In this document: in pieces, positions 1 through 64,000 of the stretch
How positions within the stretch are numbered: position 1 is the stretch's first letter
Layout: every line of letters starts with the position of its first letter
DNA from: Fimbriimonadaceae bacterium
Lineage (GTDB): Bacteria; Armatimonadota; Fimbriimonadia; Fimbriimonadales; Fimbriimonadaceae
Direction of reading: 5' to 3'
DNA length: 64,000 nt
NCBI GenBank assembly: GCA_019454105.1
Contig: CP075364.1
Location: 1,863,362 to 1,927,361, forward strand
Translations under genes and position numbers: made by a program
The notes under the pieces: model-generated
Databases searched by the model: none
Told to the model about the DNA's origin: nothing
Seen by the model: the letters and a program-made list of their open reading frames with translations, nothing else

Positions 1-847
1 GGGAAACGGCGCCTCGCACTCCGTCGACAACGGGCGCTTCGCCCAGAGCTTGTCCGATGGCAACGACGTCCCCTGGGGCGAAACTATCGAACGACCAGGC
101 TACGAGCCGCTTCTGGTCCTCAAGCCAGTCCGTGCCCTTCAGGAGGACGGTCACGATCTCTGTCCCGTCTCGCTCCGCCGATCCGACGAAGCACTTGCCG
201 GCCGGAATGGTCCACCCCGTCTTGATCCCGGTCGCGGTCGGATCCTCCTTGAGCCACTTGTTGCGGTTCACGAGAACCCGGTCCTTTTCGTTCAGACTGC
301 GGCCGATCTCGCGCTTGATCGTCCTGGCGGCCTCAGCCACGGCCGGATATTCCAGGGCCTTTCTCGCGATCAAGGCGAGGTCGTGAGCGGTGGTCCAGTG
401 CTGGGGGTCGTTCAACCCGTGCGGGTTGCGGAACTGGCTACCGGTGCAACCCAGCTCGCGGGCCCGGCGGTTCATGAGTTCGGCAAACGCCGATTCTGAC
501 CCGGCGATGTGGACGGCCACCGCATAGCAGGCATCGTTGGCGCTTCGGAGCATGAGGGCGAAGACCATGTCGCGAGACGAGACCTGCTCGCCGGGTTTGA
601 GGTTCAAGCTGCTCCCGGTTACCTTCTTCACGTCGAGCGGGGCCGTGATCTTGTCGTCCGGCATCGTTTGCTCGGCCAACAGCATCGCGGTCAGGATCTT
701 GGTCGTGCTGGCTGGAAAGAGCCTGCGTTCAGGGTCTTTTGCCCAAAGAACCTGGCCCGTTCTGCGTTCGACCACCAGCGCGCTGACCGAGGTCAATTCT
801 GGACCGGTCGTAGCCAGGGCCGCTCCCAAGGCTGCCGTCGTCAACAT
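1..847 (-). CDS. D-alanyl-D-alanine carboxypeptidase, S11 family (partial, runs off the left edge)
   Basis: Penicillin-binding-protein-type serine peptidase that trims the terminal D-Ala from peptidoglycan stem peptides outside the cytoplasmic membrane. All three S11 active-site motifs are visible: PASTTK with Ser47 and Lys50, SAN at residues 102-104, and KTG at 209-211. The start is fixed because an in-frame TGA lies six codons upstream of this ATG. A GAGGAG sits 11 bases before it, and a TAGAAT hexamer (874-879) lies further upstream. The N-terminus is a short hydrophobic stretch without a clear basic n-region, so the export signal is weak. The C-terminal part lies outside the window. It is divergent from tRNA-Cys. 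Confidence 0.9.
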   Translation of the reverse strand, partial: MLTTAALGAALATTGPELTSVSALVVERRTGQVLWAKDPERRLFPASTTKILTAMLLAEQTMPDDKITAPLDVKKVTGSSLNLKPGEQVSSRDMVFALMLRSANDACYAVAVHIAGSESAFAELMNRRARELGCTGSQFRNPHGLNDPQHWTTAHDLALIARKALEYPAVAEAARTIKREIGRSLNEKDRVLVNRNKWLKEDPTATGIKTGWTIPAGKCFVGSAERDGTEIVTVLLKGTDWLEDQKRLVAWSFDSFAPGDVVAIGQALGEAPVVDGVRGAVS

Positions 848-937
848 CGACTTACCATCTCCTCAAGATCCCGATTCTACTGACGGAGCAAAGGGAGGCC
901 CCGGATCGACTTACCCGCCGAGCCGTCTGACCGCTGG

Positions 938-943
938 TATATT
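938..943 (+). promoter_or_regulatory. -10-like hexamer for tRNA-Cys
   Basis: TATATT lies 9 bases before the mature 5' end of the tRNA. No convincing -35 box was found. Confidence 0.4.
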
Positions 944-952
944 GGTCTCCCC

Positions 953-1028
953 GGCGCCGTACCCAAGTGGTTAAGGGAAGGGTCTGCAAAACCCTCATTC
1001 AGCGGTTCGACTCCGCTCGGCGCCTCCA
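953..1028 (+). tRNA. tRNA-Cys (anticodon GCA), CCA encoded
   Basis: The seven-base acceptor stem GGCGCCG pairs perfectly with CGGCGCC. The anticodon stem AGGGT/ACCCT encloses the loop CTGCAAA with anticodon GCA. The T-arm carries GGTTCGACTCC, the discriminator base is T and CCA is genomically encoded. The downstream transporter ATPase starts only 15 bases later and is probably co-transcribed. Confidence 0.95.
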
Positions 1029-1043
1029 TCGTCTTCCTGCGCC

Positions 1044-2024
1044 ATGAGCGAGCCCACGCCGATCCTTCGAGTCGAACGGCTCTCTGTCGCGATCCGTGGG
1101 GTACAGATCCTCCGCGACGTCTCTTTTTCAGTCGACGCTGGAGCGACCCTCGGGATCGTCGGCGAATCGGGGTGCGGCAAAAGCATGACCGGGCTCGCGC
1201 TGATGGGCATGCTGCCCCCTGGGGGAAAGGTCACCCAGGGGTCGGTCGTTCTGGATGGCCGCGACCTCTTGCGACTGTCCCCCAAGGAATGGCTGGAGGT
1301 CAGAGGGCAAGAGATCGCCATGGTCATGCAGGATCCGTTCACATCCCTCAATCCGATGATGCGCGTCGGGGACCAAATCGCCGAAGTCTGGGTGCTTCAT
1401 CAGGGCCTCAGTTGGAAGGAAGCCCGGATGCGGGCCGTGGAGATCCTGGGACACGTCGGCGTTCCCGATCCGGCCGCCTCGTCCCGAAAGTTCCCGCACC
1501 AAATGAGCGGTGGGCAAAGGCAACGCGTGGTGATCGCTTGCGCGTTCGCGGCAAGGCCCAAGGTCTTGGTGGCCGATGAGCCCACGACCGCCCTCGACGT
1601 CACCCTCCAAGCCCAGATCCTGCACCTGTTGAAAGACCTGCAGCGCGAGGCCGGCACAGCCGTCGTCCTCATCTCGCACGATGTCGGCGTCATTGGATCG
1701 GTCTCTGACACGGTCGCGGTCTTCTATGCCGGCCGAATCGTCGAACAAGGGCCGGTGCGCGACGTGCTCACCGGCCCTCGACACCCGTACACCGAGGGCC
1801 TACTCGGATCACTCCCGCGACCAGGGTTGCAAGTGCTTGAGTCCATCCAAGGACAACCGCCGCTATTCACAGCCATGCCCGCTGGATGCCCCTTCCGACC
1901 CCGTTGCCCAAATGCCCACGACCGGTGCCAGGCTGAGCCAGGGCTCGTTGAGGTCGCTGCCGATCACCGAGCCGCCTGCTGGCTCCATGATCCTGCTCGA
2001 CCGATCATGGCCCCCCAGGCTTGA
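1044..2024 (+). CDS. ABC transporter ATP-binding protein, oligopeptide/dipeptide (OppD/DppD) type
   Basis: Cytoplasmic ATPase subunit that would energise a dipeptide/oligopeptide importer. The 326 residues show Walker A GESGCGKS (about residue 40), Q-loop, signature MSGGQRQR, Walker B VLVADEPT and H-loop ISHD. The cysteine-rich oligopeptide-HPY tail CPFRPRCP is diagnostic of the OppD/OppF branch and may bind an Fe-S cluster in some relatives. It follows tRNA-Cys closely. No permease, partner ATPase or binding protein is adjacent, so it is an orphan subunit in this window. Its last 20 bases overlap the end of the convergent S9 peptidase gene. Confidence 0.93.
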   Translation: MSEPTPILRVERLSVAIRGVQILRDVSFSVDAGATLGIVGESGCGKSMTGLALMGMLPPGGKVTQGSVVLDGRDLLRLSPKEWLEVRGQEIAMVMQDPFTSLNPMMRVGDQIAEVWVLHQGLSWKEARMRAVEILGHVGVPDPAASSRKFPHQMSGGQRQRVVIACAFAARPKVLVADEPTTALDVTLQAQILHLLKDLQREAGTAVVLISHDVGVIGSVSDTVAVFYAGRIVEQGPVRDVLTGPRHPYTEGLLGSLPRPGLQVLESIQGQPPLFTAMPAGCPFRPRCPNAHDRCQAEPGLVEVAADHRAACWLHDPARPIMAPQA

Positions 2025-4356
2025 AAGGCTCGCTACCCCAGTTCTTGAACAAGAACCGAAGGAACATGGCGAGGCTGTCGCGCCGGTTGATGTCGCCACC
2101 CAATCCGTGTCCGCCGGTCGGGTCGGCGACCAATTCGATCAAGGGCCCGAGACCGTGTTGCAACAGGACCTGATAGACCCGCACCGTGTGGAGGAACAAC
2201 ACGTTCTCGTCGTCCATGCCGTGCACCAGCATGAGAGGGTGTTTGAGGTTGGGAGCGACCTTCAGGAGAGAGAATTGATCCAAGACGTCGGTCTTGCCCG
2301 CAGGCTGGATCGCGATCGTCTCTTGGGTGTAGCCTTGGTTGTAGTTCTGCCACTCGGTCGGGCCGGCGCCGGCGATGCCGAGCGTGTACACCCCAGGCTG
2401 GGTGTACATCGTGTGCTGAGTCTGCCAACCGCCGAACGACCATCCGTTGAGAGCCACCCGGTCTGGATCCACTCCATAGTCGGACACGAGAAGTTTGGCA
2501 AGATCCACCAAGTCCTCCGTCTGGGGCACGCCGACCGCCCCGAACGACGCCCGCACAAAGGCGGCCCCGTAGCCCGACGAGCCTCGGGGATCGACCGTCA
2601 CCGCGACATAGCCGTGGGCATAGGCCAGGTACATGTTGAGGAGATAACCGGCCGAATTGAAGCTGCCGTCCCGTACGGAGTTCCCTCGACCTAGCGGTCC
2701 GCCGTAGGTGTAAACCATGGCCGGACGCTTGTCATCTTTCTTCCAACCGGACGGTACAAAGATGAACGCCCTGACCTTTTGGCCGTGCCGGTTCTGATAT
2801 TCGATCAGCCGGGGCCGGAGCCTGTTGATCGCGGCGAAAGCGCCAGGACGGTGCGATTCGGTGACAGCCTTTTGTCCGCCCGATTTGACCACGTAAGTCT
2901 CGACAGGCGACTCCCAGTTCGCGAAGGTTGAGGCCAGACTCAAAGTGTCGGGGCTGACGGCGGGCCTCCCATAATCGCCTTCGCCAGGCGTCAAGCGATC
3001 CATCTTTCCATTGTCAACGCCGATCCGGTAAACCTGCAGCCGGGCTGGGTGCAAGGCCGAGCTGTGGACAACGACCGACTTGCCGTCCGGCGCCACCGCG
3101 ATCGGATAGGCCTCGAACTCGCCTTGAACAAGCGGCCTGGCAGACTTCGTCACCGGGTCGATCAGCCATGGCAACCGCCACCCGGTCGTCTCAAGCAGAC
3201 AAAGCACGTTCCGGTCGTCTGGCATGAACCTGGGCGAACAATCGCCGGCTGACGCCCCTTCCCCTGGAAACTTCGTCTGGTGGACGGTCTCGAGCTTCTT
3301 GGCCCGCAGGTCGGCCATCGCGACCTCGATCTCGCGGGTCTGATTGTTATAGTGGGCGAAGACGAACCGCTTCGAGTCCTTGGACCAAGGTTCCTCGCCG
3401 GTGCTCACGCCCTTCACCTCGTCGTCCTTACTGACCCACTTCCAGACCTCCCAAGGTTTGTTGTCGTCACTCTCTGGCTTGGTGAGATCGTACAAGTACA
3501 GGTACCGCTCCTCTTTGATCTCTTCGTCCGAGGTGCCCCAATACTGCGCGTCGCGCCGCACCTGCGGGAAACGGCCGCGATAGGTCACCCACTCGTGCTG
3601 CCGGTACTGGCCCGACTTGCCGGTAAAGATCATCATCTGATCGCCGTCAGGACTCAAGGAGTAGCCCCAAAGCGGCAGATCGTTTGGAAGCCTCGGGTTC
3701 AACTGCTCGATAGCGGCGCTGTCGAACCGCATGCGGTAGAGCCCGTCGCCTCGACGGAAGTAGAAGCCTTCGTCGCCCGGCATCCATCGAGGGTCGATTT
3801 CGGCATCGCGGGTCCTCGTCAGCCGGGTCGGCTTCTTGTCGCCGATCTTCCAGCGAAAGAGGTCGCCCCGGTACACAAAGAGCAATTCGGCCGACTTGTT
3901 GGCCCATTCGAACGCGGAGACGCCCGGATAGGAAGGTTGCGGCTCCTTGCGGTCTTGGTCCTGCTGCCGGCGTTTGATCTGCTCCTCGCGATACTCCTTC
4001 TCGTTCAGGCCAAGCAACCGCTCCAGTTCCTTGTCGTCGTCCTTGTACCTTTTGCCCGCCTTGACCGCTTCAGGATCAAACTCGGCCATCAAGTCAAGGC
4101 TGGTGACGGGCCACGACCTGCTTGTCGCGGTGTCGTAGATCCACAGGTCGGAGCCGCGGGTCTTGAACGGGTTCCACAGGTAGGCCAGGTGACGGTTGTC
4201 AGGGCCCCACTTGAGCGACCTCGCCGTCTGACCGAAGAACGGCTCTCGGGGGAAAAGGTCGTCGAACTTCAGGTCTGAGACGGCCGGCGGCGTCCAGGGT
4301 TGGGCCGTCGCTCCTGCGACGAAGATCAGACACCAAGCGAACACGGCGCTGCGCAT
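2005..4356 (-). CDS. S9 family prolyl oligopeptidase / dipeptidyl-peptidase-like serine peptidase
   Basis: Secreted 783-residue peptidase with an N-terminal signal (RSAVFAWCLIFVAGATAQ), a beta-propeller-like region with repeated S/DG strands, and a C-terminal alpha/beta hydrolase. The nucleophile elbow GWSFGG, the acid in HGMDDENV and the catalytic His in GGHGL form the expected triad. A longer reading frame opens 72 bases upstream, but the signal peptide begins at this ATG. A TACACT hexamer sits 9 bases before it and no Shine-Dalgarno is present. It probably degrades oligopeptides in the periplasm; specificity cannot be read from the sequence. Its 3' end overlaps the OppD-type gene by 20 bases. 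Confidence 0.92.
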   Translation of the reverse strand: MRSAVFAWCLIFVAGATAQPWTPPAVSDLKFDDLFPREPFFGQTARSLKWGPDNRHLAYLWNPFKTRGSDLWIYDTATSRSWPVTSLDLMAEFDPEAVKAGKRYKDDDKELERLLGLNEKEYREEQIKRRQQDQDRKEPQPSYPGVSAFEWANKSAELLFVYRGDLFRWKIGDKKPTRLTRTRDAEIDPRWMPGDEGFYFRRGDGLYRMRFDSAAIEQLNPRLPNDLPLWGYSLSPDGDQMMIFTGKSGQYRQHEWVTYRGRFPQVRRDAQYWGTSDEEIKEERYLYLYDLTKPESDDNKPWEVWKWVSKDDEVKGVSTGEEPWSKDSKRFVFAHYNNQTREIEVAMADLRAKKLETVHQTKFPGEGASAGDCSPRFMPDDRNVLCLLETTGWRLPWLIDPVTKSARPLVQGEFEAYPIAVAPDGKSVVVHSSALHPARLQVYRIGVDNGKMDRLTPGEGDYGRPAVSPDTLSLASTFANWESPVETYVVKSGGQKAVTESHRPGAFAAINRLRPRLIEYQNRHGQKVRAFIFVPSGWKKDDKRPAMVYTYGGPLGRGNSVRDGSFNSAGYLLNMYLAYAHGYVAVTVDPRGSSGYGAAFVRASFGAVGVPQTEDLVDLAKLLVSDYGVDPDRVALNGWSFGGWQTQHTMYTQPGVYTLGIAGAGPTEWQNYNQGYTQETIAIQPAGKTDVLDQFSLLKVAPNLKHPLMLVHGMDDENVLFLHTVRVYQVLLQHGLGPLIELVADPTGGHGLGGDINRRDSLAMFLRFLFKNWGSEPFKPGGP

Positions 4357-4365
4357 GGGCTCGGG

Positions 4366-4371
4366 AGTGTA
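4366..4371 (-). promoter_or_regulatory. Probable leaderless -10 element of the S9 peptidase
   Basis: TACACT (minus strand) ends 9 bases before the ATG, with no ribosome binding site between. Confidence 0.45.
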
Positions 4372-4429
4372 CTGGTTCTTTCGGCTGGATTGTCCCGTCG
4401 AAGGTTTGGCCCGCCACCATCGGATCAAC

Positions 4430-4435
4430 TACAAT
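4430..4435 (+). promoter_or_regulatory. Probable leaderless -10 element of ppa
   Basis: TACAAT ends 8 bases before the ppa ATG. A TTGGCC hexamer lies 18 bases upstream as a possible -35 box. No Shine-Dalgarno fits in the gap. Confidence 0.5.
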
Positions 4436-4443
4436 CGGCACGC

Positions 4444-4953
4444 ATGTCCCTGCTCGACGTTCCGATCGGTTCTGGCGCCCCCCACGAATTCAACGTCATC
4501 ATCGAGATCCCTCGGTTCAGCACGAACAAGTACGAGATGGATCCCGACACTGGGGTCATGCGACTCGACAGAGTGCTTTTCTCGCCCCTCTTCTATCCCT
4601 GGGACTACGGGTTTGTGCCTCAGACCAAGTATCTCGACGGCGATCCGGTCGACGTCCTTCTCCTCATCTCTCACCCAACCTATCCGGGCGTCGTGGTCGA
4701 TGCCAAACCCATCGGTGTGCTCGAGATGCGGGACGGGGGCAAGCCCGACGAGAAGGTGCTCTGCGTGGCGAGCAAAGACCCTCGGTTCGGCAACCGGTCT
4801 ACCATGGACGACGTGAACCAGCACACCTTGGACGAGATCGTCCACTTCTTCGAGGTCTACAAGCAGCTCGAGAACAAAGAAGTCGAAGTGATGGGTTGGC
4901 GAAGCAAAGAAGAGGCCATTCAGATCATCGAAGACTACAGGCTGGATCGTTAA
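4444..4953 (+). CDS. ppa: Inorganic pyrophosphatase (family I)
   Basis: Hydrolyses pyrophosphate to two phosphates in the cytoplasm, pulling biosynthetic reactions forward. At 169 residues it has the usual bacterial size. The metal-binding signature DGDPVDVLL is intact, as are the early lysine/glutamate region (EIPRFSTNKYEMD) and the YPWDYGFVPQT segment. The frame is open further upstream, but that stretch lies antisense to the neighbouring signal peptide. The start at 4444 matches the family N-terminus and follows a TACAAT element by 8 bases. Its stop interlocks with that of the convergent M20 peptidase. Confidence 0.96.
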   Translation: MSLLDVPIGSGAPHEFNVIIEIPRFSTNKYEMDPDTGVMRLDRVLFSPLFYPWDYGFVPQTKYLDGDPVDVLLLISHPTYPGVVVDAKPIGVLEMRDGGKPDEKVLCVASKDPRFGNRSTMDDVNQHTLDEIVHFFEVYKQLENKEVEVMGWRSKEEAIQIIEDYRLDR

Positions 4954-6347
4954 ACAGGCAGGTTGGCCAACCGCCACAGAATGTGGGCATAGATCCGGCT
5001 CATCTTGAAAAGGCTCTCGATGGCGAGCCTCTCGTCGGTCTCGTGAGCGTCCCCATCGCCGTCCCATCCCGTCCCGATGCTCACCGTGTTCGCGATGGCT
5101 CGGGCGTAAGTTCCTCCCCCCATGACTCCCGGCTCTTTGTCCTCCCCCGTCTCCTGTCGATAAACGTCGCAAATCGTGCTCACCAAGGGATGGTCGAGGG
5201 GAAAGTAAAGAGGCCTTGAGTCCGTCGAACTCGCGAGTTCAAACCCACCGGAGAGCTTGGCTAGCTTCGCTCGACATTGTTCGACCAACCGCCGACCTTC
5301 CCAGGTGACTGGGTAGCGACAGTTGACGGTGAGCCGGACTTTGCCACCGACCGTCTCGACGATCCCCAAGTTTGCGGTCAGGGCCCCACTCGGCTCGTCC
5401 GATCCCGCCACACCCACGCCGTCTCCTCCAATATGGCCGACTTCGAGCAGTTCACTGTAAGCTTTCTGGCTGCTGACCGGAGCGATCTCGCGCAAGAACC
5501 GGAAGCAGCGCACGGCGGCATTGTCCCCGCCGATCGGCCAAGCTCCGTGAGCGGCCTTGCCTCGCGCTTCGACCACGAGCACGTCTCCGTCGAAGCGGGC
5601 CGCGACGTTCCTGTCCCAAGCCTCCGCCAGCTTCGCTTCGACCTCGGCCCGCACCGAGGCCGCCACCCGCACCCGGGCCGTGCACAGGTCGATCACAATG
5701 TTCGGCCTCTGTCCGCCGGAGACCTCGAGCAGTTCCAGATCGCCGGACACAAGGGGCCGCTCCACGACCAAGTTCGCGATCCCCTTCTCGCCGTGATAGA
5801 GGGGCCAACCTGAGTCCGGCGCGACACCAAAGGTCGGCGCCGGCTCGCGGGCCGCATAGTGGGCGATGCAGCCAAATCCCGACTCCTCGTTACATCCGAA
5901 CCACTGCCTCATCGTCGCGGGAACGTCGGGGCAGACCTCCTGGATCGCCCGCATCGCATAGAACGAAGCCATGGTCGGGCCCTTGTCGTCGACTGCGCCC
6001 CGAGCGTAGACGTATCCCTTGTCGATCTCCGCACCGAACGGGTCGTGCTTCCAGCCGGGGCCGACCGGAACGACGTCCAGATGCCCGAACGAGGCGACCT
6101 GCCTTTCGCCCGACCCAAAGTCCGCCCATCCACAGTAGCCTTCAGAGTCCGTGACGCTCATGCCCCACTTCCTGCCAAGACCCAGCGCGAAGTCCAAGGC
6201 TCGTCGGTTCTCAGCCCCGAAAGGAGCGTTCGGTAACGGTTCCGACTCCAAGCTCGGGATCTTGAGAAGGTCGCGGTAGTCGTCTAGGAGTTCCGACTCA
6301 TGGGCCCGCAACCAAGCATGGAGCTGGCTGACGACGGCGTCCGGCAT
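4950..6347 (-). CDS. M20 family metallo-dipeptidase (PepV/Sapep-like)
   Basis: A 465-residue zinc or manganese peptidase of the M20 clan, probably a cytoplasmic dipeptidase. Visible metal ligands are SFGHLDVVP (His and Asp) near residue 85, the bridging Asp in GAVDDKGP, the catalytic and metal Glu pair in GCNEESG, and a C-terminal GGGTYAR loop as in PepV relatives. The dimerisation lid occupies the middle third. The start chosen here is 7 bases downstream of a TAACCT hexamer; an alternative ATG lies 33 bases upstream. Four bases are shared with ppa at the 3' ends. Confidence 0.9.
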   Translation of the reverse strand: MPDAVVSQLHAWLRAHESELLDDYRDLLKIPSLESEPLPNAPFGAENRRALDFALGLGRKWGMSVTDSEGYCGWADFGSGERQVASFGHLDVVPVGPGWKHDPFGAEIDKGYVYARGAVDDKGPTMASFYAMRAIQEVCPDVPATMRQWFGCNEESGFGCIAHYAAREPAPTFGVAPDSGWPLYHGEKGIANLVVERPLVSGDLELLEVSGGQRPNIVIDLCTARVRVAASVRAEVEAKLAEAWDRNVAARFDGDVLVVEARGKAAHGAWPIGGDNAAVRCFRFLREIAPVSSQKAYSELLEVGHIGGDGVGVAGSDEPSGALTANLGIVETVGGKVRLTVNCRYPVTWEGRRLVEQCRAKLAKLSGGFELASSTDSRPLYFPLDHPLVSTICDVYRQETGEDKEPGVMGGGTYARAIANTVSIGTGWDGDGDAHETDERLAIESLFKMSRIYAHILWRLANLPV

Positions 6348-6354
6348 GCGGGCC

Positions 6355-6360
6355 AGGTTA
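6355..6360 (-). promoter_or_regulatory. Probable leaderless -10 element of the M20 dipeptidase
   Basis: TAACCT (minus strand) ends 7 bases before the ATG at 6347 and no Shine-Dalgarno is present. Confidence 0.45.
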
Positions 6361-6507
6361 CCGCCAAGTCTGCGGGGCAAACGAAAGAGGGCGAGGAAGG
6401 CCCGGGCGGCGGTGGGCCCTCACTCGCCAAGAGAAGGGTTCCGTAGCCATGCCCGCCCCGCCCTGGGGGTCTTACCAGGGTTAGGCGGCAATCGGGCAAA
6501 ATCTCCG

Positions 6508-7761
6508 GTGTTGGTCGATTCGGCCATTCAGTTGTTTCAGAGGACTTTCGAACGTGACCCGGCCTGGGTCGCTTGGTCTCCTGGCCGGGTCAACCTCATC
6601 GGCGACCACACTGACTACCAATCCGGGCTCGCCTTGTCCATGGCGACGGCCCAGGGAACAGCGATGGCCTTCGGGGTCACGCAAGGCCCTTCCCAAGTCG
6701 TCTCGAGCCACTTTGGACTCAGCCAAAGTTTTCGGACGACGGAACTACGGGCCAAAGCCCTGGACGATTGGAGCCGTTATCCGGCTGGGGTTGCCGCCTG
6801 GTTCGCCGAGAGGGGGCCGATAGCGGACTTCCAGGCCGCCGTCACCTCAGACCTGCCGATCGGAAGCGGCGTGAGCTCCAGCGCCTCGCTGACGGTGGCA
6901 ACGGCCTTCGGGCTGGCCGGACTCTATGGAACCAACCTCAGTGCTCAGGAGGCTGCGAGGGCGGGCCAGTGGGCCGAGCACACGTTCGCTGGCTTGCCTT
7001 GTGGGTTGCTGGATCAAACGACCGTCACAGAAGCGGTCGAGGGCCATGCGCTCCTCATTGACTTCGAGATCCTTGAAACCGTGCCCGTCGCCTGGCCAGT
7101 CGACTTGAGCGTTGTGGTTTGCGACACCGGCAAACCGCGCGAACTGGCCGGATCAGGCTATGCCGCCCGGCGCCGGGAAACCGAGGAGGCGTCGAGAATC
7201 CTCGGCTTGCAAAACTTGAGGCATGCGACAGAAGAACTCATCAAGGCCCATCGAGGGACGCTCGGTGAGACCTTGACGCGCCGGGCCCTCCACGTCGTAC
7301 TAGAGAATAGGAGGGTGAGCGAAACCGTGGTCGCGTTGAAGGGCTGGCATGACGATCGCCTGGCGAGCCTCTTTTCAGCGAGTCATGAGTCTCTGAGGAA
7401 CCTTTTCGAAGTGAGTTGCATCGAACTTGACACGATGGTCGAAACTTCCCTTCAATACGAGGGATGCTTGGGAGCCCGGATGACGGGTGGCGGGTTCGGC
7501 GGTGCCGTAGTCGCCCTCGTCAGAAAGGATCAGACCTTAGACTTCATCGACCACGTTCAGGGCGAGTACGCTCGCCGGACACCTGGGCTTCAAGCCCGTT
7601 TTCTCGTCACCGGAGCCGCAGGCAGGGCCTTTGCCCAACCTGTTTCCACCTTCGGCAAGACCCTTTTGAGGAATTTTTCGACGGATCATCTCAAAACTGC
7701 TGACGGACGTGGAACATCAGCCAAAGGCGGCAACAGTCAATCCAAGCGAGGGATGGGTTAA
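6508..7761 (+). CDS. galK: Galactokinase (GHMP kinase)
   Basis: Phosphorylates galactose at C1, the entry step of the Leloir pathway. The galactokinase signature GRVNLIGDHTDY is at about residue 26, the GHMP ATP loop PIGSGVSSSAS at about 114, and the C-terminal glycine motif MTGGGFGGAVV follows. No ATG fits the family N-terminus. GTG at 6508 (or TTG at 6511) is chosen because the upstream open stretch is rich in Arg/Lys and unlike any kinase. The protein has about 35 extra low-complexity residues after the kinase fold, ending just before the next start codon. No other galactose gene is nearby. Confidence 0.9.
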   Translation: MLVDSAIQLFQRTFERDPAWVAWSPGRVNLIGDHTDYQSGLALSMATAQGTAMAFGVTQGPSQVVSSHFGLSQSFRTTELRAKALDDWSRYPAGVAAWFAERGPIADFQAAVTSDLPIGSGVSSSASLTVATAFGLAGLYGTNLSAQEAARAGQWAEHTFAGLPCGLLDQTTVTEAVEGHALLIDFEILETVPVAWPVDLSVVVCDTGKPRELAGSGYAARRRETEEASRILGLQNLRHATEELIKAHRGTLGETLTRRALHVVLENRRVSETVVALKGWHDDRLASLFSASHESLRNLFEVSCIELDTMVETSLQYEGCLGARMTGGGFGGAVVALVRKDQTLDFIDHVQGEYARRTPGLQARFLVTGAAGRAFAQPVSTFGKTLLRNFSTDHLKTADGRGTSAKGGNSQSKRGMG

Positions 7762-8040
7762 ATGGCAATGCCAGGTACAAGCAGATCGAGTGAAGACAGT
7801 TCCCGCGGTGTTCGTTTGACGCCGACGGAAGTCAAGGTTCTGAGTTTAATCGCTCAGGGACACAGCAGCCAGGAAGCGGCCGACCGAATGGTCGTTTCGA
7901 AGCGGACGGTGGATTTCCATTTGGCGAACATCTACCAGAAGCTTCAGGTCAATAACCGCGTTCAAGCCCTTCGGGCCGCCACGCGGCTTGGGCTGATCCC
8001 CTTCGAACCGTTCTTTGGCCACACTCAGGGCGACTCCTGA
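7762..8040 (+). CDS. Small LuxR/GerE-type helix-turn-helix protein
   Basis: The 92-residue protein consists almost only of a GerE-type DNA-binding domain (LTPTEVKVLSLIAQGHSS, then VSKRTVDFHLANIYQKL), with no receiver or ligand-binding domain. The ATG directly follows the galK stop codon (TAAATG), and a GAGGGA lies just upstream inside galK, so the two are translationally linked. It is probably a transcription regulator; its targets cannot be read from the sequence. A terminator-like hairpin follows. Confidence 0.85.
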   Translation: MAMPGTSRSSEDSSRGVRLTPTEVKVLSLIAQGHSSQEAADRMVVSKRTVDFHLANIYQKLQVNNRVQALRAATRLGLIPFEPFFGHTQGDS

Positions 8041-8068
8041 GTAGGCCCCGACCATAAGCGGACACTAT

Positions 8069-8094
8069 GGCCCCGCCCCTTCTGGGACGGGGCC
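8069..8094 (+). terminator. Terminator-like hairpin after galK-luxR
   Basis: GGCCCCG pairs with CGGGGCC. After a C-A mismatch, CCC pairs with GGG around a TTCT loop. No long T-run follows, so it may work as a weak or Rho-assisted terminator. Confidence 0.5.
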
Positions 8095-8123
8095 TGTCTG
8101 CGTCTTAAGGGGCTTCAGGCAGG

Positions 8124-8129
8124 TACGTT
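8124..8129 (+). promoter_or_regulatory. Probable leaderless -10 element of the comF-like gene
   Basis: TACGTT ends 9 bases before the ATG at 8139. Confidence 0.4.
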
Positions 8130-8138
8130 AGGCACCAG

Positions 8139-8777
8139 ATGGGCCGCTTGCGCCTCTCCTGGGCCGACCTTGCCGGGCTGGTCTATCCCCCGCGGTGCTC
8201 GCTGTGCGGCACTATCGGAGAGCCGCCCGTGTGCAGCGAGTGCCGAGAAGAGTTCGGCCCACCAGCCCCTAGCCGCGACTGGGCAGACGGAATCGCTTGG
8301 TCACGGAGCCTGTTCCTCTTCGAAGGACGGGCAGCGCAGGCTGTCAGAAGGCTCAAATATGGCCGGGCCACTTCCCTGGCCAGGCCCATGGCCGAGATGA
8401 TCGAACAAGCAAGGGTCGAGGCCCCGGCTCACGACGTCATCGTCCCCGTCCCGATCCACTGGGTCAGGCGAACCCAACGCGGGTTCAACCAGTCGGAACT
8501 CCTCGCAGAACTCGCCCCCCGGGACTTGACCCGGCCCGGGTTCCTTGTCCGAACCCGGTTCACCCGTCCGCAGGTCGGGCTCACCGCCAAAGAGAGATTG
8601 GTCAACTTGACCGGTGCTTTCAAGGCGGGGCCGGCAGTCCGTGGGGCGAGAGTCCTCTTGATCGACGACGTTGTGACGTCCGGAGGTACGGCTTTGGCCT
8701 GCGCCCACGCCCTTCGGATGGCAGGCGCCCTCGAGACAGGCCTCTTGACCTTCTGCGGCGAGTTCCCGAGCGACTAA
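8139..8777 (+). CDS. ComF family protein (phosphoribosyltransferase fold)
   Basis: A 212-residue ComF-like protein, linked in other bacteria to DNA uptake during transformation. An N-terminal four-cysteine zinc ribbon (CSLC and CSEC pairs, residues 21-37) precedes a PRTase domain with the PRPP-binding motif VLLIDDVVTSGGTAL near residue 170. Because the genome also carries type IV pilus genes, a competence role is plausible but unproven. Its stop shares four bases with that of the convergent hibernation factor gene. Confidence 0.9.
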   Translation: MGRLRLSWADLAGLVYPPRCSLCGTIGEPPVCSECREEFGPPAPSRDWADGIAWSRSLFLFEGRAAQAVRRLKYGRATSLARPMAEMIEQARVEAPAHDVIVPVPIHWVRRTQRGFNQSELLAELAPRDLTRPGFLVRTRFTRPQVGLTAKERLVNLTGAFKAGPAVRGARVLLIDDVVTSGGTALACAHALRMAGALETGLLTFCGEFPSD

Positions 8778-9304
8778 CCGGGGGTCAGGTGCCCGAGGCC
8801 ACCGTCCCGCAGGCGATAAATCGCCTCGGCCCTCTTGGTCCGGGCATTGTAGAAAACATAGAACGGCTGGTCGGTGAGCTCGAACTGGAGCAGCGCCTCT
8901 TCCAGATCCATCGGCTTGGCCGAATAATGCCGCTCTTCCCGGATCGGATCGTCGTCTTCAGGGGCCATCTCAGGCAAATCGTCATAGACGTTCGGGATCG
9001 GCTTGCCCTTGGTCCGGTGGCTCCTGACGATGCGCGTCTTGAGCCTTCGAAGCCGGTTCTCCATCTTGTCCGCGACCTTGTCGATGGCAGCATGGATGCT
9101 CGGATCCGACTCGACCCCGTGGAGGACGAGGCCGTCGGCGTGGACAGTGACCTCGATCCGGTGGGTGAGCTTCTCCTCACGGTGCGTGATCTCCACCTTC
9201 TGGCATGCGGTGAAGTATCGGTCGAGCTTGCCCAGCTTTTTGGCCGCGTAGTCTCGCTCCTTCTGCGGGAGGTTCCCTTCGGCGTTTCTAACGAGAACTT
9301 CCAT
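8774..9304 (-). CDS. hpf: Ribosome hibernation promoting factor, long form
   Basis: A 176-residue ribosome-associated factor that dimerises 70S ribosomes into inactive 100S particles in stationary phase. The N-terminal RaiA/S30AE domain (EVLVRNAEGNLPQKERDY, then IEVTVHADG) is followed by a linker and the C-terminal dimerisation domain with the hallmark KPMDLEEALLQFELTDQPF. A TATATT hexamer lies 4 bases before the ATG and no Shine-Dalgarno is visible. It is convergent with comF, sharing four bases. Confidence 0.95.
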   Translation of the reverse strand: MEVLVRNAEGNLPQKERDYAAKKLGKLDRYFTACQKVEITHREEKLTHRIEVTVHADGLVLHGVESDPSIHAAIDKVADKMENRLRRLKTRIVRSHRTKGKPIPNVYDDLPEMAPEDDDPIREERHYSAKPMDLEEALLQFELTDQPFYVFYNARTKRAEAIYRLRDGGLGHLTPG

Positions 9305-9337
9305 TTCTAATATATGAAGACGTCGCCGCCCCGCCTT

Positions 9338-10471
9338 TTAGTCTAGCACGGTGCACGACCGCCTAATGGTGGCCGTCGCCCAGGCTGCGATCCCTTCGCC
9401 TCGGCCCAACGAGCCCAGTCCTTCGTTGGTCGTCGCTTTGACACTCACCCGCCCCGCTTCAATTCCGAGGGCCAGGGCCAGGGTGGCCCGAATCTCTTGG
9501 CTCTTCGGCATGACCTGAGGGCGCGTCGCGACCACCGTCGCGTCAATGTGGACAGGTTCCCAGCCATGATCGGTCAAGGCCCGCTTGGCCCCTTCTAGAA
9601 AGACCAGCGAGCTGGCTCCCCGCCACCGAGAATCCGAGTTGGGATAGAGCTGGCCGATGTCGCCGAGGGCGGCGGCGCCCAGCAAGGCGTCGACCACGGC
9701 ATGGATCAGGACATCGGCGTCCGAGTGTCCCTCCAGACCAGGGCGGTGCTCAAACTCGACCCCGCCGAGAAAGAGCGGCCTTTCAGGATCCTCGGAAAAG
9801 GCATGGATGTCGTATCCCAGCCCGGTCCGAACTTCCGCCGCGCCGACGAGCCGCGACAGGTCACCAGGATGAGTGATCTTGATGTTCTCGGGATCGCCTT
9901 CGACCATCATCACCTTTCTACCTGACGCCTCGATCAGGCCTGCCTCGTCGGTCGCCTCCGACTCAAGGGCCAAGGCGGGCTCCAAGATCGATTTCAAGGC
10001 CCCTTGTGGGGTCTGGGCGGCGACCAATCGAGACCGGTCGATGCCGATCAAGGTTCCCCCTTCGCCCACAGACTTCACAGTGTCCACGACGGGAACGACC
10101 GGGCAGGCCGCGCCGGCGAGGCGGATACCCTTGATCACCCGGTCGATCAAGTCTCGCGTCACGAAGGGACGCGCCGCGTCGTGCACCAGGACCGCATCGA
10201 TTCCTCCTGGCATGGCGGCCAGCCCCAACCGGGAGCTTTCTTGCCGGCTTGCCCCTCCTGAAACCACGAAGCCAGCTTCGGGAGCCAACGCTCGCGCCTC
10301 GTCGGTTCTGCCCGAAGCGACGACCAGCCCGGTTGTCTCAATCTCAGGATGCTGGGCGAAGGTGGCGAGGGACCGGGCCCAAAGTGGGCGGCCCTGGTGC
10401 TGCACCCAAGCTTTGTCCACTCCCGTCCTCGACCCTTGCCCAGCGGACAAGACGATCGCTCCCAATCTCAC
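9338..10471 (-). CDS. ispDF: Bifunctional IspD-IspF (MEP cytidylyltransferase / MEcPP synthase)
   Basis: Two non-consecutive steps of the methylerythritol phosphate isoprenoid pathway in one 377-residue protein. Residues 1 to about 212 form IspD, with the nucleotide-binding start [11 protein letters not shown] and [11 protein letters not shown]. The rest is IspF, with GLGYDIHAF, the zinc ligands in [11 protein letters not shown] and the C-terminal [15 protein letters not shown]. IspDF fusions are known in several phyla. It overlaps the upstream PIN/TRAM gene by four bases and is the last gene of a three-gene unit. Confidence 0.95.
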
Positions 10472-11961
10472 TTTTCAGTCCGGGGCGCCGCTCCGCGCCT
10501 GCGCGCCACTTCGGATGAGTCAGCCAACTCGGCCAACTCGGCGAAGATCAGCTTGCCCCGCTCCGTTTGGATGACTTGCGTCACGACGACCGACACAAGC
10601 TCGCCGATCTTGGGCTTGGCCTGCTCCACGACCACCATCGTGCCGTCGTCCAGATAGCCGACTCCCTGGCCCGGCTGGTTTCCTTCCCGGATGATTTGAA
10701 GGTCCATGGTCTCGCCGGGCAGCACAGTCGGCCTCAAAGCGAGCGTCAGGTCGTTCAAGTTGAGGACGCGGACGTCCTGGATGCTGGCGACTCGGTTGAG
10801 GTTGTAGTCATTGCTGACCAAGTCTGCCCCGATCGCTTTGGCCAAGCGCACCAGCCGACTGTCGACCTCTTCGCTCTCATCGGGAGCGTGACGGTCATGG
10901 GTCCCGACCGTCACTTCGAACTCTGCCTGGAGATGCCTGAGCACCTCAAGGCCGCGACGACCCCGTTGCCGACGAAGGGAGTCGGAAGAGTCTGCGATGT
11001 GCTGGAGTTCCAAAAGCACAAACCTCGGCACATAGAGATCGCCCTCGATGAAACCGGTTCGCGCGACGTCGTAAATCCGACCATCGATCAAGACGTTCGT
11101 GTCAAGCACCTTGATGCCGCTCTTTCTGCCTCGCCTGGACCCGGTCGTCCAGGGAAGAACGTCTTGCATGCTCTTCAGGGCCTGGAAGGAAAGGAGGCTG
11201 AATCCTACCGTCAAGCCGAGTGTCAGCAGGGGCGCCAAGATTGGGCCGAGGTTCCCAAACGCGATCAAGAACGGCAAGGAACCAACGATCCCTGTGAACA
11301 CCCCGATGAAGAAGTTCACCTTTTCGCCGGTCTCCATCTTCACCCAAGAGAACGTTGTGAACTCGATGAACCGGATCGCCAGGTTCCCGAGACTCGCCCC
11401 AAGGATCGCACCAAGGAGGGCCAACGCGGCCAAGACATGAGGGAGGCGCGACCCGCCCCAGCCTGGGGCCGTCTCGTCCGGAACCGTTCGGGGCTCGCTC
11501 AGAGCTCCTTGGCCGATGTAACGGTAGAGCGCTGGCTGACCGGTCGTCAGGTCTTCGACGACGGTGCCAATGTCACCGACCTTGCTTAAAAGCTTGAGAT
11601 GGCCCAAAGCCCTCTCCTCTTCGATCTTCTTGCCGCTGGCTTGGAAAACGCTCAAGGTCGCGATGCCTTTCAGGCCGCTGGCGACCTCCGCTAGGCTCGA
11701 TCTGCGGGCGAGTGCTTCCGTCCTCACGCGCTCGGCTTCTTCCCGGTCGCCTTCGATACCTTTCTTGGGATCGTCAATGACGAGCTTCTCGAACTCGAAG
11801 ACGGCGACGCTGCCCGAATCTTCGATCCGCGACGACGCCGGCCGGTTGAGCCTTTGCACTGTCATGAAGATCGAGTCGAGAAGGCTGGGGACGAAGACTA
11901 CTGACAAGACAGCCCCGCCAATGGCACAGGCAGCGACCCAATAGGCGCGGGGGCTGATCAT
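10468..11961 (-). CDS. PIN and TRAM domain membrane protein (YacL-like)
   Basis: A 497-residue protein with one N-terminal membrane helix (residues about 6-32), then about 130 residues predicted outside the membrane, then three more helices (about 165-265), and a cytoplasmic PIN nuclease domain. The PIN acidic residues are visible in [11 protein letters not shown] and LVSNDYNLN. The end is a TRAM domain ([18 protein letters not shown]). PIN-TRAM proteins are probable RNases; the substrate is unknown. The extracytoplasmic insert between helices 1 and 2 seems long for the family. It lies between the transglutaminase-like gene (4-base gap) and ispDF (4-base overlap). Confidence 0.88.
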
Positions 11962-11965
11962 CTGT

Positions 11966-13390
11966 CTATGAGTCTCCTTTCGGTCTCTGGTTCAGAGGCT
12001 CGATCGACGCCCCTTCCAGGAGAAAAGACGTGAAGGCCTCGGCAACGGTGCCCTGCGCCAGCTTGATGTGCGTAGGAGTCAACTTTGAAGATGGGCGAGT
12101 GGAGTCGAGCCCGACCCACTTCCCTTCGATGAGCGCTTCGCTCCAAGCATGGTAATAAAATGCGTCGTCCATGTAAACGAGCCCGGCCACGACCCGTGCC
12201 GGAATGTCGGAGGCACGCAAAAGTGTCGTCAGCAATACCGCATGATCGCGGCAGACCCCCTCTCCCGTCTCCAGGATCTCTCTCGCGTCCCTGAGGATCC
12301 CAATCCCCGCGTTGGTGCCAACATGGTCATGGACGAAGAGCCGGAGCCGTTCGGCTCGTTCGCCTTCCGTGCCATTGCCGGCCTTTGATTTCGCCAAGTC
12401 CCTCATCTCGCGGGTGTCCGACGGGATGTTGACGTCCGGTTCAAGCCAACGGTCGGTCTCTTCGATGATGGCCGGAGCGACGCCTCGGAACCCATCTGGG
12501 TGAACCTCGAGCGTCCAGTCTTGACCGGCGCCTGTCAATGTCTGGTGCAAGTCGTCAGGCGCCTTCGAGAGATCGGCTCCAGTGATCCGGTACCGTATCG
12601 CCCTTTGCGACTCGATCGCGACCAGCGGCCGGATCGGAACAATCTTGCTCGCTCCAGCAATGTCGGGCCGAGCCCCAAGCTGAGCGACCACTGTCTCGTC
12701 AGCAGGATAGACCTCCATGCCCATCGGGCCCGTCGCCTTGACCAAGTCGCCTTTGCTTGAGAGATAGGCGGTGAGCGTCGCACGCGGATCGTGGATTCGG
12801 ACAGCCTCAAGCGTCACTTCCCGACCCCTGACATCAATGGACTGACGGCCCAACTTCTCCACGCGGCATTCGATCAGGGCCAGGACGCTCGTGTCGAAGA
12901 CATAGACTTTGCCGCTCGTACCCGCCGCATCCAGGCTCCCAGGCTCAAGAGGGTCTGAAACCACGAGGGCCCCTTTGGGCACCGTGACCCGCTTGACGGT
13001 CTCTCGCCCGTCCTGGGCCGACGTCGCGACCGCCTCGTTCTCGTGAAACTGGACCATGACGCGGCTCAATCGTCCTCCGCTCTCAGTGACCACCTTCATC
13101 CTGGTGGGTCTGCCGTTCCTTGACTCGGTCGTCGACTCGATCTTGATGTCGAGGTCGCTCCCCAACAACCGGCCCTGAATCAAGGTCTGACCCTTCATCG
13201 TCACCAGGCCACCGGATTGTGTCTCTTCATATCGGCTGTAACCGATCAATTGGCCCCGCATGTAGAGGCCGAACCAGGAAGCTTGGGCCCAACCGACGGC
13301 CGCAGCCAACAAGAGGGCCAGGACAAGCGCGGCCCGATGCCCCGTTTGGGCCCGAAAACGTGCGAGTCGACCCGTCTTTGCGAACAACAC
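11966..13390 (-). CDS. Secreted transglutaminase-like protein
   Basis: A roughly 474-residue exported protein with a signal segment [18 protein letters not shown]. It ends with a transglutaminase-like domain carrying [18 protein letters not shown] (catalytic Cys), a following His in [10 protein letters not shown] and an Asp in VGLDSTRP, the expected triad. The middle is beta-rich and of unknown function. The start is uncertain. GTG at 13390 gives a compact signal peptide, while the frame stays open up to an ATG at 13525 that would overlap topA head-on. The protein probably processes or cross-links envelope proteins. It is the first gene of a unit with the PIN/TRAM gene and ispDF. Confidence 0.78.
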
Positions 13391-13505
13391 CAGTGATAAG
13401 AACGTCGGTAGGGTGGGATGAAGTTGCCGGGCCCACCGGTGGGCGCTCCTTGACGCCGGAGCCCTGCCATGAGTAAAACCGCCCCCGCCACCGTCCTGAG
13501 GTCGA

Positions 13506-16130
13506 ATGCCGAAAAGCCTTGTCATCGTCGAATCACCCGCCAAGGCTAAGACTATCCAATCCTTCCTCGGCAAGGAGTTTGAGGTCGTCGCGAGTTTTGG
13601 GCACGTCCGCGATCTCCCAGAAAGCGCCGACGAGATCCCCGCTGAGTTCAAAAAGGTCAAATGGGCCAAACTCGGGGTCAACGTCGATGAAGGTTTTGAA
13701 CCGCTCTATGTGGTTCCAGGCGACAAGAGGAGGAGGGTCGACGAACTCAAGAAGGCGGCAAAAGGGGCGGATCGGATCTTGCTCGCGACCGACGAAGACC
13801 GTGAAGGCGAGAGCATCAGCTGGCACGTCCTTCAGGTGATCAAACCCGCGAAGAAGGTTTCGATCGAGAGGATCGTGTTCCACGAGGTCACGCCCGAGGC
13901 GATCCAAGAGGCTCTGGCGACTCCGCGCCAAATCGACACCCAACTCGTCCGGGCCCAGGAGACGCGGCGGATCCTGGACCGCCTCTACGGCTACACGCTC
14001 TCTCCCTTGCTTTGGCGAAAGGTCTCCAAAGGTCTCAGCGCGGGAAGGGTGCAAAGCGTGGCCGTGCGCCTCATCGTGATCCGAGAGCGCGAGCGCAGGG
14101 CCTTCGTCCGGGCCCGGTACGCCAGCATGGACGCCAAGCTTGGCGCCGCCGAGGGTTCCTTCGTGGCAAGAAGCCTTCGGATCGACGGAAAGAAGTTCGC
14201 CGACGGCCAGAGTTTTGACCCTACCGGAAGCCTCGTGGACTCGAAATCCGTGTGGCTGAGCTATTCGGAAGCTGAATCCTTGGTCGAACGTCTGGGCCGT
14301 GCCGCGCCCTGGACGGTCACGGCCGTCGAGACCAAACCGGGCCAAGAATCGCCGCCGACTCCTTTCATGACTTCCACGCTCCAGCAAGAGGCCAACCGTA
14401 AGTTCGGATTCACGGCGCGAAAGACCATGCAGATCGCCCAGCAGCTCTACGAGGGCATCGAGCTTCGCGGCGAGCGCGTTGGCCTGATCACCTACATGCG
14501 CACCGACAGCCTGGCCCTCGCCGACCGGGCCGTCCAGCAGGCGCGCGACGTCATCGCCCAGCTCTATGGCCCTGAGCACGTGCCCGCCAAGGCCAAACAA
14601 TACAAGAGCAAGGCCAAGAACGCCCAAGAAGCCCACGAGGCGATCCGCCCCACCGACTTGGCCCGTAAGCCCGAGGACCTCGCCCGGTACCTGGACGCCG
14701 ACCAACTCAAACTCTACGATCTGGTTTGGAAGAGGACCCTAGCCTGCCAAATGAAGCCGGCCGAGGTCGAGCGCACTCGGGCCGAGGTGACGGTCGAAGA
14801 CGCCGGATCTGGGTACGTCTTTGGAGCACGGGGAAAGCGGATCGTCTTTCCTGGGTTCCTCAGGGTCTACGTGGAGGGCTCGGACGACCCTGAGGCCGAG
14901 CTTGGCGACCGAGAGAAGATCCTTCCCGCACTCGCCGTCGGTGATCGGCTCAAGCTTGAGAACCTTCAAGCCAACGATCACGAGACGAGGCCACCGGCAC
15001 GCTACACCGAAGCGTCCCTCGTCGAAAAGCTTGAATCCGAAGGAGTCGGTCGTCCCAGCACCTACGCCTCGATCATCGGGACGATCCAGGATCGGGGCTA
15101 TGTCTTCAAGAAAGCCAAAGAACTCGTTCCGACCTTCACGGCCTTTGCCGTCACCCAAGTCCTTGAAGAGAACTTCGAGCGGTTGGTCGACACGGCCTTC
15201 ACGTCTCAAATGGAGGAAGAGCTTGACCAGATCTCGACCGGCGACCTTGATGCGGCAAGCCACTTGCGCGCCTTCTACTGGGGCGAGGACAGCGACCCGG
15301 GCATCGAGCCATTGGTGCAGTCCAGGGCCAAGGAGATCCCTTTCCCAACGGTCGAGGTCGGCGAAAACCTTGTCGTCCGGATCGGCAAGAATGGGCCCTT
15401 CATCCAAAGGGGCGAGGGCGGCCCAGGAAACACGGCGAGCGTCCCAGAAGACCTCCCGCCTTCCGAACTGACCAGCGAAGCCGCGCTCGAAATCCTGGAA
15501 AAGCGGTCGCAAGGGCCCGAAGCCGTGGCCGTCGATCCTTCCAGCGGCCAATGTGTCTTCCATCGCACCGGTCGTTTTGGAGACTATCTCGAAGTGGAGC
15601 AGACTCCGGAGGAGGCTGCCAGTAAGGCGACTCCTCGGCGAGTGACGATCCCGCCGGGATTGCGACGGGACGAACTGGACGATGCCACCGTCGCGGCCCT
15701 GTTGACTTTTCCCAAGACCCTTGGTAAGCATCCTGAGTCCGGCGAGTCGGTCGTTCTGGCGGTCGGAAGGTATGGGGCATACCTGTCGGCTGGAGCCCAA
15801 AAGGCCAACGTCGGGGAGTGGCGATCGGCCCTCGACATGAGCCTGGAAGATGCGCTCAGAGCACTGGATTCTGGCGGAAAGCGAGGCGCGAGCCGGTCGG
15901 CGCCAACGGCGATTGCCGAGTTCGGGACGCTTGAAGGCGCGGCCGGGCCTGTCCGTTTGCTCGAAGGTCGATACGGGCCTTATGTTTCGGACGGCAAGAC
16001 GAACGCCACGCTGCCCAGAGGCACAGACCCTCAAAAGGTCACGGCAGAGCAGGCCCTCGAGCTTCTAAGAGCCAAAGCCGCCGCCGGGCCCACGAAGAAG
16101 CGGCCGTCTTTCAGAAAGAAGAAGCGCTAG
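13506..16130 (+). CDS. topA: DNA topoisomerase I (type IA)
   Basis: Relaxes negative supercoils through a 5'-phosphotyrosine intermediate. The 874 residues hold an N-terminal Toprim domain (VIVESPAKAKTI and ATDEDREGE), the type IA core with catalytic tyrosine in GLITYMRTDS, and HEAIRPT. The C-terminus carries repeats of the glycine-rich topo C-terminal type (for example GRYGPYVSDGKTNATL) and no CxxC zinc fingers, as in cyanobacterial or actinobacterial enzymes. GAGG precedes the ATG by 6 bases. Its TAG stop lies inside a CTAG shared with the convergent gene. Confidence 0.96.
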   Translation: MPKSLVIVESPAKAKTIQSFLGKEFEVVASFGHVRDLPESADEIPAEFKKVKWAKLGVNVDEGFEPLYVVPGDKRRRVDELKKAAKGADRILLATDEDREGESISWHVLQVIKPAKKVSIERIVFHEVTPEAIQEALATPRQIDTQLVRAQETRRILDRLYGYTLSPLLWRKVSKGLSAGRVQSVAVRLIVIRERERRAFVRARYASMDAKLGAAEGSFVARSLRIDGKKFADGQSFDPTGSLVDSKSVWLSYSEAESLVERLGRAAPWTVTAVETKPGQESPPTPFMTSTLQQEANRKFGFTARKTMQIAQQLYEGIELRGERVGLITYMRTDSLALADRAVQQARDVIAQLYGPEHVPAKAKQYKSKAKNAQEAHEAIRPTDLARKPEDLARYLDADQLKLYDLVWKRTLACQMKPAEVERTRAEVTVEDAGSGYVFGARGKRIVFPGFLRVYVEGSDDPEAELGDREKILPALAVGDRLKLENLQANDHETRPPARYTEASLVEKLESEGVGRPSTYASIIGTIQDRGYVFKKAKELVPTFTAFAVTQVLEENFERLVDTAFTSQMEEELDQISTGDLDAASHLRAFYWGEDSDPGIEPLVQSRAKEIPFPTVEVGENLVVRIGKNGPFIQRGEGGPGNTASVPEDLPPSELTSEAALEILEKRSQGPEAVAVDPSSGQCVFHRTGRFGDYLEVEQTPEEAASKATPRRVTIPPGLRRDELDDATVAALLTFPKTLGKHPESGESVVLAVGRYGAYLSAGAQKANVGEWRSALDMSLEDALRALDSGGKRGASRSAPTAIAEFGTLEGAAGPVRLLEGRYGPYVSDGKTNATLPRGTDPQKVTAEQALELLRAKAAAGPTKKRPSFRKKKR

Positions 16131-16489
16131 CCCTTGGTTCTGAGGTCGAGCCGGACAGGAGTGTCCCGACCAACGCCGTGAAACACAGTCCAGTAGTGGG
16201 CGACTTCACGAGTGCCCGATTGATCGACATACCTGAGGTTAAAGTGCACTTGAGCCAAGTCCGACCTGTGCATTTTGCCAGGCTTATAAGAGGGATCGGA
16301 ATCGGATTCTGGCCACTTGCCAGTCTCCTTCCGCGCTTGGACCATTCGGTCGACAACCTCGCCCCGGAGCAGGATCACGGACGACTTTCCGCATTGGAGG
16401 CCCGTCGTGCCAAAGGCTATGGCGACCGCCATACCGAGCAGCCCCGCCAGACTGGCCCAAAACCGTCTCTCGTCGGCGCGCTCGTCCAT
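16127..16489 (-). CDS. Hypothetical single-pass membrane protein
   Basis: A 120-residue protein of unknown function. One hydrophobic segment (residues about 11-29, SLAGLLGMAVAIAFGTTGL) anchors a small soluble domain with alternating strands ending in VRLDLRTKG. The start at 16489 lies two bases after the rhodanese stop codon; a longer frame extends into the rhodanese gene and is rejected. It is the third gene of a recG-rhodanese-hypothetical unit and is convergent with topA. Confidence 0.65.
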   Translation of the reverse strand: MDERADERRFWASLAGLLGMAVAIAFGTTGLQCGKSSVILLRGEVVDRMVQARKETGKWPESDSDPSYKPGKMHRSDLAQVHFNLRYVDQSGTREVAHYWTVFHGVGRDTPVRLDLRTKG

Positions 16490-16491
16490 TG

Positions 16492-16818
16492 TCAATAGGG
16501 CTGCATCGACGGATCGACTTCGGTGGCCCAAGCGTTCATGCCGCCGATCATGTTCCGCACTTTGGCGAATCCGGCGTCCAGCAACTGCTGGGTGGCCTTC
16601 CCGCTCCGGCCGCCCGTCCGACAAACAACGACGATGTCGGCCCCTCGATCGAGTCGGTCTAGACTCTCGGGCAACTCGCCAAGAGGGACATGGAGAATCC
16701 CAGGAAGGTGCCCGTGCTCGAGCTCTTCAGCCTCCCGGACATCGACCAAGCAGAGATCTGACCTAAGTTCGAGCTCTTGCGCAAGCTCTTGGACCGTCAC
16801 TTCGGGCAGGTCGCTCAT
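16492..16818 (-). CDS. Rhodanese-like domain protein
   Basis: A single-domain sulfurtransferase-like protein of 108 residues with the active-site loop CRTGGRSG, containing the persulfide-accepting Cys, and the CH2A motif LVDVREAEELEHGHLPG. It is probably cytoplasmic and moves sulfane sulfur; the acceptor is unknown. The start at 16818 is 20 bases downstream of the recG stop. A TACCAT hexamer 7 bases before it could give an independent leaderless transcript. Confidence 0.88.
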   Translation of the reverse strand: MSDLPEVTVQELAQELELRSDLCLVDVREAEELEHGHLPGILHVPLGELPESLDRLDRGADIVVVCRTGGRSGKATQQLLDAGFAKVRNMIGGMNAWATEVDPSMQPY

Positions 16819-16838
16819 GTCGCCGATGGTATCTCTCT

Positions 16839-18980
16839 TCAAGAAACGGTGATTAGGGCCTCGTCGCTTCGGCGTTGTCGCACTCGCTTCAAGACCTCGC
16901 GGTTGTCCGGGTCGTTCAACTCAGGGTCGCGCTCCAAGAGATCGATCGCCGCTTGCCTGGCCCGTTCCAAGAGGTGGGCGTCTTCAATCAGATCGGCGAT
17001 CCTCAGATCAAGAGAGCCGTGCTGTTGGGTTCCCATGATGTCGCCCGGCCCCCTGATCTTGAGATCCTCTTCAGCGATCCGAAATCCGTCGCTCGTCTCG
17101 ACCAGGATCTCCAGCCTTCGACGGGACTCCTCGGACTTCGCTTCGGCGATCAGGACGCAGTAGCTCTGGGTGGAGCCACGTCCAACACGACCCCTCAATT
17201 GGTGGAGTTGAGCCAAGCCGAACCGGTTGGCGTCCTCGATCACCATGATGCTGGCGTTCGGGACGTCCACGCCGACCTCGATCACGACCGTGGCAACCAA
17301 GATATCGAGCTTGTGGGCACGGAAATCCTCCATGACCTGCTCCTTCTCGACCGTCTTCAATTGACCGTGGATCAGCCCGACCCTGAGGTCAGGAAAGACC
17401 TGTTGGCTCAATCGCAAGTGAAGGTCTTGGGCCGCTTGGGCCTGCATCTTTTCGTTCTCCACGATCATGGGGCAAACGAAGTACGCTTGACGACCCTCGG
17501 CGACGAGTCGTCGCACGACTTCATAGGTTTGGGCCCGCTCCCCTGGCCGCTTCCAATGGGTCTTGATCGGCTTTCTTCCTGGAGGGAGTTCGTCAATGAC
17601 TGACAGGTCCAAGTCGCCATACATCGTCATCGTCACCGTTCGCGGAATCGGCGTCGCCGTCATGACCAAGACGTCTGGGGTCCGGCCCTTGTTCCGAAGC
17701 GCCATCCGCTGGAGTACGCCGAATCGGTGCTGCTCGTCAATGACTGCCAGTCCAAGGTTGGCGAACTGGATCCCTTCTTGGATCAAGGCGTGGGTTCCGA
17801 CGCACACTTGCGCCTCTCCGTTCGCCGCCTGGGTCGTGGCCCGCCGCTTTTCCTTCGCCCCGAGCTTCCCAGCCAACAAGACCACGCCGATGCCCTTCGG
17901 TTCAAACAGCCGCTTGATGTTGAAGGCGTGTTGCTCCGCCAAGATCTCCGTCGGGGCCATCAGGGCCGCTTGGTAGCCGCAGCGCACGGCCGCCAGCATC
18001 GCGCAGGCGGCCACTGCCGTCTTGCCGCTACCGACGTCTCCTTGAACGAGCCGGTTCATCGGCGCCGGCCGCTCCATGTCAGCCCAGACTTCGTGGACGA
18101 CGCGCTCTTGGGCCCGGGTCGGCTGGAAAGGAAGCATCTGGAGGACCTCCTGCCAAAAACTCGCGGCCGGTGTCTCTTGATCCTGCCCAAACAGAGTGGT
18201 GACCGGCTGCTCAAGCTCTCCGATCCTTGAGATCGGAAAAGAGATCCCGACCTCTTGCTTGACTTCTCGCCGGCGAAGCTGGAGGGCGATCTGGAGATAG
18301 AGGAACTCCTCAAAGGCGAGCCGCTGCCGGGCCAGGATCCTCTGTTCTTCCGAGTCGGGCAAATGAAGCTGCCGCAGGCTTGGCCCCAACTCCGGAAGCC
18401 TTTCCCGCTGCCGGACCCACTTTGGGAGCGGATCGGAGACTTGGAGCGCGAGCCCTTCCGCTACGGCGCGGGCCGCCCGTCTCACGACCCGCTGGGACAC
18501 ACCCTCGGTCAAGGGATAGACCGGAACAATCCTGGCAAACTCTTCCGTGTCTCCGTCCTCGATAGCCTCCCATTCTGTGGCGGCCATCTCCAGCCGGCTC
18601 CGATAACCTTCTCGCACCAGGCCATAGGCGACGATCTCCGTCCCCCTTAAGGGCTCCAACTGACGCCCCAACCAAGGCTGGTTGAACCATTGGATCACCA
18701 GTTCGCCGGTGCGGTCGGACAGCGTCGCCTCCAAGAGGACTTTGCCGCCACGAAGCGGTCGCGTGCGCACTTCGGTCAACTTGCCCAGGGCCGTGTTGTG
18801 CCGTCCAGGCCGCAAATGCATGATGGGAGGTATCTCGCTTCTGTCTTCATAACGAAACGGCAGGTACCACAAAAGGTCTTCGGCGGTTTGGACGCCGAGC
18901 TTGGACAGGAGCATGGCGTTCTTGGGCCCGACCCCTTTTACATACTGGATTTCTGTTCCAAGCTGTGGTTCGACGGCCAC
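16839..18980 (-). CDS. recG: ATP-dependent DNA helicase RecG
   Basis: Remodels stalled replication forks and Holliday junctions. The 713 residues contain a helix-hairpin-helix-like start (YVKGVGPKNAMLLSKLG), the wedge/OB domain, and helicase motifs: Walker A GDVGSGKTA near residue 315, the RecG-type DEQH box in VIDEQHRFG, TATPIPRT and the C-terminal QLRGRVGRG. It begins with GTG. A TAGTCT hexamer ends 6 bases before the start, with no Shine-Dalgarno, so the mRNA is probably leaderless. The pseudopilin operon diverges upstream. Confidence 0.96.
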   Translation of the reverse strand: MAVEPQLGTEIQYVKGVGPKNAMLLSKLGVQTAEDLLWYLPFRYEDRSEIPPIMHLRPGRHNTALGKLTEVRTRPLRGGKVLLEATLSDRTGELVIQWFNQPWLGRQLEPLRGTEIVAYGLVREGYRSRLEMAATEWEAIEDGDTEEFARIVPVYPLTEGVSQRVVRRAARAVAEGLALQVSDPLPKWVRQRERLPELGPSLRQLHLPDSEEQRILARQRLAFEEFLYLQIALQLRRREVKQEVGISFPISRIGELEQPVTTLFGQDQETPAASFWQEVLQMLPFQPTRAQERVVHEVWADMERPAPMNRLVQGDVGSGKTAVAACAMLAAVRCGYQAALMAPTEILAEQHAFNIKRLFEPKGIGVVLLAGKLGAKEKRRATTQAANGEAQVCVGTHALIQEGIQFANLGLAVIDEQHRFGVLQRMALRNKGRTPDVLVMTATPIPRTVTMTMYGDLDLSVIDELPPGRKPIKTHWKRPGERAQTYEVVRRLVAEGRQAYFVCPMIVENEKMQAQAAQDLHLRLSQQVFPDLRVGLIHGQLKTVEKEQVMEDFRAHKLDILVATVVIEVGVDVPNASIMVIEDANRFGLAQLHQLRGRVGRGSTQSYCVLIAEAKSEESRRRLEILVETSDGFRIAEEDLKIRGPGDIMGTQQHGSLDLRIADLIEDAHLLERARQAAIDLLERDPELNDPDNREVLKRVRQRRSDEALITVS

Positions 18981-18986
18981 TTTCTG

Positions 18987-18992
18987 AGACTA
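18987..18992 (-). promoter_or_regulatory. Probable leaderless -10 element of recG
   Basis: TAGTCT (minus strand) ends exactly 6 bases before the GTG start of recG. Confidence 0.5.
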
Positions 18993-19099
18993 CCTTTGAG
19001 TTCAGACGTCGGACAACCGGCTGGTGATGGCGGCCTCGAGCCCAAAGAGCCAGCATTTCGCCCGAGTTGGTTTCGTCAAGTCCTGCCGATGATTGCTCT

Positions 19100-19777
19100 G
19101 TGCAACGGTATGCCTTCCGAAGTGGGGCGCACCGGCCCCTGCGAACTGGCCTGAGCATGTTCGAACTGCTTGTGGGGCTTATGCTCTTGGCTGTGACGGT
19201 CGTCATGCTCTTTGGAATGACGACAGCCCTCTCAGGAACGGGCCGACAGACTGAGGCAAGGGCCGTGGCCATGTCGATTGCCCGGCGACAGATGGAGATC
19301 CTCCTTTCGACGAGCCAGGGTAACCGGATCGCCGTCACCGACAGGCCGTTTGCGATCGACGAGAGCCTGAGGAGCCAGTTTCCGGTCAGCGGCGAAGACG
19401 CGCTCCGGGGCGTCTACTCGATCTCTCAGCCTTCCAAGAAGTCCAACCTACAGACATTGACCGTCGCCGTCAAATGGAGGAACTTGGCGAGCGGCGACCA
19501 GTCCAAAGGCCAGGGCGAGTCATGGTCTTCTGTGACGCTGGTCCGCGTCGCATCGTCCGCTGTTGACCTTTCCGGTTCTCCTTATGACGGATCGAAGTTT
19601 GAGAGCGACTCCAACCTGTTCGCGGACTCAGGATCGACAGGCCCGGCGGGGCTCGCCGACCTTCTTGGCGACATCGGCGCCCTTCTCACAGGCATCACGG
19701 CCCCGCTCCAGGGAATTGGATCTGGCAGCGGCGGGCAAGGAGCCCTGACGGGAATGTACGGGAGCAAGCAAAGATAG
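19100..19777 (+). CDS. Type II/IV pseudopilin (minor pilin)
   Basis: Prepilin-like membrane protein with a basic leader ending in Gly, cleaved before LSMFELLVGLMLLAVT. Glu at +5 of the mature protein and a roughly 20-residue hydrophobic helix are the prepilin peptidase and assembly signals. The remaining region of about 190 residues ends in a low-complexity Gly/Ser/Thr tail. No ATG precedes the leader, so GTG at 19100 (17-residue leader) or TTG at 19067 is the start. It is first of a three-gene pseudopilin operon and resembles GspI/PilV in position. Confidence 0.8.
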   Translation: MQRYAFRSGAHRPLRTGLSMFELLVGLMLLAVTVVMLFGMTTALSGTGRQTEARAVAMSIARRQMEILLSTSQGNRIAVTDRPFAIDESLRSQFPVSGEDALRGVYSISQPSKKSNLQTLTVAVKWRNLASGDQSKGQGESWSSVTLVRVASSAVDLSGSPYDGSKFESDSNLFADSGSTGPAGLADLLGDIGALLTGITAPLQGIGSGSGGQGALTGMYGSKQR

Positions 19778-19778
19778 G

Positions 19779-20633
19779 ATGACGGCCCGACCTTGGAGAC
19801 CTGTTCGCAGGAAAGGGGGGTTTTCCTCGACCGAACTGGTCGCTGTGACCGGTGTGTTCGGCATGGTGCTTGTGTTCGTCTTGCAAGCGATCGGACTCGC
19901 CGACAGCGTCTTCCGCAAGGCCCAAACGTCGGGTATCGGCCTCAAAGAGGCCCGCAAGACAGTCGAAGCGATCATGAGCGACGTCCGGACCGCGACTCGC
20001 TCTCTGGCCCGGTATCCGACCACTGGCGACCCCATGTTCACCTCTGACGAAGAGACCACGCTCATCCTGCATGTGCCCGACAGGCGGCCCGACGGCTCGC
20101 TTGATCACAACCTGGGCACGGTGAAGATCTACGAGGTCGAAGCGGTGGAAGGACCTGAAGGCCCGCTGAGGATCCTGCTCTGGGAGGCCCGTGTCGGTGG
20201 CAACCAAGAAGGCGATCCGGTTAAGAAGCGAGTCGTCGCGAAGCAGGTCTCTCAGGTCGCGTTTGCCCAGTCGGCCGAACAAACAGTGTTCGGAGACGGA
20301 TCCACAAAGTCATTCGGCTTGTTGGCCCCAGCCCTAGGCTCCAACGACCACCTCAAGGAGCAGGTCTTGATCGGTGGAAAGAACCGCTTGTCAGACGGCT
20401 TGGCCGTGTTCGACGGATCCAAGCTCATTCTGGCAAAGGCTCCGAGGGACCAGGTCCCCATTGACGTCCAGTACCGGGTCGATCCCGGAACGGTCGCTGG
20501 CTCCAAAGGGGCCAACGCCTCCTCCTCGGTGACGGTCTTCATTGAGTTTCGACAGGTTTGGCGCACCTCGAAGCACGATGAGGACGCTCGATCAATGCAG
20601 TTCCTGACTCGGAACGCCCTCTTGAACAAATGA
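19779..20633 (+). CDS. Pseudopilin (GspJ/PilW-like position)
   Basis: A 284-residue pseudopilin with a 14-residue basic leader ending in GG and a mature N-terminus FSSTELVAVTGVFGMVL, which keeps Glu at +5. The soluble domain contains many short strands, and in the middle EVEAVEGPEGPLRILLWE. It starts one base after the stop of the preceding pseudopilin and overlaps the next gene as ATGA. It is probably a minor component that primes pilus or pseudopilus assembly with its two neighbours. Confidence 0.82.
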   Translation: MTARPWRPVRRKGGFSSTELVAVTGVFGMVLVFVLQAIGLADSVFRKAQTSGIGLKEARKTVEAIMSDVRTATRSLARYPTTGDPMFTSDEETTLILHVPDRRPDGSLDHNLGTVKIYEVEAVEGPEGPLRILLWEARVGGNQEGDPVKKRVVAKQVSQVAFAQSAEQTVFGDGSTKSFGLLAPALGSNDHLKEQVLIGGKNRLSDGLAVFDGSKLILAKAPRDQVPIDVQYRVDPGTVAGSKGANASSSVTVFIEFRQVWRTSKHDEDARSMQFLTRNALLNK

Positions 20634-22360
20634 CCGTGACAACTCGCCAGAACCTGAGCCCAGAATCCGCCCGCCGGCGCAAGCGAGCGTATTCGACCAT
20701 TGTCGTCTTGATGACCATGCTGGCGTTCGCCACCGTTGGTGTCTCGCTGATGTCGTTCTCGGGAAACCAGTCGCTCGCCGCCCACAGCGCGTCGGGCAAG
20801 ATCCAAGCGAACATCCTCGCTGAGTCTGGGATCCATGTTCTCTATGACCGGATCCGAAACCAAATGCTGAAGAGCCAGACTTACCCACGCCAAACAGAGG
20901 AGGCTCAAGTCAGTTCAAAGGTGGAAGGCACCAGTGTTTCCGCAGGCACCTACCGTGCCAAGATCATAGACGTCAAGACCGTTCAAACCGACGTCACCGT
21001 CGACAGCACGAGAAAGGTGCGGCGCACGTTCTACACCTTCCTGATCGAAGGCGACGGCCGCTCCAAGAGCGGATCCATGACCCGATATCGCGCCAAGTTC
21101 GACGCATCGATCGACCATTCGTTTGTCCGGGCAGGGGCCACCGGTCTGCCTCTCGTCGGCACCCCCGACACCATCCAGTTTCCGGTCGGCGCCTTGGCCT
21201 CAAACTCGACGGTGACTTACCGCGGCGAAGGGGGCTTGAAGACCCTTTCACCAACTGGAAAGGACGCTCACATCTTGGCCAACGGTGGAGTCGAATGGGA
21301 CACCAGGTCCGACGACAAGTCAAACGTCATGGCGTCCGACGTCGTCTCCCTTGAAGGTCAGATCCTTGTCCCTGCCGGCACCGCGTTCGAGAGAACAGTG
21401 GGCCCAGCCGGGCTTGGAAACTTGAACGGGAGAAGGAACTTTAAGACTCCTTCGCTGCCGGCCGACGGCGGGTTCATCGGTTCGGCGGCCAACGAGGTCC
21501 AGAAGTTGGTCGACGCCGCCGCTTTCGCCACTTCGACCCAAGTGTCGACGTGGAGAACGGGATGGCTCACCTCTGTGACCTCGCCGTTAGCCGTAGCTGG
21601 ATTCAGTGATGTCGACGCGAACTCGAACGGGGTCTTCGACAGCGGCGACATATCGCCGAGAGTCGGGGACGGAAAGCGCGTCATTCAAACCCCAGCCCGG
21701 ATTCGAGGGAATTTCAGGATCGAGCCTGGTCAATCGGTCAGCGTGCTGCCTCGGGGCACAAACCAGAAGCAGAACGTCCTTTATGTCGAAGGCAACATCG
21801 TCAATCGTGGCGAGCTGAAGAATCTCGGCGTCAACATCGTAGTTCTTGGCAAGTACCAAGACACGGCCAATGCCATGTACTCCGTCGACTGGTCGGAAGG
21901 CTTCTTCACTTCCAGGAACCGAGCCCTCAAACGCAGCGCGCTCCTCGCAATGTCGGCGTCTTCCGACGCAGTCACGTTCCAAAGTCAGCGGCAGAGCTTG
22001 GTCGGGCTCGTTTATGCCCCGCTCGGCGGCATCAAAGTCGTCGGCGACAGTCCCGACTTGGCCGGGGCACTGGTCGCGGGTGGCTCGGGCTCTCAAGGGG
22101 GCATCCTCGTCGAACCGAACGACGATGGGCCAGCAACAATCAGGTTCGAGCCTGCGGCAGCTTTTGACGACTCCTCTTCTGGAGGTGGCGGCGGCTTGAT
22201 CAACTGGGTGCAAGAAGGGACGGCACGAGAGTTCAGCGCTAGCAAGCTCTATGATTGGGTCGAGATCCCGCTTGACTCCAACGGCGTGCCCTTGAGGCCC
22301 GCGGCTACCAGCGTTGGCCTGCCGATGGTCGGGCCGGCGCCGCCGCCGACCCTGCCTTAA
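20630..22360 (+). CDS. PilX/GspK-like large pilus-assembly protein
   Basis: A 576-residue protein with a strongly basic start (RRRKRAYS) and one N-terminal membrane helix (STIVVLMTMLAFATVGVSL). There is no prepilin Gly-x4-Glu site. A helical stalk follows (NQSLAAHSASGKIQANILAE). The large C-terminal region is repetitive and beta-rich, reminiscent of the PilX/DUF7305 class, and ends in a Gly-rich stretch and a Pro-rich tail. The start overlaps the preceding stop by ATGA. It likely caps or organises the minor pilin complex encoded by this operon. A strong hairpin follows. Confidence 0.75.
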   Translation: MTVTTRQNLSPESARRRKRAYSTIVVLMTMLAFATVGVSLMSFSGNQSLAAHSASGKIQANILAESGIHVLYDRIRNQMLKSQTYPRQTEEAQVSSKVEGTSVSAGTYRAKIIDVKTVQTDVTVDSTRKVRRTFYTFLIEGDGRSKSGSMTRYRAKFDASIDHSFVRAGATGLPLVGTPDTIQFPVGALASNSTVTYRGEGGLKTLSPTGKDAHILANGGVEWDTRSDDKSNVMASDVVSLEGQILVPAGTAFERTVGPAGLGNLNGRRNFKTPSLPADGGFIGSAANEVQKLVDAAAFATSTQVSTWRTGWLTSVTSPLAVAGFSDVDANSNGVFDSGDISPRVGDGKRVIQTPARIRGNFRIEPGQSVSVLPRGTNQKQNVLYVEGNIVNRGELKNLGVNIVVLGKYQDTANAMYSVDWSEGFFTSRNRALKRSALLAMSASSDAVTFQSQRQSLVGLVYAPLGGIKVVGDSPDLAGALVAGGSGSQGGILVEPNDDGPATIRFEPAAAFDDSSSGGGGGLINWVQEGTAREFSASKLYDWVEIPLDSNGVPLRPAATSVGLPMVGPAPPPTLP

Positions 22361-22368
22361 GAACCGGA

Positions 22369-22406
22369 ACGGACGTCCCCCGCGACTCCAGGCGGGGGAC
22401 GTCCGT
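22369..22406 (+). terminator. Long perfect hairpin between the pseudopilin operon and scpA
   Basis: A 15-base-pair, GC-rich stem (ACGGACGTCCCCCGC with its exact complement) surrounds an 8-base loop. It lies 8 bases after the pilin operon stop and 13 bases before the scpA start. No T-run follows, so it may act as a Rho-assisted terminator, mRNA stabiliser or attenuator. Confidence 0.6.
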
Positions 22407-22419
22407 CCTGAATTGTGGT

Positions 22420-23169
22420 TTGGCCTCCACGCTTGTCCGACCGACCCCTCCGGCACCGATCGGCTCGACCCCTCCTGTCGAGTTCGGCATAGAGTGCCCA
22501 GGTTTCACAGGGTCGCTTGGAACGCTCTTTCAAACAGTCCGGGACGGAAAGATCGACTTGCTCGGGATCCCGGTTGGGCCAATCTGTGTCGCCTATCTCC
22601 GGTATCTGGTGTCCACCCCAGAGCCGGACATCGAAAGGTCGGCCACAGCCTTGCTCGTCCTCGCCTACATCGTCGAACGGAAGGCTTTCGGCCTGCTCCC
22701 GTCCCATGAGTCCGATTCGGAGCCCGAACCGGAGCTCGAAGAGGCAGAGCCTTGGGTCCACGAGTTCTTGCCGGTTATCGGGGCCCTTCAGCGCCTCGCA
22801 GATCAACGAGACCAGCTGTTCTTCAGGAGCTCTGACGCCATCGAGATCCCCTACGAGCTGCCTGTCCAAGTCGAGGGCGTCAGTTCGTTGGATCTTGCCC
22901 GCGCTCTCCAGAGGCTCTTGGACCGCGCCAAACCGACGGAACCGCCCGTCCCAAACCGGCCCCGCCGGTCGTTGGCCGACCAAATGAAAGTCGTCCTCGC
23001 TGCCTTGCGACGCGAGCCGACCCCGTTGGAGGAACTCGTGACGGGCGAGTTCACGCGAACCGACGCCGTCTACTGGTTCCTGGCATTGCTTGAGCTCATC
23101 CGCCTGGGACAGGCTCAAGTCGTCTTGGGATCGGACGGAGTCCTCTTCTCGCGGGCCGAGCGACGGTGA
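22420..23169 (+). CDS. scpA: Segregation and condensation protein A
   Basis: Kleisin subunit that bridges SMC heads with ScpB in chromosome condensation. The 249 residues show the kleisin start (IECPGFTGSLGTLF, equivalent to the family FEGPLDLLL segment), an acidic middle (SDSEPEPELEEAE) and a C-terminal winged helix (TRTDAVYWFLALLELIRLGQAQV). The only usable start upstream of the conserved N-terminus is TTG at 22420. It overlaps scpB by four bases (GTGA). No smc gene is in the window. Confidence 0.88.
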   Translation: MASTLVRPTPPAPIGSTPPVEFGIECPGFTGSLGTLFQTVRDGKIDLLGIPVGPICVAYLRYLVSTPEPDIERSATALLVLAYIVERKAFGLLPSHESDSEPEPELEEAEPWVHEFLPVIGALQRLADQRDQLFFRSSDAIEIPYELPVQVEGVSSLDLARALQRLLDRAKPTEPPVPNRPRRSLADQMKVVLAALRREPTPLEELVTGEFTRTDAVYWFLALLELIRLGQAQVVLGSDGVLFSRAERR

Positions 23170-23723
23170 GCGTCTCGCGAACTCTCGAGGCCCTGCTTTT
23201 CGTCGCAGATTCGCCGACGACTCCCGAGCAGTTCGCACGGGCCATGGGGGTGCCCGTCTTCGAGATCGAGGAAGCCTTGGAAAAGCTGGGAGGCCGGTTC
23301 CACCACGACTCCGCGCTCCAACTTATCAAAATTGCCGGGGGCTATCAGCTTTGCACCAAGGCCGAGTTTGCCGAGGCAGTGGCCCGGTTCACGCAACCCC
23401 AACGCAACCGGCTGAGCAGGAGCTTGCTGGAGACTCTGGCCGTCATTGCCTATCAACAGCCCGTCACCTTGGCAGAGATCGACTCCGTGCGCGGAGTCGA
23501 CAGCAGCTATTCGGTGCGCCAGCTGATCGAGAGGAGGCTCGTCACCGAGGTCGGCCGCCGACCCTCTCCCGGACGGCCGACCCTTTATGGCACCAGCCAG
23601 CAGTTCTTGCACTCGTTCCGGCTGGACAGCTTGGAAGACTTGCCATCCCTCGAAGGCGTCTTGCCGATCACCGTCGGCGCCACTCTGCCGCCCGACCAGC
23701 CGACCTTAGCCTTGGACGAGTAA
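23166..23723 (+). CDS. scpB: Segregation and condensation protein B
   Basis: A 185-residue partner of ScpA in the SMC condensin. It has the two tandem winged helices of the family: the first around LEALLFVADSPTTPEQFARA, the second around ETLAVIAYQQPVTLAEIDSV, followed by the conserved VGRRPSPGRPTLYGTS. It starts with GTG overlapping the scpA TGA, so it is translationally coupled. Confidence 0.94.
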   Translation: MSVSRTLEALLFVADSPTTPEQFARAMGVPVFEIEEALEKLGGRFHHDSALQLIKIAGGYQLCTKAEFAEAVARFTQPQRNRLSRSLLETLAVIAYQQPVTLAEIDSVRGVDSSYSVRQLIERRLVTEVGRRPSPGRPTLYGTSQQFLHSFRLDSLEDLPSLEGVLPITVGATLPPDQPTLALDE

Positions 23724-23865
23724 ACCACCAACTAGATTAACCATCAGGTCAGCCGTTCTGACTGAATCATCCTCTTACGTCTTATTTTACGCCGATATCT
23801 GCTGATGTTCCTGATGGTAACTAGCCGCGTTAGCCTGGACTCCATCAATTGTGACAATCTATTGG
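23724..23865. other. Gene-free gap between scpB and the FMN reductase
   Basis: A 142-base stretch noticeably richer in A and T than its surroundings. It is the only long gap between convergent genes in the window. I see no gene, repeat or clear hairpin terminator in it. Confidence 0.5.
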
Positions 23866-24459
23866 TCAAGAGGAACCGACGGTTGCTCTCTGATGGATCG
23901 TCGCGACTTCGACAAGCCGGCTCAGCATGGCGTCGAGGAACTGGCTGGTCCGCTCGTCTTTCAGGCCTTCGCCTTCGAACGCCTCATGGGCCTTGGGCAC
24001 CGAGACTTGTTCGGCGATCACCAATGAGTCAAGGTGCTGGAAGACCGGGCGCAAAGCGATGAGCCCCCGCATCCCGCCATAGGCCCCAGGCGAGGCGCTA
24101 GCGAGCGCGATGACTTTGTGCCGCCAGACGTTCCCAACCCCGGTGGTTGGGTCTTGGCGCGATGCCCAGTCGATCGCGTTCTTCAAGAGCGGCGTGACCG
24201 AGCTGTTGTACTCTGGAGCGACCAAGACCACCGCGTCGGCCTCGAGAATCTTCGACTTGAGAAGCTTGGCGTTCTCGGGCAGGCCCGAGGCCGCTTCTTC
24301 GTCTTGGTCGAACATCGGCAACGGCGTGTCTCGGAACTCGAAAACTTCGGCATCGATTCCCTGGCGCCTGAGGCGGTCGATGATCAGGGCCAGCAGTTTG
24401 CGGTTGTACGAGCCGGTGCGAGCGCTCCCGGCCAGACCTAGGATCTTGAGGGCAGACAT
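23866..24459 (-). CDS. NAD(P)H-dependent FMN reductase
   Basis: A 197-residue flavodoxin-like oxidoreductase. The phosphate loop LAGSARTGSYNRKL binds FMN, and APEYNSSVTPLLKNAIDW is the family motif that contacts the isoalloxazine ring. It is similar in type to SsuE/ChrR/azoreductase proteins; the electron acceptor is unknown. The start at 24459 places the FMN loop at its usual distance from the N-terminus; an ATG 42 bases upstream is less likely. Confidence 0.9.
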   Translation of the reverse strand: MSALKILGLAGSARTGSYNRKLLALIIDRLRRQGIDAEVFEFRDTPLPMFDQDEEAASGLPENAKLLKSKILEADAVVLVAPEYNSSVTPLLKNAIDWASRQDPTTGVGNVWRHKVIALASASPGAYGGMRGLIALRPVFQHLDSLVIAEQVSVPKAHEAFEGEGLKDERTSQFLDAMLSRLVEVATIHQRATVGSS

Positions 24460-24520
24460 GCCTTTATCTTTCCCTTCCCCTGCCGTTCGGTTCCCGTTCA
24501 TAGGGCGGTCGGCCAGTCGC

Positions 24521-26485
24521 TCAGTCGTCGGAAGCGCGTTCCATTCTCTCGGGTGAGCTGACTCCCAGAAGGTCCAGCGCGGCCTTGAGCGAGGCCTGGG
24601 CCGCCCGACACAGCATCAATCGCCGAGCAGTCGTCGGCTTGTCTCCTGGCTCAATAACGCGACATGCGTCATAAAAGGCGTGAAACGACCGGGCGAGATC
24701 GATCGAGTAGGTCGCCAACCGGTTCACCGAATAATCTTCCGCCGTTCGCTGAACCTCGTAAGGCAGGTCCAAGACCTTGAGGGCGAGAACCCGCTCTTTG
24801 GGGTGAAGCTCTGCCACAGCGGGCTCGACCGCCTCAGCCCCGACAGCCTCTTCCGCTTTCCGCAAGACGCCACAGATTCGAGCGTGGGCGTACTGGACGT
24901 AGAACACAGGGTTCTCGTCGCTCTGCCTCTCAGCCAGGTCGAGGTCAAAGTCGAAAGTCGTGTCGTGGCTCCGCATGAGGTAGAAGAACCTCGCCACGTC
25001 CCGCCCTGCCTGGTTCTGCTGCGCTTGACTGCCGTTCGGGCACACGGTCCGCCCGATTTCGTTCACCAAATCGATGAGCGCAAAGATGTTTCCGTCCCTT
25101 TTGCGCATCGGGGCTGGCTTTCCGTCCTTGATGAACCGCACCAGTTGGAAGATCTGGACCTCGAGCCTCTCGTCGCTCGCCTTCCTGGCCAGAGCACAAG
25201 CGTCGCGCCAACTGGCCGACCCATAGAGCTCAGTTTCCCAGTCGGATAGTTCGCCTTGGCTCTGGCTCGGCTTCTCGATCAGATTGGCCGCTACAACCGC
25301 ATGGAGCCTGCCGATGTATCCATGGTGGTCGGGCCCAAGCACTGTGATCAGCCGGTCAGCGTTCGGAGGGCGGTTAAACTTGTCACGGTGATAGGCCACG
25401 TCGCTCGCGATGTAGGTGAGGCGGCCGTCACTTCGGCGCAAGACCCGATCCATGTCGTCCCCGAAAAGCGTTGACCGGAGCCAGAGCGGAGGATGGCCGC
25501 TGACCGATTGGGCGGCGGGTTCGGCGTCACCTTCGTCGGTGACGGCTCCCGTTTGAGCCTCGCGGACAATGGAATCCACCTTGCCCCCCTTGCCCAGATT
25601 CAGCTTCGTCCGCACGGGCCGGTCGTCGGCGACGCCCTTGGCCTCGAGGTCGCGAAGACACTGCTCCACAACCCCAGCGTCGTGCAACGACTGCTCAGAG
25701 AACCAGGTGTCGAAAACCACCCCAAAAGCCTCGAGGTCAGAGCGCTGGCTCTCGATCATCAAGCGCTCGCTTGCCGATTGGTATTCAGACGTTGTGGCCA
25801 AGGCAGGGCCTCCTCGAAGGGCCTCGGCGACCGCGGAGACGTAGTCTCCTCGATAGCCGTTCTCGGGCAACGGTCGGCCCTCGACGATGGCCCGCACAGA
25901 CTCGGCGAACAGTCGCATTTGCTCGCTGTTCACTCCGTCGTTGATGTAGTACTCCCGGTGCACCCGGTGCCCGGCCGCGGTCAAGACGTTGCAAAGGGCC
26001 GAGCCATAGGCCGCGCCGCGTCCCGAACCGATCGTGATCGGCCCGTTCGGGTTGACAGAGACGAACTCGACATTGATCGAGAGCGGTCGGGTTTCGACGG
26101 TGGGACGGGCGAAGTGCCCCGCATCCTCGATCACTTCGAGCCCCGCCGAAGACGCCGCTTCTTTCAAGTCGTCAAGAAGGAAACCTGGTGAAAGCGCCAG
26201 ATTGATGAAACCAGGCCCGGCGACATCGACCCGCTCGAAGCTGGGGTCAGACCGCAGCTCGCCGGCTACTAGCTCTGCAAGGCCGCGTGGATTCGACGCT
26301 CCGCCTTTCGCGCTGGCGACGTGCTTGGCCGCGACCATCGCCCAGTTCGTCGCCAGGTCGCCGTGGTCAGCTTGCTTGGGGGCCTCGACGACGACTCGTG
26401 GCAGACCCGAGCCTGGAATCGAGCCGGCAGACACCAGCCGCTCAAGCGCGAAAACGATCTGGCGGCGGACTCGGTCGCGGAGCAT
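24521..26485 (-). CDS. argS: Arginyl-tRNA synthetase with an altered HIGH motif
   Basis: Class I synthetase that charges tRNA-Arg. The 654 residues include the N-terminal Add1 domain (QADHGDLATNWAM), the Rossmann core (EYYINDGVNSEQMRLFAESV), the KMSKS-equivalent loop MRKRDGN and the C-terminal DALR anticodon domain (YVQYAHARICGVLRKAEEA). The HIGH signature is read as PNGPITIGSGRGAAYG: both histidines are replaced (T-I-G-S), although the surrounding family context is intact. The start at 26485 fits the family; the upstream extension to 26584 does not. It is divergent from pilB. Confidence 0.93.
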   Translation of the reverse strand: MLRDRVRRQIVFALERLVSAGSIPGSGLPRVVVEAPKQADHGDLATNWAMVAAKHVASAKGGASNPRGLAELVAGELRSDPSFERVDVAGPGFINLALSPGFLLDDLKEAASSAGLEVIEDAGHFARPTVETRPLSINVEFVSVNPNGPITIGSGRGAAYGSALCNVLTAAGHRVHREYYINDGVNSEQMRLFAESVRAIVEGRPLPENGYRGDYVSAVAEALRGGPALATTSEYQSASERLMIESQRSDLEAFGVVFDTWFSEQSLHDAGVVEQCLRDLEAKGVADDRPVRTKLNLGKGGKVDSIVREAQTGAVTDEGDAEPAAQSVSGHPPLWLRSTLFGDDMDRVLRRSDGRLTYIASDVAYHRDKFNRPPNADRLITVLGPDHHGYIGRLHAVVAANLIEKPSQSQGELSDWETELYGSASWRDACALARKASDERLEVQIFQLVRFIKDGKPAPMRKRDGNIFALIDLVNEIGRTVCPNGSQAQQNQAGRDVARFFYLMRSHDTTFDFDLDLAERQSDENPVFYVQYAHARICGVLRKAEEAVGAEAVEPAVAELHPKERVLALKVLDLPYEVQRTAEDYSVNRLATYSIDLARSFHAFYDACRVIEPGDKPTTARRLMLCRAAQASLKAALDLLGVSSPERMERASDD

Positions 26486-26636
26486 GGCCCCGAGGGATAC
26501 CCGAAGCCGCCCTCCCTCTCTGGACCCTACCGAGGCACGCCCGAGAACAAAATCACTAGGCCCCTCCGAACTTCGCGCGGTCAAACTTCCGTCAATACGT
26601 CTGCCGCCAGAGGGCCCACTCGTGCTCAGATTGGAC

Positions 26637-26642
26637 TAAAAT
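26637..26642 (+). promoter_or_regulatory. -10-like hexamer upstream of pilB
   Basis: TAAAAT lies 78 bases before the pilB ATG in the argS-pilB divergent region. A GCGACC/GGTCGC inverted repeat lies between it and the gene. Confidence 0.3.
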
Positions 26643-26720
26643 CGAGAGCCTGAGCGCGACCGGGAACTTGGGTCGCGGCAAAATGAGCCTGGAGCAGGCG
26701 CATCGAGGATCACAGCGAAC

Positions 26721-28502
26721 ATGGCACTCCCGCGACTTCCGATGGACCAATTCCTGCTGCAAAGGGGATACATCACCCAAGACCAGCTGGACGAAGCCAA
26801 GCAAGTCGCCAAGCAGACCAGCAACCCAGACCTCGGCAAGGTCATTCTGAACCTTGGCTTCGCTGGCGAGCGTGAGATCTTGCACGCCCAGGCGCAAGAA
26901 GCGGGCCATCCCTTCGTCGACCTAGACCGGGTCACGGTCGAACCAGCTGCGATCAGCGCCGTTCCCGAGCGCATCGCGAAGATGCACTCCGTTGTCCCAG
27001 TCAAGAAGGAAGGCTCGAACCTTTGGGTCGCAATGTCGAACCCGAACAACCTTCAGGCGATCGACGATGTCCGGCTGGCGAGCGGGCTGATGGTCAAGCC
27101 GGCCGTCGCCCTGGGTGCGGCGATCGAGGACGCGATCCGCAAGTATTACGCGGGCCAATCGGCCGGGGGCGGAGAAGAGGCCCCGGCTGCGGCCGCCGCA
27201 GCCCCTGCGGCCGCCGGAGGCAGCAAGATGACCTCCGACATGCGGGCCCTCATGGCGCAAGCCCAAACGGTCCGCGATGTGGCCGACCGAGGCATCAAGG
27301 AGGACGCCAGCGACGAGGAGATGGCCGAACAGGCGCCGATCATCCGACTCGCCAACGCTGTCATCCAACAAGCCATCGTCGACCGGGCCAGCGACATCCA
27401 CGTCGAGCCCCAAGAGAGAGCCGTCCGTGTCCGGTACCGCATCGACGGCGTCCTGATGGAGGCGATGACCGTCCCGAAGAACCTTCAAGCGCCCCTCGTT
27501 TCGCGCCTGAAGATCATGTCGGAGATGAACATCGCAGAGAGGCGCATCCCTCAGGACGGACGCATCGAAGTCCGGAACCAAGGCAAGGACTTCGACCTCC
27601 GCGTCAGCAGCATCCCGACCCCCTTCGGCGAAAAGATCGTCATGCGCATCCTCGACAAAGGGAACGCCATGGTCGGACTGGCCAAGCTCGGCATGCTCCC
27701 GGACGTCCAGGCCCGGATCGAGGAATTGGTCAGCCAGCCAAACGGCATGTTCCTTTGCACTGGCCCCACGGGCTCAGGAAAGACGACGACGCAGTATTCG
27801 GTCCTCAACAAGCTGAACACGATGGAGGTGAACATCATCACCATCGAGGACCCGGTCGAGTACCAGCTCAGCGGCATCGCCCAGGTGCAGGTCAACCGCA
27901 AAGCCGGTCTCACGTTCGCCACCGCACTCCGCGCCTTCCTCCGCCAAGACCCGGACATCATCCTCGTCGGCGAGATGCGCGACCTGGAAACGGCCGAGAT
28001 TGCCATCGAGGCGTCGCTCACGGGGCACTTGGTGCTCTCCACGCTCCACACCAACGACGCCCCTTCCGCCACCCTCCGAATGGTCGATATGGGCGTCGAG
28101 CCGTACTTGATCTCGGCGACCGTCATTGGCATCCTCGCCCAAAGGCTCGGCCGAAAGATCGACCCCGAGAACAAAGAGCCGTACGTGGTCAAGGAGATCG
28201 ATCTCCGGAGGTTCGGACTTGAGGTCAAGGACGCCGACGCGGACGTGACCCTGTATCGGGGTGTCCCAAGCGAGAACAACCGGCACACCGGTTACCGGGG
28301 CCGCATGGGCATCCACGAGCTCATGTGCATGAACGAGGAGATCGCCGAGCTCGTGGTGCGGCGCGCCCCTTTGGCCGACATCAAAGCCGCGGCCAAGGCG
28401 AACGGGATGAAAGAGCTTCGAGAAGACGGACTCGCCAAAGTCCTCGCTGGCGTCACGACGCCAGAAGAGGTCATGCGCGTGGTCTTCACGGCGGGCTTCT
28501 AA
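26721..28502 (+). CDS. pilB: Type IV pilus assembly / type II secretion ATPase
   Basis: Hexameric cytoplasmic motor that polymerises pilins. The 593 residues contain an N-terminal GspE-N/MshEN domain (LLQRGYITQDQLDEAKQVAK), an Ala/Gly-rich linker near residue 155, Walker A GPTGSGKTTT near 347, the Asp box, Walker B ILVGEMRDLETAEIA and the His box LSTLHTNDAPS. The four-cysteine zinc site normal for PilB/GspE between the His box and TGYRGRMGIHEL is missing: that stretch has no cysteine. It probably powers the pili formed by the pseudopilins elsewhere in the window. Confidence 0.92.
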   Translation: MALPRLPMDQFLLQRGYITQDQLDEAKQVAKQTSNPDLGKVILNLGFAGEREILHAQAQEAGHPFVDLDRVTVEPAAISAVPERIAKMHSVVPVKKEGSNLWVAMSNPNNLQAIDDVRLASGLMVKPAVALGAAIEDAIRKYYAGQSAGGGEEAPAAAAAAPAAAGGSKMTSDMRALMAQAQTVRDVADRGIKEDASDEEMAEQAPIIRLANAVIQQAIVDRASDIHVEPQERAVRVRYRIDGVLMEAMTVPKNLQAPLVSRLKIMSEMNIAERRIPQDGRIEVRNQGKDFDLRVSSIPTPFGEKIVMRILDKGNAMVGLAKLGMLPDVQARIEELVSQPNGMFLCTGPTGSGKTTTQYSVLNKLNTMEVNIITIEDPVEYQLSGIAQVQVNRKAGLTFATALRAFLRQDPDIILVGEMRDLETAEIAIEASLTGHLVLSTLHTNDAPSATLRMVDMGVEPYLISATVIGILAQRLGRKIDPENKEPYVVKEIDLRRFGLEVKDADADVTLYRGVPSENNRHTGYRGRMGIHELMCMNEEIAELVVRRAPLADIKAAAKANGMKELREDGLAKVLAGVTTPEEVMRVVFTAGF

Positions 28503-28516
28503 GCTCACCGACAGCG

Positions 28517-30148
28517 TCAACCGTTCTTGGGCTCGACCAGGGCGACTGAGCGACGGCTGAGGGCGGCGGCGACAAGCCCCTTGAAGAGCGGGTGGGGGCG
28601 GTTGGGACGGCTCTTGAATTCAGGGTGAGCCTGCGTCGCGACATAGAAGGGATGGCCCGGAATCTCGACCATCTCGACCAGTCGATAGTCCGGCGAGACG
28701 CCCGACACCACGAGACCTTTCTCGATCAAGACCTCCCGGAACTCGTTGTTCACCTCGAACCGGTGGCGGTGTCTCTCTTCGATCCGAGAACTGCCATAGA
28801 GCCGATGGGCGAGCGACCCGGCCGTCAAGTTGCACGGGTATGAACCGAGCCGCATGGTGCCTCCTTTGGCCACGAGCTTCGACTGGTCGGCCATGATGTC
28901 GATCACCGCATAGGGGCAGTCGTTGCCGAACTCAGTCGAATTGGCTCCTCCGAGCCCGCACACGTGCCGGGCATACTCGACCACGGCCATCTGGAGCCCC
29001 AAGCAGATCCCGAGGAACGGGATACCGGTCTCTCTGACGAACCGGATCGCCCGGATCTTGCCCTCGACGCCCCTCTCGCCGAAGCCTGGCGCCACGATCA
29101 CCGCGTCAATGTCGCTCAAGAGGACCGAAGGGTCGGGAGCGGACTCAAGGGTCTCGCTCTCGACCCACCGGATCTCGACCCGGCAGTCGTTGGCGATGCC
29201 CGCATGGATCAGGGCCTCGGCGATGGACTTGTACGCGTCGCCGTTCGACGTGTACTTGCCGACGATCGCCACCGTGCACCGTCCCTTGGGCTGCTTGATC
29301 TTGCCGACGATCTCCCGCCACTCTTGCAGGTTGGGCTCGCGCCTCTCGAGGCCTAATCGGTCGGCGACCAGATCGCCAAATCCAAGCCCTTCGTACATGA
29401 GGGGGACCTCGTAGATCGTCTCGGCGCTCAGGCTTTCGACCACGGCCTCGACCGGCACGTCGCAGAACAGCGAGATTTTCTCTTTGACATCGTCCGGAAT
29501 CGGACGGTCGCTTCGACAGACGAGAACGTCGGGCGAGATGCCGATCTCGCGGAGGTTGATCACGCTGTGCTGGGTGGGCTTGGTCTTGATCTCGCCCCAA
29601 GGCCCGACGCTCGGCACCAGCGTGACGTGGACATAAAGCGTGTTCTCCTTGCCAAAGTCCTTCCTCATTTGGCGGATCGCCTCAAGGAACGGGAGCGACT
29701 CAATGTCGCCGACCGTGCCACCGATCTCGGCAAGGACGATGTCGGCCTCTTGCTGCCTGCCCAGGTCGACGATGCCCCGTTTGATCTCGTTGGTCACATG
29801 GGGAATCACTTGGACAGTCGCCCCCAGATAGTCGCCCCGGCGCTCCGCCTCAATCACCTTCTGATAGACCTTGCCAGTCGTGATCGACGAGCCTGCCGAA
29901 CACGAGACATCGATAAATCGCTCGTAGTGGCCTAGATCAAGGTCGGTTTCGGCCCCGTCGTCGGTCACGAACACCTCGCCGTGCTGATAGGGGTTCATGG
30001 TGCCTGCGTCGACGTTGATGTAAGGGTCGAGCTTGAGGGGGGCGACCACCCAACCGCGGTTTCTGAGCAAACGGCCGAGGGACGCCGTGGTGATTCCCTT
30101 GCCGATGCTGGAAACCACACCACCTGTCACAAAAATGTACTTGGCCAT
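28517..30148 (-). CDS. pyrG: CTP synthase
   Basis: Converts UTP to CTP with glutamine as nitrogen donor. At 543 residues it has full family length. The N-terminal synthetase domain starts YIFVTGGVVSSIGKG and contains the Mg-binding GHYERFIDV and TKPTQHSV. The C-terminal class I glutamine amidotransferase carries the nucleophile in FLGICLGLQ near residue 382 and the His-x-Glu in QAHPEFKSRP. GAGG precedes the ATG by about 8 bases. A TATAAT box is found 60 bases upstream. Confidence 0.97.
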   Translation of the reverse strand: MAKYIFVTGGVVSSIGKGITTASLGRLLRNRGWVVAPLKLDPYINVDAGTMNPYQHGEVFVTDDGAETDLDLGHYERFIDVSCSAGSSITTGKVYQKVIEAERRGDYLGATVQVIPHVTNEIKRGIVDLGRQQEADIVLAEIGGTVGDIESLPFLEAIRQMRKDFGKENTLYVHVTLVPSVGPWGEIKTKPTQHSVINLREIGISPDVLVCRSDRPIPDDVKEKISLFCDVPVEAVVESLSAETIYEVPLMYEGLGFGDLVADRLGLERREPNLQEWREIVGKIKQPKGRCTVAIVGKYTSNGDAYKSIAEALIHAGIANDCRVEIRWVESETLESAPDPSVLLSDIDAVIVAPGFGERGVEGKIRAIRFVRETGIPFLGICLGLQMAVVEYARHVCGLGGANSTEFGNDCPYAVIDIMADQSKLVAKGGTMRLGSYPCNLTAGSLAHRLYGSSRIEERHRHRFEVNNEFREVLIEKGLVVSGVSPDYRLVEMVEIPGHPFYVATQAHPEFKSRPNRPHPLFKGLVAAALSRRSVALVEPKNG

Positions 30149-30208
30149 GCTGATCCTCGGGGTGGGCCCAAGAAATCAGACGCAAGTCCGTCCCCGCAGG
30201 CCTCTGTG

Positions 30209-30214
30209 ATTATA
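30209..30214 (-). promoter_or_regulatory. -10 box of pyrG
   Basis: Perfect TATAAT on the minus strand, about 60 bases upstream of the pyrG start, with a leader that includes a GAGG ribosome binding site. Confidence 0.5.
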
Positions 30215-30232
30215 CGACCTTGACGGCCTCAC

Positions 30233-30940
30233 TCAGACCCAAGGATGGAGCCCGCCCGTCAAGACGCCCGCCGACCACTCGTATCGACCCAAGAAACGCC
30301 CATGCGAGCCGCCTTGGCAAATGAATGTTCGGCCCACGAGCAACGGAGTCTCGAGCACGGTGTGCGAATGCCCGCCAAGAATCAAATCGATTTCTGGACA
30401 TCGCTCGGCCAGGGTCAAGTCTTTGGTGTGGCCAATGTGCGTGAGACCAACTAAAAGGTCGACCCTCGGGCGCAAGTCCTCGACGAGGGCGCGCGCCGTC
30501 TCGAAAGGATCGTCCCAGAGGAACGCGCTCGCCGCCTTGGCCGCCATGCGCTCAGTGACCATCGGTACGCTCACGCCGAAGACTCCTACCCGGACTCCGC
30601 CGACCTCTTGCTCAAAAGTGCCAGGTAAGGGCCTTGAACCATCCTTCCGCCTCAAGTTGGCCGCTAACACGGGGTGCCGGCTCCCAGCCAGCTTGGCCCA
30701 GAACGCGGACTCGATGAGGTGGGTCTCCCTGTTCCCGATCACACTGGCCGTACAGTCCGCTTCATGAAGTCGTCCCCAAACCGGATCCGGGTGGACGGGC
30801 ACGGCCAGGTTCCCCAGCCGGACGCAGTCTCCCGAATCGAAAAAGAGATCCGTCGTCCTCCGAGCCTTCACGAGGGCTTCGAGACGCACGGCGTCAAGCT
30901 TGCCATGAAGATCGTTCGTATGGAGGATCGCGAGGCCCAA
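30233..30940 (-). CDS. Metallophosphoesterase, 5'-nucleotidase (UshA/YunD) type
   Basis: A 235-residue calcineurin-like phosphoesterase of the 5'-nucleotidase branch without the C-terminal nucleotidase domain. Motifs in order are HTNDLHG, DSGD, GNRETH, GLTHIGH and GGHSHT, which supply the two-metal centre. The usual GNHE motif reads GNRE, so the catalytic His is replaced by Arg. It starts with TTG 7 bases after the secG stop and is third in a unit with the CBS-DUF1385 gene and secG. No signal peptide is seen, so it is probably cytoplasmic. Confidence 0.85.
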   Translation of the reverse strand: MGLAILHTNDLHGKLDAVRLEALVKARRTTDLFFDSGDCVRLGNLAVPVHPDPVWGRLHEADCTASVIGNRETHLIESAFWAKLAGSRHPVLAANLRRKDGSRPLPGTFEQEVGGVRVGVFGVSVPMVTERMAAKAASAFLWDDPFETARALVEDLRPRVDLLVGLTHIGHTKDLTLAERCPEIDLILGGHSHTVLETPLLVGRTFICQGGSHGRFLGRYEWSAGVLTGGLHPWV

Positions 30941-30947
30941 AGCGGGC

Positions 30948-31199
30948 TTACTTGAACGCGCGAGTCGCGAGGAGGTCCAGCAAGAGCATCAGGGCCATGA
31001 AGATGATCCCGAGGCCGAGGGTGACCCGGGAGATCTGATCATCGAAGCTGGCCTTGCCTTTGAAGGTGGTCCGCACCGAACCGCCGCCGCCCGACATGGC
31101 ATCCCCTTTGCCGGTCAGAAAAACCAGGCCCGTGAACACGACGGCCACGAGGATTCCCAGTCCCAAGACAACGTAATAGACGACTTGCTCCGGCTTCAA
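30948..31199 (-). CDS. secG: Preprotein translocase subunit SecG
   Basis: An 83-residue two-helix membrane protein. The first helix is VVLGLGILVAVVFTGLVFL, followed by the glycine-rich cytoplasmic loop TGKGDAMSGGGGSVR, a conserved FKGKASFDDQISRVT stretch and a second helix ending in LLLDLLATRAF. This layout is typical of SecG, which helps SecYEG during protein export. It starts with TTG 6 bases after the stop of the CBS-DUF1385 gene. Confidence 0.88.
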   Translation of the reverse strand: MKPEQVVYYVVLGLGILVAVVFTGLVFLTGKGDAMSGGGGSVRTTFKGKASFDDQISRVTLGLGIIFMALMLLLDLLATRAFK

Positions 31200-31205
31200 G
31201 GCCGC

Positions 31206-32333
31206 CTAGAATACCCGCCAGGCCATGGGGACCCGGAACGACTCATAAACGGCCCAGACAACAAATTGGGCCAGGGTCGCACCGAGCATGATCTGGAAAA
31301 GTCCAGACCGCATCAGCCGAACCCCGACACCCGGCACCAACACAGGGGAAGATTCGATACGGGCGAGGATTTGAGTTCCGGCCTGGATTCCGAGCTCAAC
31401 CTGGGTTCGAGTCGGCGGCCGGGTGGTGAACCAGTACTGGACGAATGCCCCCAGTGGGCGCCAGACCGCGATCGTCACCACCAGGGCGGTCAGGAGCCGG
31501 AATTCCTGGTTCGGGATCCATGGCGCCGAAAGGATCCCAAGAAAGACGGTCGCCCCGATCGCCAGGTTTGTTCCGCACCGAGGATGCACACGCGGCATTC
31601 GGGAGACGATTTCGGGCTTCAAGTCTTCGCCGCGCTCGATCGCATGGACGACCATATGCTCGGCGGCGTGGACCCCCGCAAGGGGCAATGACCGGATGCC
31701 CAAGAGAAAGAGCACCAAAGTGAACGCTTGGAGAGCCCCGTCGAACCAGGGGCGCGAGGTGACGGTCGATGGCAAGAAGGAAGCTCCTCCCTGGGCCAAA
31801 GTCGCCGCCAACAAGAAGCACGAGAACATGAGGACCCCTGTGGCCACGAGGGCCAGCGGGCCAACGCCACCTGAAACGGCCCCATTGGTCAGATAAACGC
31901 CGAAGGGGGTCGCCATTCCGCCGATCTTGCCGTACATGTGGCGATCGCCTCGATGGCCGTACAGGTGCGCCGGGGTCAGGACGCCAGCGACGAGTCCGTT
32001 GGCATCGACGACGACCAGAGCGGACGCGCCGGTCGTCTCAAAAGTCCGAAGGGCCTCGGCCCCGGTCGCCCATGTCGGGAGCACAACCGCTGGAACCGCG
32101 AACTGGGCCACCGCGCTGTCCGGCCCAGTCCCAGCCGCCATGGCCCGGCTCAGTACGGACCCATCGACGATTCCCAGCAATTCAAGTCCATTGGCCACTG
32201 GAACAAGAGGCAGCCCGTGGTCGAACATCTCGCGGGCGGCAACGCGCAACGAGTCTTCGGGCTGGAGAGGATCGATCTGACTGGCCAACCCACCGATCGG
32301 AAGTGTCAGCGCGTCGTCGATGACTGAGGACAT
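31206..32333 (-). CDS. CBS-domain plus DUF1385 (YqhQ-like) membrane protein
   Basis: A 375-residue fusion. Residues 1 to about 130 form a pair of CBS motifs (LPLVPVANGLELLGIVDGSVLS cut here at LPLVPVANG and SALVVVDANGLVAGVLT) that may sense a nucleotide. The rest is a DUF1385 domain beginning IGGMATPFGVYLTNGAVSGG, with several membrane helices and the conserved HAAEHMVVHAIERG. The function of DUF1385 is unknown. It leads the secG/phosphoesterase unit. A TAGACT hexamer lies 11 bases before its ATG. Confidence 0.85.
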   Translation of the reverse strand: MSSVIDDALTLPIGGLASQIDPLQPEDSLRVAAREMFDHGLPLVPVANGLELLGIVDGSVLSRAMAAGTGPDSAVAQFAVPAVVLPTWATGAEALRTFETTGASALVVVDANGLVAGVLTPAHLYGHRGDRHMYGKIGGMATPFGVYLTNGAVSGGVGPLALVATGVLMFSCFLLAATLAQGGASFLPSTVTSRPWFDGALQAFTLVLFLLGIRSLPLAGVHAAEHMVVHAIERGEDLKPEIVSRMPRVHPRCGTNLAIGATVFLGILSAPWIPNQEFRLLTALVVTIAVWRPLGAFVQYWFTTRPPTRTQVELGIQAGTQILARIESSPVLVPGVGVRLMRSGLFQIMLGATLAQFVVWAVYESFRVPMAWRVF

Positions 32334-32362
32334 AAAGACGCACGAGTCTACTCAGTTCTGAC

Positions 32363-32396
32363 AAGGCCCGAGCACGGCCTTAACCCTTTCTTAAGG
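32363..32396. repeat. Overlapping inverted repeats in a divergent promoter region
   Basis: AAGGCC (32363-32368) pairs with GGCCTT (32376-32381), and CCTTAA (32378-32383) pairs with TTAAGG (32391-32396). They lie between the divergent CBS-DUF1385 gene and the Tat-type phosphoesterase. They may be operators or alternative hairpins. Confidence 0.4.
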
Positions 32397-32417
32397 CGTC
32401 AGGAAGCGACCTGGACG

Positions 32418-32423
32418 TAGAAT
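32418..32423 (+). promoter_or_regulatory. Probable leaderless -10 element of the Tat-type phosphoesterase
   Basis: TAGAAT ends 6 bases before the ATG. The same hexamer and spacing precede pdxS. Confidence 0.5.
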
Positions 32424-32429
32424 CTAGCA

Positions 32430-33353
32430 ATGCCGATCACTCGTCGCGACCTGCTGGCTTCTGCGGCCGCCCTGGCCGTCACTCGGCCCGCTTGGCCGAT
32501 TGCCCAAGGCTCGAAGCCGTTGCGCGTCGGCCACATGACCGACTTCCACGCCCAGCCCGAGATGGGGGCGGAGCCCGGAGTCCGAAAGGCCATCGCCCAC
32601 TTGATGGGCCAAAGCCCGAAGCCTGACCTGGTCGTGACTGGCGGCGACCTCATCATGGACGCCTTCGCCGCCCGCGAAGACCGAACAAAGACCCAATGGG
32701 AAGTCTTCACGCGCCTGGTCAAAGAGGGGATCGACGTACCCATTAAGCACACGATCGGCAACCACGATGTGTGGGGCTGGAACAAGGCTCAGAGCCGGAC
32801 GACCGGCGACGAGCCGCTCTGGGGCAAACAGTGGTTCCTTGACCTTTTCGAGTACGAGAAAACCTACCAATCGTTCGTCATGGGTGGATGGAAGTTCGTC
32901 ATTCTCGACACGGTCTTCGAAACTCCCGACGGATACAACGGCCTCGTCGAAGAAGAGCAGTTGGAGTGGCTCAAGCGGGAAGTCGAGACCGAACTCCCCA
33001 CGGTCGTCTTCTCCCACATCCCGCTCTTTGCTCCCTGCACCATGGTCTATCGCTACGATTCCAAGACAGGTGATTGGCGAGTGGGCGGAAGCCTGATGAC
33101 CAAGAACTTCAATGAGATCAAGACGGTGTTCGACAAGCGCAAGAACGTCAAGCTCTGTGTGTCGGGCCACATCCATCTGCAAGACCGTTACGACTACAAC
33201 GGCGTCTCGTACCTATGCGCCGGGGCCGTCTGTGGGGCCTGGTGGCTCGGCAAGCATCGCGATTTTATGCCGGCTTATACAGTGATCGACCTCTGGCCCG
33301 ACGGCACCTGGAAGCACGAATACATCGAGTGGGGCTGGCAACCTCCGAGTTGA
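32430..33353 (+). CDS. Exported metallophosphoesterase with a Tat-type signal
   Basis: A 307-residue calcineurin-like phosphoesterase. The N-terminus TRRDLLASAAALAVTR carries a twin-arginine export signal, so it is probably folded with its metals before export. The metal motifs are HMTDFHAQ, VVTGGDLIMD, TIGNHDVWG, FSHIPLF and VSGHIHLQ, all intact. The substrate is unknown; relatives act on phosphodiesters or phosphorylated lipids. It stands alone, with a probable leaderless start, and ends 4 bases before the convergent fic gene. Confidence 0.88.
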   Translation: MPITRRDLLASAAALAVTRPAWPIAQGSKPLRVGHMTDFHAQPEMGAEPGVRKAIAHLMGQSPKPDLVVTGGDLIMDAFAAREDRTKTQWEVFTRLVKEGIDVPIKHTIGNHDVWGWNKAQSRTTGDEPLWGKQWFLDLFEYEKTYQSFVMGGWKFVILDTVFETPDGYNGLVEEEQLEWLKREVETELPTVVFSHIPLFAPCTMVYRYDSKTGDWRVGGSLMTKNFNEIKTVFDKRKNVKLCVSGHIHLQDRYDYNGVSYLCAGAVCGAWWLGKHRDFMPAYTVIDLWPDGTWKHEYIEWGWQPPS

Positions 33354-33357
33354 TCCC

Positions 33358-34530
33358 TTACCAAGCTTCTGTAGCGAAGGCCTCTTGGTTCAAGACGGTG
33401 TGATAGTCCTCGTACCGATAGACTCGGTCTCGCTTGGCGCCAGTGATCTCGACAAGGATGCCAAGTTCTTCGAGCCTCTTGATGATTCGGGCCCCAGTGT
33501 CCTGACTGACGCTCAAGGTCTTCGCCAACTGGTTGGCCGAGGTGTATGGAGTTTGGTAGAGCTGGTCGAGCGCCCGCGCGACCCCGGCTGAAGCGGCCCC
33601 GCCCGGTTCCATGACTCGGAACCGATCCCGCTCCCTGAGTTCCATCACTGCCTTTGTCCGCAAGAAGGCGTCCTCGGCCGCCACACGCACGGCCCGAAGA
33701 AAGAACTTTAGCCAAGCCTCCCAATCGCCCATTGTCCGAACCTGTTGGAGCCGGTCGTAATATTCGGCCCGGTGCCGCTTAAGGTAGAGCGATGGATACA
33801 GGATTGGCCGACTGATGACGCGGCGCTGAATGAGCAAGAAAGTGACGAGCAACCGGCCCACGCGTCCGTTGCCGTCCGAGAACGGATGGATCGTCTCGAA
33901 CTGGGCATGCGCCAGTCCAGCCACGAACAAAGACGGGAGCGACGTGTCGGTCTGGACGAACCATTCGAGCGCGCCCAAGACGTCAGGTAGCAGTTCAGGG
34001 GGAGGGGGCACGAAGATCGCGCCCTCAACCGGACACCCTGCGGGCCCAATCCAGTTCTGCGTCCGCCGGAACTCGCCTGGGCGTTTGTCGTGACCCCGGA
34101 CTCCCGACATGAGCTCGGCGTGGACAGCCCGCACAATGTCCAACGTCACAGGCCCGCCTTTCAGGGCCTCGAGCCCCCGGTTCATCGCCCGGACATAGTT
34201 GAGCGTCTCCTCCTGGTCGACTTCCGGGCTCCCAGCCTTGAGACTCGCCTCAAGCCGGAGGAGGTCGTCAAGGGACGACTGAGTACCCTCGATCTGACTC
34301 GAAAGGACGGCCTCGCGATAGGCGTATTGGAAGACGAAGAGTTCGGGGTTGGGAACATAGTCCGCAGTCGCCGCAAGCTTTCCGAGAGCCTGATCGGCCA
34401 GGGAGGTCAGGCTCAGGAGCTCATGGTCGACTTGAATCGGTGGATCGGGGGGGAGGGGCTTGGGGACGAAGGCACGATAGCCCACTGGCCCCATCGACCT
34501 CGCCACATAACTGCCCGATCGGTCGGCCAT
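33358..34530 (-). CDS. Fic family protein with a C-terminal winged helix
   Basis: A 390-residue Fic protein that probably transfers AMP to a protein hydroxyl group. The active loop HPFSDGNGRVGR is complete. The class II inhibitory helix is present near the N-terminus (SSQIEG, with the Glu that blocks ATP), so activity is likely self-restrained. The last about 90 residues form a winged helix (TSANQLAKTLSVSQDTGARI), suggesting it binds DNA, perhaps its own promoter, which carries four TTGCGG-type sites. No antitoxin-like partner gene is adjacent. Confidence 0.92.
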   Translation of the reverse strand: MADRSGSYVARSMGPVGYRAFVPKPLPPDPPIQVDHELLSLTSLADQALGKLAATADYVPNPELFVFQYAYREAVLSSQIEGTQSSLDDLLRLEASLKAGSPEVDQEETLNYVRAMNRGLEALKGGPVTLDIVRAVHAELMSGVRGHDKRPGEFRRTQNWIGPAGCPVEGAIFVPPPPELLPDVLGALEWFVQTDTSLPSLFVAGLAHAQFETIHPFSDGNGRVGRLLVTFLLIQRRVISRPILYPSLYLKRHRAEYYDRLQQVRTMGDWEAWLKFFLRAVRVAAEDAFLRTKAVMELRERDRFRVMEPGGAASAGVARALDQLYQTPYTSANQLAKTLSVSQDTGARIIKRLEELGILVEITGAKRDRVYRYEDYHTVLNQEAFATEAW

Positions 34531-34556
34531 AGCCTTATTCTGACATTCGTCGAAAG

Positions 34557-34657
34557 TTGCGGTTAGTCTAGGGCTCTACCCGCAAGCTTGCGGCCAGACA
34601 CTCACACTAACCGCAAATTCTCGCCATTCTGCGTCTTATATGATGGCTTATCCGCAA
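34557..34657. promoter_or_regulatory. Operator-like array of TTGCGGNTAR sites upstream of fic
   Basis: On the minus strand, TTGCGGATAA (34648-34657), TTGCGGTTAG (34607-34616) and TTGCGGGTAG (34576-34585) are direct repeats. An inverted copy CTAACCGCAA lies at 34557-34566. The third copy is part of the perfect palindrome CCGCAAGCTTGCGG (34580-34593). The direct copies are 41 and 31 bases apart, close to four and three helical turns. The array starts 27 bases before the fic start codon. Confidence 0.65.
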
Positions 34658-34673
34658 GATTTCCGGCTGTGGA

Positions 34674-35585
34674 CTACCACCCTCGGGTGGCGAGCAGCTC
34701 TCTCTCGTTCAGAGAGGAGACGTTGATCCCGACCATTGGCTCCCCAAGGTCACGGCTGATTTCTGCCAGTTTCTTCGGGTCTTTATGGAAGAGCACGCTT
34801 TCGACGATGGCTTTGGCTCGCCGGGCCGGGTCGCCCGACTTAAAGATCCCCGAGCCGACGAAAACGGTCTCGGCTCCCAGCTGCATCATGAGTGAAGCGT
34901 CCGCAGGCGTCGCGATCCCCCCGGCGCTGAAGTTCGGCACCGGCAACCGTCCTGACTCGTGCACGGCCCTCACCATCTCCAGGGGGGCCTGCATCTCCTT
35001 GGCCAGGACAAAAAGCTCGTCCTCTCGGGCGATCTGGACTTGGCGAATCTCCCGCATGATGGCCCTCATATGCCTCACGGCTTCGACGACATCGCCCGTT
35101 CCGGCCTCGCCCTTGGTCCGGATCATGGCCGCCCCCTCGCCGCACCGGCGCAAGGCCTCTCCCAGATTGCGGGCGCCGCAGACGAACGGTACGGTGAAGG
35201 CGTGCTTGTCGACGTGGTTCTCTTCGTCGGCCGGCGTCAGCACCTCGCTCTCATCAATAAAGTCGACTTCAATGGCTTCAAGGATCTGGGCTTCGGCAAA
35301 ATGTCCGATCCGGCACTTGGCCATCACCGGGATCGTGACCGAGTCCTTGATCGCCAGGATCATTTCCGGGTCGCTCATCCGGGCGACGCCCCCATCGCGC
35401 CGGATGTCCGCCGGAACGCGCTCAAGGGCCATGACCGCCACCGCCCCGGCGTCCTCTGCGATCCGGGCCTGTTCCGCGTTGGTGACGTCCATGATGACGC
35501 CTCCTTTCAACATCTCGGCGAGCCCGACCTTTTCGCGCCAAGTCCTTTGCGCGGTGGAACCTAAGCTGCCGTTCTTCGTGGACAT
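34674..35585 (-). CDS. pdxS: Pyridoxal 5'-phosphate synthase, PdxS subunit
   Basis: Builds PLP from ribose 5-phosphate, glyceraldehyde 3-phosphate and ammonia. The 303-residue TIM barrel matches the family throughout: [37 protein letters not shown], the catalytic lysine region [10 protein letters not shown] and [17 protein letters not shown]. Its glutaminase partner pdxT is not in the window. A TAGAAT element ends 6 bases before the ATG, with no Shine-Dalgarno. Confidence 0.97.
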
Positions 35586-35591
35586 GATGAT

Positions 35592-35597
35592 ATTCTA
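35592..35597 (-). promoter_or_regulatory. Probable leaderless -10 element of pdxS
   Basis: TAGAAT (minus strand) ends 6 bases before the ATG, the same arrangement as at 32418. Confidence 0.5.
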
Positions 35598-35650
35598 CGG
35601 GAACCTGGGGCCGACCGTTCAGGACGGGGAGGTAGCCTGGCCCGAGTCTC

Positions 35651-36160
35651 GTGATCGATCGGTTCCAAATTGTCCCTTTCAGCGTCAGCGAAGGCAACTT
35701 CGCTGAACTCACCCGACTTCTCCATGCTTGCTACGCATCGCTCCTCGAGCAAGGGTTCGAGTTCACGGCCACGAGGCAGTCGGTCGATACGACTCGGGCG
35801 CGGACAGCCTCCGGGGAGTGCTGGATCGGCTTGGACGGCGAGGAATGGGCCGGAACCGTCACTTGGTACCGTCCCGACCCGAACCATCAGGTGGTCGCCT
35901 ACCGCGATCCCAAAGTCGCCCACTTCGGCCAATTGGGGGTGCTGCCGAACGTGCGGGGCCGTGGGCTCGGGAAGGCGCTCGTCGATCACGTTGGCAACCG
36001 GGCGAAAGTGTCTGGCTTTTCACGCTTGGCCCTCGACACCGCGGCTCCTGCGACGGGTCTGCTCGATCTGTACGCTCGCTGGGGTTTCGAAATCGTCGGC
36101 GAGCACGACTGGCGGCCTGGAGTCAACTATCCGAGCCTGGTTCTTGCCAAGACGCTCTAA
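35651..36160 (+). CDS. GNAT family N-acetyltransferase
   Basis: A 169-residue acetyltransferase with the acetyl-CoA pyrophosphate loop QLGVLPNVRGRGLGKALV (motif A) and a C-terminal ARWGFEIVGEHDWR strand-turn typical of GNAT folds. The substrate is unknown. It starts with GTG; a TAGCCT hexamer lies 12 bases upstream. It is divergent from pdxS and shares four bases with the cyclic-nucleotide-binding gene at its 3' end. Confidence 0.88.
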   Translation: MIDRFQIVPFSVSEGNFAELTRLLHACYASLLEQGFEFTATRQSVDTTRARTASGECWIGLDGEEWAGTVTWYRPDPNHQVVAYRDPKVAHFGQLGVLPNVRGRGLGKALVDHVGNRAKVSGFSRLALDTAAPATGLLDLYARWGFEIVGEHDWRPGVNYPSLVLAKTL

Positions 36161-36606
36161 AAGCCTTCGAGCAACAGCAGGCGCTCCAATTGGAGGTTGG
36201 CCGAACGCAGACGCTCGACGACAGTTGCTCCGACGTTCCGAAGCAAAGTCACGCCGATCCTTGGATGGCTCTCCATCAGATGTTCCAACCGGTCTGACTT
36301 GAACTTCGCGAGCACACAGCCGCCGTCGGACGTGACCGTCGCCGTTCGCGGGCCTTGGGCCAGAAGGGCCATCTCTCCGATGATCGCACAAGCCTGAAGA
36401 CGACTCATGGTCTGTCCATCAGGGCTCTGCACGACCGCCTTGCCATCGAGCAGGACGAAGAACTCGGTCGCGTTCGTCCCATGGCGCACGATCTCTTCCA
36501 GGTCGTGATAGGAAACCTCGTCCGCGAGGTCCACGAGGACGCGAACGTCTTCGTCCGAGAGCCCGACGGTCAGATAGCTGTCTCGGAGACCGGCGAAGAG
36601 ATCCAT
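36157..36606 (-). CDS. Cyclic nucleotide-binding (Crp/Fnr-type sensor) domain protein
   Basis: A 149-residue single cNMP-binding domain. The beta-roll contains FFVLLDGKAVVQSPDG, and the phosphate-binding cassette reads IIGEMALLAQGPRTATVT, with Glu and Arg in place. There is no helix-turn-helix or enzymatic domain, so it may act as a stand-alone sensor or adaptor. The start at 36606 is used because the upstream open stretch is antisense-like; a TACGCT hexamer lies 9 bases before it. Confidence 0.85.
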   Translation of the reverse strand: MDLFAGLRDSYLTVGLSDEDVRVLVDLADEVSYHDLEEIVRHGTNATEFFVLLDGKAVVQSPDGQTMSRLQACAIIGEMALLAQGPRTATVTSDGGCVLAKFKSDRLEHLMESHPRIGVTLLRNVGATVVERLRSANLQLERLLLLEGF

Positions 36607-36615
36607 AGGCGAATG

Positions 36616-36621
36616 AGCGTA
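36616..36621 (-). promoter_or_regulatory. Probable leaderless -10 element of the cNMP-binding gene
   Basis: TACGCT (minus strand) ends 9 bases before the ATG at 36606. Confidence 0.35.
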
Positions 36622-36631
36622 CCCCTTGGCC

Positions 36632-37546
36632 CTACTTTCGCAAGAGGCTCTTGGTGATGAAAACCAGGTTAGCGGGCCGCTCGGCGAGCCGCCGGCTGAA
36701 ATACGGGTACCACGACTCGCCAAAGGGGATGTAGACCCGGACGTTGAACCCCTCTTGACGGAGTCTTTCTTGGAGGTCGCGCCGAATTCCGAAGAGCATC
36801 TGCCACTCGAAGACGTCCTTACTGACACCCTCCTGTTCGATAAAGGTCTTCAACTCGCGAATGATGGCTTCGTCATGGGTCGCGATTGCAGGGTAGCGGC
36901 CCTCTTTGATCAGCCTCTTGGCCGCTGCGACATACTGGCGGTCGACTTCGGCCTTGTCCTGGTGGGCCACTGCGGGCGGCTCCAAATAGGCTCCCTTGAC
37001 GATCCGCACGCGCGCGCCGAGACGGATCATCCGGTCAAGGTCAGCGGGTGTCCGAATCAACATGCTTTGCAGCACCGTGCCCGTGTTGGGACGGTCGGCA
37101 AAGACCCGTTCGATCATCGCGACGGTTCGCTCGGTGTACTCGCTGGACTCCATGTCCACCCTCACAAAGGTCTCCCCGGCGGACTCAAGAACTTGCCGCA
37201 AGTTCCGCTCTGCGACCTCGTCCCCTTGATCGAGTCCCAACGCGGTGAGCTTGATGCTGATGTTCAGCTTTTCCACGAACGGACTGGCCTTCATTCGTTC
37301 GAGGATGCGAATGTAAGCGTCACGCTCCCGAGTGGCGGCCTCCTCGGATGCCACGTTCTCGCCCAAGAGGTCCAGGCTGACCCCAAAGCACCGTTCCGCG
37401 AGACCCTCCGCCACGGCCATGGCCTCGTCCAGCGTCTCGCCAGCGACGAAGCGGGAGACCAAGGGACGAAAGATCCGAGACCGGGTGACAAACGCTTTGA
37501 CGAAGGGGAGGGACGAGGCCCGAAGGACGAGGGTGCGGAACAACAT
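36632..37546 (-). CDS. Proline dehydrogenase (monofunctional)
   Basis: FAD enzyme that oxidises proline to pyrroline-5-carboxylate. The 304 residues match the single-domain PRODH form: LNISIKLTALGLD, RVDMESSEYTERT, RIVKGAYLEPP, ATHDEAII, FEWQMLFGIRRDL and the substrate-binding end GESWYPYFSRRLAERPAN with its paired arginines. The P5C dehydrogenase partner is not in the window. It ends 25 bases upstream of the cNMP-binding protein start. Confidence 0.94.
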   Translation of the reverse strand: MLFRTLVLRASSLPFVKAFVTRSRIFRPLVSRFVAGETLDEAMAVAEGLAERCFGVSLDLLGENVASEEAATRERDAYIRILERMKASPFVEKLNISIKLTALGLDQGDEVAERNLRQVLESAGETFVRVDMESSEYTERTVAMIERVFADRPNTGTVLQSMLIRTPADLDRMIRLGARVRIVKGAYLEPPAVAHQDKAEVDRQYVAAAKRLIKEGRYPAIATHDEAIIRELKTFIEQEGVSKDVFEWQMLFGIRRDLQERLRQEGFNVRVYIPFGESWYPYFSRRLAERPANLVFITKSLLRK

Positions 37547-37588
37547 CGTTCGCGATAGACTCGGTGGCGATTGTACTCGGGGCGCCCG

Positions 37589-38209
37589 ATGCGGCTAAGC
37601 TTGACGCCGGTGTTCGTGACTCTGGAAGGGCCAGAAGGCTCTGGAAAGTCGACCTTGGCAATGGGTTTGGCCCGACGCATCCAAGCGACCGGCCAGGAAG
37701 TCGTCTTGACTCGGGAGCCTGGGGCCGGAGTCGTCGGACAAGCGATCCGGCAGATCCTGCTGCATGGGGCCGAATTGACTCCCACTTGTGAGACTTTCTT
37801 GTTCCTGGCCGACCGGGCCCAACACGTCTCAAGCGTCGTCCGCCCAGCGCTGGCGTCAGGAGCCTGGGTCTTGTGCGACCGGTTTTCCGATTCGACTGTG
37901 GTTTACCAAGGCTATGCGCGGGGTGGCGACCTGGAAGCCCTGCGGCGTTGGAACGAGGCAGCGACAGGGGGCCTGCGTCCCGACCTCACGCTCTTGCTCG
38001 ATCTTGACCCGGCCATCGGGCTGGGGCGGCTCCAGAACCCTGACCGGTTGGACAGGGAGCCGATCGAGTTCCACATGCGCGTCCGCGAAGGGTTCTTGGC
38101 CGAAGCGGCCCGAGAACCTGACAGGTGGGTCACAATCGACGCCTCACAGCACCCCGAGGCGGTGCTGGAGGCCACCTGGAGCGCGGTGGAAGCTTCTGTG
38201 GCCAACTAA
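37589..38209 (+). CDS. tmk: Thymidylate kinase
   Basis: Phosphorylates dTMP to dTDP. The 206 residues include the P-loop FVTLEGPEGSGKSTLA, the DRY-like motif CDRFSDSTVVYQGYARG and the TREPG motif with the dTMP-binding Arg. The LID region has few basic residues (GRLQNPDRLDREPIEFH). The frame is open 18 bases upstream from a TTG, but the ATG at 37589 fits the family. It is divergent from proline dehydrogenase, and its stop interlocks with the cheW stop. Confidence 0.94.
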   Translation: MRLSLTPVFVTLEGPEGSGKSTLAMGLARRIQATGQEVVLTREPGAGVVGQAIRQILLHGAELTPTCETFLFLADRAQHVSSVVRPALASGAWVLCDRFSDSTVVYQGYARGGDLEALRRWNEAATGGLRPDLTLLLDLDPAIGLGRLQNPDRLDREPIEFHMRVREGFLAEAAREPDRWVTIDASQHPEAVLEATWSAVEASVAN

Positions 38210-38655
38210 GCCGCGTTTGCCGCTGAAAGGTTGAGCCCCTCGGGCACGACCTTGTCAGGGTCGAGCAAAGCGATCAAACGTCCGCGACTGTGGGCCACGC
38301 CGACCAAGAACGGGTCGTCTCCCTTCTGGACGAGGGAAGGCGGCGGGGTAACTGAGCTCGCCGACAGCGGAAAAATGCCTTCGACACCGTCCACGCGAAG
38401 GCCAAACCGCTCCATCCGACAGTGAACCACGACGTGGTTCCGGCCCGCGGTCGGGGTCGGTCTGCCGAACCGCCGGCTAAGGTCAATGGCGACGACTGAC
38501 TCTCCCCTCAGGTCGAAGAGGCCCAACGCCATCGCAGGAGCCTTGGGGACGGGAGTGACCTTGACGTTGCCAATGATCCTGTCCACGGCCTCGATCGGGA
38601 TCCCGTACAGCTCCCCATCCAAATTGAAAACCACGTATTTGTCGCCTTCCGTCAC
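38206..38655 (-). CDS. CheW-like chemotaxis coupling protein
   Basis: A 149-residue CheW/SH3-like adaptor that would couple a chemoreceptor to a CheA kinase. The family pattern is clear: FNLDGELYGIPIEAVDRIIG, then GLFDLRGESVVAIDLSRRFG, then the C-terminal LIALLDPDKVV. It begins with GTG. No cheA or cheY is nearby. A chemoreceptor gene lies at 61.8 kb in the same window and could be its partner. Confidence 0.92.
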   Translation of the reverse strand: MTEGDKYVVFNLDGELYGIPIEAVDRIIGNVKVTPVPKAPAMALGLFDLRGESVVAIDLSRRFGRPTPTAGRNHVVVHCRMERFGLRVDGVEGIFPLSASSVTPPPSLVQKGDDPFLVGVAHSRGRLIALLDPDKVVPEGLNLSAANAA

Positions 38656-38734
38656 CTTTCAATCGCCTCTTCCAGGGGCGTTCCATATGGGAGCGGTGCC
38701 GAACACGGCGCCTTTCGCAGGAACGGTGGTCATA

Positions 38735-39763
38735 ATGCACTCAATGCTGGCAAGTCTGGCGGCCGTCGCGTTGGCCTTTGGCCAGGATCAATCCGGGCTC
38801 AAAGAATTCGAGAAAAGGGCACTGGATCCGCGAGGGTTGACCGTTGAGTTCAGCGTCAACTGGCGAGGCGCCGCCAAGGCCGCATACTACCGATCGGGCT
38901 CGGACCGCCAGAAGATCGAGGTCGAAGGCGGCGGAGTCCACGAAGAGTTCGTCCAGTCTCCTCTCGGAATGATCTTTATCGATCATTTGAGCAAGACCTA
39001 CGAAGAGTTCATGCCGTTCGAGCGGCTTGCGGCCATGCCACCGGCAGCCAGCGCCCTGGCGACCTATGCTCTAAGCCCGTTTCTTCAGCCTGATTTATAC
39101 CGATTGATCGTTAAGGAACAGTCCTGGAAGCCTGTCCCCTCTGACAAAAGCGCTTGGCGGCTCGACTTATCTCCGCGCGGCGACCGGTTAGAACTCCAAG
39201 TTGACTCCCTGGGCAACCCGGGCCAAGCCAACCACACCGTCGCCACCCAGGATGGCACCCTCGATGTCCAATTCAAGTTCACAAAGTTTGAAGGTGGAGA
39301 CCCTGGGGTCGAGTTTTCCACCGATCCTCCGCTGGGCTATGTACCGATGTCGGTCAAACCGCCGGTCTATCAACTCGCACCGGGCGATCGGCTTTCGCTG
39401 CAGGGTCTTCCGAGCCCAAGCCCACAGGGTTTGGGTGACAACCGGGTCGTGGTGCTCTTCACTCGGCCCGACTGCGTTCCGAGCGCCGCTGGCAAGGAAC
39501 TTTGGAACCAGATCGCGAACCGTTGCCAGACACTCGGGGCACGGTTCATCGAGGTGACCGTCGGCCCCAAGCCCGGCCGCATCGGCGCGTTTCATGACCA
39601 AAGCGGGGAAGTCGCCAAGACGTTTGGTCTGTCCGAGACCCCGGCCTTGTTCGTTCTTGAGTCACTTCGGGCCGTCGCGACCTGGTACGGATACCGAAAG
39701 GGCGAGGACGATTCGATCATGAAGAGCGTACTAGAGCCCTGGCAAAAGCAAGGCGAAGACTAG
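38735..39763 (+). CDS. Secreted protein with an LolA/DUF2092-like domain and a thioredoxin-like end
   Basis: A roughly 342-residue protein of unknown function. A short hydrophobic N-terminus (LASLAAVALAFG) suggests export. The middle is beta-rich, with repeated strands resembling lipoprotein-carrier folds. The last 120 residues look thioredoxin-like: VVLFTRPDCVPSAAG, then FGLSETPALFVLESL, which carries the cis-Pro. Only one cysteine is at the usual CxxC place, so disulfide reductase activity is unlikely. The start is the ATG at 38735 or 38744; the longer open frame runs antisense through cheW and is rejected. It is convergent with the yqgF-like gene. Confidence 0.7.
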   Translation: MHSMLASLAAVALAFGQDQSGLKEFEKRALDPRGLTVEFSVNWRGAAKAAYYRSGSDRQKIEVEGGGVHEEFVQSPLGMIFIDHLSKTYEEFMPFERLAAMPPAASALATYALSPFLQPDLYRLIVKEQSWKPVPSDKSAWRLDLSPRGDRLELQVDSLGNPGQANHTVATQDGTLDVQFKFTKFEGGDPGVEFSTDPPLGYVPMSVKPPVYQLAPGDRLSLQGLPSPSPQGLGDNRVVVLFTRPDCVPSAAGKELWNQIANRCQTLGARFIEVTVGPKPGRIGAFHDQSGEVAKTFGLSETPALFVLESLRAVATWYGYRKGEDDSIMKSVLEPWQKQGED

Positions 39764-40182
39764 CTCCCCAGCACCCGCTCGGCGAGCACGACGGCGGCAA
39801 AGTCATCGATGGGCTCGGGCGGAGTCTGGAGCGTAGCGGGCAGCAACCTCCGCCACCCACGACGGGGGTTGTGCTCCCAATACCGCTCGCGCGCCTGAAG
39901 CGTCGTCTCCCGCTCATCGACGACGAGAATGCCGACATGTGGGAACTGGCTCCTCAAAGCCTCCTGGGTCGGTCGGGACCGACTCCCAGATCCAACGATG
40001 ATCATCGAGAACTCGCGCACGGCGAACGCCTTGAGAGCCCAGTCAGCGACCTCTGACGCTGGCACGACGCGCCGCCAGGCAATCTCGATATTCCCAGAAG
40101 CGAGCCGAGTCACAATGGCAAGTCCACACTTCTCAGTGCCAGGATCGACGGCCAGAACCGTCTTCTCGCCGAGCCCGCTCAT
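39760..40182 (-). CDS. RNase H-fold protein, YqgF/RuvX (RuvC-like) type
   Basis: A 140-residue protein with the YqgF/RuvC start VLAVDPGTEKCGLAIV, holding the first catalytic Asp, a middle VVDERETTLQARERYW with the conserved Glu, and a final PIDDFAAVVLAERVL with Asp. YqgF acts in 16S rRNA 3'-end processing in E. coli; the RuvC-like branch resolves junctions. Which applies here is open. It is the last gene of the seven-gene rlmN-lpt operon and overlaps the DUF3084 gene by four bases. Confidence 0.85.
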   Translation of the reverse strand: MSGLGEKTVLAVDPGTEKCGLAIVTRLASGNIEIAWRRVVPASEVADWALKAFAVREFSMIIVGSGSRSRPTQEALRSQFPHVGILVVDERETTLQARERYWEHNPRRGWRRLLPATLQTPPEPIDDFAAVVLAERVLGS

Positions 40183-41702
40183 CGCAAGCGGAAGTCTAGC
40201 CGGAGCCGGTCGGCGGCTCGGGTCTCGCGCGCGGCGAGGAACTGCACCCGAACCCGGCGGCGCACGCTCGACAGTTCGCTGACTAGCCGCAACAGTGCCG
40301 CTTGGTCGATCTCGCCGAGCGGGTCGGGCTTCCCATAAGCGGGAATGATCCCATCCCGGACAGCTTTGGGCGAAAGTTCGTCCTGCAGGAACTTGGTCAG
40401 TTGACGAAGGATTTGGTTCTGATCGTCAACGCCATCGATACGCGTTTCGGCGACCAACGATCCTGAACCGTAAACGACTGGGTTCGGGAAGAGAGAGACC
40501 ACAACCGGCACAAACTCGTCGCGGAAGGCGTTGGCGAACACTCTGACGATGAGCACCTGTTGGTCTGTCTTGGCCGTGAGACCCTGCAAGAGGCTCTGAG
40601 TCTGCATTTCCGGTGTCATGAGCTTCCCGTCCGCGCCCCGAAGTTCGACCAGGCCCGAGGAGTTCTTGCCTCCCGCGACAGGCTTGGCGCCACGCGCCAT
40701 AGCTTGGGAGTCTGCGGACTCCAGGACGGCCAGCAGCATCGTGCGGGCCTCAGTGGCGTTCAGACGGTTCCCGACTGCTAGCCGCACCAATTCGTCCCCG
40801 CGCGAAAAGATGATCGGCATGAACCGCGACGACTCGGTCGCTCCGGCGAACAACTTGAGGGCGGACTGGGCGTTGGCAAGCTCATTCTGGACTCTTTGGA
40901 GGTCTTCCATCGCCTTTCGGCTCAATCCGCGAAGGTCTTCAAGAGTCTTGTTCGAGATCTCTCGCTCGCTTTCCAGCTTCTTGACCTCGATGTTGAGACG
41001 TTCTGCCTGCTGATTGGCCGTTGCCAGTTCAGTGCTCCTTTGCTCCAATTCGGCCTCAATCTCACGGAGCTCGTTCCTGATCTTGACACTGTCGTTCTTG
41101 AGCTCCGAGTTCTCTCTCAGAGCCCAAAGGTTGTCGCCTTGAAGCTTGCCATATGTCTTCTCCAGCCGATCGTACTGACCTTTCAGGTTGGACAGGCTCG
41201 CTCGGGCAGCTGCAAGGCTCGCTCGGATCCGGGAGACGCTTGTTCTGAGCGTCTGGGCAGTCACCCGCAATTGTTGGACTTGGTTTCTCGCGCTCTTGAC
41301 CTGGCCTTGGGCCTCAGTAAGCCTCCGGCGCTCGGTAGCCAACCTTGACTGCTCGATCGAGAGGTCTCCTTTGGTCTGGCCCAATTCTTCTTGGCTGGTC
41401 CTAAGCTTCGCATCGGCTTCGACCAACCGGCCCTCGAGCCGAGCCAGTTGTCCTTTGACCCGCTCTCCCTCGACCAGCATCACGCGGACCGGCTCAGAGA
41501 AGACGACCAGGACGCCGATAGCCAGCAACGAAGCGAACACACCGGCGAGAGCCGTGATGACGGCGGCCGTATGACGGGGCCGGAGCCGCATCAGAGTGAG
41601 GCGCTTCTTGCCGAGGTGCCGGCCCAAGAGGTCGCCCCAATAGGCGAGGAGGCCGCTCAGCAGCACCACGACCGCGATCAGGAAGACGCCTGCGCCGCTC
41701 AT
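40179..41702 (-). CDS. DUF3084 coiled-coil membrane protein
   Basis: A 507-residue protein. Two N-terminal membrane helices (about residues 4-24 and 45-70) flank a short basic loop. A long coiled coil follows, rich in Leu, Glu, Gln and Arg (about residues 75-260), and a C-terminal alpha/beta domain. This layout matches DUF3084 proteins known mainly from cyanobacteria, whose role is unknown. It starts one base after the lptF stop and overlaps the yqgF-like gene, so it is co-expressed with the LPS export genes and may help envelope assembly. Confidence 0.85.
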   Translation of the reverse strand: MSGAGVFLIAVVVLLSGLLAYWGDLLGRHLGKKRLTLMRLRPRHTAAVITALAGVFASLLAIGVLVVFSEPVRVMLVEGERVKGQLARLEGRLVEADAKLRTSQEELGQTKGDLSIEQSRLATERRRLTEAQGQVKSARNQVQQLRVTAQTLRTSVSRIRASLAAARASLSNLKGQYDRLEKTYGKLQGDNLWALRENSELKNDSVKIRNELREIEAELEQRSTELATANQQAERLNIEVKKLESEREISNKTLEDLRGLSRKAMEDLQRVQNELANAQSALKLFAGATESSRFMPIIFSRGDELVRLAVGNRLNATEARTMLLAVLESADSQAMARGAKPVAGGKNSSGLVELRGADGKLMTPEMQTQSLLQGLTAKTDQQVLIVRVFANAFRDEFVPVVVSLFPNPVVYGSGSLVAETRIDGVDDQNQILRQLTKFLQDELSPKAVRDGIIPAYGKPDPLGEIDQAALLRLVSELSSVRRRVRVQFLAARETRAADRLRLDFRLR

Positions 41703-41703
41703 C

Positions 41704-42810
41704 TCAAGTGTCCCTCCTTTTGATAAGGACGGCCGCGACGATCAGCCCGATGGCGATCGGCAGGAAACTTGCGACAAAGGCCGGGAATCGACCGCCCTGG
41801 GCCGCGATGGAAAGCACGTTGGCCATCAGCAAGTATCCAAAGATGATGACGACGGCGAGCCAAAAGCCGGAACTGGCAGGAACTCGATGGCTCCGAATCC
41901 CAAGAGGCGCGCCGACCAAGCCGAACACCAGCGCGGCCAAGGGAACCGCGAGCTTGTTCCAGTACCCGAACTCCAGGTTGGCGATCTGCGCCCGGTCGGG
42001 GTCGCTGTCCCTCTTGAGAGTCTCGATCTGCTGGGCCATCGCCTCCATCGGAAGCGCGTCCAAGTCGCGGAGCGTCTGGGCCAAGAGTTCCTCCGGCTTC
42101 ACCCTCAGGGGAGTCACCCCCTCGGGATAGGCGTTCGCGAAGCGGACGATCGAGCCCCCATCGGCTGGCACGAGCGTCGCCCCGCCCGCGATCCGCCAAT
42201 CGTCCTCTGATGTGAAGCGCATCTCTTCCGCGCTCAAGAAGGCGGTCGGTTTTTCGTCCTTGTCGTAGAGCACCATGGTGACGCCGCTGAGGGTGCGCCG
42301 TACGAAGTTGAAGTCGCGTGCCACCACGAACGCCCGCAGCCTGCCCCGTTCATAGACAGGACGCGAAGTGGGCTGGGATGTGCGGCCGTCCGTCTCTAAA
42401 TCGATCTGCTTGCGGACTTCGACCGCTTGCTGGGTGGCTCTGGGCACCACGCGCTCGGTGAAGAGAAACGCCAAAAGGAAGACGGCAAGCCCAAAAATAC
42501 CCACCGGAACCATGATCCGGGCCACACTGAATCCTGCCGCCTTCAGGGCCACGATCTCCGAGTCGCTGGACAACCTCCCGAACGCCAAAAGCGAGGCGAG
42601 CAGCACCGCCATGGGAAAAGTCTTGGCGGCCACGCCTGGGAGGAGCAAGAACGTCAACTGAAGGACGACCCCTGGGCTGACCCCTTCGCTCAAATAGCGA
42701 GTGAGCTCGAAGAGAAACGAGCCAGCCATGATGAGCACGGTGAAGATCGCAACGCCGAACGCCCAAGGGCCCCAAAGCTCGGCCAGGACAAGACGATCGA
42801 CCCGCTTCAA
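41704..42810 (-). CDS. lptF: LptF/LptG family lipopolysaccharide export permease
   Basis: A 368-residue inner-membrane subunit of the Lpt ABC transporter, which extracts LPS from the inner membrane. Three helices lie at each end (from DRLVLAELWGPWAFGVAIFT, and the final block after YWNKLAVPLAALVFG), around a periplasmic beta-jellyroll domain. Only one such permease is encoded in the operon, so it may form a homodimer or pair with a distant paralogue. It overlaps lptB by four bases. Confidence 0.92.
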   Translation of the reverse strand: MKRVDRLVLAELWGPWAFGVAIFTVLIMAGSFLFELTRYLSEGVSPGVVLQLTFLLLPGVAAKTFPMAVLLASLLAFGRLSSDSEIVALKAAGFSVARIMVPVGIFGLAVFLLAFLFTERVVPRATQQAVEVRKQIDLETDGRTSQPTSRPVYERGRLRAFVVARDFNFVRRTLSGVTMVLYDKDEKPTAFLSAEEMRFTSEDDWRIAGGATLVPADGGSIVRFANAYPEGVTPLRVKPEELLAQTLRDLDALPMEAMAQQIETLKRDSDPDRAQIANLEFGYWNKLAVPLAALVFGLVGAPLGIRSHRVPASSGFWLAVVIIFGYLLMANVLSIAAQGGRFPAFVASFLPIAIGLIVAAVLIKRRDT

Positions 42811-43565
42811 TTCCCTTCCTCGGGCGGCAGGTCGGGCCCGGGCTCCGATCCGCGGAACCCGTGGCCCAAGTAGTACTTGCGCACGTGCGGGTCCGAGCGG
42901 ATCGCGTCCTCGTCTCCCTGGGCCGTGACTTTGCCCTCGATCAGGATGTAGTTGAAGTCGGTGATGCTGAGCGTGGCGTCCACGTTATGGTCGGTGATCA
43001 AGATTCCGATCCCAGCCGAGGCCAGCCGTCGGATGATCGTCTGAAGCTCTTCGATGGTCACAGGGTCGATCCCGGTGAAAGGCTCGTCAAGAAGGATGAA
43101 GTGCGGCTCCGTGGCCAGGGCCCTGGCGATTTCCACCCGGCGCCGCTCGCCGCCGGAGAGGATCCCTCCTGGCGACCGCATGATCGGCTCGATGTGCAGG
43201 TCCGACGCCAGAGTTTGCACCCGCCGATCCATCTCTCTTCGGCTCAAGCCCCGACCTTCGAGCACCAGCCTCAGGTTGTCCTCGACGCTCAGTCGCCTGA
43301 ACACGCTGCTCTCTTGGGCCAGATATCCGACGCCGGCCCGAGCCCGTTTGAACATAGGCCACCGGGTCACGTCTTTGTCATCAAAGAGCACGCGCCCCGC
43401 TTGGGGCCGCACCAATCCGGTGACCATATAGAAAGTCGTCGTCTTGCCGGCGCCGTTGGGGCCTAAGAGCCCGACGACACGGCCTTGCTCCAACTCAAAG
43501 CTGACGTCGTTGACGACGCGCCGGCCCTTGTAGGCTTTGATCAGGTTCTTGGCCAGGATCTTCAT
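42807..43565 (-). CDS. lptB: LPS export ABC transporter ATP-binding protein
   Basis: A 252-residue cytoplasmic ATPase of the Lpt transporter. It has Walker A GPNGAGKTTTFYM, the LptB-specific GVGYLAQESSVFRRLSV, signature LSGGERRRVEIARAL, Walker B FILLDEPFTGIDP and H-loop ITDHNV. The C-terminus is a little extended and acidic. It overlaps both neighbours, lptF and lptA, by four bases. Confidence 0.95.
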   Translation of the reverse strand: MKILAKNLIKAYKGRRVVNDVSFELEQGRVVGLLGPNGAGKTTTFYMVTGLVRPQAGRVLFDDKDVTRWPMFKRARAGVGYLAQESSVFRRLSVEDNLRLVLEGRGLSRREMDRRVQTLASDLHIEPIMRSPGGILSGGERRRVEIARALATEPHFILLDEPFTGIDPVTIEELQTIIRRLASAGIGILITDHNVDATLSITDFNYILIEGKVTAQGDEDAIRSDPHVRKYYLGHGFRGSEPGPDLPPEEGN

Positions 43566-44371
43566 CGCTGGCCGGGCTCCTTGAAGGCCCCCGAGCCGGG
43601 GCTTCCCTCAGTGAGCACTCTGACGACTTCGAACTTCTCGTTGAACACGACAGTGAGGCGGTCCACGAACATCTCGCCTTCGAACCCAGCTCCCTCTTTC
43701 GGCTGCCGGGTCCCTTCGAACACGACGTTGCCGACCACGCGCAATGTCCTGTCCGACCTGGAATAAGTGGCCCGGTCGCCTTTGACCACATAGGTGCCGC
43801 GACCATCGGCGGCAGAGGCCACCAGCTCGGCCCGGACCGGCCCTCGGATCTCGGCGCCGACCAGCGGTTGGTCCGACTTAGTGCCCAGGGCTTCGAGCGT
43901 GAACACGCCCGACGCTCCGCTCAGGTCGAGATCGCGCTTTCCGCCAGTAACTTGAGTCGTCTGCTTGAACTTGAACGGCCCGGGCGAGACCATACGCGCG
44001 TTTTGACCATCATCGTTCAGGTCGATCCTGCTGCCGGTCACGACCGACGTGCCCTCGCCCCGGACGACCTGGATCCAGACGTCGCCTTGGGCCGATCCTG
44101 ATTCGAGCCGCATCGATTGCCCCTTGGGCTGGGCGATCAGGCCGGAGACCGACCGGGCGCGGAACTCGAGGCCCTGGTCTTTCGAGAAACCTCGGGCCGG
44201 GCTCCCTTGGGCCGCAAACTTGATCTTGCCTCCCTCCAAGAATTCCGCCGAGCTGCTCGGGACCCCGTAGAGCGCGAACTTCCCTTGCCGGTCGCGGATG
44301 AACGGCCGGTCTTGCGCGCCCCAAGCCAAGGCCAGGAGAGCGGCGCCTGCGAGAATTCCGATCCTTCTCAT
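43562..44371 (-). CDS. lptA: LptA/OstA-like periplasmic protein
   Basis: A 269-residue exported protein (signal RRIGILAGAALLALAWGAQ) rich in short beta strands with an OstA-like pattern, for example KGDRATYSRSDRTLRVVGNVVFEG near the C-terminus, shortened here to RATYSRSDRTLRVVGNVVF. It probably forms part of the periplasmic bridge that carries LPS to the outer membrane. Assignment rests on fold pattern and position between lptC- and lptB-like genes. The start at 44371 overlaps the lptC stop by four bases; the longer frame is rejected. Confidence 0.82.
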   Translation of the reverse strand: MRRIGILAGAALLALAWGAQDRPFIRDRQGKFALYGVPSSSAEFLEGGKIKFAAQGSPARGFSKDQGLEFRARSVSGLIAQPKGQSMRLESGSAQGDVWIQVVRGEGTSVVTGSRIDLNDDGQNARMVSPGPFKFKQTTQVTGGKRDLDLSGASGVFTLEALGTKSDQPLVGAEIRGPVRAELVASAADGRGTYVVKGDRATYSRSDRTLRVVGNVVFEGTRQPKEGAGFEGEMFVDRLTVVFNEKFEVVRVLTEGSPGSGAFKEPGQR

Positions 44372-44895
44372 TTGTACAAATCCGGCGTGGCGACCCGTTC
44401 GAGACCGGGTGACGCCCACAGCGCGTCGACCGGCCCCAGCAACGCTGATCCAGAAGATACCGTCACCTGGCCGCTCGCCTCGATGCGTCCTTTGGCCTCA
44501 GCATAGAAGACGCGCTGGGCCTTGAGAACAATCCCTCGGGCCTCGTCGGTCACCGTGACCTCGCCCTGAAGCGTGAGCGTGCGGGCTTTCTGGTCGACCT
44601 CGCCCGATGTCGCCTTGAACTTGCTCGCGGTCTGGCCGCCCTTGCGGATCTCGCCCGAGACGCCGCTCAACGCTCCCGAGGCGGCGCCCTCTTCGCCGAC
44701 TGTCATCTTGGAAGTCTCCGCCCGGACAACGTAAGCGACCTCACCGTCCTCGCCCCTCACCGTCACCTCGGGGCTTTCAGCGCGGATTTTGCGCTCGACG
44801 GCAGGAGACTCGGCCAAGGGTTTGGGGCCTGGAGTCACCCTCTGCGACGGGCCACAGCCAAGAGCCAGAGCGAGAGCGACCGGCCACAGCCTCAC
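44368..44895 (-). CDS. lptC: LptC-like lipoprotein
   Basis: A 175-residue protein whose GTG start overlaps the rlmN stop (GTGA). The N-terminus WPVALALALGCGPSQ has a lipobox (LALG-Cys), so it should be lipid-anchored, whereas classical LptC has a membrane helix. The remainder is a beta-rich LptC/LptA-type domain (EVTVRGEDGEVAYVV, then TLTLQGEVTVTDEARGIVL). It probably passes LPS from LptBF to LptA. A much longer open frame extends upstream but is the shadow of rlmN. Confidence 0.82.
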   Translation of the reverse strand: MRLWPVALALALGCGPSQRVTPGPKPLAESPAVERKIRAESPEVTVRGEDGEVAYVVRAETSKMTVGEEGAASGALSGVSGEIRKGGQTASKFKATSGEVDQKARTLTLQGEVTVTDEARGIVLKAQRVFYAEAKGRIEASGQVTVSSGSALLGPVDALWASPGLERVATPDLYK

Positions 44896-45965
44896 GGGGC
44901 CACCGTCAGCGGAGCCATCGGCCGTCGGCCGAAACGGCCCGCGTGCTGGCCCGCGAGCTGACCGCAGGCGGCGGCGATGTCGTGCCCCCGTTCGACCCTC
45001 TCCGTCACGTTCACGCGACGGGACTCGAGGATCCTCCTGAACTCGGCCACACGCTCGCGGCCCGGCCTCCGAAAGCCGTTGGGCGTTTCGACATAGTTGA
45101 ACGGGATGAGGTTGACCACGCAACTCAGACCTTTGACCAGACGCGCCAAATGTTCCGCCTGTTCGGGCGTATCGTTCGTTTGGTCTATCAAGAGGTATTC
45201 GAAGGTCACTTTCCTGCCCGTGGCGGCCTGATAGCGGCGCATCGCCTCCACGACCTCGGCCACCGGCCAGCGGTTGTTCACCGGCATGAGCCGCGACCGC
45301 ACTTCGTCGATCGGTGAGTGAAGAGACAGAGCGAGGTGGATTGGTAACCGCTCCGCCGCCAGCCGGTCGATTTGCGGAACCAGGCCAACGGTCGAGACGG
45401 TGATGTGCCTGAGGCTCAGGCCAACTTCGGTCGATAGGATCCTGATCGCGGCCAGGAGGTTTTCGAGGTTCAGGAGCGGCTCGCCCATCCCCATGAAGAC
45501 GACATGGCCCACGCGGCGCGGGGAGAAGCGCTGGAGCAGCAGGTATTGGCCGACGATCTCGCCGACGGTGAGGTTGCGGTCGAACCCTCCCAAACCGGTC
45601 GCGCAGAAGGTACAGGCCATCGGGCAGCCAACCTGGCTCGACAGACAGCACGACACTCGGTCGGCGTAAGGGAGCAGCACACACTCGTAGACCTGGCCGT
45701 CGCCTTTGTGCACCAGGAGTTTGTCGACACCATCGGACGAGGTGCGGTGGTCGGCGACCTGGAGCGGGCTCACCGCGAAGTCTTCAGAGAGCTTCTGGCG
45801 CAGCGCGGCAGGGAGATCGGACATCTCCTCGAAGCTCTCGGCTTGCTTGCGGTAGACCCATCCCGCGATTTGCGATCCCCGGAACGGCCTTTCGCCAAGG
45901 CCGACGACGATGTCTTGGATCTGGCGGGACGTCAAGCCGACCAAAGCCGTCCGCTGGTCGGGCAT
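44892..45965 (-). CDS. rlmN: 23S rRNA (A2503-C2) / tRNA methyltransferase RlmN
   Basis: Radical SAM enzyme that methylates C2 of A2503 in 23S rRNA and A37 in some tRNAs. The 357 residues include the Fe-S motif CPMACTFCATG, the GMGEPLLN motif, and the SAM-binding VSTVGLVPQIDRLA. The C-terminal CGQLAGQH carries the methyl-accepting Cys. It leads the seven-gene unit with lptC, lptA, lptB, lptF, the DUF3084 gene and the yqgF-like gene. A TAAGCT hexamer lies 8 bases before the ATG. Confidence 0.95.
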   Translation of the reverse strand: MPDQRTALVGLTSRQIQDIVVGLGERPFRGSQIAGWVYRKQAESFEEMSDLPAALRQKLSEDFAVSPLQVADHRTSSDGVDKLLVHKGDGQVYECVLLPYADRVSCCLSSQVGCPMACTFCATGLGGFDRNLTVGEIVGQYLLLQRFSPRRVGHVVFMGMGEPLLNLENLLAAIRILSTEVGLSLRHITVSTVGLVPQIDRLAAERLPIHLALSLHSPIDEVRSRLMPVNNRWPVAEVVEAMRRYQAATGRKVTFEYLLIDQTNDTPEQAEHLARLVKGLSCVVNLIPFNYVETPNGFRRPGRERVAEFRRILESRRVNVTERVERGHDIAAACGQLAGQHAGRFGRRPMAPLTVAP

Positions 45966-45973
45966 AGGGAGGA

Positions 45974-45979
45974 AGCTTA
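45974..45979 (-). promoter_or_regulatory. Probable leaderless -10 element of the rlmN-lpt operon
   Basis: TAAGCT (minus strand) ends 8 bases before the rlmN ATG. Confidence 0.4.
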
Positions 45980-46084
45980 CCTGGAGTCCGACAGAGATCC
46001 CGTCTAGGGAGCGAGAGACGAATGACGACCCGTGAACTGATCGAAAGTCAATCACATGATGGCGTGCACCGTACCTGGTGTGTT

Positions 46085-46095
46085 GTCAAGTTGAC
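46085..46095. repeat. Short palindrome in the rlmN / cassette 1 divergent gap
   Basis: GTCAAGTTGAC is an 11-base palindrome with a single central G. It lies in the 239-base divergent gap between rlmN and the first Cys-rich gene and may be an operator. Confidence 0.3.
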
Positions 46096-46172
46096 TTTTG
46101 TGTTTGGCTACGTCCATGCCCGCGCCCTCGACTTCGAACTTCAAAACCAGCACTCTTACTGTCGAGAACCTT

Positions 46173-46195
46173 GGGGGGGGGGGGGGGGATAACGT
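46173..46195 (+). promoter_or_regulatory. G16 homopolymer abutting a -10-like hexamer (cassette 1 promoter)
   Basis: Sixteen consecutive G (46173-46188), one A, then TAACGT (46190-46195), which ends 9 bases before the ATG of the Cys-rich gene. The tract fills the region where the -35/-10 spacer should be. With a TTGGGG -35-like start at 46171, the spacer is now 13 bases, shorter than optimal. Confidence 0.55.
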
Positions 46196-46204
46196 CGCCT
46201 TGAA

Positions 46205-46561
46205 ATGAAGACGTTGATTTTCTCGGGGCTCCTTTCGACAGGATTACTAAGTGCCGTCATCGCGACATCAATGGTCGCTCTTGATGAAAGACCACCAGCC
46301 TTTAAGCCCAGTAGTGATACTTGCGTCGCTTCCAGGAGCTACGAGGAGCCGCAAGCCCCTTGCGCGGCATCGGGCGTGACGGACGCCTGTCTCAAGGAGT
46401 GCACCCCAGTACCAGGAAACGCTTCATACATGGATCGTCCGAGCGGTAATCCAAAGTGCGCATCGGAATCGAACCCCAAGTGCATTTGGATCGAATGTCG
46501 ACGATGGGCCTACGACAACCCAAACTGCAATCCGCCGTCTGTGAGTGAGATCCCGACGTAA
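46205..46561 (+). CDS. Small secreted protein with eight cysteines (cassette 1)
   Basis: A 118-residue protein I do not recognise. It has a signal peptide (KTLIFSGLLSTGLLSAVIA) and a mature part of about 92 residues with cysteines at 40, 53, 62, 66, 85, 93, 98 and 108. An even number in an exported protein suggests up to four disulfides. It is rich in Pro, Asn and Ser. It starts right behind the G16 tract, and a pseudopilin gene follows 85 bases downstream on the same strand. The same pairing recurs at 48449. Confidence 0.7.
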   Translation: MKTLIFSGLLSTGLLSAVIATSMVALDERPPAFKPSSDTCVASRSYEEPQAPCAASGVTDACLKECTPVPGNASYMDRPSGNPKCASESNPKCIWIECRRWAYDNPNCNPPSVSEIPT

Positions 46562-46646
46562 AAGAAGGGATGCTCCGAAGCGGCTGAGCCTCGCTGACTC
46601 AAGCTTCGACGAACTGTGTCAAAATTGTGTTGGACAGACCCACCCC

Positions 46647-47267
46647 ATGATTCAGTCCAAGTCGCGATCTCGCGGACTCACCATCATTGAGCTTCTTGTG
46701 ACGATCACCCTCGTGGTTCTCCTAGCGGGTCTGACAGCGACAGGAATCTTGCAAGCCGTCAAACATGCTAAGAAGTCCGCGTGTTTGAATAATCTGGTCA
46801 CCATCGGCAAGGCTCTCGAGATCTACGTATCGGACCATGACGGCTACTTCCCATCGCCTCCGTGGTTCGCTCAAAGAGGACGCAGACCCATGATTCAAGA
46901 GTTCAAAGACTCCTTAATGCCCTATGGGACTTCTGAAACGACTTTTTACTCACCGTCCGACCCATACGCCCGACAAGAAGTCATGGGCGAGATGGTCGAC
47001 CGAAGGCTTTCGAGCTACGCTATGCACTTCCACGTGCTGTTCAAGTCAGAGTTCACCGCAGACGGCTCCATGGTCTTTGCCCCAGCGAGGGTTTCTGACC
47101 CTTCCGACTTCATGGTCTTTCTCGTCGACACGATCCTACGCTTTGACGAGTCGACTGGCCGCTGGAACAGATGGTCGCCCCAAGGCCAGACGGTCAACGC
47201 GCTCTACTTGGACGGTCGTGCCAAGGCCATTCCGTTTCCGGAACCCGAACTGAAGCCCCGACGTTGA
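46647..47267 (+). CDS. Type IV pilin-like protein (cassette 1)
   Basis: A 206-residue prepilin. The 10-residue basic leader (IQSKSRSRG) is cleaved before LTIIELLVTITLVVLLAGLT, with Glu at +5 and a long hydrophobic helix. The conserved pilin stalk ACLNNLVTIGKALEIYVSDH follows, and near the C-terminus VNALYLDGRAKAIPF resembles the H-X9-DG processing-associated motif. The start at 46647 gives the standard leader; the frame is open upstream. After the TGA stop the same frame remains open for 37 codons to TAA at 47381, including a Trp-rich stretch. Confidence 0.82.
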   Translation: MIQSKSRSRGLTIIELLVTITLVVLLAGLTATGILQAVKHAKKSACLNNLVTIGKALEIYVSDHDGYFPSPPWFAQRGRRPMIQEFKDSLMPYGTSETTFYSPSDPYARQEVMGEMVDRRLSSYAMHFHVLFKSEFTADGSMVFAPARVSDPSDFMVFLVDTILRFDESTGRWNRWSPQGQTVNALYLDGRAKAIPFPEPELKPRR

Positions 47268-47315
47268 CGCCAAACTTGCCCTTGTCAGGCAAAGACAAGT
47301 CGCCACCAGCTTCGT

Positions 47316-47381
47316 ATGTTTCGGTTTAGTTGGAACTGGAACGAGTCGGCCTGGCAATGGTGGAACTGCGGCAAGCCGTAA
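47316..47381 (+). CDS. Tryptophan-rich 21-residue microORF (hypothetical)
   Basis: ATG to TAA, 21 residues with Trp at positions 6, 8, 13, 15 and 16; the end reads WNWNESAWQWWNCGKP. It lies 48 bases behind the pilin stop in the same reading frame with no stop between, and 23 bases before a terminator-like hairpin. No Shine-Dalgarno is visible. It could be a small peptide, a Trp-sensing leader peptide, a readthrough tail of the pilin, or chance. Confidence 0.3.
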   Translation: MFRFSWNWNESAWQWWNCGKP

Positions 47382-47404
47382 GATCGACCTCGACCTAGGA
47401 ATCA

Positions 47405-47425
47405 GGCCCGCATTTCAAGCGGGCC
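47405..47425 (+). terminator. Terminator-like hairpin after cassette 1
   Basis: GGCCCGC pairs with GCGGGCC around ATTTCAA, followed by CCAATCTTCT. It separates the pilin and microORF from the small membrane protein gene. Confidence 0.5.
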
Positions 47426-47523
47426 CAATCTTCTGAACTGCCATCACAAGGCAGAAATGTCGGTTCTGTCGCAACGGACAGCCTCGTTGAACCGTCTCTG
47501 CTCTCAGCACCTAGAGCACCTTT

Positions 47524-47775
47524 ATGGAAATCATTGGCATCCTTTTCACGATCGTCGCGTTTGTTTGCGGCCTCATCATCCTCATCCACGCCTTCAAGAG
47601 CGCCCTGTGGAAAGGGTTGGTGGGTCTCTTCTGCGCCCTCTACCTGCTCTATTACGGCTTTGCCGAGTTTCAGCATCCCAAGAAGCCGTTGATCCTGGCC
47701 GGTTGGATCGTTGGGGCCCTGCTCGGCGGGTTCCTCAACGTTTGGAAGAGCTTTTCGGCCCTGACCGGCGGCTAG
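47524..47775 (+). CDS. Small three-helix membrane protein
   Basis: An 83-residue hydrophobic protein with three predicted helices (IIGILFTIVAFVCGLIILIH, LVGLFCALYLLYYGF, LILAGWIVGALLGGFL) and basic loops. The function is unknown. A TAGAGC hexamer ends 6 bases before the ATG, so it is probably transcribed alone. It is convergent with the lipoprotein gene, the stops interlocking in a CTAG. Confidence 0.65.
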   Translation: MEIIGILFTIVAFVCGLIILIHAFKSALWKGLVGLFCALYLLYYGFAEFQHPKKPLILAGWIVGALLGGFLNVWKSFSALTGG

Positions 47776-48233
47776 CCTCCGGTCGCTCGATCGAACGTCG
47801 CGCTCCCCTCGGGCCAGGACAACACGAATTTGTCCTGGCCTTCCCATTTCACTTTGAGGTCGCTGCGGGTCAAGCCTGCCTTCATTTGGCCTTTGGCCCC
47901 TTCGATCAGGGGCTTCGCCATGCCTTTCATGGCCTCGGGCAGACCGTCTGTCTCGGCCTGGACGTCGGTCACGGCCAGCGTCATCGTGTCGCCCTGCAGT
48001 TTGTAGGTGCCTTGGCCCGTGAAAGATCCGCTCACCTTTCCCATCCCTGGCAGTTCTGTGTCGACCGTCACTTTGACCGTCACTTTGTCCGGCGAGGCGA
48101 AAGTCGCGGTCGTCGTTGACCCTGGAGGGAGGCCGGGCAGTCCCGCCACGTTCCAGGTGCCGTCAAAGGACGGCCCCGCACAGCCAGCAGCCAGGGCGAC
48201 GAGGGTCAAGGGCACGAGACGGCGCATGGCCAT
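47772..48233 (-). CDS. Small lipoprotein of unknown function
   Basis: A 153-residue exported protein with lipobox VALAAGC and mature Cys near residue 18. The beta-rich body begins DGTWNVAGLPGLPPGST and contains TGQGTYKLQGDTMTLAVTD, a layout like small lipocalin-type or META-like domains. The start is the ATG at 48233, or the next one at 48227. It is convergent with the small membrane protein. Confidence 0.75.
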   Translation of the reverse strand: MAMRRLVPLTLVALAAGCAGPSFDGTWNVAGLPGLPPGSTTTATFASPDKVTVKVTVDTELPGMGKVSGSFTGQGTYKLQGDTMTLAVTDVQAETDGLPEAMKGMAKPLIEGAKGQMKAGLTRSDLKVKWEGQDKFVLSWPEGSATFDRATGG

Positions 48234-48421
48234 CAATATGGCAAGGTGCGACCTCGCGAATGGGGGCCGTCCTGTCAGGGCCCTGCTGACCTTAACAGAT
48301 CATAGGCGACTTTGCACTGCCTCACTCGGATCTGTCCTGAGGGTCTGTTCAAACCCACCGTTGCCGTGAATCGAACTTGACAGTATTTTTACTTGTTTCG
48401 CTCGATGAAGTTGCGATTCGC

Positions 48422-48442
48422 GGGGGGAGGGGGGGGTAACTT
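48422..48442 (+). promoter_or_regulatory. G6-A-G8 tract abutting a -10-like hexamer (cassette 2 promoter)
   Basis: GGGGGGAGGGGGGGG (48422-48436) is followed at once by TAACTT (48437-48442), which ends 6 bases before the ATG at 48449. A TTGCGA (48411-48416) lies 20 bases upstream of the hexamer as a possible -35 box, so loss of 2-3 G would give normal spacing. Confidence 0.55.
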
Positions 48443-48448
48443 GCGAGT

Positions 48449-48802
48449 ATGAAAAGACTAGTAATATTCGTAGTAGGTGCGCTCATGGTGACGGTTCACG
48501 CGTCCGTCGGGGTCGATGCCTTTCACTCAGTTCCGGTCAGAGACGCCACCGGAACTGAGCAACGGATTCCGCCCTGCCAGAACTGTGAGAGTGAACCGAG
48601 CGACTCTTATTCCCAGAATTTCACTCAGTACAGCGCAAATTGCTCGCTTTGGCCGTTCAATTGGCAGGAAAAGTGGCGGAAAGACTTCCAGGTCTTCTTC
48701 TGTGAAAACGGCTTCTACCAAGTGTGCACCGATGTCGTTCTGACCGGGTGCGGCATCCCCCAACAGGCGGCCGATTGCTCCGGAAGCTGCGTCCCACAGT
48801 GA
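48449..48802 (+). CDS. Small secreted protein with eight cysteines (cassette 2)
   Basis: A 117-residue protein I do not recognise. The signal peptide is KRLVIFVVGALMVTVHASVG. The mature part has cysteines at 43, 46, 65, 85, 93, 101, 110 and 114 and an aromatic stretch CSLWPFNWQEKWRKDFQVFF. Length and cysteine number match the cassette 1 protein, but the cysteine spacing differs, so common descent is uncertain. The next gene, a pseudopilin, begins 2 bases after the stop. Confidence 0.72.
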   Translation: MKRLVIFVVGALMVTVHASVGVDAFHSVPVRDATGTEQRIPPCQNCESEPSDSYSQNFTQYSANCSLWPFNWQEKWRKDFQVFFCENGFYQVCTDVVLTGCGIPQQAADCSGSCVPQ

Positions 48803-48804
48803 CC

Positions 48805-49500
48805 ATGAGAAGTCCGCGTGGGCCCCGAGGGTTGACCCTCCTTGAAGTCGCGGTCAGCGTAGCCATTCTCGTGACCTTGGTTGCCGTCCTCGTGCCCGTC
48901 GTGGCGAAATCTAAGCGACAGGCAAAAGTCGGGTCGGACAACGAGGCGATGCGTCACATCGGACAAGCGGCCGCCCTGTACACAGACCAGCACGGCCCGC
49001 ACGTCCGGTCTTGCTTTGAGCTCTACGAAGCCGGCATGGTGCCGAAGGAACTCCTCTCTGGACTCAGCGACCCCACCGAACTTGGATGGTCGAACGTCGT
49101 CATGCTCGAAACGAAAAAGCATCTGGGCAACTCGGCTAAGGACAAGGCCATCTATCCGCGAGACTACCGGATCAGCTATATCGGTGCCCGAGAAGGGGGA
49201 GGCAGCGACCGTTGGCTGGCGCGGGCGGAGCCTGGTTCCGTCGGGTGGCTAGTGAATATCTCCTCGTCTGATCCTGAGATTCCTCAGCAACAGTACAATA
49301 CGCTGAGGCGAGTAGGGCACTACTATCGGTTGCTCCGTGACGGGGCCGTCGTGAAACGACAGCACATCATTGAGAATTTTGACCAAGGAAGGTCTTGCGT
49401 CAGCTCCCGTTGGTTCTACGGCGATTTCTCGACTCAAGATCGCCGTCAAACCTGTGAAGACATCATGAACGGGAGGCCTCCCAAGGAATCCGAACAGTGA
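48805..49500 (+). CDS. Type IV pilin-like protein (cassette 2)
   Basis: A 231-residue prepilin with leader RSPRGPRG cleaved before LTLLEVAVSVAILVTLVAVL, Glu at +5, and a pilin stalk (KVGSDNEAMRHIGQAAALY). The soluble domain has three cysteines (RSCFELYEAG, GRSCVSSRWFY, RRQTCEDIM), unusual for these pilins. It starts 2 bases after the Cys-rich gene, and its stop overlaps the next GTG start (GTGA), so four genes are read as one unit. Confidence 0.82.
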   Translation: MRSPRGPRGLTLLEVAVSVAILVTLVAVLVPVVAKSKRQAKVGSDNEAMRHIGQAAALYTDQHGPHVRSCFELYEAGMVPKELLSGLSDPTELGWSNVVMLETKKHLGNSAKDKAIYPRDYRISYIGAREGGGSDRWLARAEPGSVGWLVNISSSDPEIPQQQYNTLRRVGHYYRLLRDGAVVKRQHIIENFDQGRSCVSSRWFYGDFSTQDRRQTCEDIMNGRPPKESEQ

Positions 49501-49880
49501 TCAAACCCATCCGAGACCTGCTGGCTCCCTTCGTCATTTCGATCCTGCTCACCGTCTTCAGCCAGAGCGTTGTCGGGTTTTTGACCAATCTGGTTGTGGG
49601 AGCAACGACCGTGATCCTTTCGAACGCTGTCTCGCAACGGATCGCGCCTAACAAGAAGGAGCCCAAGACGACCCTCCTTGCGGCCCTGCTCGCAGGCCTA
49701 GCTTGGGGCGGCGTGGTGTTGGTCGTCGGACTCATGCTAGGGCCTAGCGGCATCCCCACGAACCTTGTGCCTCTGGTGGCGCTTGGCGCCGGGATTCTCG
49801 GAGGGACGTACGTCGCCGTCGGACGCCTTCTCGAATGGGCCGTCCATCGTTTCTGGGGGAAGGCAAAGTTCGCTCAGTGA
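49497..49880 (+). CDS. Membrane protein in cassette 2 (unknown function)
   Basis: A 127-residue protein with an amphipathic start and about three membrane segments (LAPFVISILLTVFSQSVVGF; TTLLAALLAGLAWGGVVLVVGL; LVPLVALGAGILGGTYVAVG, each trimmed to its core). It has no domain I recognise. It starts with GTG overlapping the pilin stop, and its own stop overlaps the next GTG, so it is translationally coupled on both sides. Confidence 0.65.
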   Translation: MIKPIRDLLAPFVISILLTVFSQSVVGFLTNLVVGATTVILSNAVSQRIAPNKKEPKTTLLAALLAGLAWGGVVLVVGLMLGPSGIPTNLVPLVALGAGILGGTYVAVGRLLEWAVHRFWGKAKFAQ

Positions 49881-50266
49881 CCGACCGTCTCCTCGTCGCG
49901 TCCGCCCTCATTGCCTTCCGCCTCTTGTCCCTTGTAATGGACGGCGGGTCTCTCAACTCGACGTCCGTCTTTGTCGTGGCGGTTGCCACAGGCTCGTTAG
50001 CCTATTTCGTCGTCATGGCTTCGTGCTGGCTCAGGAAGAGCAGCATCCTTCGAGCGGTCTATGGCGCGTTTCTCGTGTTCATGATCACGTTTGGGCCCCT
50101 CTACTATTCATATCGTTCTTTCGCCCCAATTGCCTTCTTGGAGTCATTGCTTTGGACCCTCCAGTTTCTGGGTGCTTGGCTCTCGGGACGAGTCCTCAGG
50201 GACGTCATGGGACGCTGGACTCGCGACTTTCAACTGGGCGCAGTCCAAGCGGACACAAAGTCCTGA
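49877..50266 (+). CDS. Second membrane protein in cassette 2 (unknown function)
   Basis: A 129-residue hydrophobic protein with about four membrane segments (LLVASALIAFRLLSLVM; VFVVAVATGSLAYFVVMAS; RAVYGAFLVFMITFGPLYY; FLESLLWTLQFLGAWLSG) and a basic C-terminus. The GTG start overlaps the preceding stop (GTGA). The function is unknown; its place at the end of the pilin unit suggests assembly, anchoring or immunity for the first two products. Confidence 0.6.
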   Translation: MTDRLLVASALIAFRLLSLVMDGGSLNSTSVFVVAVATGSLAYFVVMASCWLRKSSILRAVYGAFLVFMITFGPLYYSYRSFAPIAFLESLLWTLQFLGAWLSGRVLRDVMGRWTRDFQLGAVQADTKS

Positions 50267-50502
50267 TCGCGCTCGCGGCCTTTTGAGGGCCACCCGATTC
50301 AAGGCCCAGTGAGCCTTCAGATGCGCGGGCGACGGGTGTCGGTACACTCTGCCTCGTGCCCGGGCCAAGTCGGACGCGGCGGAGCAAGAGACAAGCCAGG
50401 TCGGTTTCACCGACTGGCCTGACTGTCGCCGTGCCAACCGGCATTGAGAGCATCATCCGGGAGATCGCCCAGATCCCCAAGCCAGAGGAATCCACCCAAC
50501 CC

Positions 50503-51921
50503 ATGTCACAAGGAAGTTTTGACGCCGACATCATCGTCATCGGAGCAGGCCCTGGAGGCTACGTGGCCGCCATACGGGCCGCACAACTAGGAGCGAAAGT
50601 CACCGTCGTCGAGAAGGAATACTTGGGGGGAACCTGCCTCAACTGGGGGTGCATCCCGAGCAAGGCTCTGATCGCCAGCGTCGAAAGGCTCCATGACGTC
50701 AAGTCGGCCGACAAGCTCGGTGTCGTCGTCAACGGCGAGGTCTCGATGGACTTCGAAAAGATGATGGCCCGCAAGGACAAGATCGTCCAGACCCAGCGCG
50801 GCGGGGTCGGGATGCTCTTCAAGAAGAACGGCATCACCCACGTCGAGGGCTTCGCAAAGTTCAAAGACGCGCACACGATCGAAGTGGAGAAGGACGGAAA
50901 GACGACCGAGCTCCGCGCCAAGAACTTCGTCCTCGCCATGGGATCCGGCGTGATCTATCTCCAGATCCCCGGGCTAGAAGGGGGACGGGACGACGGCGTC
51001 TGGACGAGCGACGACGCGGTGACCGCTCCGTTCGTCCCTAAGAGGATGCTGATCCTCGGGGCCGGGGCCGTGGGGGTCGAGTTCAGCTACGTCTTCAACG
51101 GCCTCGGGAGCCAGGTCACCCTGGTCGAGATGATGCCAAGAGTCATCCCGATGTTCGACGAAGACCTGGGCAACGAACTCGGCAAGCAACTCTCTCGAAG
51201 TGGGATCAACGTCGTGACGGGAGCCTCGCTGGAGAAGTGCAAGAAGGGCAAGAACGGCTGGGTCTGCACCGTCAAGACCGGCGCCCAGACGACGGACGTG
51301 GAGGTCGACGTCGTGCTCCTCGGCGTCGGTCGCAAGGCGATGACCGACAACATGAACCTGGAAAAGATCGGCGTCAAGCTCCATCGCCGTGGCGTCGAAG
51401 TCGTCGATGACTCGCTTCAGACGCACGTGCCGAACATCTATGCCATTGGCGACGTGACCGGCCGGATCCAGCTCGCCCACGTGGCCAGCCACGAGGGGAT
51501 TGTCGCGGTCACCAACATCGTCCGCGGGGAGAAGCGAAAGGTCGATTACAAGGCGGTTCCGAACTGTGTCTACACAGTGCCCGAAGTGGCCAGCGTCGGG
51601 CTTACCGAGGGCCAAGCCAAAGAGCAGGGACACGACGTCACCGTGGGCAAGTTCGCCTTCCGACCCTTGGGCAAGGCGATGGCCAGCACGCACCAAGAGG
51701 GGCTGGTCAAAGTCGTCGCCGAGAAGAAATACGGCGAAGTGCTTGGCGTGCACATGTTAGGGGCGCACGTGACCGACATGATCCACGAAGGGGTCGCCGC
51801 GATCAAGCTGGAGGCCACCCTCGACGTCATGGTCGACACGATCCACGCCCACCCGACCATGAGCGAGGCCGTGCTCGAAGCCTTCGAGGACGCCTTGGGC
51901 CACGCGATCCACAAGGCCTGA
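50503..51921 (+). CDS. lpdA: Dihydrolipoyl dehydrogenase
   Basis: E3 component of 2-oxoacid dehydrogenase complexes; re-oxidises dihydrolipoamide with NAD+. The 472 residues include the FAD loop VIGAGPGGYVAAIRAAQLG, the redox disulfide GGTCLNWGCIPSKAL, the NAD loop ILGAGAVGVEFSYVF, NIYAIGDVTG and the C-terminal His-Glu dyad in HAHPTMSEAVLEAF. The start at 50503 fits the family; an open frame continues upstream without similarity. No E1 or E2 gene is adjacent. Confidence 0.95.
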   Translation: MSQGSFDADIIVIGAGPGGYVAAIRAAQLGAKVTVVEKEYLGGTCLNWGCIPSKALIASVERLHDVKSADKLGVVVNGEVSMDFEKMMARKDKIVQTQRGGVGMLFKKNGITHVEGFAKFKDAHTIEVEKDGKTTELRAKNFVLAMGSGVIYLQIPGLEGGRDDGVWTSDDAVTAPFVPKRMLILGAGAVGVEFSYVFNGLGSQVTLVEMMPRVIPMFDEDLGNELGKQLSRSGINVVTGASLEKCKKGKNGWVCTVKTGAQTTDVEVDVVLLGVGRKAMTDNMNLEKIGVKLHRRGVEVVDDSLQTHVPNIYAIGDVTGRIQLAHVASHEGIVAVTNIVRGEKRKVDYKAVPNCVYTVPEVASVGLTEGQAKEQGHDVTVGKFAFRPLGKAMASTHQEGLVKVVAEKKYGEVLGVHMLGAHVTDMIHEGVAAIKLEATLDVMVDTIHAHPTMSEAVLEAFEDALGHAIHKA

Positions 51922-51950
51922 CGAAGAAATCATCACCTTTCGTTAGACTG

Positions 51951-51977
51951 GCCTGATATAATCTGTCGTGATCAGGC
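51951..51977 (+). promoter_or_regulatory. Extended -10 promoter flanked by an inverted repeat
   Basis: TGATATAAT (TG plus consensus TATAAT at 51957-51962) overlaps the left arm of an inverted repeat, GCCTGAT (51951-51957) and ATCAGGC (51971-51977). A regulator bound there would block transcription of the downstream LuxR-type gene. Confidence 0.5.
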
Positions 51978-52058
51978 GATCGTAGGCTGAGGTCTGGTGA
52001 ATGATTGGTTCTTGTAGAGAGGACGGGACGGGGATACGGTCGTCAAGGTGGAGCCGAC

Positions 52059-52643
52059 TTGGCTAATCCCTTAGGCGCCAGAATATCACGACGCGAAGGT
52101 TCGATCCTTGACCTGGCTTCGAACGGGAAGACCGACAAGCAGATCGCCTCGGAACTCGGTCTGAGCATCGGCACGATCCGCACCTACTGGGGTCGGATCC
52201 GTGTCAAGTTCTCCGCCCTGACCCGGGCGCAGGCCGTCGGGATCTACATTCGGCAGCGCTCCGCTCCCCAGGCTCCTGTTCAGATGGCGAGCAAGAGTTC
52301 CGTCACAGGGCCCCTGATGGCTTGCCTGGCCCAAGAGTGGGCTGCCGCCGCATGGCACGTCGATCCAAGAACCCGGACGATGAGGCCCTTGACGCACGAC
52401 TCGGTCACGTGGTTGAAGGATCGGCACCTCGGCCCACAGCCGCCTGGCACTTGCTGGTCTCGCGCCTTTGGAGACCCTGTCAATGCGACCGCCGCCGATT
52501 TCGAAGAAAGGCTGATGATGCGTGAGTGCCACGCAGGCTGGCACCCTGCCCCGGCCCCTGGGGTCGAGGGCCTCTTCATGGTGAGATCGGGAGAAGCCGA
52601 CGGAGGCTACTACGTCCTCGTGGTTCCCAAGTCGCCCGCCTGA
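52059..52643 (+). CDS. LuxR-type helix-turn-helix regulator with an unknown C-terminal domain
   Basis: A roughly 194-residue protein. A GerE-type HTH is at the N-terminus (SRREGSILDLASNGKTDKQI, then GLSIGTIRTYWGRIRVKF), the reverse of the usual order. A 115-residue C-terminal domain with conserved-looking Trp residues and two Cys follows, not recognised. TTG at 52059 is chosen because AAGGTGGAG lies 5 bases before it; a TTG at 52005 would add 18 residues. The promoter has an inverted repeat suggestive of autoregulation. It ends 3 bases before the convergent pxpC. Confidence 0.75.
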   Translation: MANPLGARISRREGSILDLASNGKTDKQIASELGLSIGTIRTYWGRIRVKFSALTRAQAVGIYIRQRSAPQAPVQMASKSSVTGPLMACLAQEWAAAAWHVDPRTRTMRPLTHDSVTWLKDRHLGPQPPGTCWSRAFGDPVNATAADFEERLMMRECHAGWHPAPAPGVEGLFMVRSGEADGGYYVLVVPKSPA

Positions 52644-52646
52644 CCG

Positions 52647-53498
52647 TCAGCACCTGACAGACAGTTTGACCAATCTTTCGTGCTCCTGCAGCAAATGTTG
52701 CCACCATATGGTGGTCTTGTTCCAGGCGTCTTCTACTTCGACCGCCTCGACTTCCAACGTCTCTCCAGGGGGAGCTTGCGATAAATCGGGCAAGGAGGCC
52801 AAGCACATCGTGCCCGCCACCTCATAACCCCCGAGGGTCGGCCCGGCCGGCCCCACCACGATCAACGTCCCGTCGGGGGTCTTTTGAATCGTCCCGAGCG
52901 TCACAGGACGGCTGGGCAAACCGCCTTCCCCCGGCGACCCTGCTCCCATCAGCCGAATCCCGGCACGACTCATCATTGAAGAGACCGTCAAACTCTTGAA
53001 ACCGTGTGTGAGGCCAGTCGCCTTCACGACCCTTGAGGGTGACTGACCCGCATAGCAACCAAGCTCGCGGAGGGCGCCGACCGACCGTCGAACAGCGGAC
53101 TGGGCTTGGCCACCGGACGCTAAGGTCGCGCCTGGGCACCATCCTCCTGGAGCCGTTAAATATGCCCAGCACCCGTGGCCTTTGGCTTGGACCTTCAGCC
53201 TCGCGCCTTCTTTCGCCCACGTTGCCCGGCTAAGATCGAGGACGCGGCCGTCGAGCGTCGCCCTGTGCCCGCGTCCGGCAAGGCCCAACCAACCCTCTTG
53301 GGCCACGTCGGCATCGAGTTGCGCCATACCCAATTCGATGGAAGACGCCCCAAGGTCGTTACCGACAAGAGCGTTGCCCACGGCCATCGAGAACGGGTCC
53401 CACGGGCCACCAGGCGGCACCCCGACACGCCGCATACCAAGCGACCCACGCCCGACTTGGCAGGCTAGGCCATAGAGAGAGACAATAGAAATCCTCAT
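52647..53498 (-). CDS. pxpC: 5-oxoprolinase subunit C (KipA-like)
   Basis: Part of the ATP-dependent PxpABC enzyme that opens 5-oxoproline to glutamate. The 283 residues match the CT_A_B/KipA family: VGRGSLGMRRVGVPPGGPWD, the DPFS region, and later RPVTLGTIQKTPDGTLIVVG and GPTLGGYEVAG. The start at 53498 overlaps pxpA by four bases. The gene order here is pxpB, pxpA, pxpC. Confidence 0.92.
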   Translation of the reverse strand: MRISIVSLYGLACQVGRGSLGMRRVGVPPGGPWDPFSMAVGNALVGNDLGASSIELGMAQLDADVAQEGWLGLAGRGHRATLDGRVLDLSRATWAKEGARLKVQAKGHGCWAYLTAPGGWCPGATLASGGQAQSAVRRSVGALRELGCYAGQSPSRVVKATGLTHGFKSLTVSSMMSRAGIRLMGAGSPGEGGLPSRPVTLGTIQKTPDGTLIVVGPAGPTLGGYEVAGTMCLASLPDLSQAPPGETLEVEAVEVEDAWNKTTIWWQHLLQEHERLVKLSVRC

Positions 53499-54175
53499 GG
53501 AGCGCGAGACGCGTCCAGGGTGTCGAGGCACCCCCGGACCACTTTGGCGACAGCAAGGCATGACGAGTGGTCACCATGGACGCACACCGTGTCCACTCGA
53601 GAATGCAACCAGATCGTTTGGCTCTCGACTTGGACGAGGTCTTCGATCACAGAACCAGGCTCGGAACGTGGCGCAAGCGTTCCGTCAGACCGGTACCGCC
53701 GGTCGGCGAACCCTTCAGACAAGAACTCGACTCCAGCATGGGCCGCCAGCTCCTCGTGGAGCGACCCGGAGAGCCCGACCACCGGCACCATAAAGGTCTT
53801 GACAACCTCGGCCAGCATCTCGGCCGGGCCCCCTTCCCGGGTCGAGTCGTTATAAAAGGCTCCGTGAGGCTTCAAGTAATCTGCCCCATGCTCGAGCAAC
53901 AACTCCGTTTGGGAGAGGAGTGAAGCGAGAGTCTCAGACTCGCCAAGGCCGGTCGCGGCCCATGTCAACCGGCCCATCGATTCTCGGTGAGGGTAGCCGG
54001 GGTGCGCCCCCACTCGGCGTCCCTGGCCCAACCACTTCAGGGCTGTTTCTGCGGCCAATGGGGCTGATCCAGCGTGGGCGCCGCAACAGACGTTGCCCCA
54101 ATCGGCGAGGGGGCACAAGTCGTCGTCGAAGGGGAACCCCTCGCCAACATCGACGTTCAGCGCCACTTGCCTCAA
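53495..54175 (-). CDS. pxpA: 5-oxoprolinase subunit A (LamB/YcsF)
   Basis: A 226-residue subunit with the YcsF start LNVDVGEGFPFDDDLCPL, CCGAHAGSA, VGAHPGYPHRESMGR, the substrate-site YLKPHGAFYND and the end VCVHGDHSSCLAVAK. TTG at 54175 overlaps the pxpB TGA (TTGA) and has AAGGA 8 bases upstream, making it the best start; GTG at 54166 is the alternative. It is translationally coupled to both neighbours. Confidence 0.93.
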   Translation of the reverse strand: MRQVALNVDVGEGFPFDDDLCPLADWGNVCCGAHAGSAPLAAETALKWLGQGRRVGAHPGYPHRESMGRLTWAATGLGESETLASLLSQTELLLEHGADYLKPHGAFYNDSTREGGPAEMLAEVVKTFMVPVVGLSGSLHEELAAHAGVEFLSEGFADRRYRSDGTLAPRSEPGSVIEDLVQVESQTIWLHSRVDTVCVHGDHSSCLAVAKVVRGCLDTLDASRAP

Positions 54176-54837
54176 AGCCGCTGTCCTTCGAGATGACGAG
54201 CCTCGCTTGGGGAGACGGCGCGAAAGCGGACACGGTCGCCCACTTGAAGCGGGAAATAGCCCTCGGCCTCGTCGACGATCGTCAAGGGAGTCCGACCGAT
54301 CAGCCACCACCCGCCGGGACGGACCGAGGGATAGACTGCGCTCATCGCTCCTGTGATGGCGACAGAACCCGGCTCGACTCGGGCCCGAGGTTGCGGCCTT
54401 CGGTCAAGCCCGCGGAGAAGTTCTGGCAAACCGCTGAGATAAGCAAACCCTGGGCAAAAGCCGACTGCCGCGACGGTGAATTTGGCCGACGAGTGCGCCT
54501 CGGCCAACCTCTCGAGGGTGATCCCCAGGATTCTGGCAACTTCGACTGAATCCTCGCCTCGCTCATAGCAAACGGGGACGACGTGGTGAGCCGGGGCTCG
54601 TACTACGCCTTCATCCAGATCGTCGATGCTTTTGGGAAGCGCCTCCCACCATGGCGTCAGACAGTCCGAAACGTCGAAGTAGACGGCGACCGACTCGAAA
54701 GCCGCCACGACGTCGATCGCTCCTGGCAGGCCCAATCCGCGGAGCCGAGCCGCCACCCGAACGGCCAGATCCTCCGACTCCAGGCGCGCCATGGCGGCCA
54801 ACTCGCCCATCGGTTCCCAGACGAGGGGCAGTCCCAT
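54172..54837 (-). CDS. pxpB: 5-oxoprolinase subunit B (KipI-like)
   Basis: A 221-residue subunit of the CT_C_D/KipI family with the signature VGFCPGFAYLSGLPE and PRPQPRARVEPGSVAITG-type loop (here RRPQPRARVEPGSVAI). It then runs to RPGGWWLIGRTPL. The start at 54837 has a CACAAT hexamer 7 bases upstream; another ATG at 54897 would collide with dut. It leads the pxpBAC operon, divergent from dut. Confidence 0.9.
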   Translation of the reverse strand: MGLPLVWEPMGELAAMARLESEDLAVRVAARLRGLGLPGAIDVVAAFESVAVYFDVSDCLTPWWEALPKSIDDLDEGVVRAPAHHVVPVCYERGEDSVEVARILGITLERLAEAHSSAKFTVAAVGFCPGFAYLSGLPELLRGLDRRPQPRARVEPGSVAITGAMSAVYPSVRPGGWWLIGRTPLTIVDEAEGYFPLQVGDRVRFRAVSPSEARHLEGQRL

Positions 54838-54895
54838 CGGCTGGATTGTGGCCGAAGCGGGCGGCGCAGGGCTCGACTCGGACAAACTCCACCAC

Positions 54896-55336
54896 ATGGA
54901 ACAGCCGGTCAAAGTCGGGTTCGAAGTCCTGCCCGGAGGACACCTCCCTGAGCAGAGGACGGCCGGGTCGGCGGGTTGGGACTTGAGGCTGGCCGAGGCC
55001 GTTAGGCTCGAGCCGGGCGAACGCAAGCTGGCGAGAACGGGGCTCAAGATCGAGTTGCCCCCCGGCTATGAGGCGCAAGTCAGACCGCGATCGGGGCTCG
55101 CCCTCAGCCACGGGGTGACCGTTCTGAACTCTCCAGGCACGATCGACAGCGACTACCGAGGCGAGATTGGCCTGGTATTGATCAATCTAGGCCGAGAAGC
55201 CGTCCAACTTGACGTGGGTGAACGAGCCGCGCAACTCGTGGTCGCCAAAATAGAAGGGATCGAGCCGGTCGTCGTCGCCTCTGTCGCGGCAACGGAACGA
55301 GGAGCCTGCGGCTTTGGGAGCACTGGTCGGACATGA
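54896..55336 (+). CDS. dut: dUTP diphosphatase
   Basis: Hydrolyses dUTP to dUMP, keeping uracil out of DNA and supplying thymidylate synthesis. The 146-residue trimeric-type enzyme shows all five motifs: AGWDLRLAE, RPRSGLALSHG, NSPGTIDSDYRGEIG, RAAQLVV and the C-terminal RGACGFGSTGR. The start at 54896 fits the family. Its stop overlaps the next start as ATGA. Confidence 0.95.
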   Translation: MEQPVKVGFEVLPGGHLPEQRTAGSAGWDLRLAEAVRLEPGERKLARTGLKIELPPGYEAQVRPRSGLALSHGVTVLNSPGTIDSDYRGEIGLVLINLGREAVQLDVGERAAQLVVAKIEGIEPVVVASVAATERGACGFGSTGRT

Positions 55337-56334
55337 GCGAAGACATGTGCTCGAAGTGCTTTACGATGAACCCAGACTCGGCCGAGTTCTGTTCGGAGTG
55401 CGGGGCTCCCTTGAAGCAAGGCTCGGTGGGCAGCGACGAGGAAGTCTATGCCGACATCACCCGGGCCAACCTACTGCGGATGAGGGGCGACACCAAAGGG
55501 GCCCACGACATGTGCCTAGCCGTCCTCCGCCGGTATCCGAACAACGCCACCGCCCACACCCTCCTCGGCGACATCTCGATGGACCAAGGAGACCCAAAGC
55601 ACGCCGCTGAATGGTACGAAATGGCCCTGGACCTCAACCCCGCCTCAAGGTCGGACCGGGAGAAGCTCGTCAAAGCCCAGAACGCGCTTCGGGAGATCGA
55701 GGAAAGCGCCGCTTCCCAGCACATCGGCCTCCCCGAGTCGCGCCCGAACCCTTGGCCCATGGTGTTCTTCGTGACCGGCGTCGTCTTGCTCGTCGCCGTC
55801 GGGGCCTATCTGGCCGGCGCCGCCGCTCAGGGCAAGAACGGCGCCCCGAACGTGATCCGAGAGCCGGTGGCGGTCTCGCGACCCAACTACGACACGGCGA
55901 CCGAGAAGCCACCGCCAAAGCCGGTCGAGACTCCCTCTTCAACCCTCAGCCCGGGATTGCGTCAAGACAGCGCTCTGGTCGCAGCCTTGGCGGGACGAAT
56001 GCCGGAGGGGGCCAGCTTGACGGACATCGCCTCCGATCCCCGGGGCCCTTCTGCGGTCTTAACGCTGGCCGTCGACCCAGGCATGGACCCTGCAAGGATG
56101 GCCCTGGAAGCCGGCCTTGCCTTTCACCGGGCCTTTCCGGCCTATAAGCAGATGTCGATCCGCGTGGCGGTCGGGGGCGAACTCACATTGGTCGCCGACT
56201 TGACGGCCGACGCGGCGGTGACAGCCGACTCGGCTCTGGCAGGCGGCGACACCGCTGCCAATCTCGCCGGAGTCCACTTGTCCAACGTCTGGAAGTCGGG
56301 CTCAACCCAGGAGCCCGCCACGGGCGGGGACTGA
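55333..56334 (+). CDS. Zinc-ribbon and TPR membrane protein
   Basis: A 333-residue protein of unknown role. An N-terminal zinc ribbon (CSKC and CSEC pairs) is followed by three tetratricopeptide-like helix pairs (LLRMRGDTKGAHDMCLAVLR, LLGDISMDQGDPKHAAEWYE), a single membrane helix (VFFVTGVVLLVAVGAYLAGA) and a Pro-rich linker with an extracytoplasmic domain. It is coupled to dut by ATGA overlap and ends one base before the convergent purA. It may scaffold or sense at the membrane. Confidence 0.78.
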   Translation: MSEDMCSKCFTMNPDSAEFCSECGAPLKQGSVGSDEEVYADITRANLLRMRGDTKGAHDMCLAVLRRYPNNATAHTLLGDISMDQGDPKHAAEWYEMALDLNPASRSDREKLVKAQNALREIEESAASQHIGLPESRPNPWPMVFFVTGVVLLVAVGAYLAGAAAQGKNGAPNVIREPVAVSRPNYDTATEKPPPKPVETPSSTLSPGLRQDSALVAALAGRMPEGASLTDIASDPRGPSAVLTLAVDPGMDPARMALEAGLAFHRAFPAYKQMSIRVAVGGELTLVADLTADAAVTADSALAGGDTAANLAGVHLSNVWKSGSTQEPATGGD

Positions 56335-56335
56335 G

Positions 56336-57628
56336 TCAGCGGGCCCAGATCAGGTCAGGTCGCAGCACGGCGGTCTCGTCACGAGCGGGCCCGATGCTCA
56401 GGATCGCGATCGGCACGCCGGTGTGACTTTCGACCAGTTCCAAGTAGTCCCGGGCGGACTGGGGCAGATCCTGCAGTCCACGGACCGACCGCAAGTCTTC
56501 GTCCCAGCCCGGAACCGTCGTGTAGACCGGCTCGATACCGCTCCAGTCCTCGATGAGAGAAGGCGGCGAGTGGAGTTCCATCCCGTCTCGGCGGTAACCG
56601 AGGCAGACCTTGAGATCGCCGATGCCGCCGAGGATGTCGAGGCGCGTCAGAATGAGACCCGACATCGAGTTGATCCGACAGGAATGGCGGAGGGCGACGA
56701 GGTCCAGCCATCCGCATCGCCTGGCCCGGCCCGTGGTCGTCCCGAACTCCTGGCCCTGGTCGCGGATGAGCTCGCCGACCTCGTCGGTCAGTTCAGTGGG
56801 GAACGGGCCGGACCCCACCCGAGTGGTGTAGGCCTTGCAGACTCCCAGCACCGACCCGATGTCGCGAGGACCGATCCCGGTCCCAAGGCAAGCGCCTCCG
56901 GCGGTCGGATGACTGCTCGTGACATAAGGGTACGTGCCGTGGTCAAGATCAAGGAAAGTTCCTTGCGCCCCTTCGAACATGACGTGCTTGCCCTCGGCCA
57001 CGGCCGCTTGGAGCATGGGGGCCACCTCGGCGACATGCGGCCGCAGCCGCTCGGCATAGCGGGAATACTCCTGGAACAACGCCTCGAACTCGATCTCGGC
57101 CGCCCCGAACATCGAAAGGAGCCGGTTCTTGACCGCCAACACCTCGCGAAGCCTTCGCTCGAAGATCTCTGGCCTCACGAACTCTCCCATCCGGATCCCG
57201 TGTCGTTGAACCTTGTCGGTGTAGGCGGGCCCGATTCCCCGCGAGGTCGTCCCAATCTTGTTCGCGCCGCGCGCTTCTTCCTCCAGCTGGTCAAGCAGGC
57301 GGTGATAGGGAAAGACCACGTGGGCGGCCGGGCTGACGACCAACTGGCCGATGGGCCGTCCGCCTGCGCCCGTGCGGTCAAGCTCGGACAGAAGGCTCGG
57401 GGGGCAAACGACCATACCTCCCCCTAAGACAGCGGTCACACCAGGATGAAGGATCCCTGCCGGCAAGAGATGGAACTTGTGCTCCTCACCTGCGACGATC
57501 ACGGTGTGGCCGGCGTTGTTGCCGCCGCTATAGCGGACGACGAAGTCGGCTTCAGCCCCCAAGACGTCGACGATCTTTCCTTTCGCCTCGTCGCCCCATT
57601 GGGCGCCTACGATTACTAGAGTCGGCAT
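56336..57628 (-). CDS. purA: Adenylosuccinate synthase
   Basis: Joins IMP and aspartate with GTP in AMP synthesis. The 430 residues include the GTP loop VGAQWGDEAKGKIVD, the IMP-binding GNNAGHTV, TTSRGIGPAYTDK, EGAQGTFLDLDHGTYPY and the GTP-specificity TTGRARRCGW. GAGGAGAAC lies 4 bases before the ATG, one of the clear Shine-Dalgarno starts in the window. Confidence 0.97.
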   Translation of the reverse strand: MPTLVIVGAQWGDEAKGKIVDVLGAEADFVVRYSGGNNAGHTVIVAGEEHKFHLLPAGILHPGVTAVLGGGMVVCPPSLLSELDRTGAGGRPIGQLVVSPAAHVVFPYHRLLDQLEEEARGANKIGTTSRGIGPAYTDKVQRHGIRMGEFVRPEIFERRLREVLAVKNRLLSMFGAAEIEFEALFQEYSRYAERLRPHVAEVAPMLQAAVAEGKHVMFEGAQGTFLDLDHGTYPYVTSSHPTAGGACLGTGIGPRDIGSVLGVCKAYTTRVGSGPFPTELTDEVGELIRDQGQEFGTTTGRARRCGWLDLVALRHSCRINSMSGLILTRLDILGGIGDLKVCLGYRRDGMELHSPPSLIEDWSGIEPVYTTVPGWDEDLRSVRGLQDLPQSARDYLELVESHTGVPIAILSIGPARDETAVLRPDLIWAR

Positions 57629-57757
57629 TTGGTTCTCCTCAGTCGGGCCCAAGCCGCTGGCGCGGGTGTGGCCTTATCGTTCGAGGATCCGCCGGCCCTC
57701 AGGGGCGCGCTTCGCCTTCTCTCGCGGCCCGAATTTACCTACCAACTCGAGCCGTGC

Positions 57758-58522
57758 CTAGAGACCGACGAAGTTGTAGCCGTCGTCCACGAACAGGATC
57801 TGCCCGGTCACGCCCTGGCTCAGGTCGCTGAGGAGGTAGACGGTGCTTGCGGCGACCTCAGCCTGTCCGAACGGCCTCTTGAGCGGGGCCCGGTCATGGA
57901 CGTACTCGATCATTTCCGTCAGTCCCTTGACGCCCCGCGCCGCGACCGTGTTGATCGGGCCGGGGCTCACTGTGTTGACACGGATCCCCCGCACGCCCAG
58001 ATCGACGGCGAGATACCGCACGCAGGCTTCGAGCGCCGCTTTGGCGACACCCATCACGTTGTAGTTGCCGACTGTCCTCGTGCTCCCCAGGTAGCTCATC
58101 GTGACGACGCTCGCGTCGTCGGCGAGCACCGGCTCGAGAGCCCGGCACAAGGCGATCAAGGAGAACGCCGAGACGTCCAGTGCGGTCTTGAACCCCTCGC
58201 GGCTGGTCTCGATGAAGCGGCCCTGCAAGTCCTCCCGCTGGGCAAACGCGGCGCTGTGCACAAGGAAGTCGATCTGACCGAAGTTGCGGCCTACCTTGTC
58301 GGCCAAGGCCGAGAGCTGTTCCTCTTCGGTGAAGTCCACGACGAGGGCCTCCATCCCGTCTCGTCCCTGGATAAGTTCCTCGACCCGACCCAACATCTTG
58401 TCGTTCTGGCCGCCGACTCCAACTCGTGCCCCGTGTTGGGCGGCGAGGTCGGCCACGGCCCAGCCGATGCTGTTTTTGTTCGTCACGTTGAGGACCAGGC
58501 CCTTCTTCCCCGCAAGAAGCAT
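57758..58522 (-). CDS. fabI: Enoyl-ACP reductase (NADH), FabI type
   Basis: Last reduction step of each fatty acid elongation cycle. The 254-residue SDR protein has the FabI-type loop LVLNVTNKNSIGWAVA, the SAAFAQREDLQG segment, the catalytic YNVMGVAKAALEA (Tyr-x6-Lys) preceded by MSYLGS, and the C-terminal TGQILFVDDGYNFVG. CATAAT ends 6 bases before the ATG, so the mRNA is probably leaderless. It is upstream of purA on the same strand, with a gap of 129 bases. Confidence 0.95.
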   Translation of the reverse strand: MLLAGKKGLVLNVTNKNSIGWAVADLAAQHGARVGVGGQNDKMLGRVEELIQGRDGMEALVVDFTEEEQLSALADKVGRNFGQIDFLVHSAAFAQREDLQGRFIETSREGFKTALDVSAFSLIALCRALEPVLADDASVVTMSYLGSTRTVGNYNVMGVAKAALEACVRYLAVDLGVRGIRVNTVSPGPINTVAARGVKGLTEMIEYVHDRAPLKRPFGQAEVAASTVYLLSDLSQGVTGQILFVDDGYNFVGL

Positions 58523-58528
58523 GGGGCG

Positions 58529-58534
58529 ATTATG
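58529..58534 (-). promoter_or_regulatory. Probable leaderless -10 element of fabI
   Basis: CATAAT (minus strand) ends 6 bases before the fabI ATG. Confidence 0.45.
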
Positions 58535-58541
58535 GGCCGCA

Positions 58542-58573
58542 CAAGAAAACGGCGCCCCAGTGCCTGGGACGCC
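58542..58573 (-). terminator. Intrinsic terminator behind the universal stress protein gene
   Basis: Read on the minus strand, GGCG and CCCAG/CTGGG stems with one mismatch and a 3-base loop (58551-58573) are followed by GTTTTCTTGT. This is the clearest hairpin plus T-tail in the window. Confidence 0.65.
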
Positions 58574-58708
58574 AGAACCCTATATCTCGCTTGCTTCTTG
58601 CCCTTGGCAAGTCTACGGCCCGTCAATTCGCGAGCCTGAAGTGATCTTTGGCGGGCCGCCCCGTCAAACTCAGCCGGACCCGAGGAAAGCCAGTAATTCT
58701 TCTTGCCT

Positions 58709-59539
58709 TTAGGCGCGAAGCAACATCAGGTTCCAGGGCTCGTTGACCACCTGGTGCATCGCGACGCTACCGACGAAGAGCCGTTCCAGGAATCCTGTGC
58801 CCTGGGCGCCGATGACCAGCAAGTCGGCCGCTGTTTCCCTCATCACCTCGCCGATCACCTTCACCGCGTGCCCCTCTCGGGTTAGCTTTGTGCACGGGCC
58901 GACTGCCGAATGCCAACGGCTGGCCGTCGCCTCGACGGTCGCATGGGCCCTCATCCTCGGCTCTTCTCCCCGACCGCTGTAAGCCGACAGAACCGTGACC
59001 TCGCCAAGGCCGGCGGGCTTCCAAGTCATGAGCTTTTCGAGACATCGGTCGAAGTACTCCGAGCCGTCGGTGGCCAGCAAGACCTTCATGGGTCCGTCGT
59101 GCGGGATCGCCGACTTGCCGATCAAGACGCCGACGCGAGACTCGAGAGCGAGTCCCCTCGTGACGCTGCCCAAGAAGAGAGAACCGAAGGCTCCCTTTCG
59201 CTCTGAGCCCACGGCGACGAGGTCGAATTCGCCTGCGAGGGCCCTTTCGGAGAGCACCTGGACGGCAAATCCGTACAGCATGTTCGTCTCCACCGAAGCG
59301 GCACGACCTTCAAGCCTGGCTCGCGCTTCTTCGAGCTTTGCTTCCCCTTGTTTCTTGAGGTTCTCGAGAACTTCGAGCAACACCGGGCTCGGTCCCAAAT
59401 TCGGGGAACCGGCGTCCGGGAACAGCGGTTCCACGACATGGGCCGCCTCAACAACAGGCGCTCCGACCCCCAGGCGGAACAATGCGTCTTCAGCGAGGAG
59501 GGAAGTGTCCCCCAGATCGACGCCCAATAGAACCTTCAT
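58709..59539 (-). CDS. Tandem universal stress protein (UspA)
   Basis: A 276-residue protein made of two UspA domains. Each keeps the ATP-binding pattern: GSERKGAFGSLFLGSVT in the first half and GAQGTGFLERLFVGSVA in the second. The second domain starts at KVLLATDGSEYFDRCLEKL. It is probably a cytoplasmic stress protein that binds ATP. A TACTCT hexamer ends 7 bases before the ATG. An intrinsic terminator follows 136 bases downstream. Confidence 0.92.
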   Translation of the reverse strand: MKVLLGVDLGDTSLLAEDALFRLGVGAPVVEAAHVVEPLFPDAGSPNLGPSPVLLEVLENLKKQGEAKLEEARARLEGRAASVETNMLYGFAVQVLSERALAGEFDLVAVGSERKGAFGSLFLGSVTRGLALESRVGVLIGKSAIPHDGPMKVLLATDGSEYFDRCLEKLMTWKPAGLGEVTVLSAYSGRGEEPRMRAHATVEATASRWHSAVGPCTKLTREGHAVKVIGEVMRETAADLLVIGAQGTGFLERLFVGSVAMHQVVNEPWNLMLLRA

Positions 59540-59546
59540 CTTATTG

Positions 59547-59552
59547 AGAGTA
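59547..59552 (-). promoter_or_regulatory. Probable leaderless -10 element of the universal stress gene
   Basis: TACTCT (minus strand) ends 7 bases before the ATG. Confidence 0.4.
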
Positions 59553-59593
59553 CCAAATGGACGCGGCGAGTGTGCCCGTCAGCGGCCTAGGGC

Positions 59594-59599
59594 TACAAT
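59594..59599 (+). promoter_or_regulatory. Probable leaderless -10 element of the dprE1-like gene
   Basis: TACAAT ends 9 bases before the ATG at 59609, favouring that start over the GTG at 59600. Confidence 0.45.
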
Positions 59600-59608
59600 G
59601 TGCCGCCA

Positions 59609-60970
59609 ATGACTCCTGAGAGAGCGGACGGACTCGCGGTCAAGCGGCTTGAGGGCCTTTCCGGTTGGGGAAGGCACCCTTTGGCCGCTTGCTCAGCCGT
59701 GAGGCCGGAGCGGCACCGTGACCTACTGGCTGTTCAAGGACCCCGATTGGCCAGGGGCCGGGGCAGGTCATACGGAGACGCGGCCCTTCGATCTGACGGG
59801 ACAGTCGTCCTCACCGAGAGACTCGACCGCTTCTTGGAGTTCGACGAGACAACGGGGATCCTGAGGGCTGAATCGGGGGCCACCCTGAAGGACGTGATCG
59901 ACGCGTTCTTGCCTCAAGGTTGGTTCTTGCCGGTCACACCCGGAACGCAATATTGCTCGCTTGGGGGTTGTTTGGCCGCCGACGTCCATGGGAAGAACCA
60001 TCACAGGGCCGGGACGTTTTCGGCCCATGTAGCCGGATGCGGGCTTGTGCTGGCCTCTGGGGAGCGAGTCGTTTGCGGGCCAGAAGAACGCCCAGAGCTG
60101 TACTGGGCTACTGCAGGAGGCATGGGTCTCACCGGGATCATCGACGAGGTCGCGCTCCGCCTCCAACGGGTCGAGTCCGCTTACCTGAAAGTCAAACATC
60201 AAAAGGCGCCCGATCTGGCGACTGCGGTCCGACTCTTGTCCGATCCCGCCCACGATGCGACTTACACGGTGGCATGGATCGATTGCTTGGCCACTGGCTC
60301 GTCTCTTGGCCGGGGGGTCTTCATGGCTGGCGAGCACGCCGCCCAGCACGAAGTCTCGCTCCGCTTCGGCAATCCGAAGAGTTGCAAGCCAAAACGTCAG
60401 AAGAGGCTCCCGTTCGACCTGCCCGCTTGGGCCCTCAACCCGGTGACAGTGCGGCTCTTCAACTCGGCATACTATGCTGCGCAGGGCTCGAAGGGCACCT
60501 TCGTCAGCCGATACGATAGTTTCTTCTATCCCCTGGACGGCGTCTTGGACTGGAACCGGCTCTATGGCAAGAGAGGGTTCGTCCAGTACCAATATGTGTT
60601 GCCGACGGCGGTCGCCGAAGAGGGCACGGCCGAGATTCTGGGCCGGCTGAGCCATTCGAAGCGCGCCTCCTTCTTGGCCGTCCTCAAGCGGTTCGGGCCC
60701 CAAGGGCCCGGCATGCTCTCCTTCCCAATGGAGGGATTGACCCTCGCCCTCGACATCCCGGTCTCTCCCGGCTTGTTCGAACTCCTTGACGAACTGGACG
60801 GCATCGTCATGAAACTCGGCGGAAGGGTCTATCTCGCGAAGGATTCTCGAACGGGCCGTGAGGTTTTCAAGGCCGGATATCCGCGCTTGGAGGAGTTTCT
60901 GGCCATTCGACGGAGCGTCGATCCTGAAGGGCTGTTCTCGAGCGACCTTGCCAGGAGGCTTGGGATCTGA
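59609..60970 (+). CDS. FAD-dependent oxidoreductase similar to DprE1
   Basis: A 453-residue flavoenzyme resembling decaprenylphosphoryl-ribose 2'-oxidase. The FAD-binding region reads ARGRGRSYGDAALRSD and PGTQYCSLGGCLAADVHGKN (family PGT-GG-H pattern), followed by AGGMGLTGIIDEVALRL and the C-terminal LAKDSRTGREVFKAGYPRLE. The residue that aligns with the benzothiazinone-target Cys of mycobacterial DprE1 appears to be Ala (EGLTLALDIPV). With the SDR gene next door it may epimerise a polyprenyl-linked or other sugar; the substrate is unknown. Confidence 0.87.
   Translation: MTPERADGLAVKRLEGLSGWGRHPLAACSAVRPERHRDLLAVQGPRLARGRGRSYGDAALRSDGTVVLTERLDRFLEFDETTGILRAESGATLKDVIDAFLPQGWFLPVTPGTQYCSLGGCLAADVHGKNHHRAGTFSAHVAGCGLVLASGERVVCGPEERPELYWATAGGMGLTGIIDEVALRLQRVESAYLKVKHQKAPDLATAVRLLSDPAHDATYTVAWIDCLATGSSLGRGVFMAGEHAAQHEVSLRFGNPKSCKPKRQKRLPFDLPAWALNPVTVRLFNSAYYAAQGSKGTFVSRYDSFFYPLDGVLDWNRLYGKRGFVQYQYVLPTAVAEEGTAEILGRLSHSKRASFLAVLKRFGPQGPGMLSFPMEGLTLALDIPVSPGLFELLDELDGIVMKLGGRVYLAKDSRTGREVFKAGYPRLEEFLAIRRSVDPEGLFSSDLARRLGI
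60953..60969 (+). promoter_or_regulatory. Shine-Dalgarno AGGAGG that defines a CTG start
   Basis: Consensus AGGAGG (60953-60958) lies 8 bases before CTG at 60967. No ATG, GTG or TTG occurs in this frame between the stop at 60925 and the ATG at 61024. Confidence 0.7.
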
Positions 60971-61713
60971 GCGACAAGGGTGCAGTCCTGATCCTCGGAG
61001 CGACTTCGGGCATCGCTCGGCCGATGGCTTTGGAACTCGCCAAGCGCGGACACCCCGTGTACCTGGCTGGTCGTGACCAAGAAGAGCTCGCCCGCACCGC
61101 AAGCGATCTTCAACTTCGATCGGGAGCGCCCGTCTGGGTAGGAGAGTTTGATGCGGGCCGCCCCGACCTCCATTCAGTCTATTTCGAGGAGGCCAGAGTC
61201 GCTTGCGGAAAGATCGAGGGAGTCGTCTTGGCCTTTGGATATCTCGGAGACCAAGGACGGGCTGAGCAGGAGCCTGACGAGGCGCGCCGCATCATGGAGG
61301 CGAACTACAACGGGGCCGTCTCGATCCTCCTTGTGGCGGCGAACTACCTGGAGGCCGAGGGAGCGGGATGGATCGTGGCCCTTGGCTCAGTGTCCGGCGA
61401 CCGAGGAAGGCAAAGCAACTACATCTATGGTTCTGCCAAGGCTGGAACAGCCGTCTTCCTTCAGGGCCTTCGGTCACGGCTTTTCAAGTCAGGCGTCCAC
61501 GTCATGACGGTCAAGCCTGGGCCCGTGGACACAGGAATGACCTTTGGCATGGAAGGGCTGCCGCTCCTGGCCCAGCCGGATGCCGTCTCTCGGGCGATCT
61601 TGAACGCTTTGGACAAACGCCAGGACGTTGTCTACGTGCCCTGGCCTTGGCGACTCATCATGGCCGTCTTGCGGGCGGTACCGGAGAAGCTGTTCAAAAG
61701 AACCTCGATCTAA
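60967..61713 (+). CDS. Short-chain dehydrogenase, DprE2-like, with a probable CTG start
   Basis: A 248-residue SDR. Its nucleotide loop LILGATSGIARPMALELAKR is complete only if translation begins upstream of the first ATG (61024). CTG at 60967, which overlaps the preceding TGA (CTGA) and has AGGAGG 8 bases before it, is the only fitting start. The catalytic Tyr and Lys are in NYIYGSAKAG, with Ser in LGSVSGDRG. Coupled to the DprE1-like gene, it probably reduces the keto intermediate in a two-step epimerisation. The C-terminus has a hydrophobic/basic patch (PWPWRLIMAVLRAVPEKLFK). Confidence 0.85.
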   Translation: MSDKGAVLILGATSGIARPMALELAKRGHPVYLAGRDQEELARTASDLQLRSGAPVWVGEFDAGRPDLHSVYFEEARVACGKIEGVVLAFGYLGDQGRAEQEPDEARRIMEANYNGAVSILLVAANYLEAEGAGWIVALGSVSGDRGRQSNYIYGSAKAGTAVFLQGLRSRLFKSGVHVMTVKPGPVDTGMTFGMEGLPLLAQPDAVSRAILNALDKRQDVVYVPWPWRLIMAVLRAVPEKLFKRTSI

Positions 61714-61759
61714 GTCGGCCCAACACGTGCCCCTGGAAACTGGGAATGAGACCCTTGGC

Positions 61760-61776
61760 CACTTTTTAGCAAAGTG
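61760..61776 (+). other. Small hairpin in the leader of the chemoreceptor gene
   Basis: CACTTT pairs with AAAGTG around TTAGC, in the 129-base gap after the SDR gene. No T-run follows. It may be a weak terminator or just a leader fold. Confidence 0.3.
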
Positions 61777-61842
61777 TGAGGAATGCCACGAGGAGGGCCG
61801 ATCATTTCTCCAGACCCACCAGGTTTCAGGAGGTTCATAAAA

Positions 61843-63771
61843 ATGAGCTGGCTAAAAAACACGACTTACCGCACGAGGTTGATACTTGGCTTTGCCACGA
61901 TCGGCGTCCTTTTGGGCATGACCGCGTTCTTCGCACTCACAGCGTTCAACAGGATCAAGACCGAGGTCTACGACTTGACCCACCATCAGATGGTGATGCT
62001 TGAGGAGTCCGTCGGTGTTCTTGCTAATGTCAGGGGCACTGAACTGGCGTTGCTCGGCAGCTTGAACAGCGACCTCTCGAAGGAGGAAAGGGCTTCCAAG
62101 CGAGAACGGAGGCTCAAGTACTGGGCAGACGCCCAAGAATCGATTGCCGCTATTGCCCCAACTTTGGAGTCGGCGAAAGCCAAGGAGCTCTATCAAGAAC
62201 TTCAGTCCGCCTTTGAGGCGTATGGGGCCAGATTGAAGCAGATCGACTCTGTCGCTCAGAGCCAGTCTTTGAAGGCTGCCAGCAACTTGGCAGTGTCAAA
62301 GGCGGGACTCGAGTCCTATGATCTGGTGGTCGACAAATCGGAAGCCATCTCGGATTACTCCAAGGCCGCGAGCCACAAAGGGCGCGACATGGTCGAGGCT
62401 GATATCAGGTCAAGCACCAACTTGATCATCATTGCGGTCGCAGTGGCATTTGCTATCGCCACGATTGTTGCAGTGTGGATCATCAAGACCCTCACAGCCG
62501 GACTGAATGGCCTCAAGGCCACAGTTGCGAAGCTGGCCGAGGGAGACCTCCGGGAGCGGGGCAACGTCGCGGGCAAGGACGAGGTCTCGCAGACAGCTGC
62601 CGCCCTGAACTCGGCGTTGGACCAGTTGGAGCACGCTGTCGGAAGCGCCCAGTCGGCCGCCAACGTCACCGTCAATTCGGCTCAAGAATTGGCCTCGGCA
62701 GCCGACCAAGTCGGCCAGTCGATCCAGCAGGTCGCCGAAGGAGCCACCCGGACGAGCCAGCTGATGGCTGACACGAGCGACCAGACCAACCGGCTTGGCC
62801 AGTCGATCGACGAGGTCGCGGCCGGCGCTTCCCGCACGGCGACCATGCTCGAGGCGACCGCTGGCGCTCTTTCCAAGATGACGTCCCAAATGAACTCGGC
62901 TTCCAAGCAAGCCGAGAACACGGCCACCAGTGCCGGACGGGTCTCGGAGGTCGCTCTTCAGGGGGCCGAAAGCGTCGAAAAGTGCGTCGAAGGCATGGCC
63001 CGCATCAAGGCGACTACCGAGTCGGTCACGGAATCGATCACCCAGCTCGAACAGGCTTCTGGAAGGATCAATGCGATCGTCGAGGCTATCGACGACATCG
63101 CCGCCCAGACTAATCTTCTCGCCCTCAACGCGGCCATTGAGGCGGCTCGGGCCGGTGAACACGGTCGCGGCTTCGCGGTCGTCGCTGAAGAGGTGCGCAA
63201 GCTCGCCGAGCGGTCAAGCAGTCAGACCAAGGAGATCGCGGACATCATCTCGAACATCCAGAACCTGACTCAAGAGGCCGTCCGGGCCACGACCGAAGGA
63301 CGCGAGGAAGTCGAGTCCGGAGCCGAACTCGTTACGGTCGCCGGTCAGGCCCTGAAGCAGATCCGCGAGTCGGTCATGGAGACTGTCGACCAGATCACGA
63401 GTCTGGCCCAAACCGCTCAGGAGCTCAACCAGGCTTCGAGCAAGACGATGCAGGACGTCGAAGAGCTGAGCGCCATCGCCCAGCAGACGACGGCCGCCAC
63501 CCAAACCATGGCTCAGGCCAGCGGCGCCGTGGTGAGCGGTGTCCACGAAGTCTCCGCCGTGAGCCAAGAAAACGCGGCCGCGACCGAAGAGGTCTCCGCC
63601 GCCACGGAAGAGACCAGCGCCACCGTCGAAGAGATGGTCGCCAGCACTCAGTCTCTGGCCGCCACGGCCCGAGAAATGGGCGAGATGATGAGCCAGTTCA
63701 AGGTGAACTATCCGTCCCAGGTCAACCTGAGCGTCCAGCCGGGACAGAACGGTCAGCGCAAGGCAGCCTGA
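61843..63771 (+). CDS. Methyl-accepting chemotaxis protein
   Basis: A 642-residue transmembrane chemoreceptor. Helix 1 ([20 protein letters not shown]) and helix 2 ([20 protein letters not shown]) flank a four-helix-bundle sensor of about 165 residues, then a HAMP domain and the long signalling coiled coil. The hairpin tip, which binds CheA/CheW, reads [20 protein letters not shown] and [18 protein letters not shown]. No CheR-docking pentapeptide is seen at the Gln/Gly-rich end. AGGAGG lies 8 bases before the ATG. It may signal through the CheW at 38.2 kb. Confidence 0.95.
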
Positions 63772-63785
63772 ACAGGAAAAAATCC

Positions 63786-63812
63786 TTCGGCCGGGCGAAC
63801 AGCCCGGCCGAA
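63786..63812 (+). terminator. Strong hairpin after the chemoreceptor gene
   Basis: An 11-base-pair stem TTCGGCCGGGC / GCCCGGCCGAA with loop GAACA, preceded by an A-run. There is no T-run on the plus strand. Confidence 0.6.
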
Positions 63813-63828
63813 CCATCGGGTCGCGCGG

Positions 63829-63834
63829 TAGCCT
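63829..63834 (+). promoter_or_regulatory. Probable leaderless -10 element of the M20 amidohydrolase
   Basis: TAGCCT ends 6 bases before the GTG at 63841. Confidence 0.45.
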
Positions 63835-63840
63835 CGCCGC

Positions 63841-64000
63841 GTGACCCGAAACTTTGTCGAAAGCGACCTGGACTACCTGAAAGGTTTCCGGCGAGAGCTC
63901 CACCAACATCCGGAACTCATGTACGAGGAGCACTGGACAGCCCAGCGGATCCGGGAAGAACTCGATCAGACAGGGGTCGCATATGTGGGGGGTCTGGCAG
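63841..64000 (+). CDS. M20 family amidohydrolase (partial, runs off the right edge)
   Basis: Only the first 53 residues are in the window. The start FRRELHQHPELMYEEHWTAQ is the hallmark N-terminus of hippurate hydrolase / N-acyl-amino-acid deacetylases of M20 subfamily D. The metal-binding region lies beyond the edge. It starts with GTG, 6 bases after a TAGCCT hexamer, and follows a strong hairpin, so it forms a new transcription unit. Confidence 0.85.
   Translation, partial: MTRNFVESDLDYLKGFRRELHQHPELMYEEHWTAQRIREELDQTGVAYVGGLA

What the first reader, a model, noticed from the sequence alone, without database searches (positions are those of the whole stretch)
46173..50266. Two cassettes pairing an eight-cysteine secreted protein with a pseudopilin
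At 46205-47267 and 48449-49500 the same order occurs: a 117-118-residue exported protein with exactly eight cysteines, then a prepilin-type protein. The two Cys-rich proteins share length, signal peptide and cysteine count but not cysteine spacing, so they look like a fast-diverging family or functional analogues. I know no described system with this pairing. Inference: the Cys-rich protein could be carried, displayed or exported by the pilin-like partner, for example as an adhesin tip or a toxin.
Basis: partly seen in the sequence, partly recalled or inferred. Interest (0 to 1): 0.8.

Follow-up and report, generated by a model that had tools for sequence, protein, structure and literature searches.

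The report
Phase-variable pilin plus cysteine-rich protein cassettes
In a little-studied group of bacteria (Fimbriimonadales), small exported cysteine-rich proteins are repeatedly encoded beside their own pilin-like protein, and usually a membrane protein, often behind a slippery run of G's that looks like an on/off switch, which points to a previously undescribed surface-display or secretion module.

Summary
The host genome (Fimbriimonadaceae, Armatimonadota) holds eleven cassettes pairing a small exported Cys-rich protein with a prepilin. Thirty-two other prepilin genes of the same genome lack such a neighbour. CysA and CysB are two unrelated families, not one fast-diverging family; between two sister species a CysB-type core is strongly conserved (dN/dS 0.016). 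Two further findings: 15 of 38 cassettes have a homopolymer of at least 8 nt (G16 at cassette A) just upstream of the first gene, against 0 of 32 other pilins and 0.6% of random windows, suggesting phase-variable expression; and in one genome a tandem pair keeps an identical promoter, signal peptide and linker but has a different Cys core and pilin, as after an allele swap. Best mechanism: Sec-exported cargo docks on its own minor pilin, as TcpF docks on TcpB, and is displayed or secreted by the cell's type IV filament machine. The cargo's activity (adhesin, recognition factor or antibacterial toxin) is unresolved.

The parts
46173..46188 (+). Homopolymeric tract of 16 G, ending 16 nt before the CysA start codon and followed directly by ATAACG (-10-like); putative slipped-strand phase-variation element
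   Evidence: the longest of only 15 G/C tracts of >=9 in the 2.74-Mb genome
46205..46561 (+). CysA: 118-aa exported protein, signal peptide, eight cysteines (family A)
   Evidence: relatives in 9 further genomes; no Pfam, NCBIfam, PADLOC or PHROG match and no significant PDB match
46647..47267 (+). Pilin A: prepilin-like protein, 206 aa (GLTIIELLVTITL), partner of CysA
48422..48436 (+). G-rich tract GGGGGGAGGGGGGGG ending 12 nt before the CysB start, followed directly by TAACTT
48449..48802 (+). CysB: 117-aa exported protein, signal peptide, eight cysteines (family B: PPCxxC...C...C(E/x)NGxY...C...C...C)
   Evidence: relatives in 8 further genomes, nearly all next to a pilin gene
48805..49500 (+). 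Pilin B: prepilin-like protein, 231 aa (GLTLLEVAVSVAIL), with the B-type C-terminal domain (GWLV...YxRLLxDGxVVxR)
49497..49880 (+). Third cassette gene: 127-aa polytopic membrane protein, start overlapping the pilin B stop by 4 nt (GTGA); homologous to the third gene of the G009 cassette
   Evidence: E = 5.9e-12 to the G009 protein
49835..50266 (+). Second small membrane protein (143 aa), overlapping the previous gene; membership in the cassette uncertain
   Evidence: not seen as a regular fourth gene in related cassettes

Best explanation
Each cassette is a dedicated cargo-plus-minor-pilin module. The Cys-rich protein is exported by Sec into the periplasm, folded with disulfides, and docked (probably through its flexible N-terminal linker) on the minor pilin encoded beside it, as TcpF docks on TcpB. 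The pilin is processed like other prepilins and inserted into filaments of the cell's own type IV filament machinery, carrying the cargo to or through the outer membrane. The small membrane protein of the three-gene cassettes is a dedicated inner-membrane partner (assembly or loading factor, or self-protection). Expression of many cassettes is switched by length changes of a homopolymer at the promoter, so a population shows a changing repertoire. Shown: gene linkage and its conservation, co-divergence of Cys protein and pilin, strong constraint on one Cys core, homopolymer enrichment, one allele-swap-like tandem, presence of secretins and assembly ATPases in the genome. Inferred: docking, export by the filament, switching, and the third gene's role.
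For: Eleven cassettes in the own genome. Both Cys profiles find relatives in other genomes, and nearly all hits have a pilin gene immediately downstream. The reverse search with the B-type pilin gave 44 distinct full-length pilins: 27 with a Cys-rich exported gene directly upstream and 36 with a polytopic membrane protein directly downstream (with manual corrections for L072 and L026). Pilin-Cys-anchored cassettes: 24 of 29 third-gene loci have a prepilin gene and 16 also the Cys protein. Overlapping or 2-nt gene junctions. Cys and pilin distances correlate (Mantel r 0.40, p 0.0002; 0.35 with the membrane protein held constant). Glu5 read in 41 of 44 pilins. Cys core dN/dS 0.016 and pilin 0.044. 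Homopolymers in 15 of 38 cassettes against 0.56% of random windows (p about 2e-24) and 0 of 32 other pilins. Machinery: 2 secretins, 4 full-length PilB/GspE-type ATPases, one in the window. Precedent: TcpF-TcpB (PMC9565799).
Against: No structure: AlphaFold had 3-sequence alignments and failed (pLDDT 33 and 40). Several B-type pilin-membrane-protein pairs have no Cys gene (L145, L147, L149, L154, L157, L160), so the Cys protein is not always needed, or it is lost first. No read data, so tract-length variation is seen only between the two G032 copies (T11 and T9). The Mantel correlation can come from shared inheritance alone. Docking and export were not testable here.
Confidence: 0.55

Rival explanations
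1. Polymorphic antibacterial system: the Cys-rich protein is a contact-delivered toxin, the pilin its carrier, and the membrane protein the cognate immunity protein. Cassettes are swapped and silenced as in CDI/Rhs or class II bacteriocin loci.
For: Many divergent cassettes per genome with patchy distribution; a dedicated small membrane protein that diverges with the cassette; allele swap behind a fixed promoter and leader in G032; pilin-membrane-protein remnants without a Cys gene or with a truncated one, like orphan immunity genes.
Against: No similarity of any Cys protein to a known toxin, nor of the membrane proteins to known immunity proteins. Window cassette A has no conserved third gene. 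In G105/G106 the Cys core is under strong purifying selection, not diversifying. The pilin survives with the supposed immunity gene, which a pure immunity role does not predict.
Confidence: 0.22
2. The cassettes make adhesive or recognition tips: the Cys domain binds polysaccharides, surfaces, phages or kin cells, and variation and switching serve adhesion or evasion, not killing. This is a sub-case of the best explanation.
For: Surface proteins are classical targets of homopolymer phase variation. Fimbriimonas ginsengisoli has attachment fimbriae and 79 PulG-like genes and is non-motile (PMC4072686). Type 4 filaments with tip-located non-pilin adhesins are well known (PMC10191384). Other G tracts of this genome precede further secreted paralogue families.
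Against: No lectin- or adhesin-like similarity found; the dedicated membrane protein is not explained by adhesion.
Confidence: 0.3
3. The Cys protein is not cargo but a periplasmic helper (chaperone, redox or stability factor) for its pilin.
For: One-to-one linkage and co-divergence with the pilin; many cassette pilins themselves contain cysteines.
Against: Some pilins of the same type persist without a Cys gene; cysteine number varies from 6 to 13 between cassettes; phase-variable expression would be odd for a chaperone.
Confidence: 0.1
4. Linkage is incidental: the cassettes are mobile or selfish units, or a local gene-order habit, and the proteins do not work together.
For: Cassettes sit at unrelated chromosomal sites, also within one genus.
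Against: The combination is found in three gene orders and in distant families of the phylum, with overlapping genes, and is absent from 32 other prepilin genes of the same genome.
Confidence: 0.06

Closest known systems
TcpF-TcpB and CofJ-CofB (type IVb pilus minor pilin with its secreted protein)
   Same: A soluble Sec-exported protein is encoded beside a minor pilin; the flexible N terminus of TcpF hooks onto TcpB and the pilus secretes it (PMC9565799, PMC10191384). The Cys proteins here also have a linker between signal peptide and folded core.
   Different: Here the pair lies apart from any pilus operon, is present in up to eleven cassettes per genome, often has a membrane protein as third partner and a homopolymer at the promoter; no library search linked the Cys proteins to those proteins.
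Verru_Chthon cassette proteins A-D (TIGR02596, TIGR02599)
   Same: Multi-gene cassettes built on prepilin-type proteins; weak N-terminal matches of our pilins.
   Different: Matches cover the N-terminal helix only and lie far below cut-off; to my knowledge those cassettes hold several pseudopilins and no Cys-rich exported protein (recalled, not tested).
Polymorphic toxin systems / VARTIG of Thermococcales
   Same: Variable module, recombination behind a conserved 5' part, membrane proteins that follow particular subfamilies (PMC8416519).
   Different: No toxin or immunity domain recognised; the constant part here is promoter, signal peptide and linker, and a pilin is the regular neighbour.
Type II secretion minor pseudopilins / type IV minor pilins
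   Same: Prepilin motif, Glu5, N-terminal helix.
   Different: The C-terminal domain of the B type (GWLV...YxRLLxDGxVVxR) matches no family or PDB sequence significantly; the cassettes are not in a gsp or pil operon.

Membership tests
Type IV filament prepilin | N-terminal prepilin motif (PF07963 / TIGR02532) with cleavable leader | tested here: met
   PF07963 23.7 and 22.2 bits in the genome scan (cut-off 21.2); protein by protein 20.5 and 18.8, so borderline; TIGR02532 15.2 and 15.3 against 16.3
Type IV filament prepilin | Glu5 of the mature pilin | tested here: met
   Both window pilins; 41 of 44 B-type pilins as parsed
Type IV filament prepilin | Pilin fold of the C-terminal domain | tested here: inconclusive
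   AlphaFold pLDDT 40, only the N-terminal helix is confident
Type IV filament prepilin | Assembly machinery present in the genome | tested here: met
   2 secretins; 4 full-length PilB/GspE-type ATPases
T4bP secreted protein / minor pilin pair (TcpF-TcpB kind) | Sec-exported soluble protein encoded next to a minor pilin | tested here: met
T4bP secreted protein / minor pilin pair (TcpF-TcpB kind) | Both encoded within the pilus operon | tested here: not met
   Cassettes sit at scattered sites among unrelated genes
T4bP secreted protein / minor pilin pair (TcpF-TcpB kind) | Direct binding of the secreted protein's N terminus to the pilin and pilus-dependent secretion | not testable with these tools
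   Only single-chain folding of a restricted set of sequences was available
Polymorphic toxin-immunity system | Recognisable toxin domain and cognate immunity gene | tested here: not met
   No match in Pfam, NCBIfam, PADLOC or PHROGs
Polymorphic toxin-immunity system | Exchange of the variable part behind a conserved N-terminal region | tested here: met
   G032 tandem: about 400 bp at 97% identity ending inside the Cys gene, then saturated divergence; one case only
Homopolymer-mediated phase-variable locus | Homopolymer at the promoter or start of the gene beyond chance | tested here: met
   15 of 38 cassettes and 0.56% of random windows; 0 of 32 other pilins; 4 of 15 genome-wide G/C tracts of >=9
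Homopolymer-mediated phase-variable locus | Tract-length polymorphism with change of expression | tested here: inconclusive
   Length differs between the two G032 copies (T11 and T9); no reads or expression data
Verru_Chthon cassette | Scores over cut-off for TIGR02596 or TIGR02599 | tested here: not met
   Best 18.2 bits against 70 for TIGR02596 and 11.4 against 256.5 for TIGR02599, N-terminal only

The most novel reading that the evidence does not exclude
A new class of phase-variable, recombining surface module in Armatimonadota: pilin-borne, disulfide-rich effectors, each with its own carrier pilin and membrane (immunity or loading) protein, used for contact-dependent competition or self/non-self recognition through type IV filaments.
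Probability: 0.3. Interest if true: 0.88.

Novelty: new variant of a known kind. Interest (0 to 1): 0.72.

Why it matters
Fimbriimonadales genomes hold dozens of prepilin genes with no known role (79 PulG-like genes in F. ginsengisoli, PMC4072686). These cassettes give part of that excess a testable meaning: dedicated carriers for one exported protein each. If correct, they extend cargo–minor-pilin secretion from pathogen pilus operons to an environmental phylum as a multi-copy, switchable and exchangeable repertoire, and they would be, to my knowledge and within the papers I could search, the first sign of homopolymer phase variation in Armatimonadota. A cultured strain probably carries one cassette: G062 is one contig of 5,231,762 bp, matching the 5.23-Mb chromosome of F. 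ginsengisoli Gsoil 348 (inference from size).

Tried and rejected
Sequence search of the PDB with the Cys and pilin profiles: nothing significant. Relationship of CysA to CysB: rejected, only the signal peptides align. Fast divergence or positive selection of the Cys core: not supported between G105 and G106. Syntenic empty site for the G032 tandem in G003: the assembly of G003 reads N exactly there, so undecided. Named relatives in the genome collection: the pilin alignment found none; the G106 protein found two Fimbriimonadaceae MAGs. A common insertion site within genus g30: none found. PADLOC defence systems: no match. Homopolymer as an explanation for the apparent frameshift in the Cys gene of cassette J: no tract there. 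The first detector of Cys-rich exported ORFs missed three of the nine cassettes at scanned pilins (H, I, J), so the negative result for the other 32 pilins was repeated with a relaxed rule. A homopolymer switch is not universal: 23 of 38 cassettes have none of >=8.
Full report
WHAT WAS CHECKED. The window is C1:1863362-1927361 of a single-contig 2.74-Mb genome. Its relatives include Fimbriimonadaceae MAGs ACE_ARM7 and ACE_ARM8, so I place it in Fimbriimonadales, Armatimonadota. In cassette B a third gene, a 127-aa polytopic membrane protein, begins with GTG overlapping the pilin stop codon (49497).

THE PAIRING RECURS IN THE SAME GENOME. The genome has 41 N_methyl matches. I fetched the neighbourhoods of the others, plus 220 kb of control stretches. 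Small exported ORFs with six or more cysteines occur beside nine of the matched pilins; two further cassettes were found by other searches (E and K). That gives eleven cassettes: A and B (window), C (2.433 Mb), D, E, F (1.20 Mb), G and H (1.75 Mb), I (2.673 Mb), J (2.015 Mb), K (1.835 Mb). In the 220 kb of control DNA the only such ORF is one in L084 that I judge from its sequence to be a shadow ORF. That detector missed cassettes H, I and J, so I repeated the search beside the 32 non-cassette prepilin genes with a relaxed rule: no exported Cys-rich neighbour. In K the Cys gene is truncated by an in-frame stop while pilin and membrane protein are open. In J the Cys gene looks frame-disrupted. 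In F, I and J the order is pilin, Cys, then a third gene; the third genes of F and I are homologous (E 3e-9).

THE PAIRING RECURS IN OTHER GENOMES. Profiles of the two Cys families, searched in 113 genomes of the order, hit 9 genomes (family B) and 10 genomes (family A), the own genome included in both. Nearly all convincing hits have a prepilin gene directly downstream on the same strand. The reverse search with the B-type pilin gave 44 distinct full-length pilins: 27 with the Cys-rich gene upstream and 36 with a polytopic membrane protein downstream (corrected by hand for L072 and L026). The 291 genomes of the phylum gave 32 with the B-type pilin domain, almost all Fimbriimonadaceae, and two outside the order: G214, with a complete cassette, and G142, with pilin and membrane protein only. 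The third gene of the pilin-first type is present in 41 of 113 genomes (26 of 47 genera). Of 29 loci read, 24 have a prepilin gene and 16 also a Cys-rich exported protein of 93-121 aa with 8-13 cysteines (one automatic Cys call, L260, was the pilin itself and is not counted).

TWO FAMILIES, NOT ONE FAST ONE. Profile comparison of families A and B aligns only the signal peptides (probability 17%). Between the orthologous B cassettes of G105 and G106, dS is about 0.6 and the eight-cysteine core has dN 0.01 (dN/dS 0.016), the leader and linker 0.13, the pilin 0.044, the membrane protein 0.052; neighbouring genes are 0.04-0.065. So the core is strongly constrained at this distance, and the large differences between cassettes are old or due to exchange.

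AN ALLELE-SWAP-LIKE TANDEM. In G032 two cassettes lie in tandem. About 400 bp covering the 3' end of the upstream permease gene, the promoter, the signal peptide and the N-terminal linker are 97% identical. Identity then stops abruptly inside the Cys gene, and the Cys core and pilin differ at saturated synonymous distance. This is what exchange of core and pilin as a unit behind a fixed leader would leave. It is a single case, and the related genome G003 has Ns at that spot.

HOMOPOLYMERS AT THE PROMOTER. CysA is preceded by 16 G and CysB by G6-A-G8, each ending 12-16 nt before the start codon and followed by a TAAC-like element. Across cassettes, 15 of 38 have a homopolymer of at least 8 in -100 to +12, against 0 of 32 starts of non-cassette pilins in the own genome and 0.56% of random windows (binomial p about 2e-24). 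Genome-wide there are only 15 G/C tracts of 9 or more; four precede the first gene of a cassette (A, G, H, J), including J, where the first gene is the pilin (p about 6e-10). The two G032 copies differ in tract length (T11 and T9). I infer slipped-strand phase variation of the whole operon. It is not proven without reads or expression data, and 23 of 38 cassettes have no such tract.

CO-DIVERGENCE. For 24 complete B cassettes, Cys and pilin distances correlate (Mantel r 0.40, p 0.0002; 0.35 with the membrane protein held constant); Cys–membrane 0.24, pilin–membrane 0.28. This fits co-inheritance as a unit; shared ancestry alone could also give it.

HOW IT MOST LIKELY WORKS. The genome has two secretins and four full-length assembly-type ATPases, so filaments can be built. 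The pilins keep Glu5 (41 of 44 as parsed), so they can enter a filament. The closest worked-out mechanism is TcpF–TcpB, where the flexible N terminus of a secreted protein hooks onto a minor pilin and the pilus exports it (PMC9565799; also CofJ–CofB, PMC10191384). I propose the same logic here. The membrane protein may load, assemble or protect. Whether the Cys domain sticks, recognises or kills is open: no library gives a match, and the toxin–immunity reading rests only on cassette architecture.

NOVELTY. A text search found no description of such cassettes, within a library that lacks most subscription journals. As a principle, cargo plus cognate minor pilin is known; as a scattered, multi-copy, apparently switchable and exchangeable cassette with a membrane partner, it is not known to me.

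Noticed in passing
G000:C1:1341008 and C1:1563486 (L190, L194): G9 tracts just upstream of two paralogous secreted proteins of about 370 aa (..AW(C/V)PAQGE.VP.YFSGTK..); possibly another phase-variable exported family.
   Followed up: partly
G000:C1:303567 and C1:1190423 (L184, L185): G9 tracts at the 5' end of two paralogous proteins of about 150 aa (..WQLDY..EEQWSGGEPPN..).
   Followed up: no
window 19779-22360 and 26721-28502: A prepilin-like gene followed by a large gene of pilin-cluster type, and, 4 kb further on, a full-length PilB/GspE-type ATPase (27321-28478).
   Followed up: partly
L088 (G029:C29), L118 5360-6477: An IS3-like transposase pair directly beside a B-type cassette; may have helped to move it.
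   Followed up: no
window 50356-51921 and L122 4039-5595: Cassettes of the window and of G104 both lie beside a dihydrolipoamide dehydrogenase gene; chance or a preferred site.
   Followed up: no
L150 (G027:C2) upstream gene: A Cys protein of 157 aa with ten cysteines in a B-type cassette, longer than usual; perhaps an extended core.
   Followed up: no
window 47775-48236 (minus strand) and 47524-47775: Between the two cassettes: a putative lipoprotein on the minus strand and an 83-aa small membrane protein of unknown role.
   Followed up: no

Follow-up and report, generated by a model that had tools for sequence, protein, structure and literature searches.

A G16 run ahead of an exported-protein and prepilin cassette in a Fimbriimonadaceae bacterium as the probable site of slippage in a phase-variable leaderless promoter

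Most known cases of simple-repeat phase variation come from host-adapted pathogens and commensals. Armatimonadota is a little-cultured phylum and, to our knowledge, not one known for pathogens. For this phylum, no account of phase variation or of repeats was found among the titles and opening abstract lines of the Fimbriimonas promoter literature and the part of the broader listings that was viewed. The closest described promoters are those of Neisseria meningitidis porA, fetA and opc, in which unstable homopolymers lie between the -10 and -35 elements, as given in the accessible part of the source (PMC2791445). Homopolymeric tracts within coding genes have also been proposed as a general regulatory mechanism of prokaryotes (PMC2831843); the portion of this source that was consulted speaks of tracts within coding genes and mentions neither the promoter-spacer class nor the protein families described below. 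Here, comparison of related loci suggests that a G16 run in a Fimbriimonadaceae genome (G000, analysed as one assembly) quite probably serves as slippage tract to a leaderless, phase-variable promoter of the porA/opc kind known from Neisseria, within a many-locus contingency system in Armatimonadota. The core of the first-pass annotation, which had proposed phase variation of the cassette behind this run, appears well supported by that comparison, whereas its promoter details are not.

The window, by which we mean the whole 64-kb stretch of DNA that was analysed, holds just two G or C runs that reach a length of eight or more, one ahead of each of two cassettes, and these two cassettes are also the only positives among 278 repeat tiles (2/278). 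The plan of the cassettes is a small exported-looking protein (judged by eye) first and a prepilin-like gene after it. Cassette 1, which has an RlmN gene (44892-46055) as its neighbour on the opposite strand, comprises the following features:

46162-46167, + strand: TCGAGA, best -35-like hexamer 5' of the G-run, 4/6 positions matching, spacer 22 nt; weak, perhaps chance
46173-46188, + strand: G16, candidate tract for slippage in the cassette 1 promoter spacer, from the sequence and the genome-wide list of runs
46190-46195, + strand: TAACGT, -10-like hexamer 9 nt 5' of the ATG in leaderless geometry, with TANNNT likewise placed in relatives
46205-46561, + strand: gene 1, 118-aa Cys-rich protein with a signal-peptide-like N-terminus (by eye) and no Pfam or NCBIfam family
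46647-47267, + strand: gene 2, prepilin-like, N_methyl below the curated cut-off

Read 5' to 3', G16 is followed by A46189, TAACGT, nine bases and the ATG at 46205; the run had been described as lying directly before TAACGT, and run, hexamer and distance to the start codon stand as described, with the correction that one A intervenes. As to the idea that the run occupies a -35/-10 spacer, a -10-like TAACGT is present on its downstream side and the upstream candidate is weak: TCGAGA is the best hexamer over 14 spacings, a search in which chance would often yield a 4/6 match, and no good -35 or TTGAC-like hexamer was found in the upstream stretch inspected. A TTGGGG at the left edge of the run (46171-46176) does lie 13 bases from TAACGT, as claimed, but its proposed role as a -35 that a gain of four G would rescue was rejected, since in clear members of the class described below the -35 (TTGACA/T) sits 4-11 nt 5' of the run. 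The -35 of cassette 1 would thus be expected at that distance, and the run would have to shorten, not lengthen. If TCGAGA were real, G16 would need about five fewer G for a 17-nt spacer, and the cassette would now be OFF or weak; with no good -35, its present state is undecided or OFF.

In the mechanism proposed, a sigma-70-type -10 (TAACGT) nine nucleotides 5' of the ATG would let transcription begin on the start codon or beside it, leaving the run untranscribed, while G16 would set the distance from the -10 to a -35 on the far side of the run. Slippage during replication would alter the number of G, hence the spacer and the strength of the promoter, and strong transcription of the Cys-rich exported protein and the prepilin would be expected only at spacers of about 16-18 nt. 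A surface or secreted product of cassette 1 is possible, the first protein having a signal-peptide-like N-terminus (by eye) and a prepilin-like gene following it. AlphaFold2 gave the first protein a mean pLDDT of 42 from the single sequence, too low to use.

A G-tract in the same place had also been claimed for cassette 2, and indeed an interrupted run abuts its -10-like hexamer directly:

48411-48416, + strand: TTGCGA, candidate -35 of cassette 2, spacer 20 nt to TAACTT
48422-48436, + strand: G6-A-G8, interrupted G-run of cassette 2, GGGGGG-A-GGGGGGGG
48437-48442, + strand: TAACTT, -10-like hexamer, 6 nt 5' of the ATG at 48449
48449-48802, + strand: gene 1, 117-aa Cys-rich protein, predicted to be exported
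48805-49500, + strand: gene 2, prepilin-like
49497-49880, + strand: gene 3, 127-aa hydrophobic protein, probably membrane, overlapping the prepilin stop

The genome holds seven such cassettes, cassette 1 included, and loci of like build are numerous in the phylum. The first genes of the seven start at 46205 and 48449 in the window and at genome positions 1749424, 1755808, 2433297, 1205602 and 2015920, and are preceded by G16, G6AG8, G10, G10, G7, C8 and G11, respectively; five of the seven were found by searches for a run or a run plus hexamer, which biases the count of seven out of seven with runs. The stretch AAGTTGCGA is common to the candidate -35 region of cassette 2 and the region upstream of the run at 2433297. 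In L047 (G000:1743000-1760000), the end of flhA is repeated on the - strand at about 4750 and 6430 ahead of two neighbouring G-run loci, which is, judging by sequence, a likely sign of local duplication or insertion. The cassette at 2433297 is a paralogue of cassette 1, its first protein being related to that of cassette 1 (37% over 110 aa, E 9e-15), and it reads G7-TACGGT-6 nt-ATG. A search of the genome_contigs set for relatives of the cassette 1 protein elsewhere returned none; among 291 genomes the one strong match was this paralogue, with three weak matches elsewhere and no recognisable intact relative.

In the whole 2.74-Mb single-contig genome, G16 is the longest G-run and the next is G11. 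Distinct runs on both strands number 30 at a length of at least 8, 15 at 9, 6 at 10 and 2 at 11, the last two being G16 and one G11, so that a promoter homopolymer of about 8 or more is present at cassette 1 and falls well beyond the genome's trend. All eight G9 matches in the window come from G16, a number reached by 3/100 dinucleotide shuffles (mean 2.09). This exceptional length, the missing TTGAC-like -35 and the A that keeps the run from being a clean neighbour of TANNNT are what would be expected if the promoter of cassette 1 had decayed and its run had grown without selection, the class as a whole being phase-variable. The weak -35 means that the promoter may be decayed; however, the first-gene reading frame is intact, a like-built paralogue exists and in a relative a G17 run stands behind a clear -35, and we regard this account as possible but unlikely. 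A switchable promoter is the preferred reading.

Among 291 Armatimonadota genomes, the pattern TTGAC-N(2-17)-G8-TANNNT gave 47 matches in 28 genomes, at 46 distinct places (two overlap) where a tract lies between -35 and -10, against 1 for the reversed control. The C8 version gave 2, both with an 11-nt spacer, against 1 for its control. In the host genome, TTGAC-N(1-15)-G6-N(0-10)-TANNNT matched 7 times against 0, and in the family G7-N(0-3)-TANNNT-N(5-9)-ATG matched 67 times (43 distinct places, 22/85 genomes) against 10. GGGGGG-TANNNT was rejected as a signature by itself, having 7 matches in the host genome and 7 in the control, without enrichment, and a loose spacer pattern in the family was noisy (101 versus 57 control matches, as sums), for which reason the tight patterns alone were used. 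Because the tight pattern is clean and its looser forms are much less so, the signal lies in a G-run touching the -10.

Within the family of the host, the tight pattern occurs at 21 places in 11/85 genomes, of which 20 were read (G090:C78 was left out). An ATG follows the -10 by 5-9 nt at 19 of these 20, the exception being G024:C5, and these leaderless-type places stand mostly ahead of genes for predicted exported proteins; outside the family the gene is usually farther from the -10. With the ATG this close, transcripts should be without a leader and the G-run should not be transcribed, and RNA-level roles of the run are unlikely if the transcript begins at the ATG. Leaderless promoters with TTGACA are rare in the two genomes in which they were counted (8 in G000, control 1; 7 in G090, control 2), and a G-run is carried by 2/8 and 3/7 of them, respectively. 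The class can be searched for as TTGACA-N8-G8+-TANNNT-N5-9-ATG. A prepilin gene downstream was absent behind 17 family promoters tested and belongs to the cassettes of this genome.

The spacers of the 20 family places range from 15 to 24 nt, 9 being 16-18 nt long and 11 falling outside these lengths. The ten non-tract leaderless promoters of G000 and G090 have spacers of 12, 17, 17, 17, 17, 18, 19, 19, 21 and 23 nt, of which the matches with 12 and 23 nt are probably chance. Most runs of the class are G8-G11. Duplicated promoters serve here only as a proxy for variation between cells or isolates, with paralogous runs of G9 and G17, G9 and G8, and G7 and G16. In G095, tandem paralogues share 60/74 nt before and 51/60 nt after runs of G17 and G9. 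In a G179 pair, with runs of G9 and G8, the far flanks differ and the stretch from -35 to -10 is the same. An inverted repeat (CCGG...GGTGAAAA) common to the upstream regions of both paralogous G095 promoters (L132, G095:C4) may be a terminator or may belong to the duplicated unit. The same contig carries three group II genes in a row with runs of G17, G9 and G8. Group II proteins are predicted to be exported, about 150 aa long and very divergent, with a conserved P-x-W motif and no Pfam family, and nearly all are encoded behind a G-run (A4: L010, L093, L128, L132, L134-L137, L197, L202, L204 and others).

In the host genome, 13 of the 15 G or C runs of at least nine lie at the starts of exported-protein genes, in spacers or within signal peptides, so that several unrelated genes of this kind carry repeats at their starts; these placements were read by eye from open reading frames, with no gene prediction or SignalP. 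Eight runs precede a start codon (46173 in the window; 303567, 1190423, 1341008, 1563486, 1749424, 1755808 and 2015920 in the genome), and five lie in a signal peptide or just behind it (1216084, 1230901, 1353928, 1543110 and 2128429). The two exceptions are at 1222428 (not placed) and at 2031554, in a glycine loop inside a long gene. At three of the five, the long mature frame falls out of step with that of the signal peptide at the run, which is what an OFF phase would look like:

G000:1216084 (L021): G9 inside a signal peptide
G000:1353928 (L030): C9 inside a signal peptide
G000:1543110 (L032): C10 inside a signal peptide

The mature sequence of the last starts GLTAEYFEN, which we take to be reminiscent of PA14 domains.

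Group III proteins are about 370 aa long with MPxYFSGT near the N-terminus and have no Pfam family; Pfam searches with groups I, II and III yielded nothing beyond the prepilin N_methyl motif and two matches far below the cut-off. A group III query built from five G-run loci, in a profile search that is itself blind to repeats, found the group in 22 of 291 genomes. Outside the query set, 10/22 starts bear a strong repeat versus 0/184 tiles of the same loci, with thresholds that were fixed after examples had been viewed. In four of the ten the repeat is a G or C run of 8 or more, in three an 8-nt unit, and in one each a 5-nt unit, a 7-nt unit and CT; two of the 12 starts without a strong repeat have a 7-nt unit three times or a degenerate 8-nt array. 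One gene family thus has different repeat units in different species: spacer runs of G7-G9, TCGGT x6, 8-nt x4-5, 7-nt x6, CT x18 and G8 in a signal peptide. Where 8-nt, 5-nt, 7-nt or CT repeats directly follow the start codon or lie in the signal peptide (L241, G024:C37; L244, G024:C27; L245, G065:C12; L248, G050:C148; L254, G138:C26), they are likely translational switches. Conserved His-Gly and Asp-x-Cys positions of group III (e.g. L206:717-1808) form a pattern that we presume to recall clan CD peptidases such as caspases and gingipains; no profile or structure support for this likeness was obtained, no solved relative of the group was found, and AlphaFold2 reached a mean pLDDT of 30 from three sequences, too low to use. 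The strongest sign of selection for instability itself is that group III has a promoter run in one genus and, in other genera, coding repeats with different units.

The same comparisons weigh against a G-run that acts as a fixed promoter element of exported-protein genes, either a stiff spacer or a protein-binding site by the -10, with no switching. Such a site would be expected to be strand-specific and to abut the -10, as the run does at the 46 places in the phylum, and spacers outside the family are narrower, mostly 14-19 nt. It fits poorly with the 15-24 nt spread within the family, with duplicated promoters that differ as G9 and G17, with sister loci of the same genome whose run lies inside the signal peptide, three of them out of register with the mature protein, and with a sister family that uses 2-, 5-, 7- and 8-nt repeats instead. 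A binding site would neither move into coding sequence nor change its unit, and a fixed element is accordingly disfavoured and judged improbable.

Sixteen G in a row could in principle form a G-quadruplex or triplex, and such a fold could block or slow polymerase, so that length would act through structure and not through spacing. In every promoter case it is the coding strand that carries the run, which speaks for such a fold, but most runs of the class, at G8-G11, are too short for an intrastrand four-stranded fold and the consistent -35/-10 frame speaks for spacing, which makes this account very unlikely. Homopolymer lengths in assemblies may err by at least one base, and long G-runs often lie at draft contig ends (G016:C3:1-18, G021:C229:3-14, G004:C5:8-22, G038:C165:9-23), either because assembly breaks at real runs or through sequencing artefact, so that raw run counts are to be read accordingly. 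Surplus G from sequencing or assembly, to which these contig ends would point, are a scarcely credible source of a run that is interior to a single 2.74-Mb contig and whose build recurs in 11/85 family genomes with promoter elements and start codon in place.

Phase variation through a spacer G-run, as first proposed, is thus the best reading of the recurrence over controls, the spread of spacers, the differing runs of duplicated promoters and the unstable repeats of sister families. On the same comparative grounds, we lean towards a broader view, in which Armatimonadota would use slippage to switch prepilin cassettes and dozens of exported proteins from unknown families independently of one another. 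The slipping repeats would be the G-run spacers in leaderless promoters and, in sister genes, signal-peptide repeats, and families would have moved between kinds of switch in evolution. If true, this would be many-locus phase variation in a mostly free-living phylum, where phage, predators and neighbours would be enough to maintain it, and the system would mark which of these exported proteins face such pressures.

Compared with known systems, the promoter class described here resembles those of Neisseria porA, fetA and opc in having a homopolymer between -35 and -10, and the Neisseria genes encode surface proteins, as far as the part of the source consulted states (PMC2791445). Length variation and its effects on expression are proved in Neisseria and predicted for the present class. 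This class belongs to a different phylum, its run touches the -10, the start codon comes 5-9 nt on with no leader, all promoter cases have G on the coding strand where Neisseria has poly-G or poly-C, and the predicted products are exported proteins of unknown families and prepilins. The contingency loci of Campylobacter, Haemophilus and Neisseria that switch in the 5' coding region differ in their hosts, the present one not being known as a pathogen or commensal; they are matched by the sister loci described here, in which G or C runs or 2-8-nt repeats lie in signal peptides, some of them out of register.
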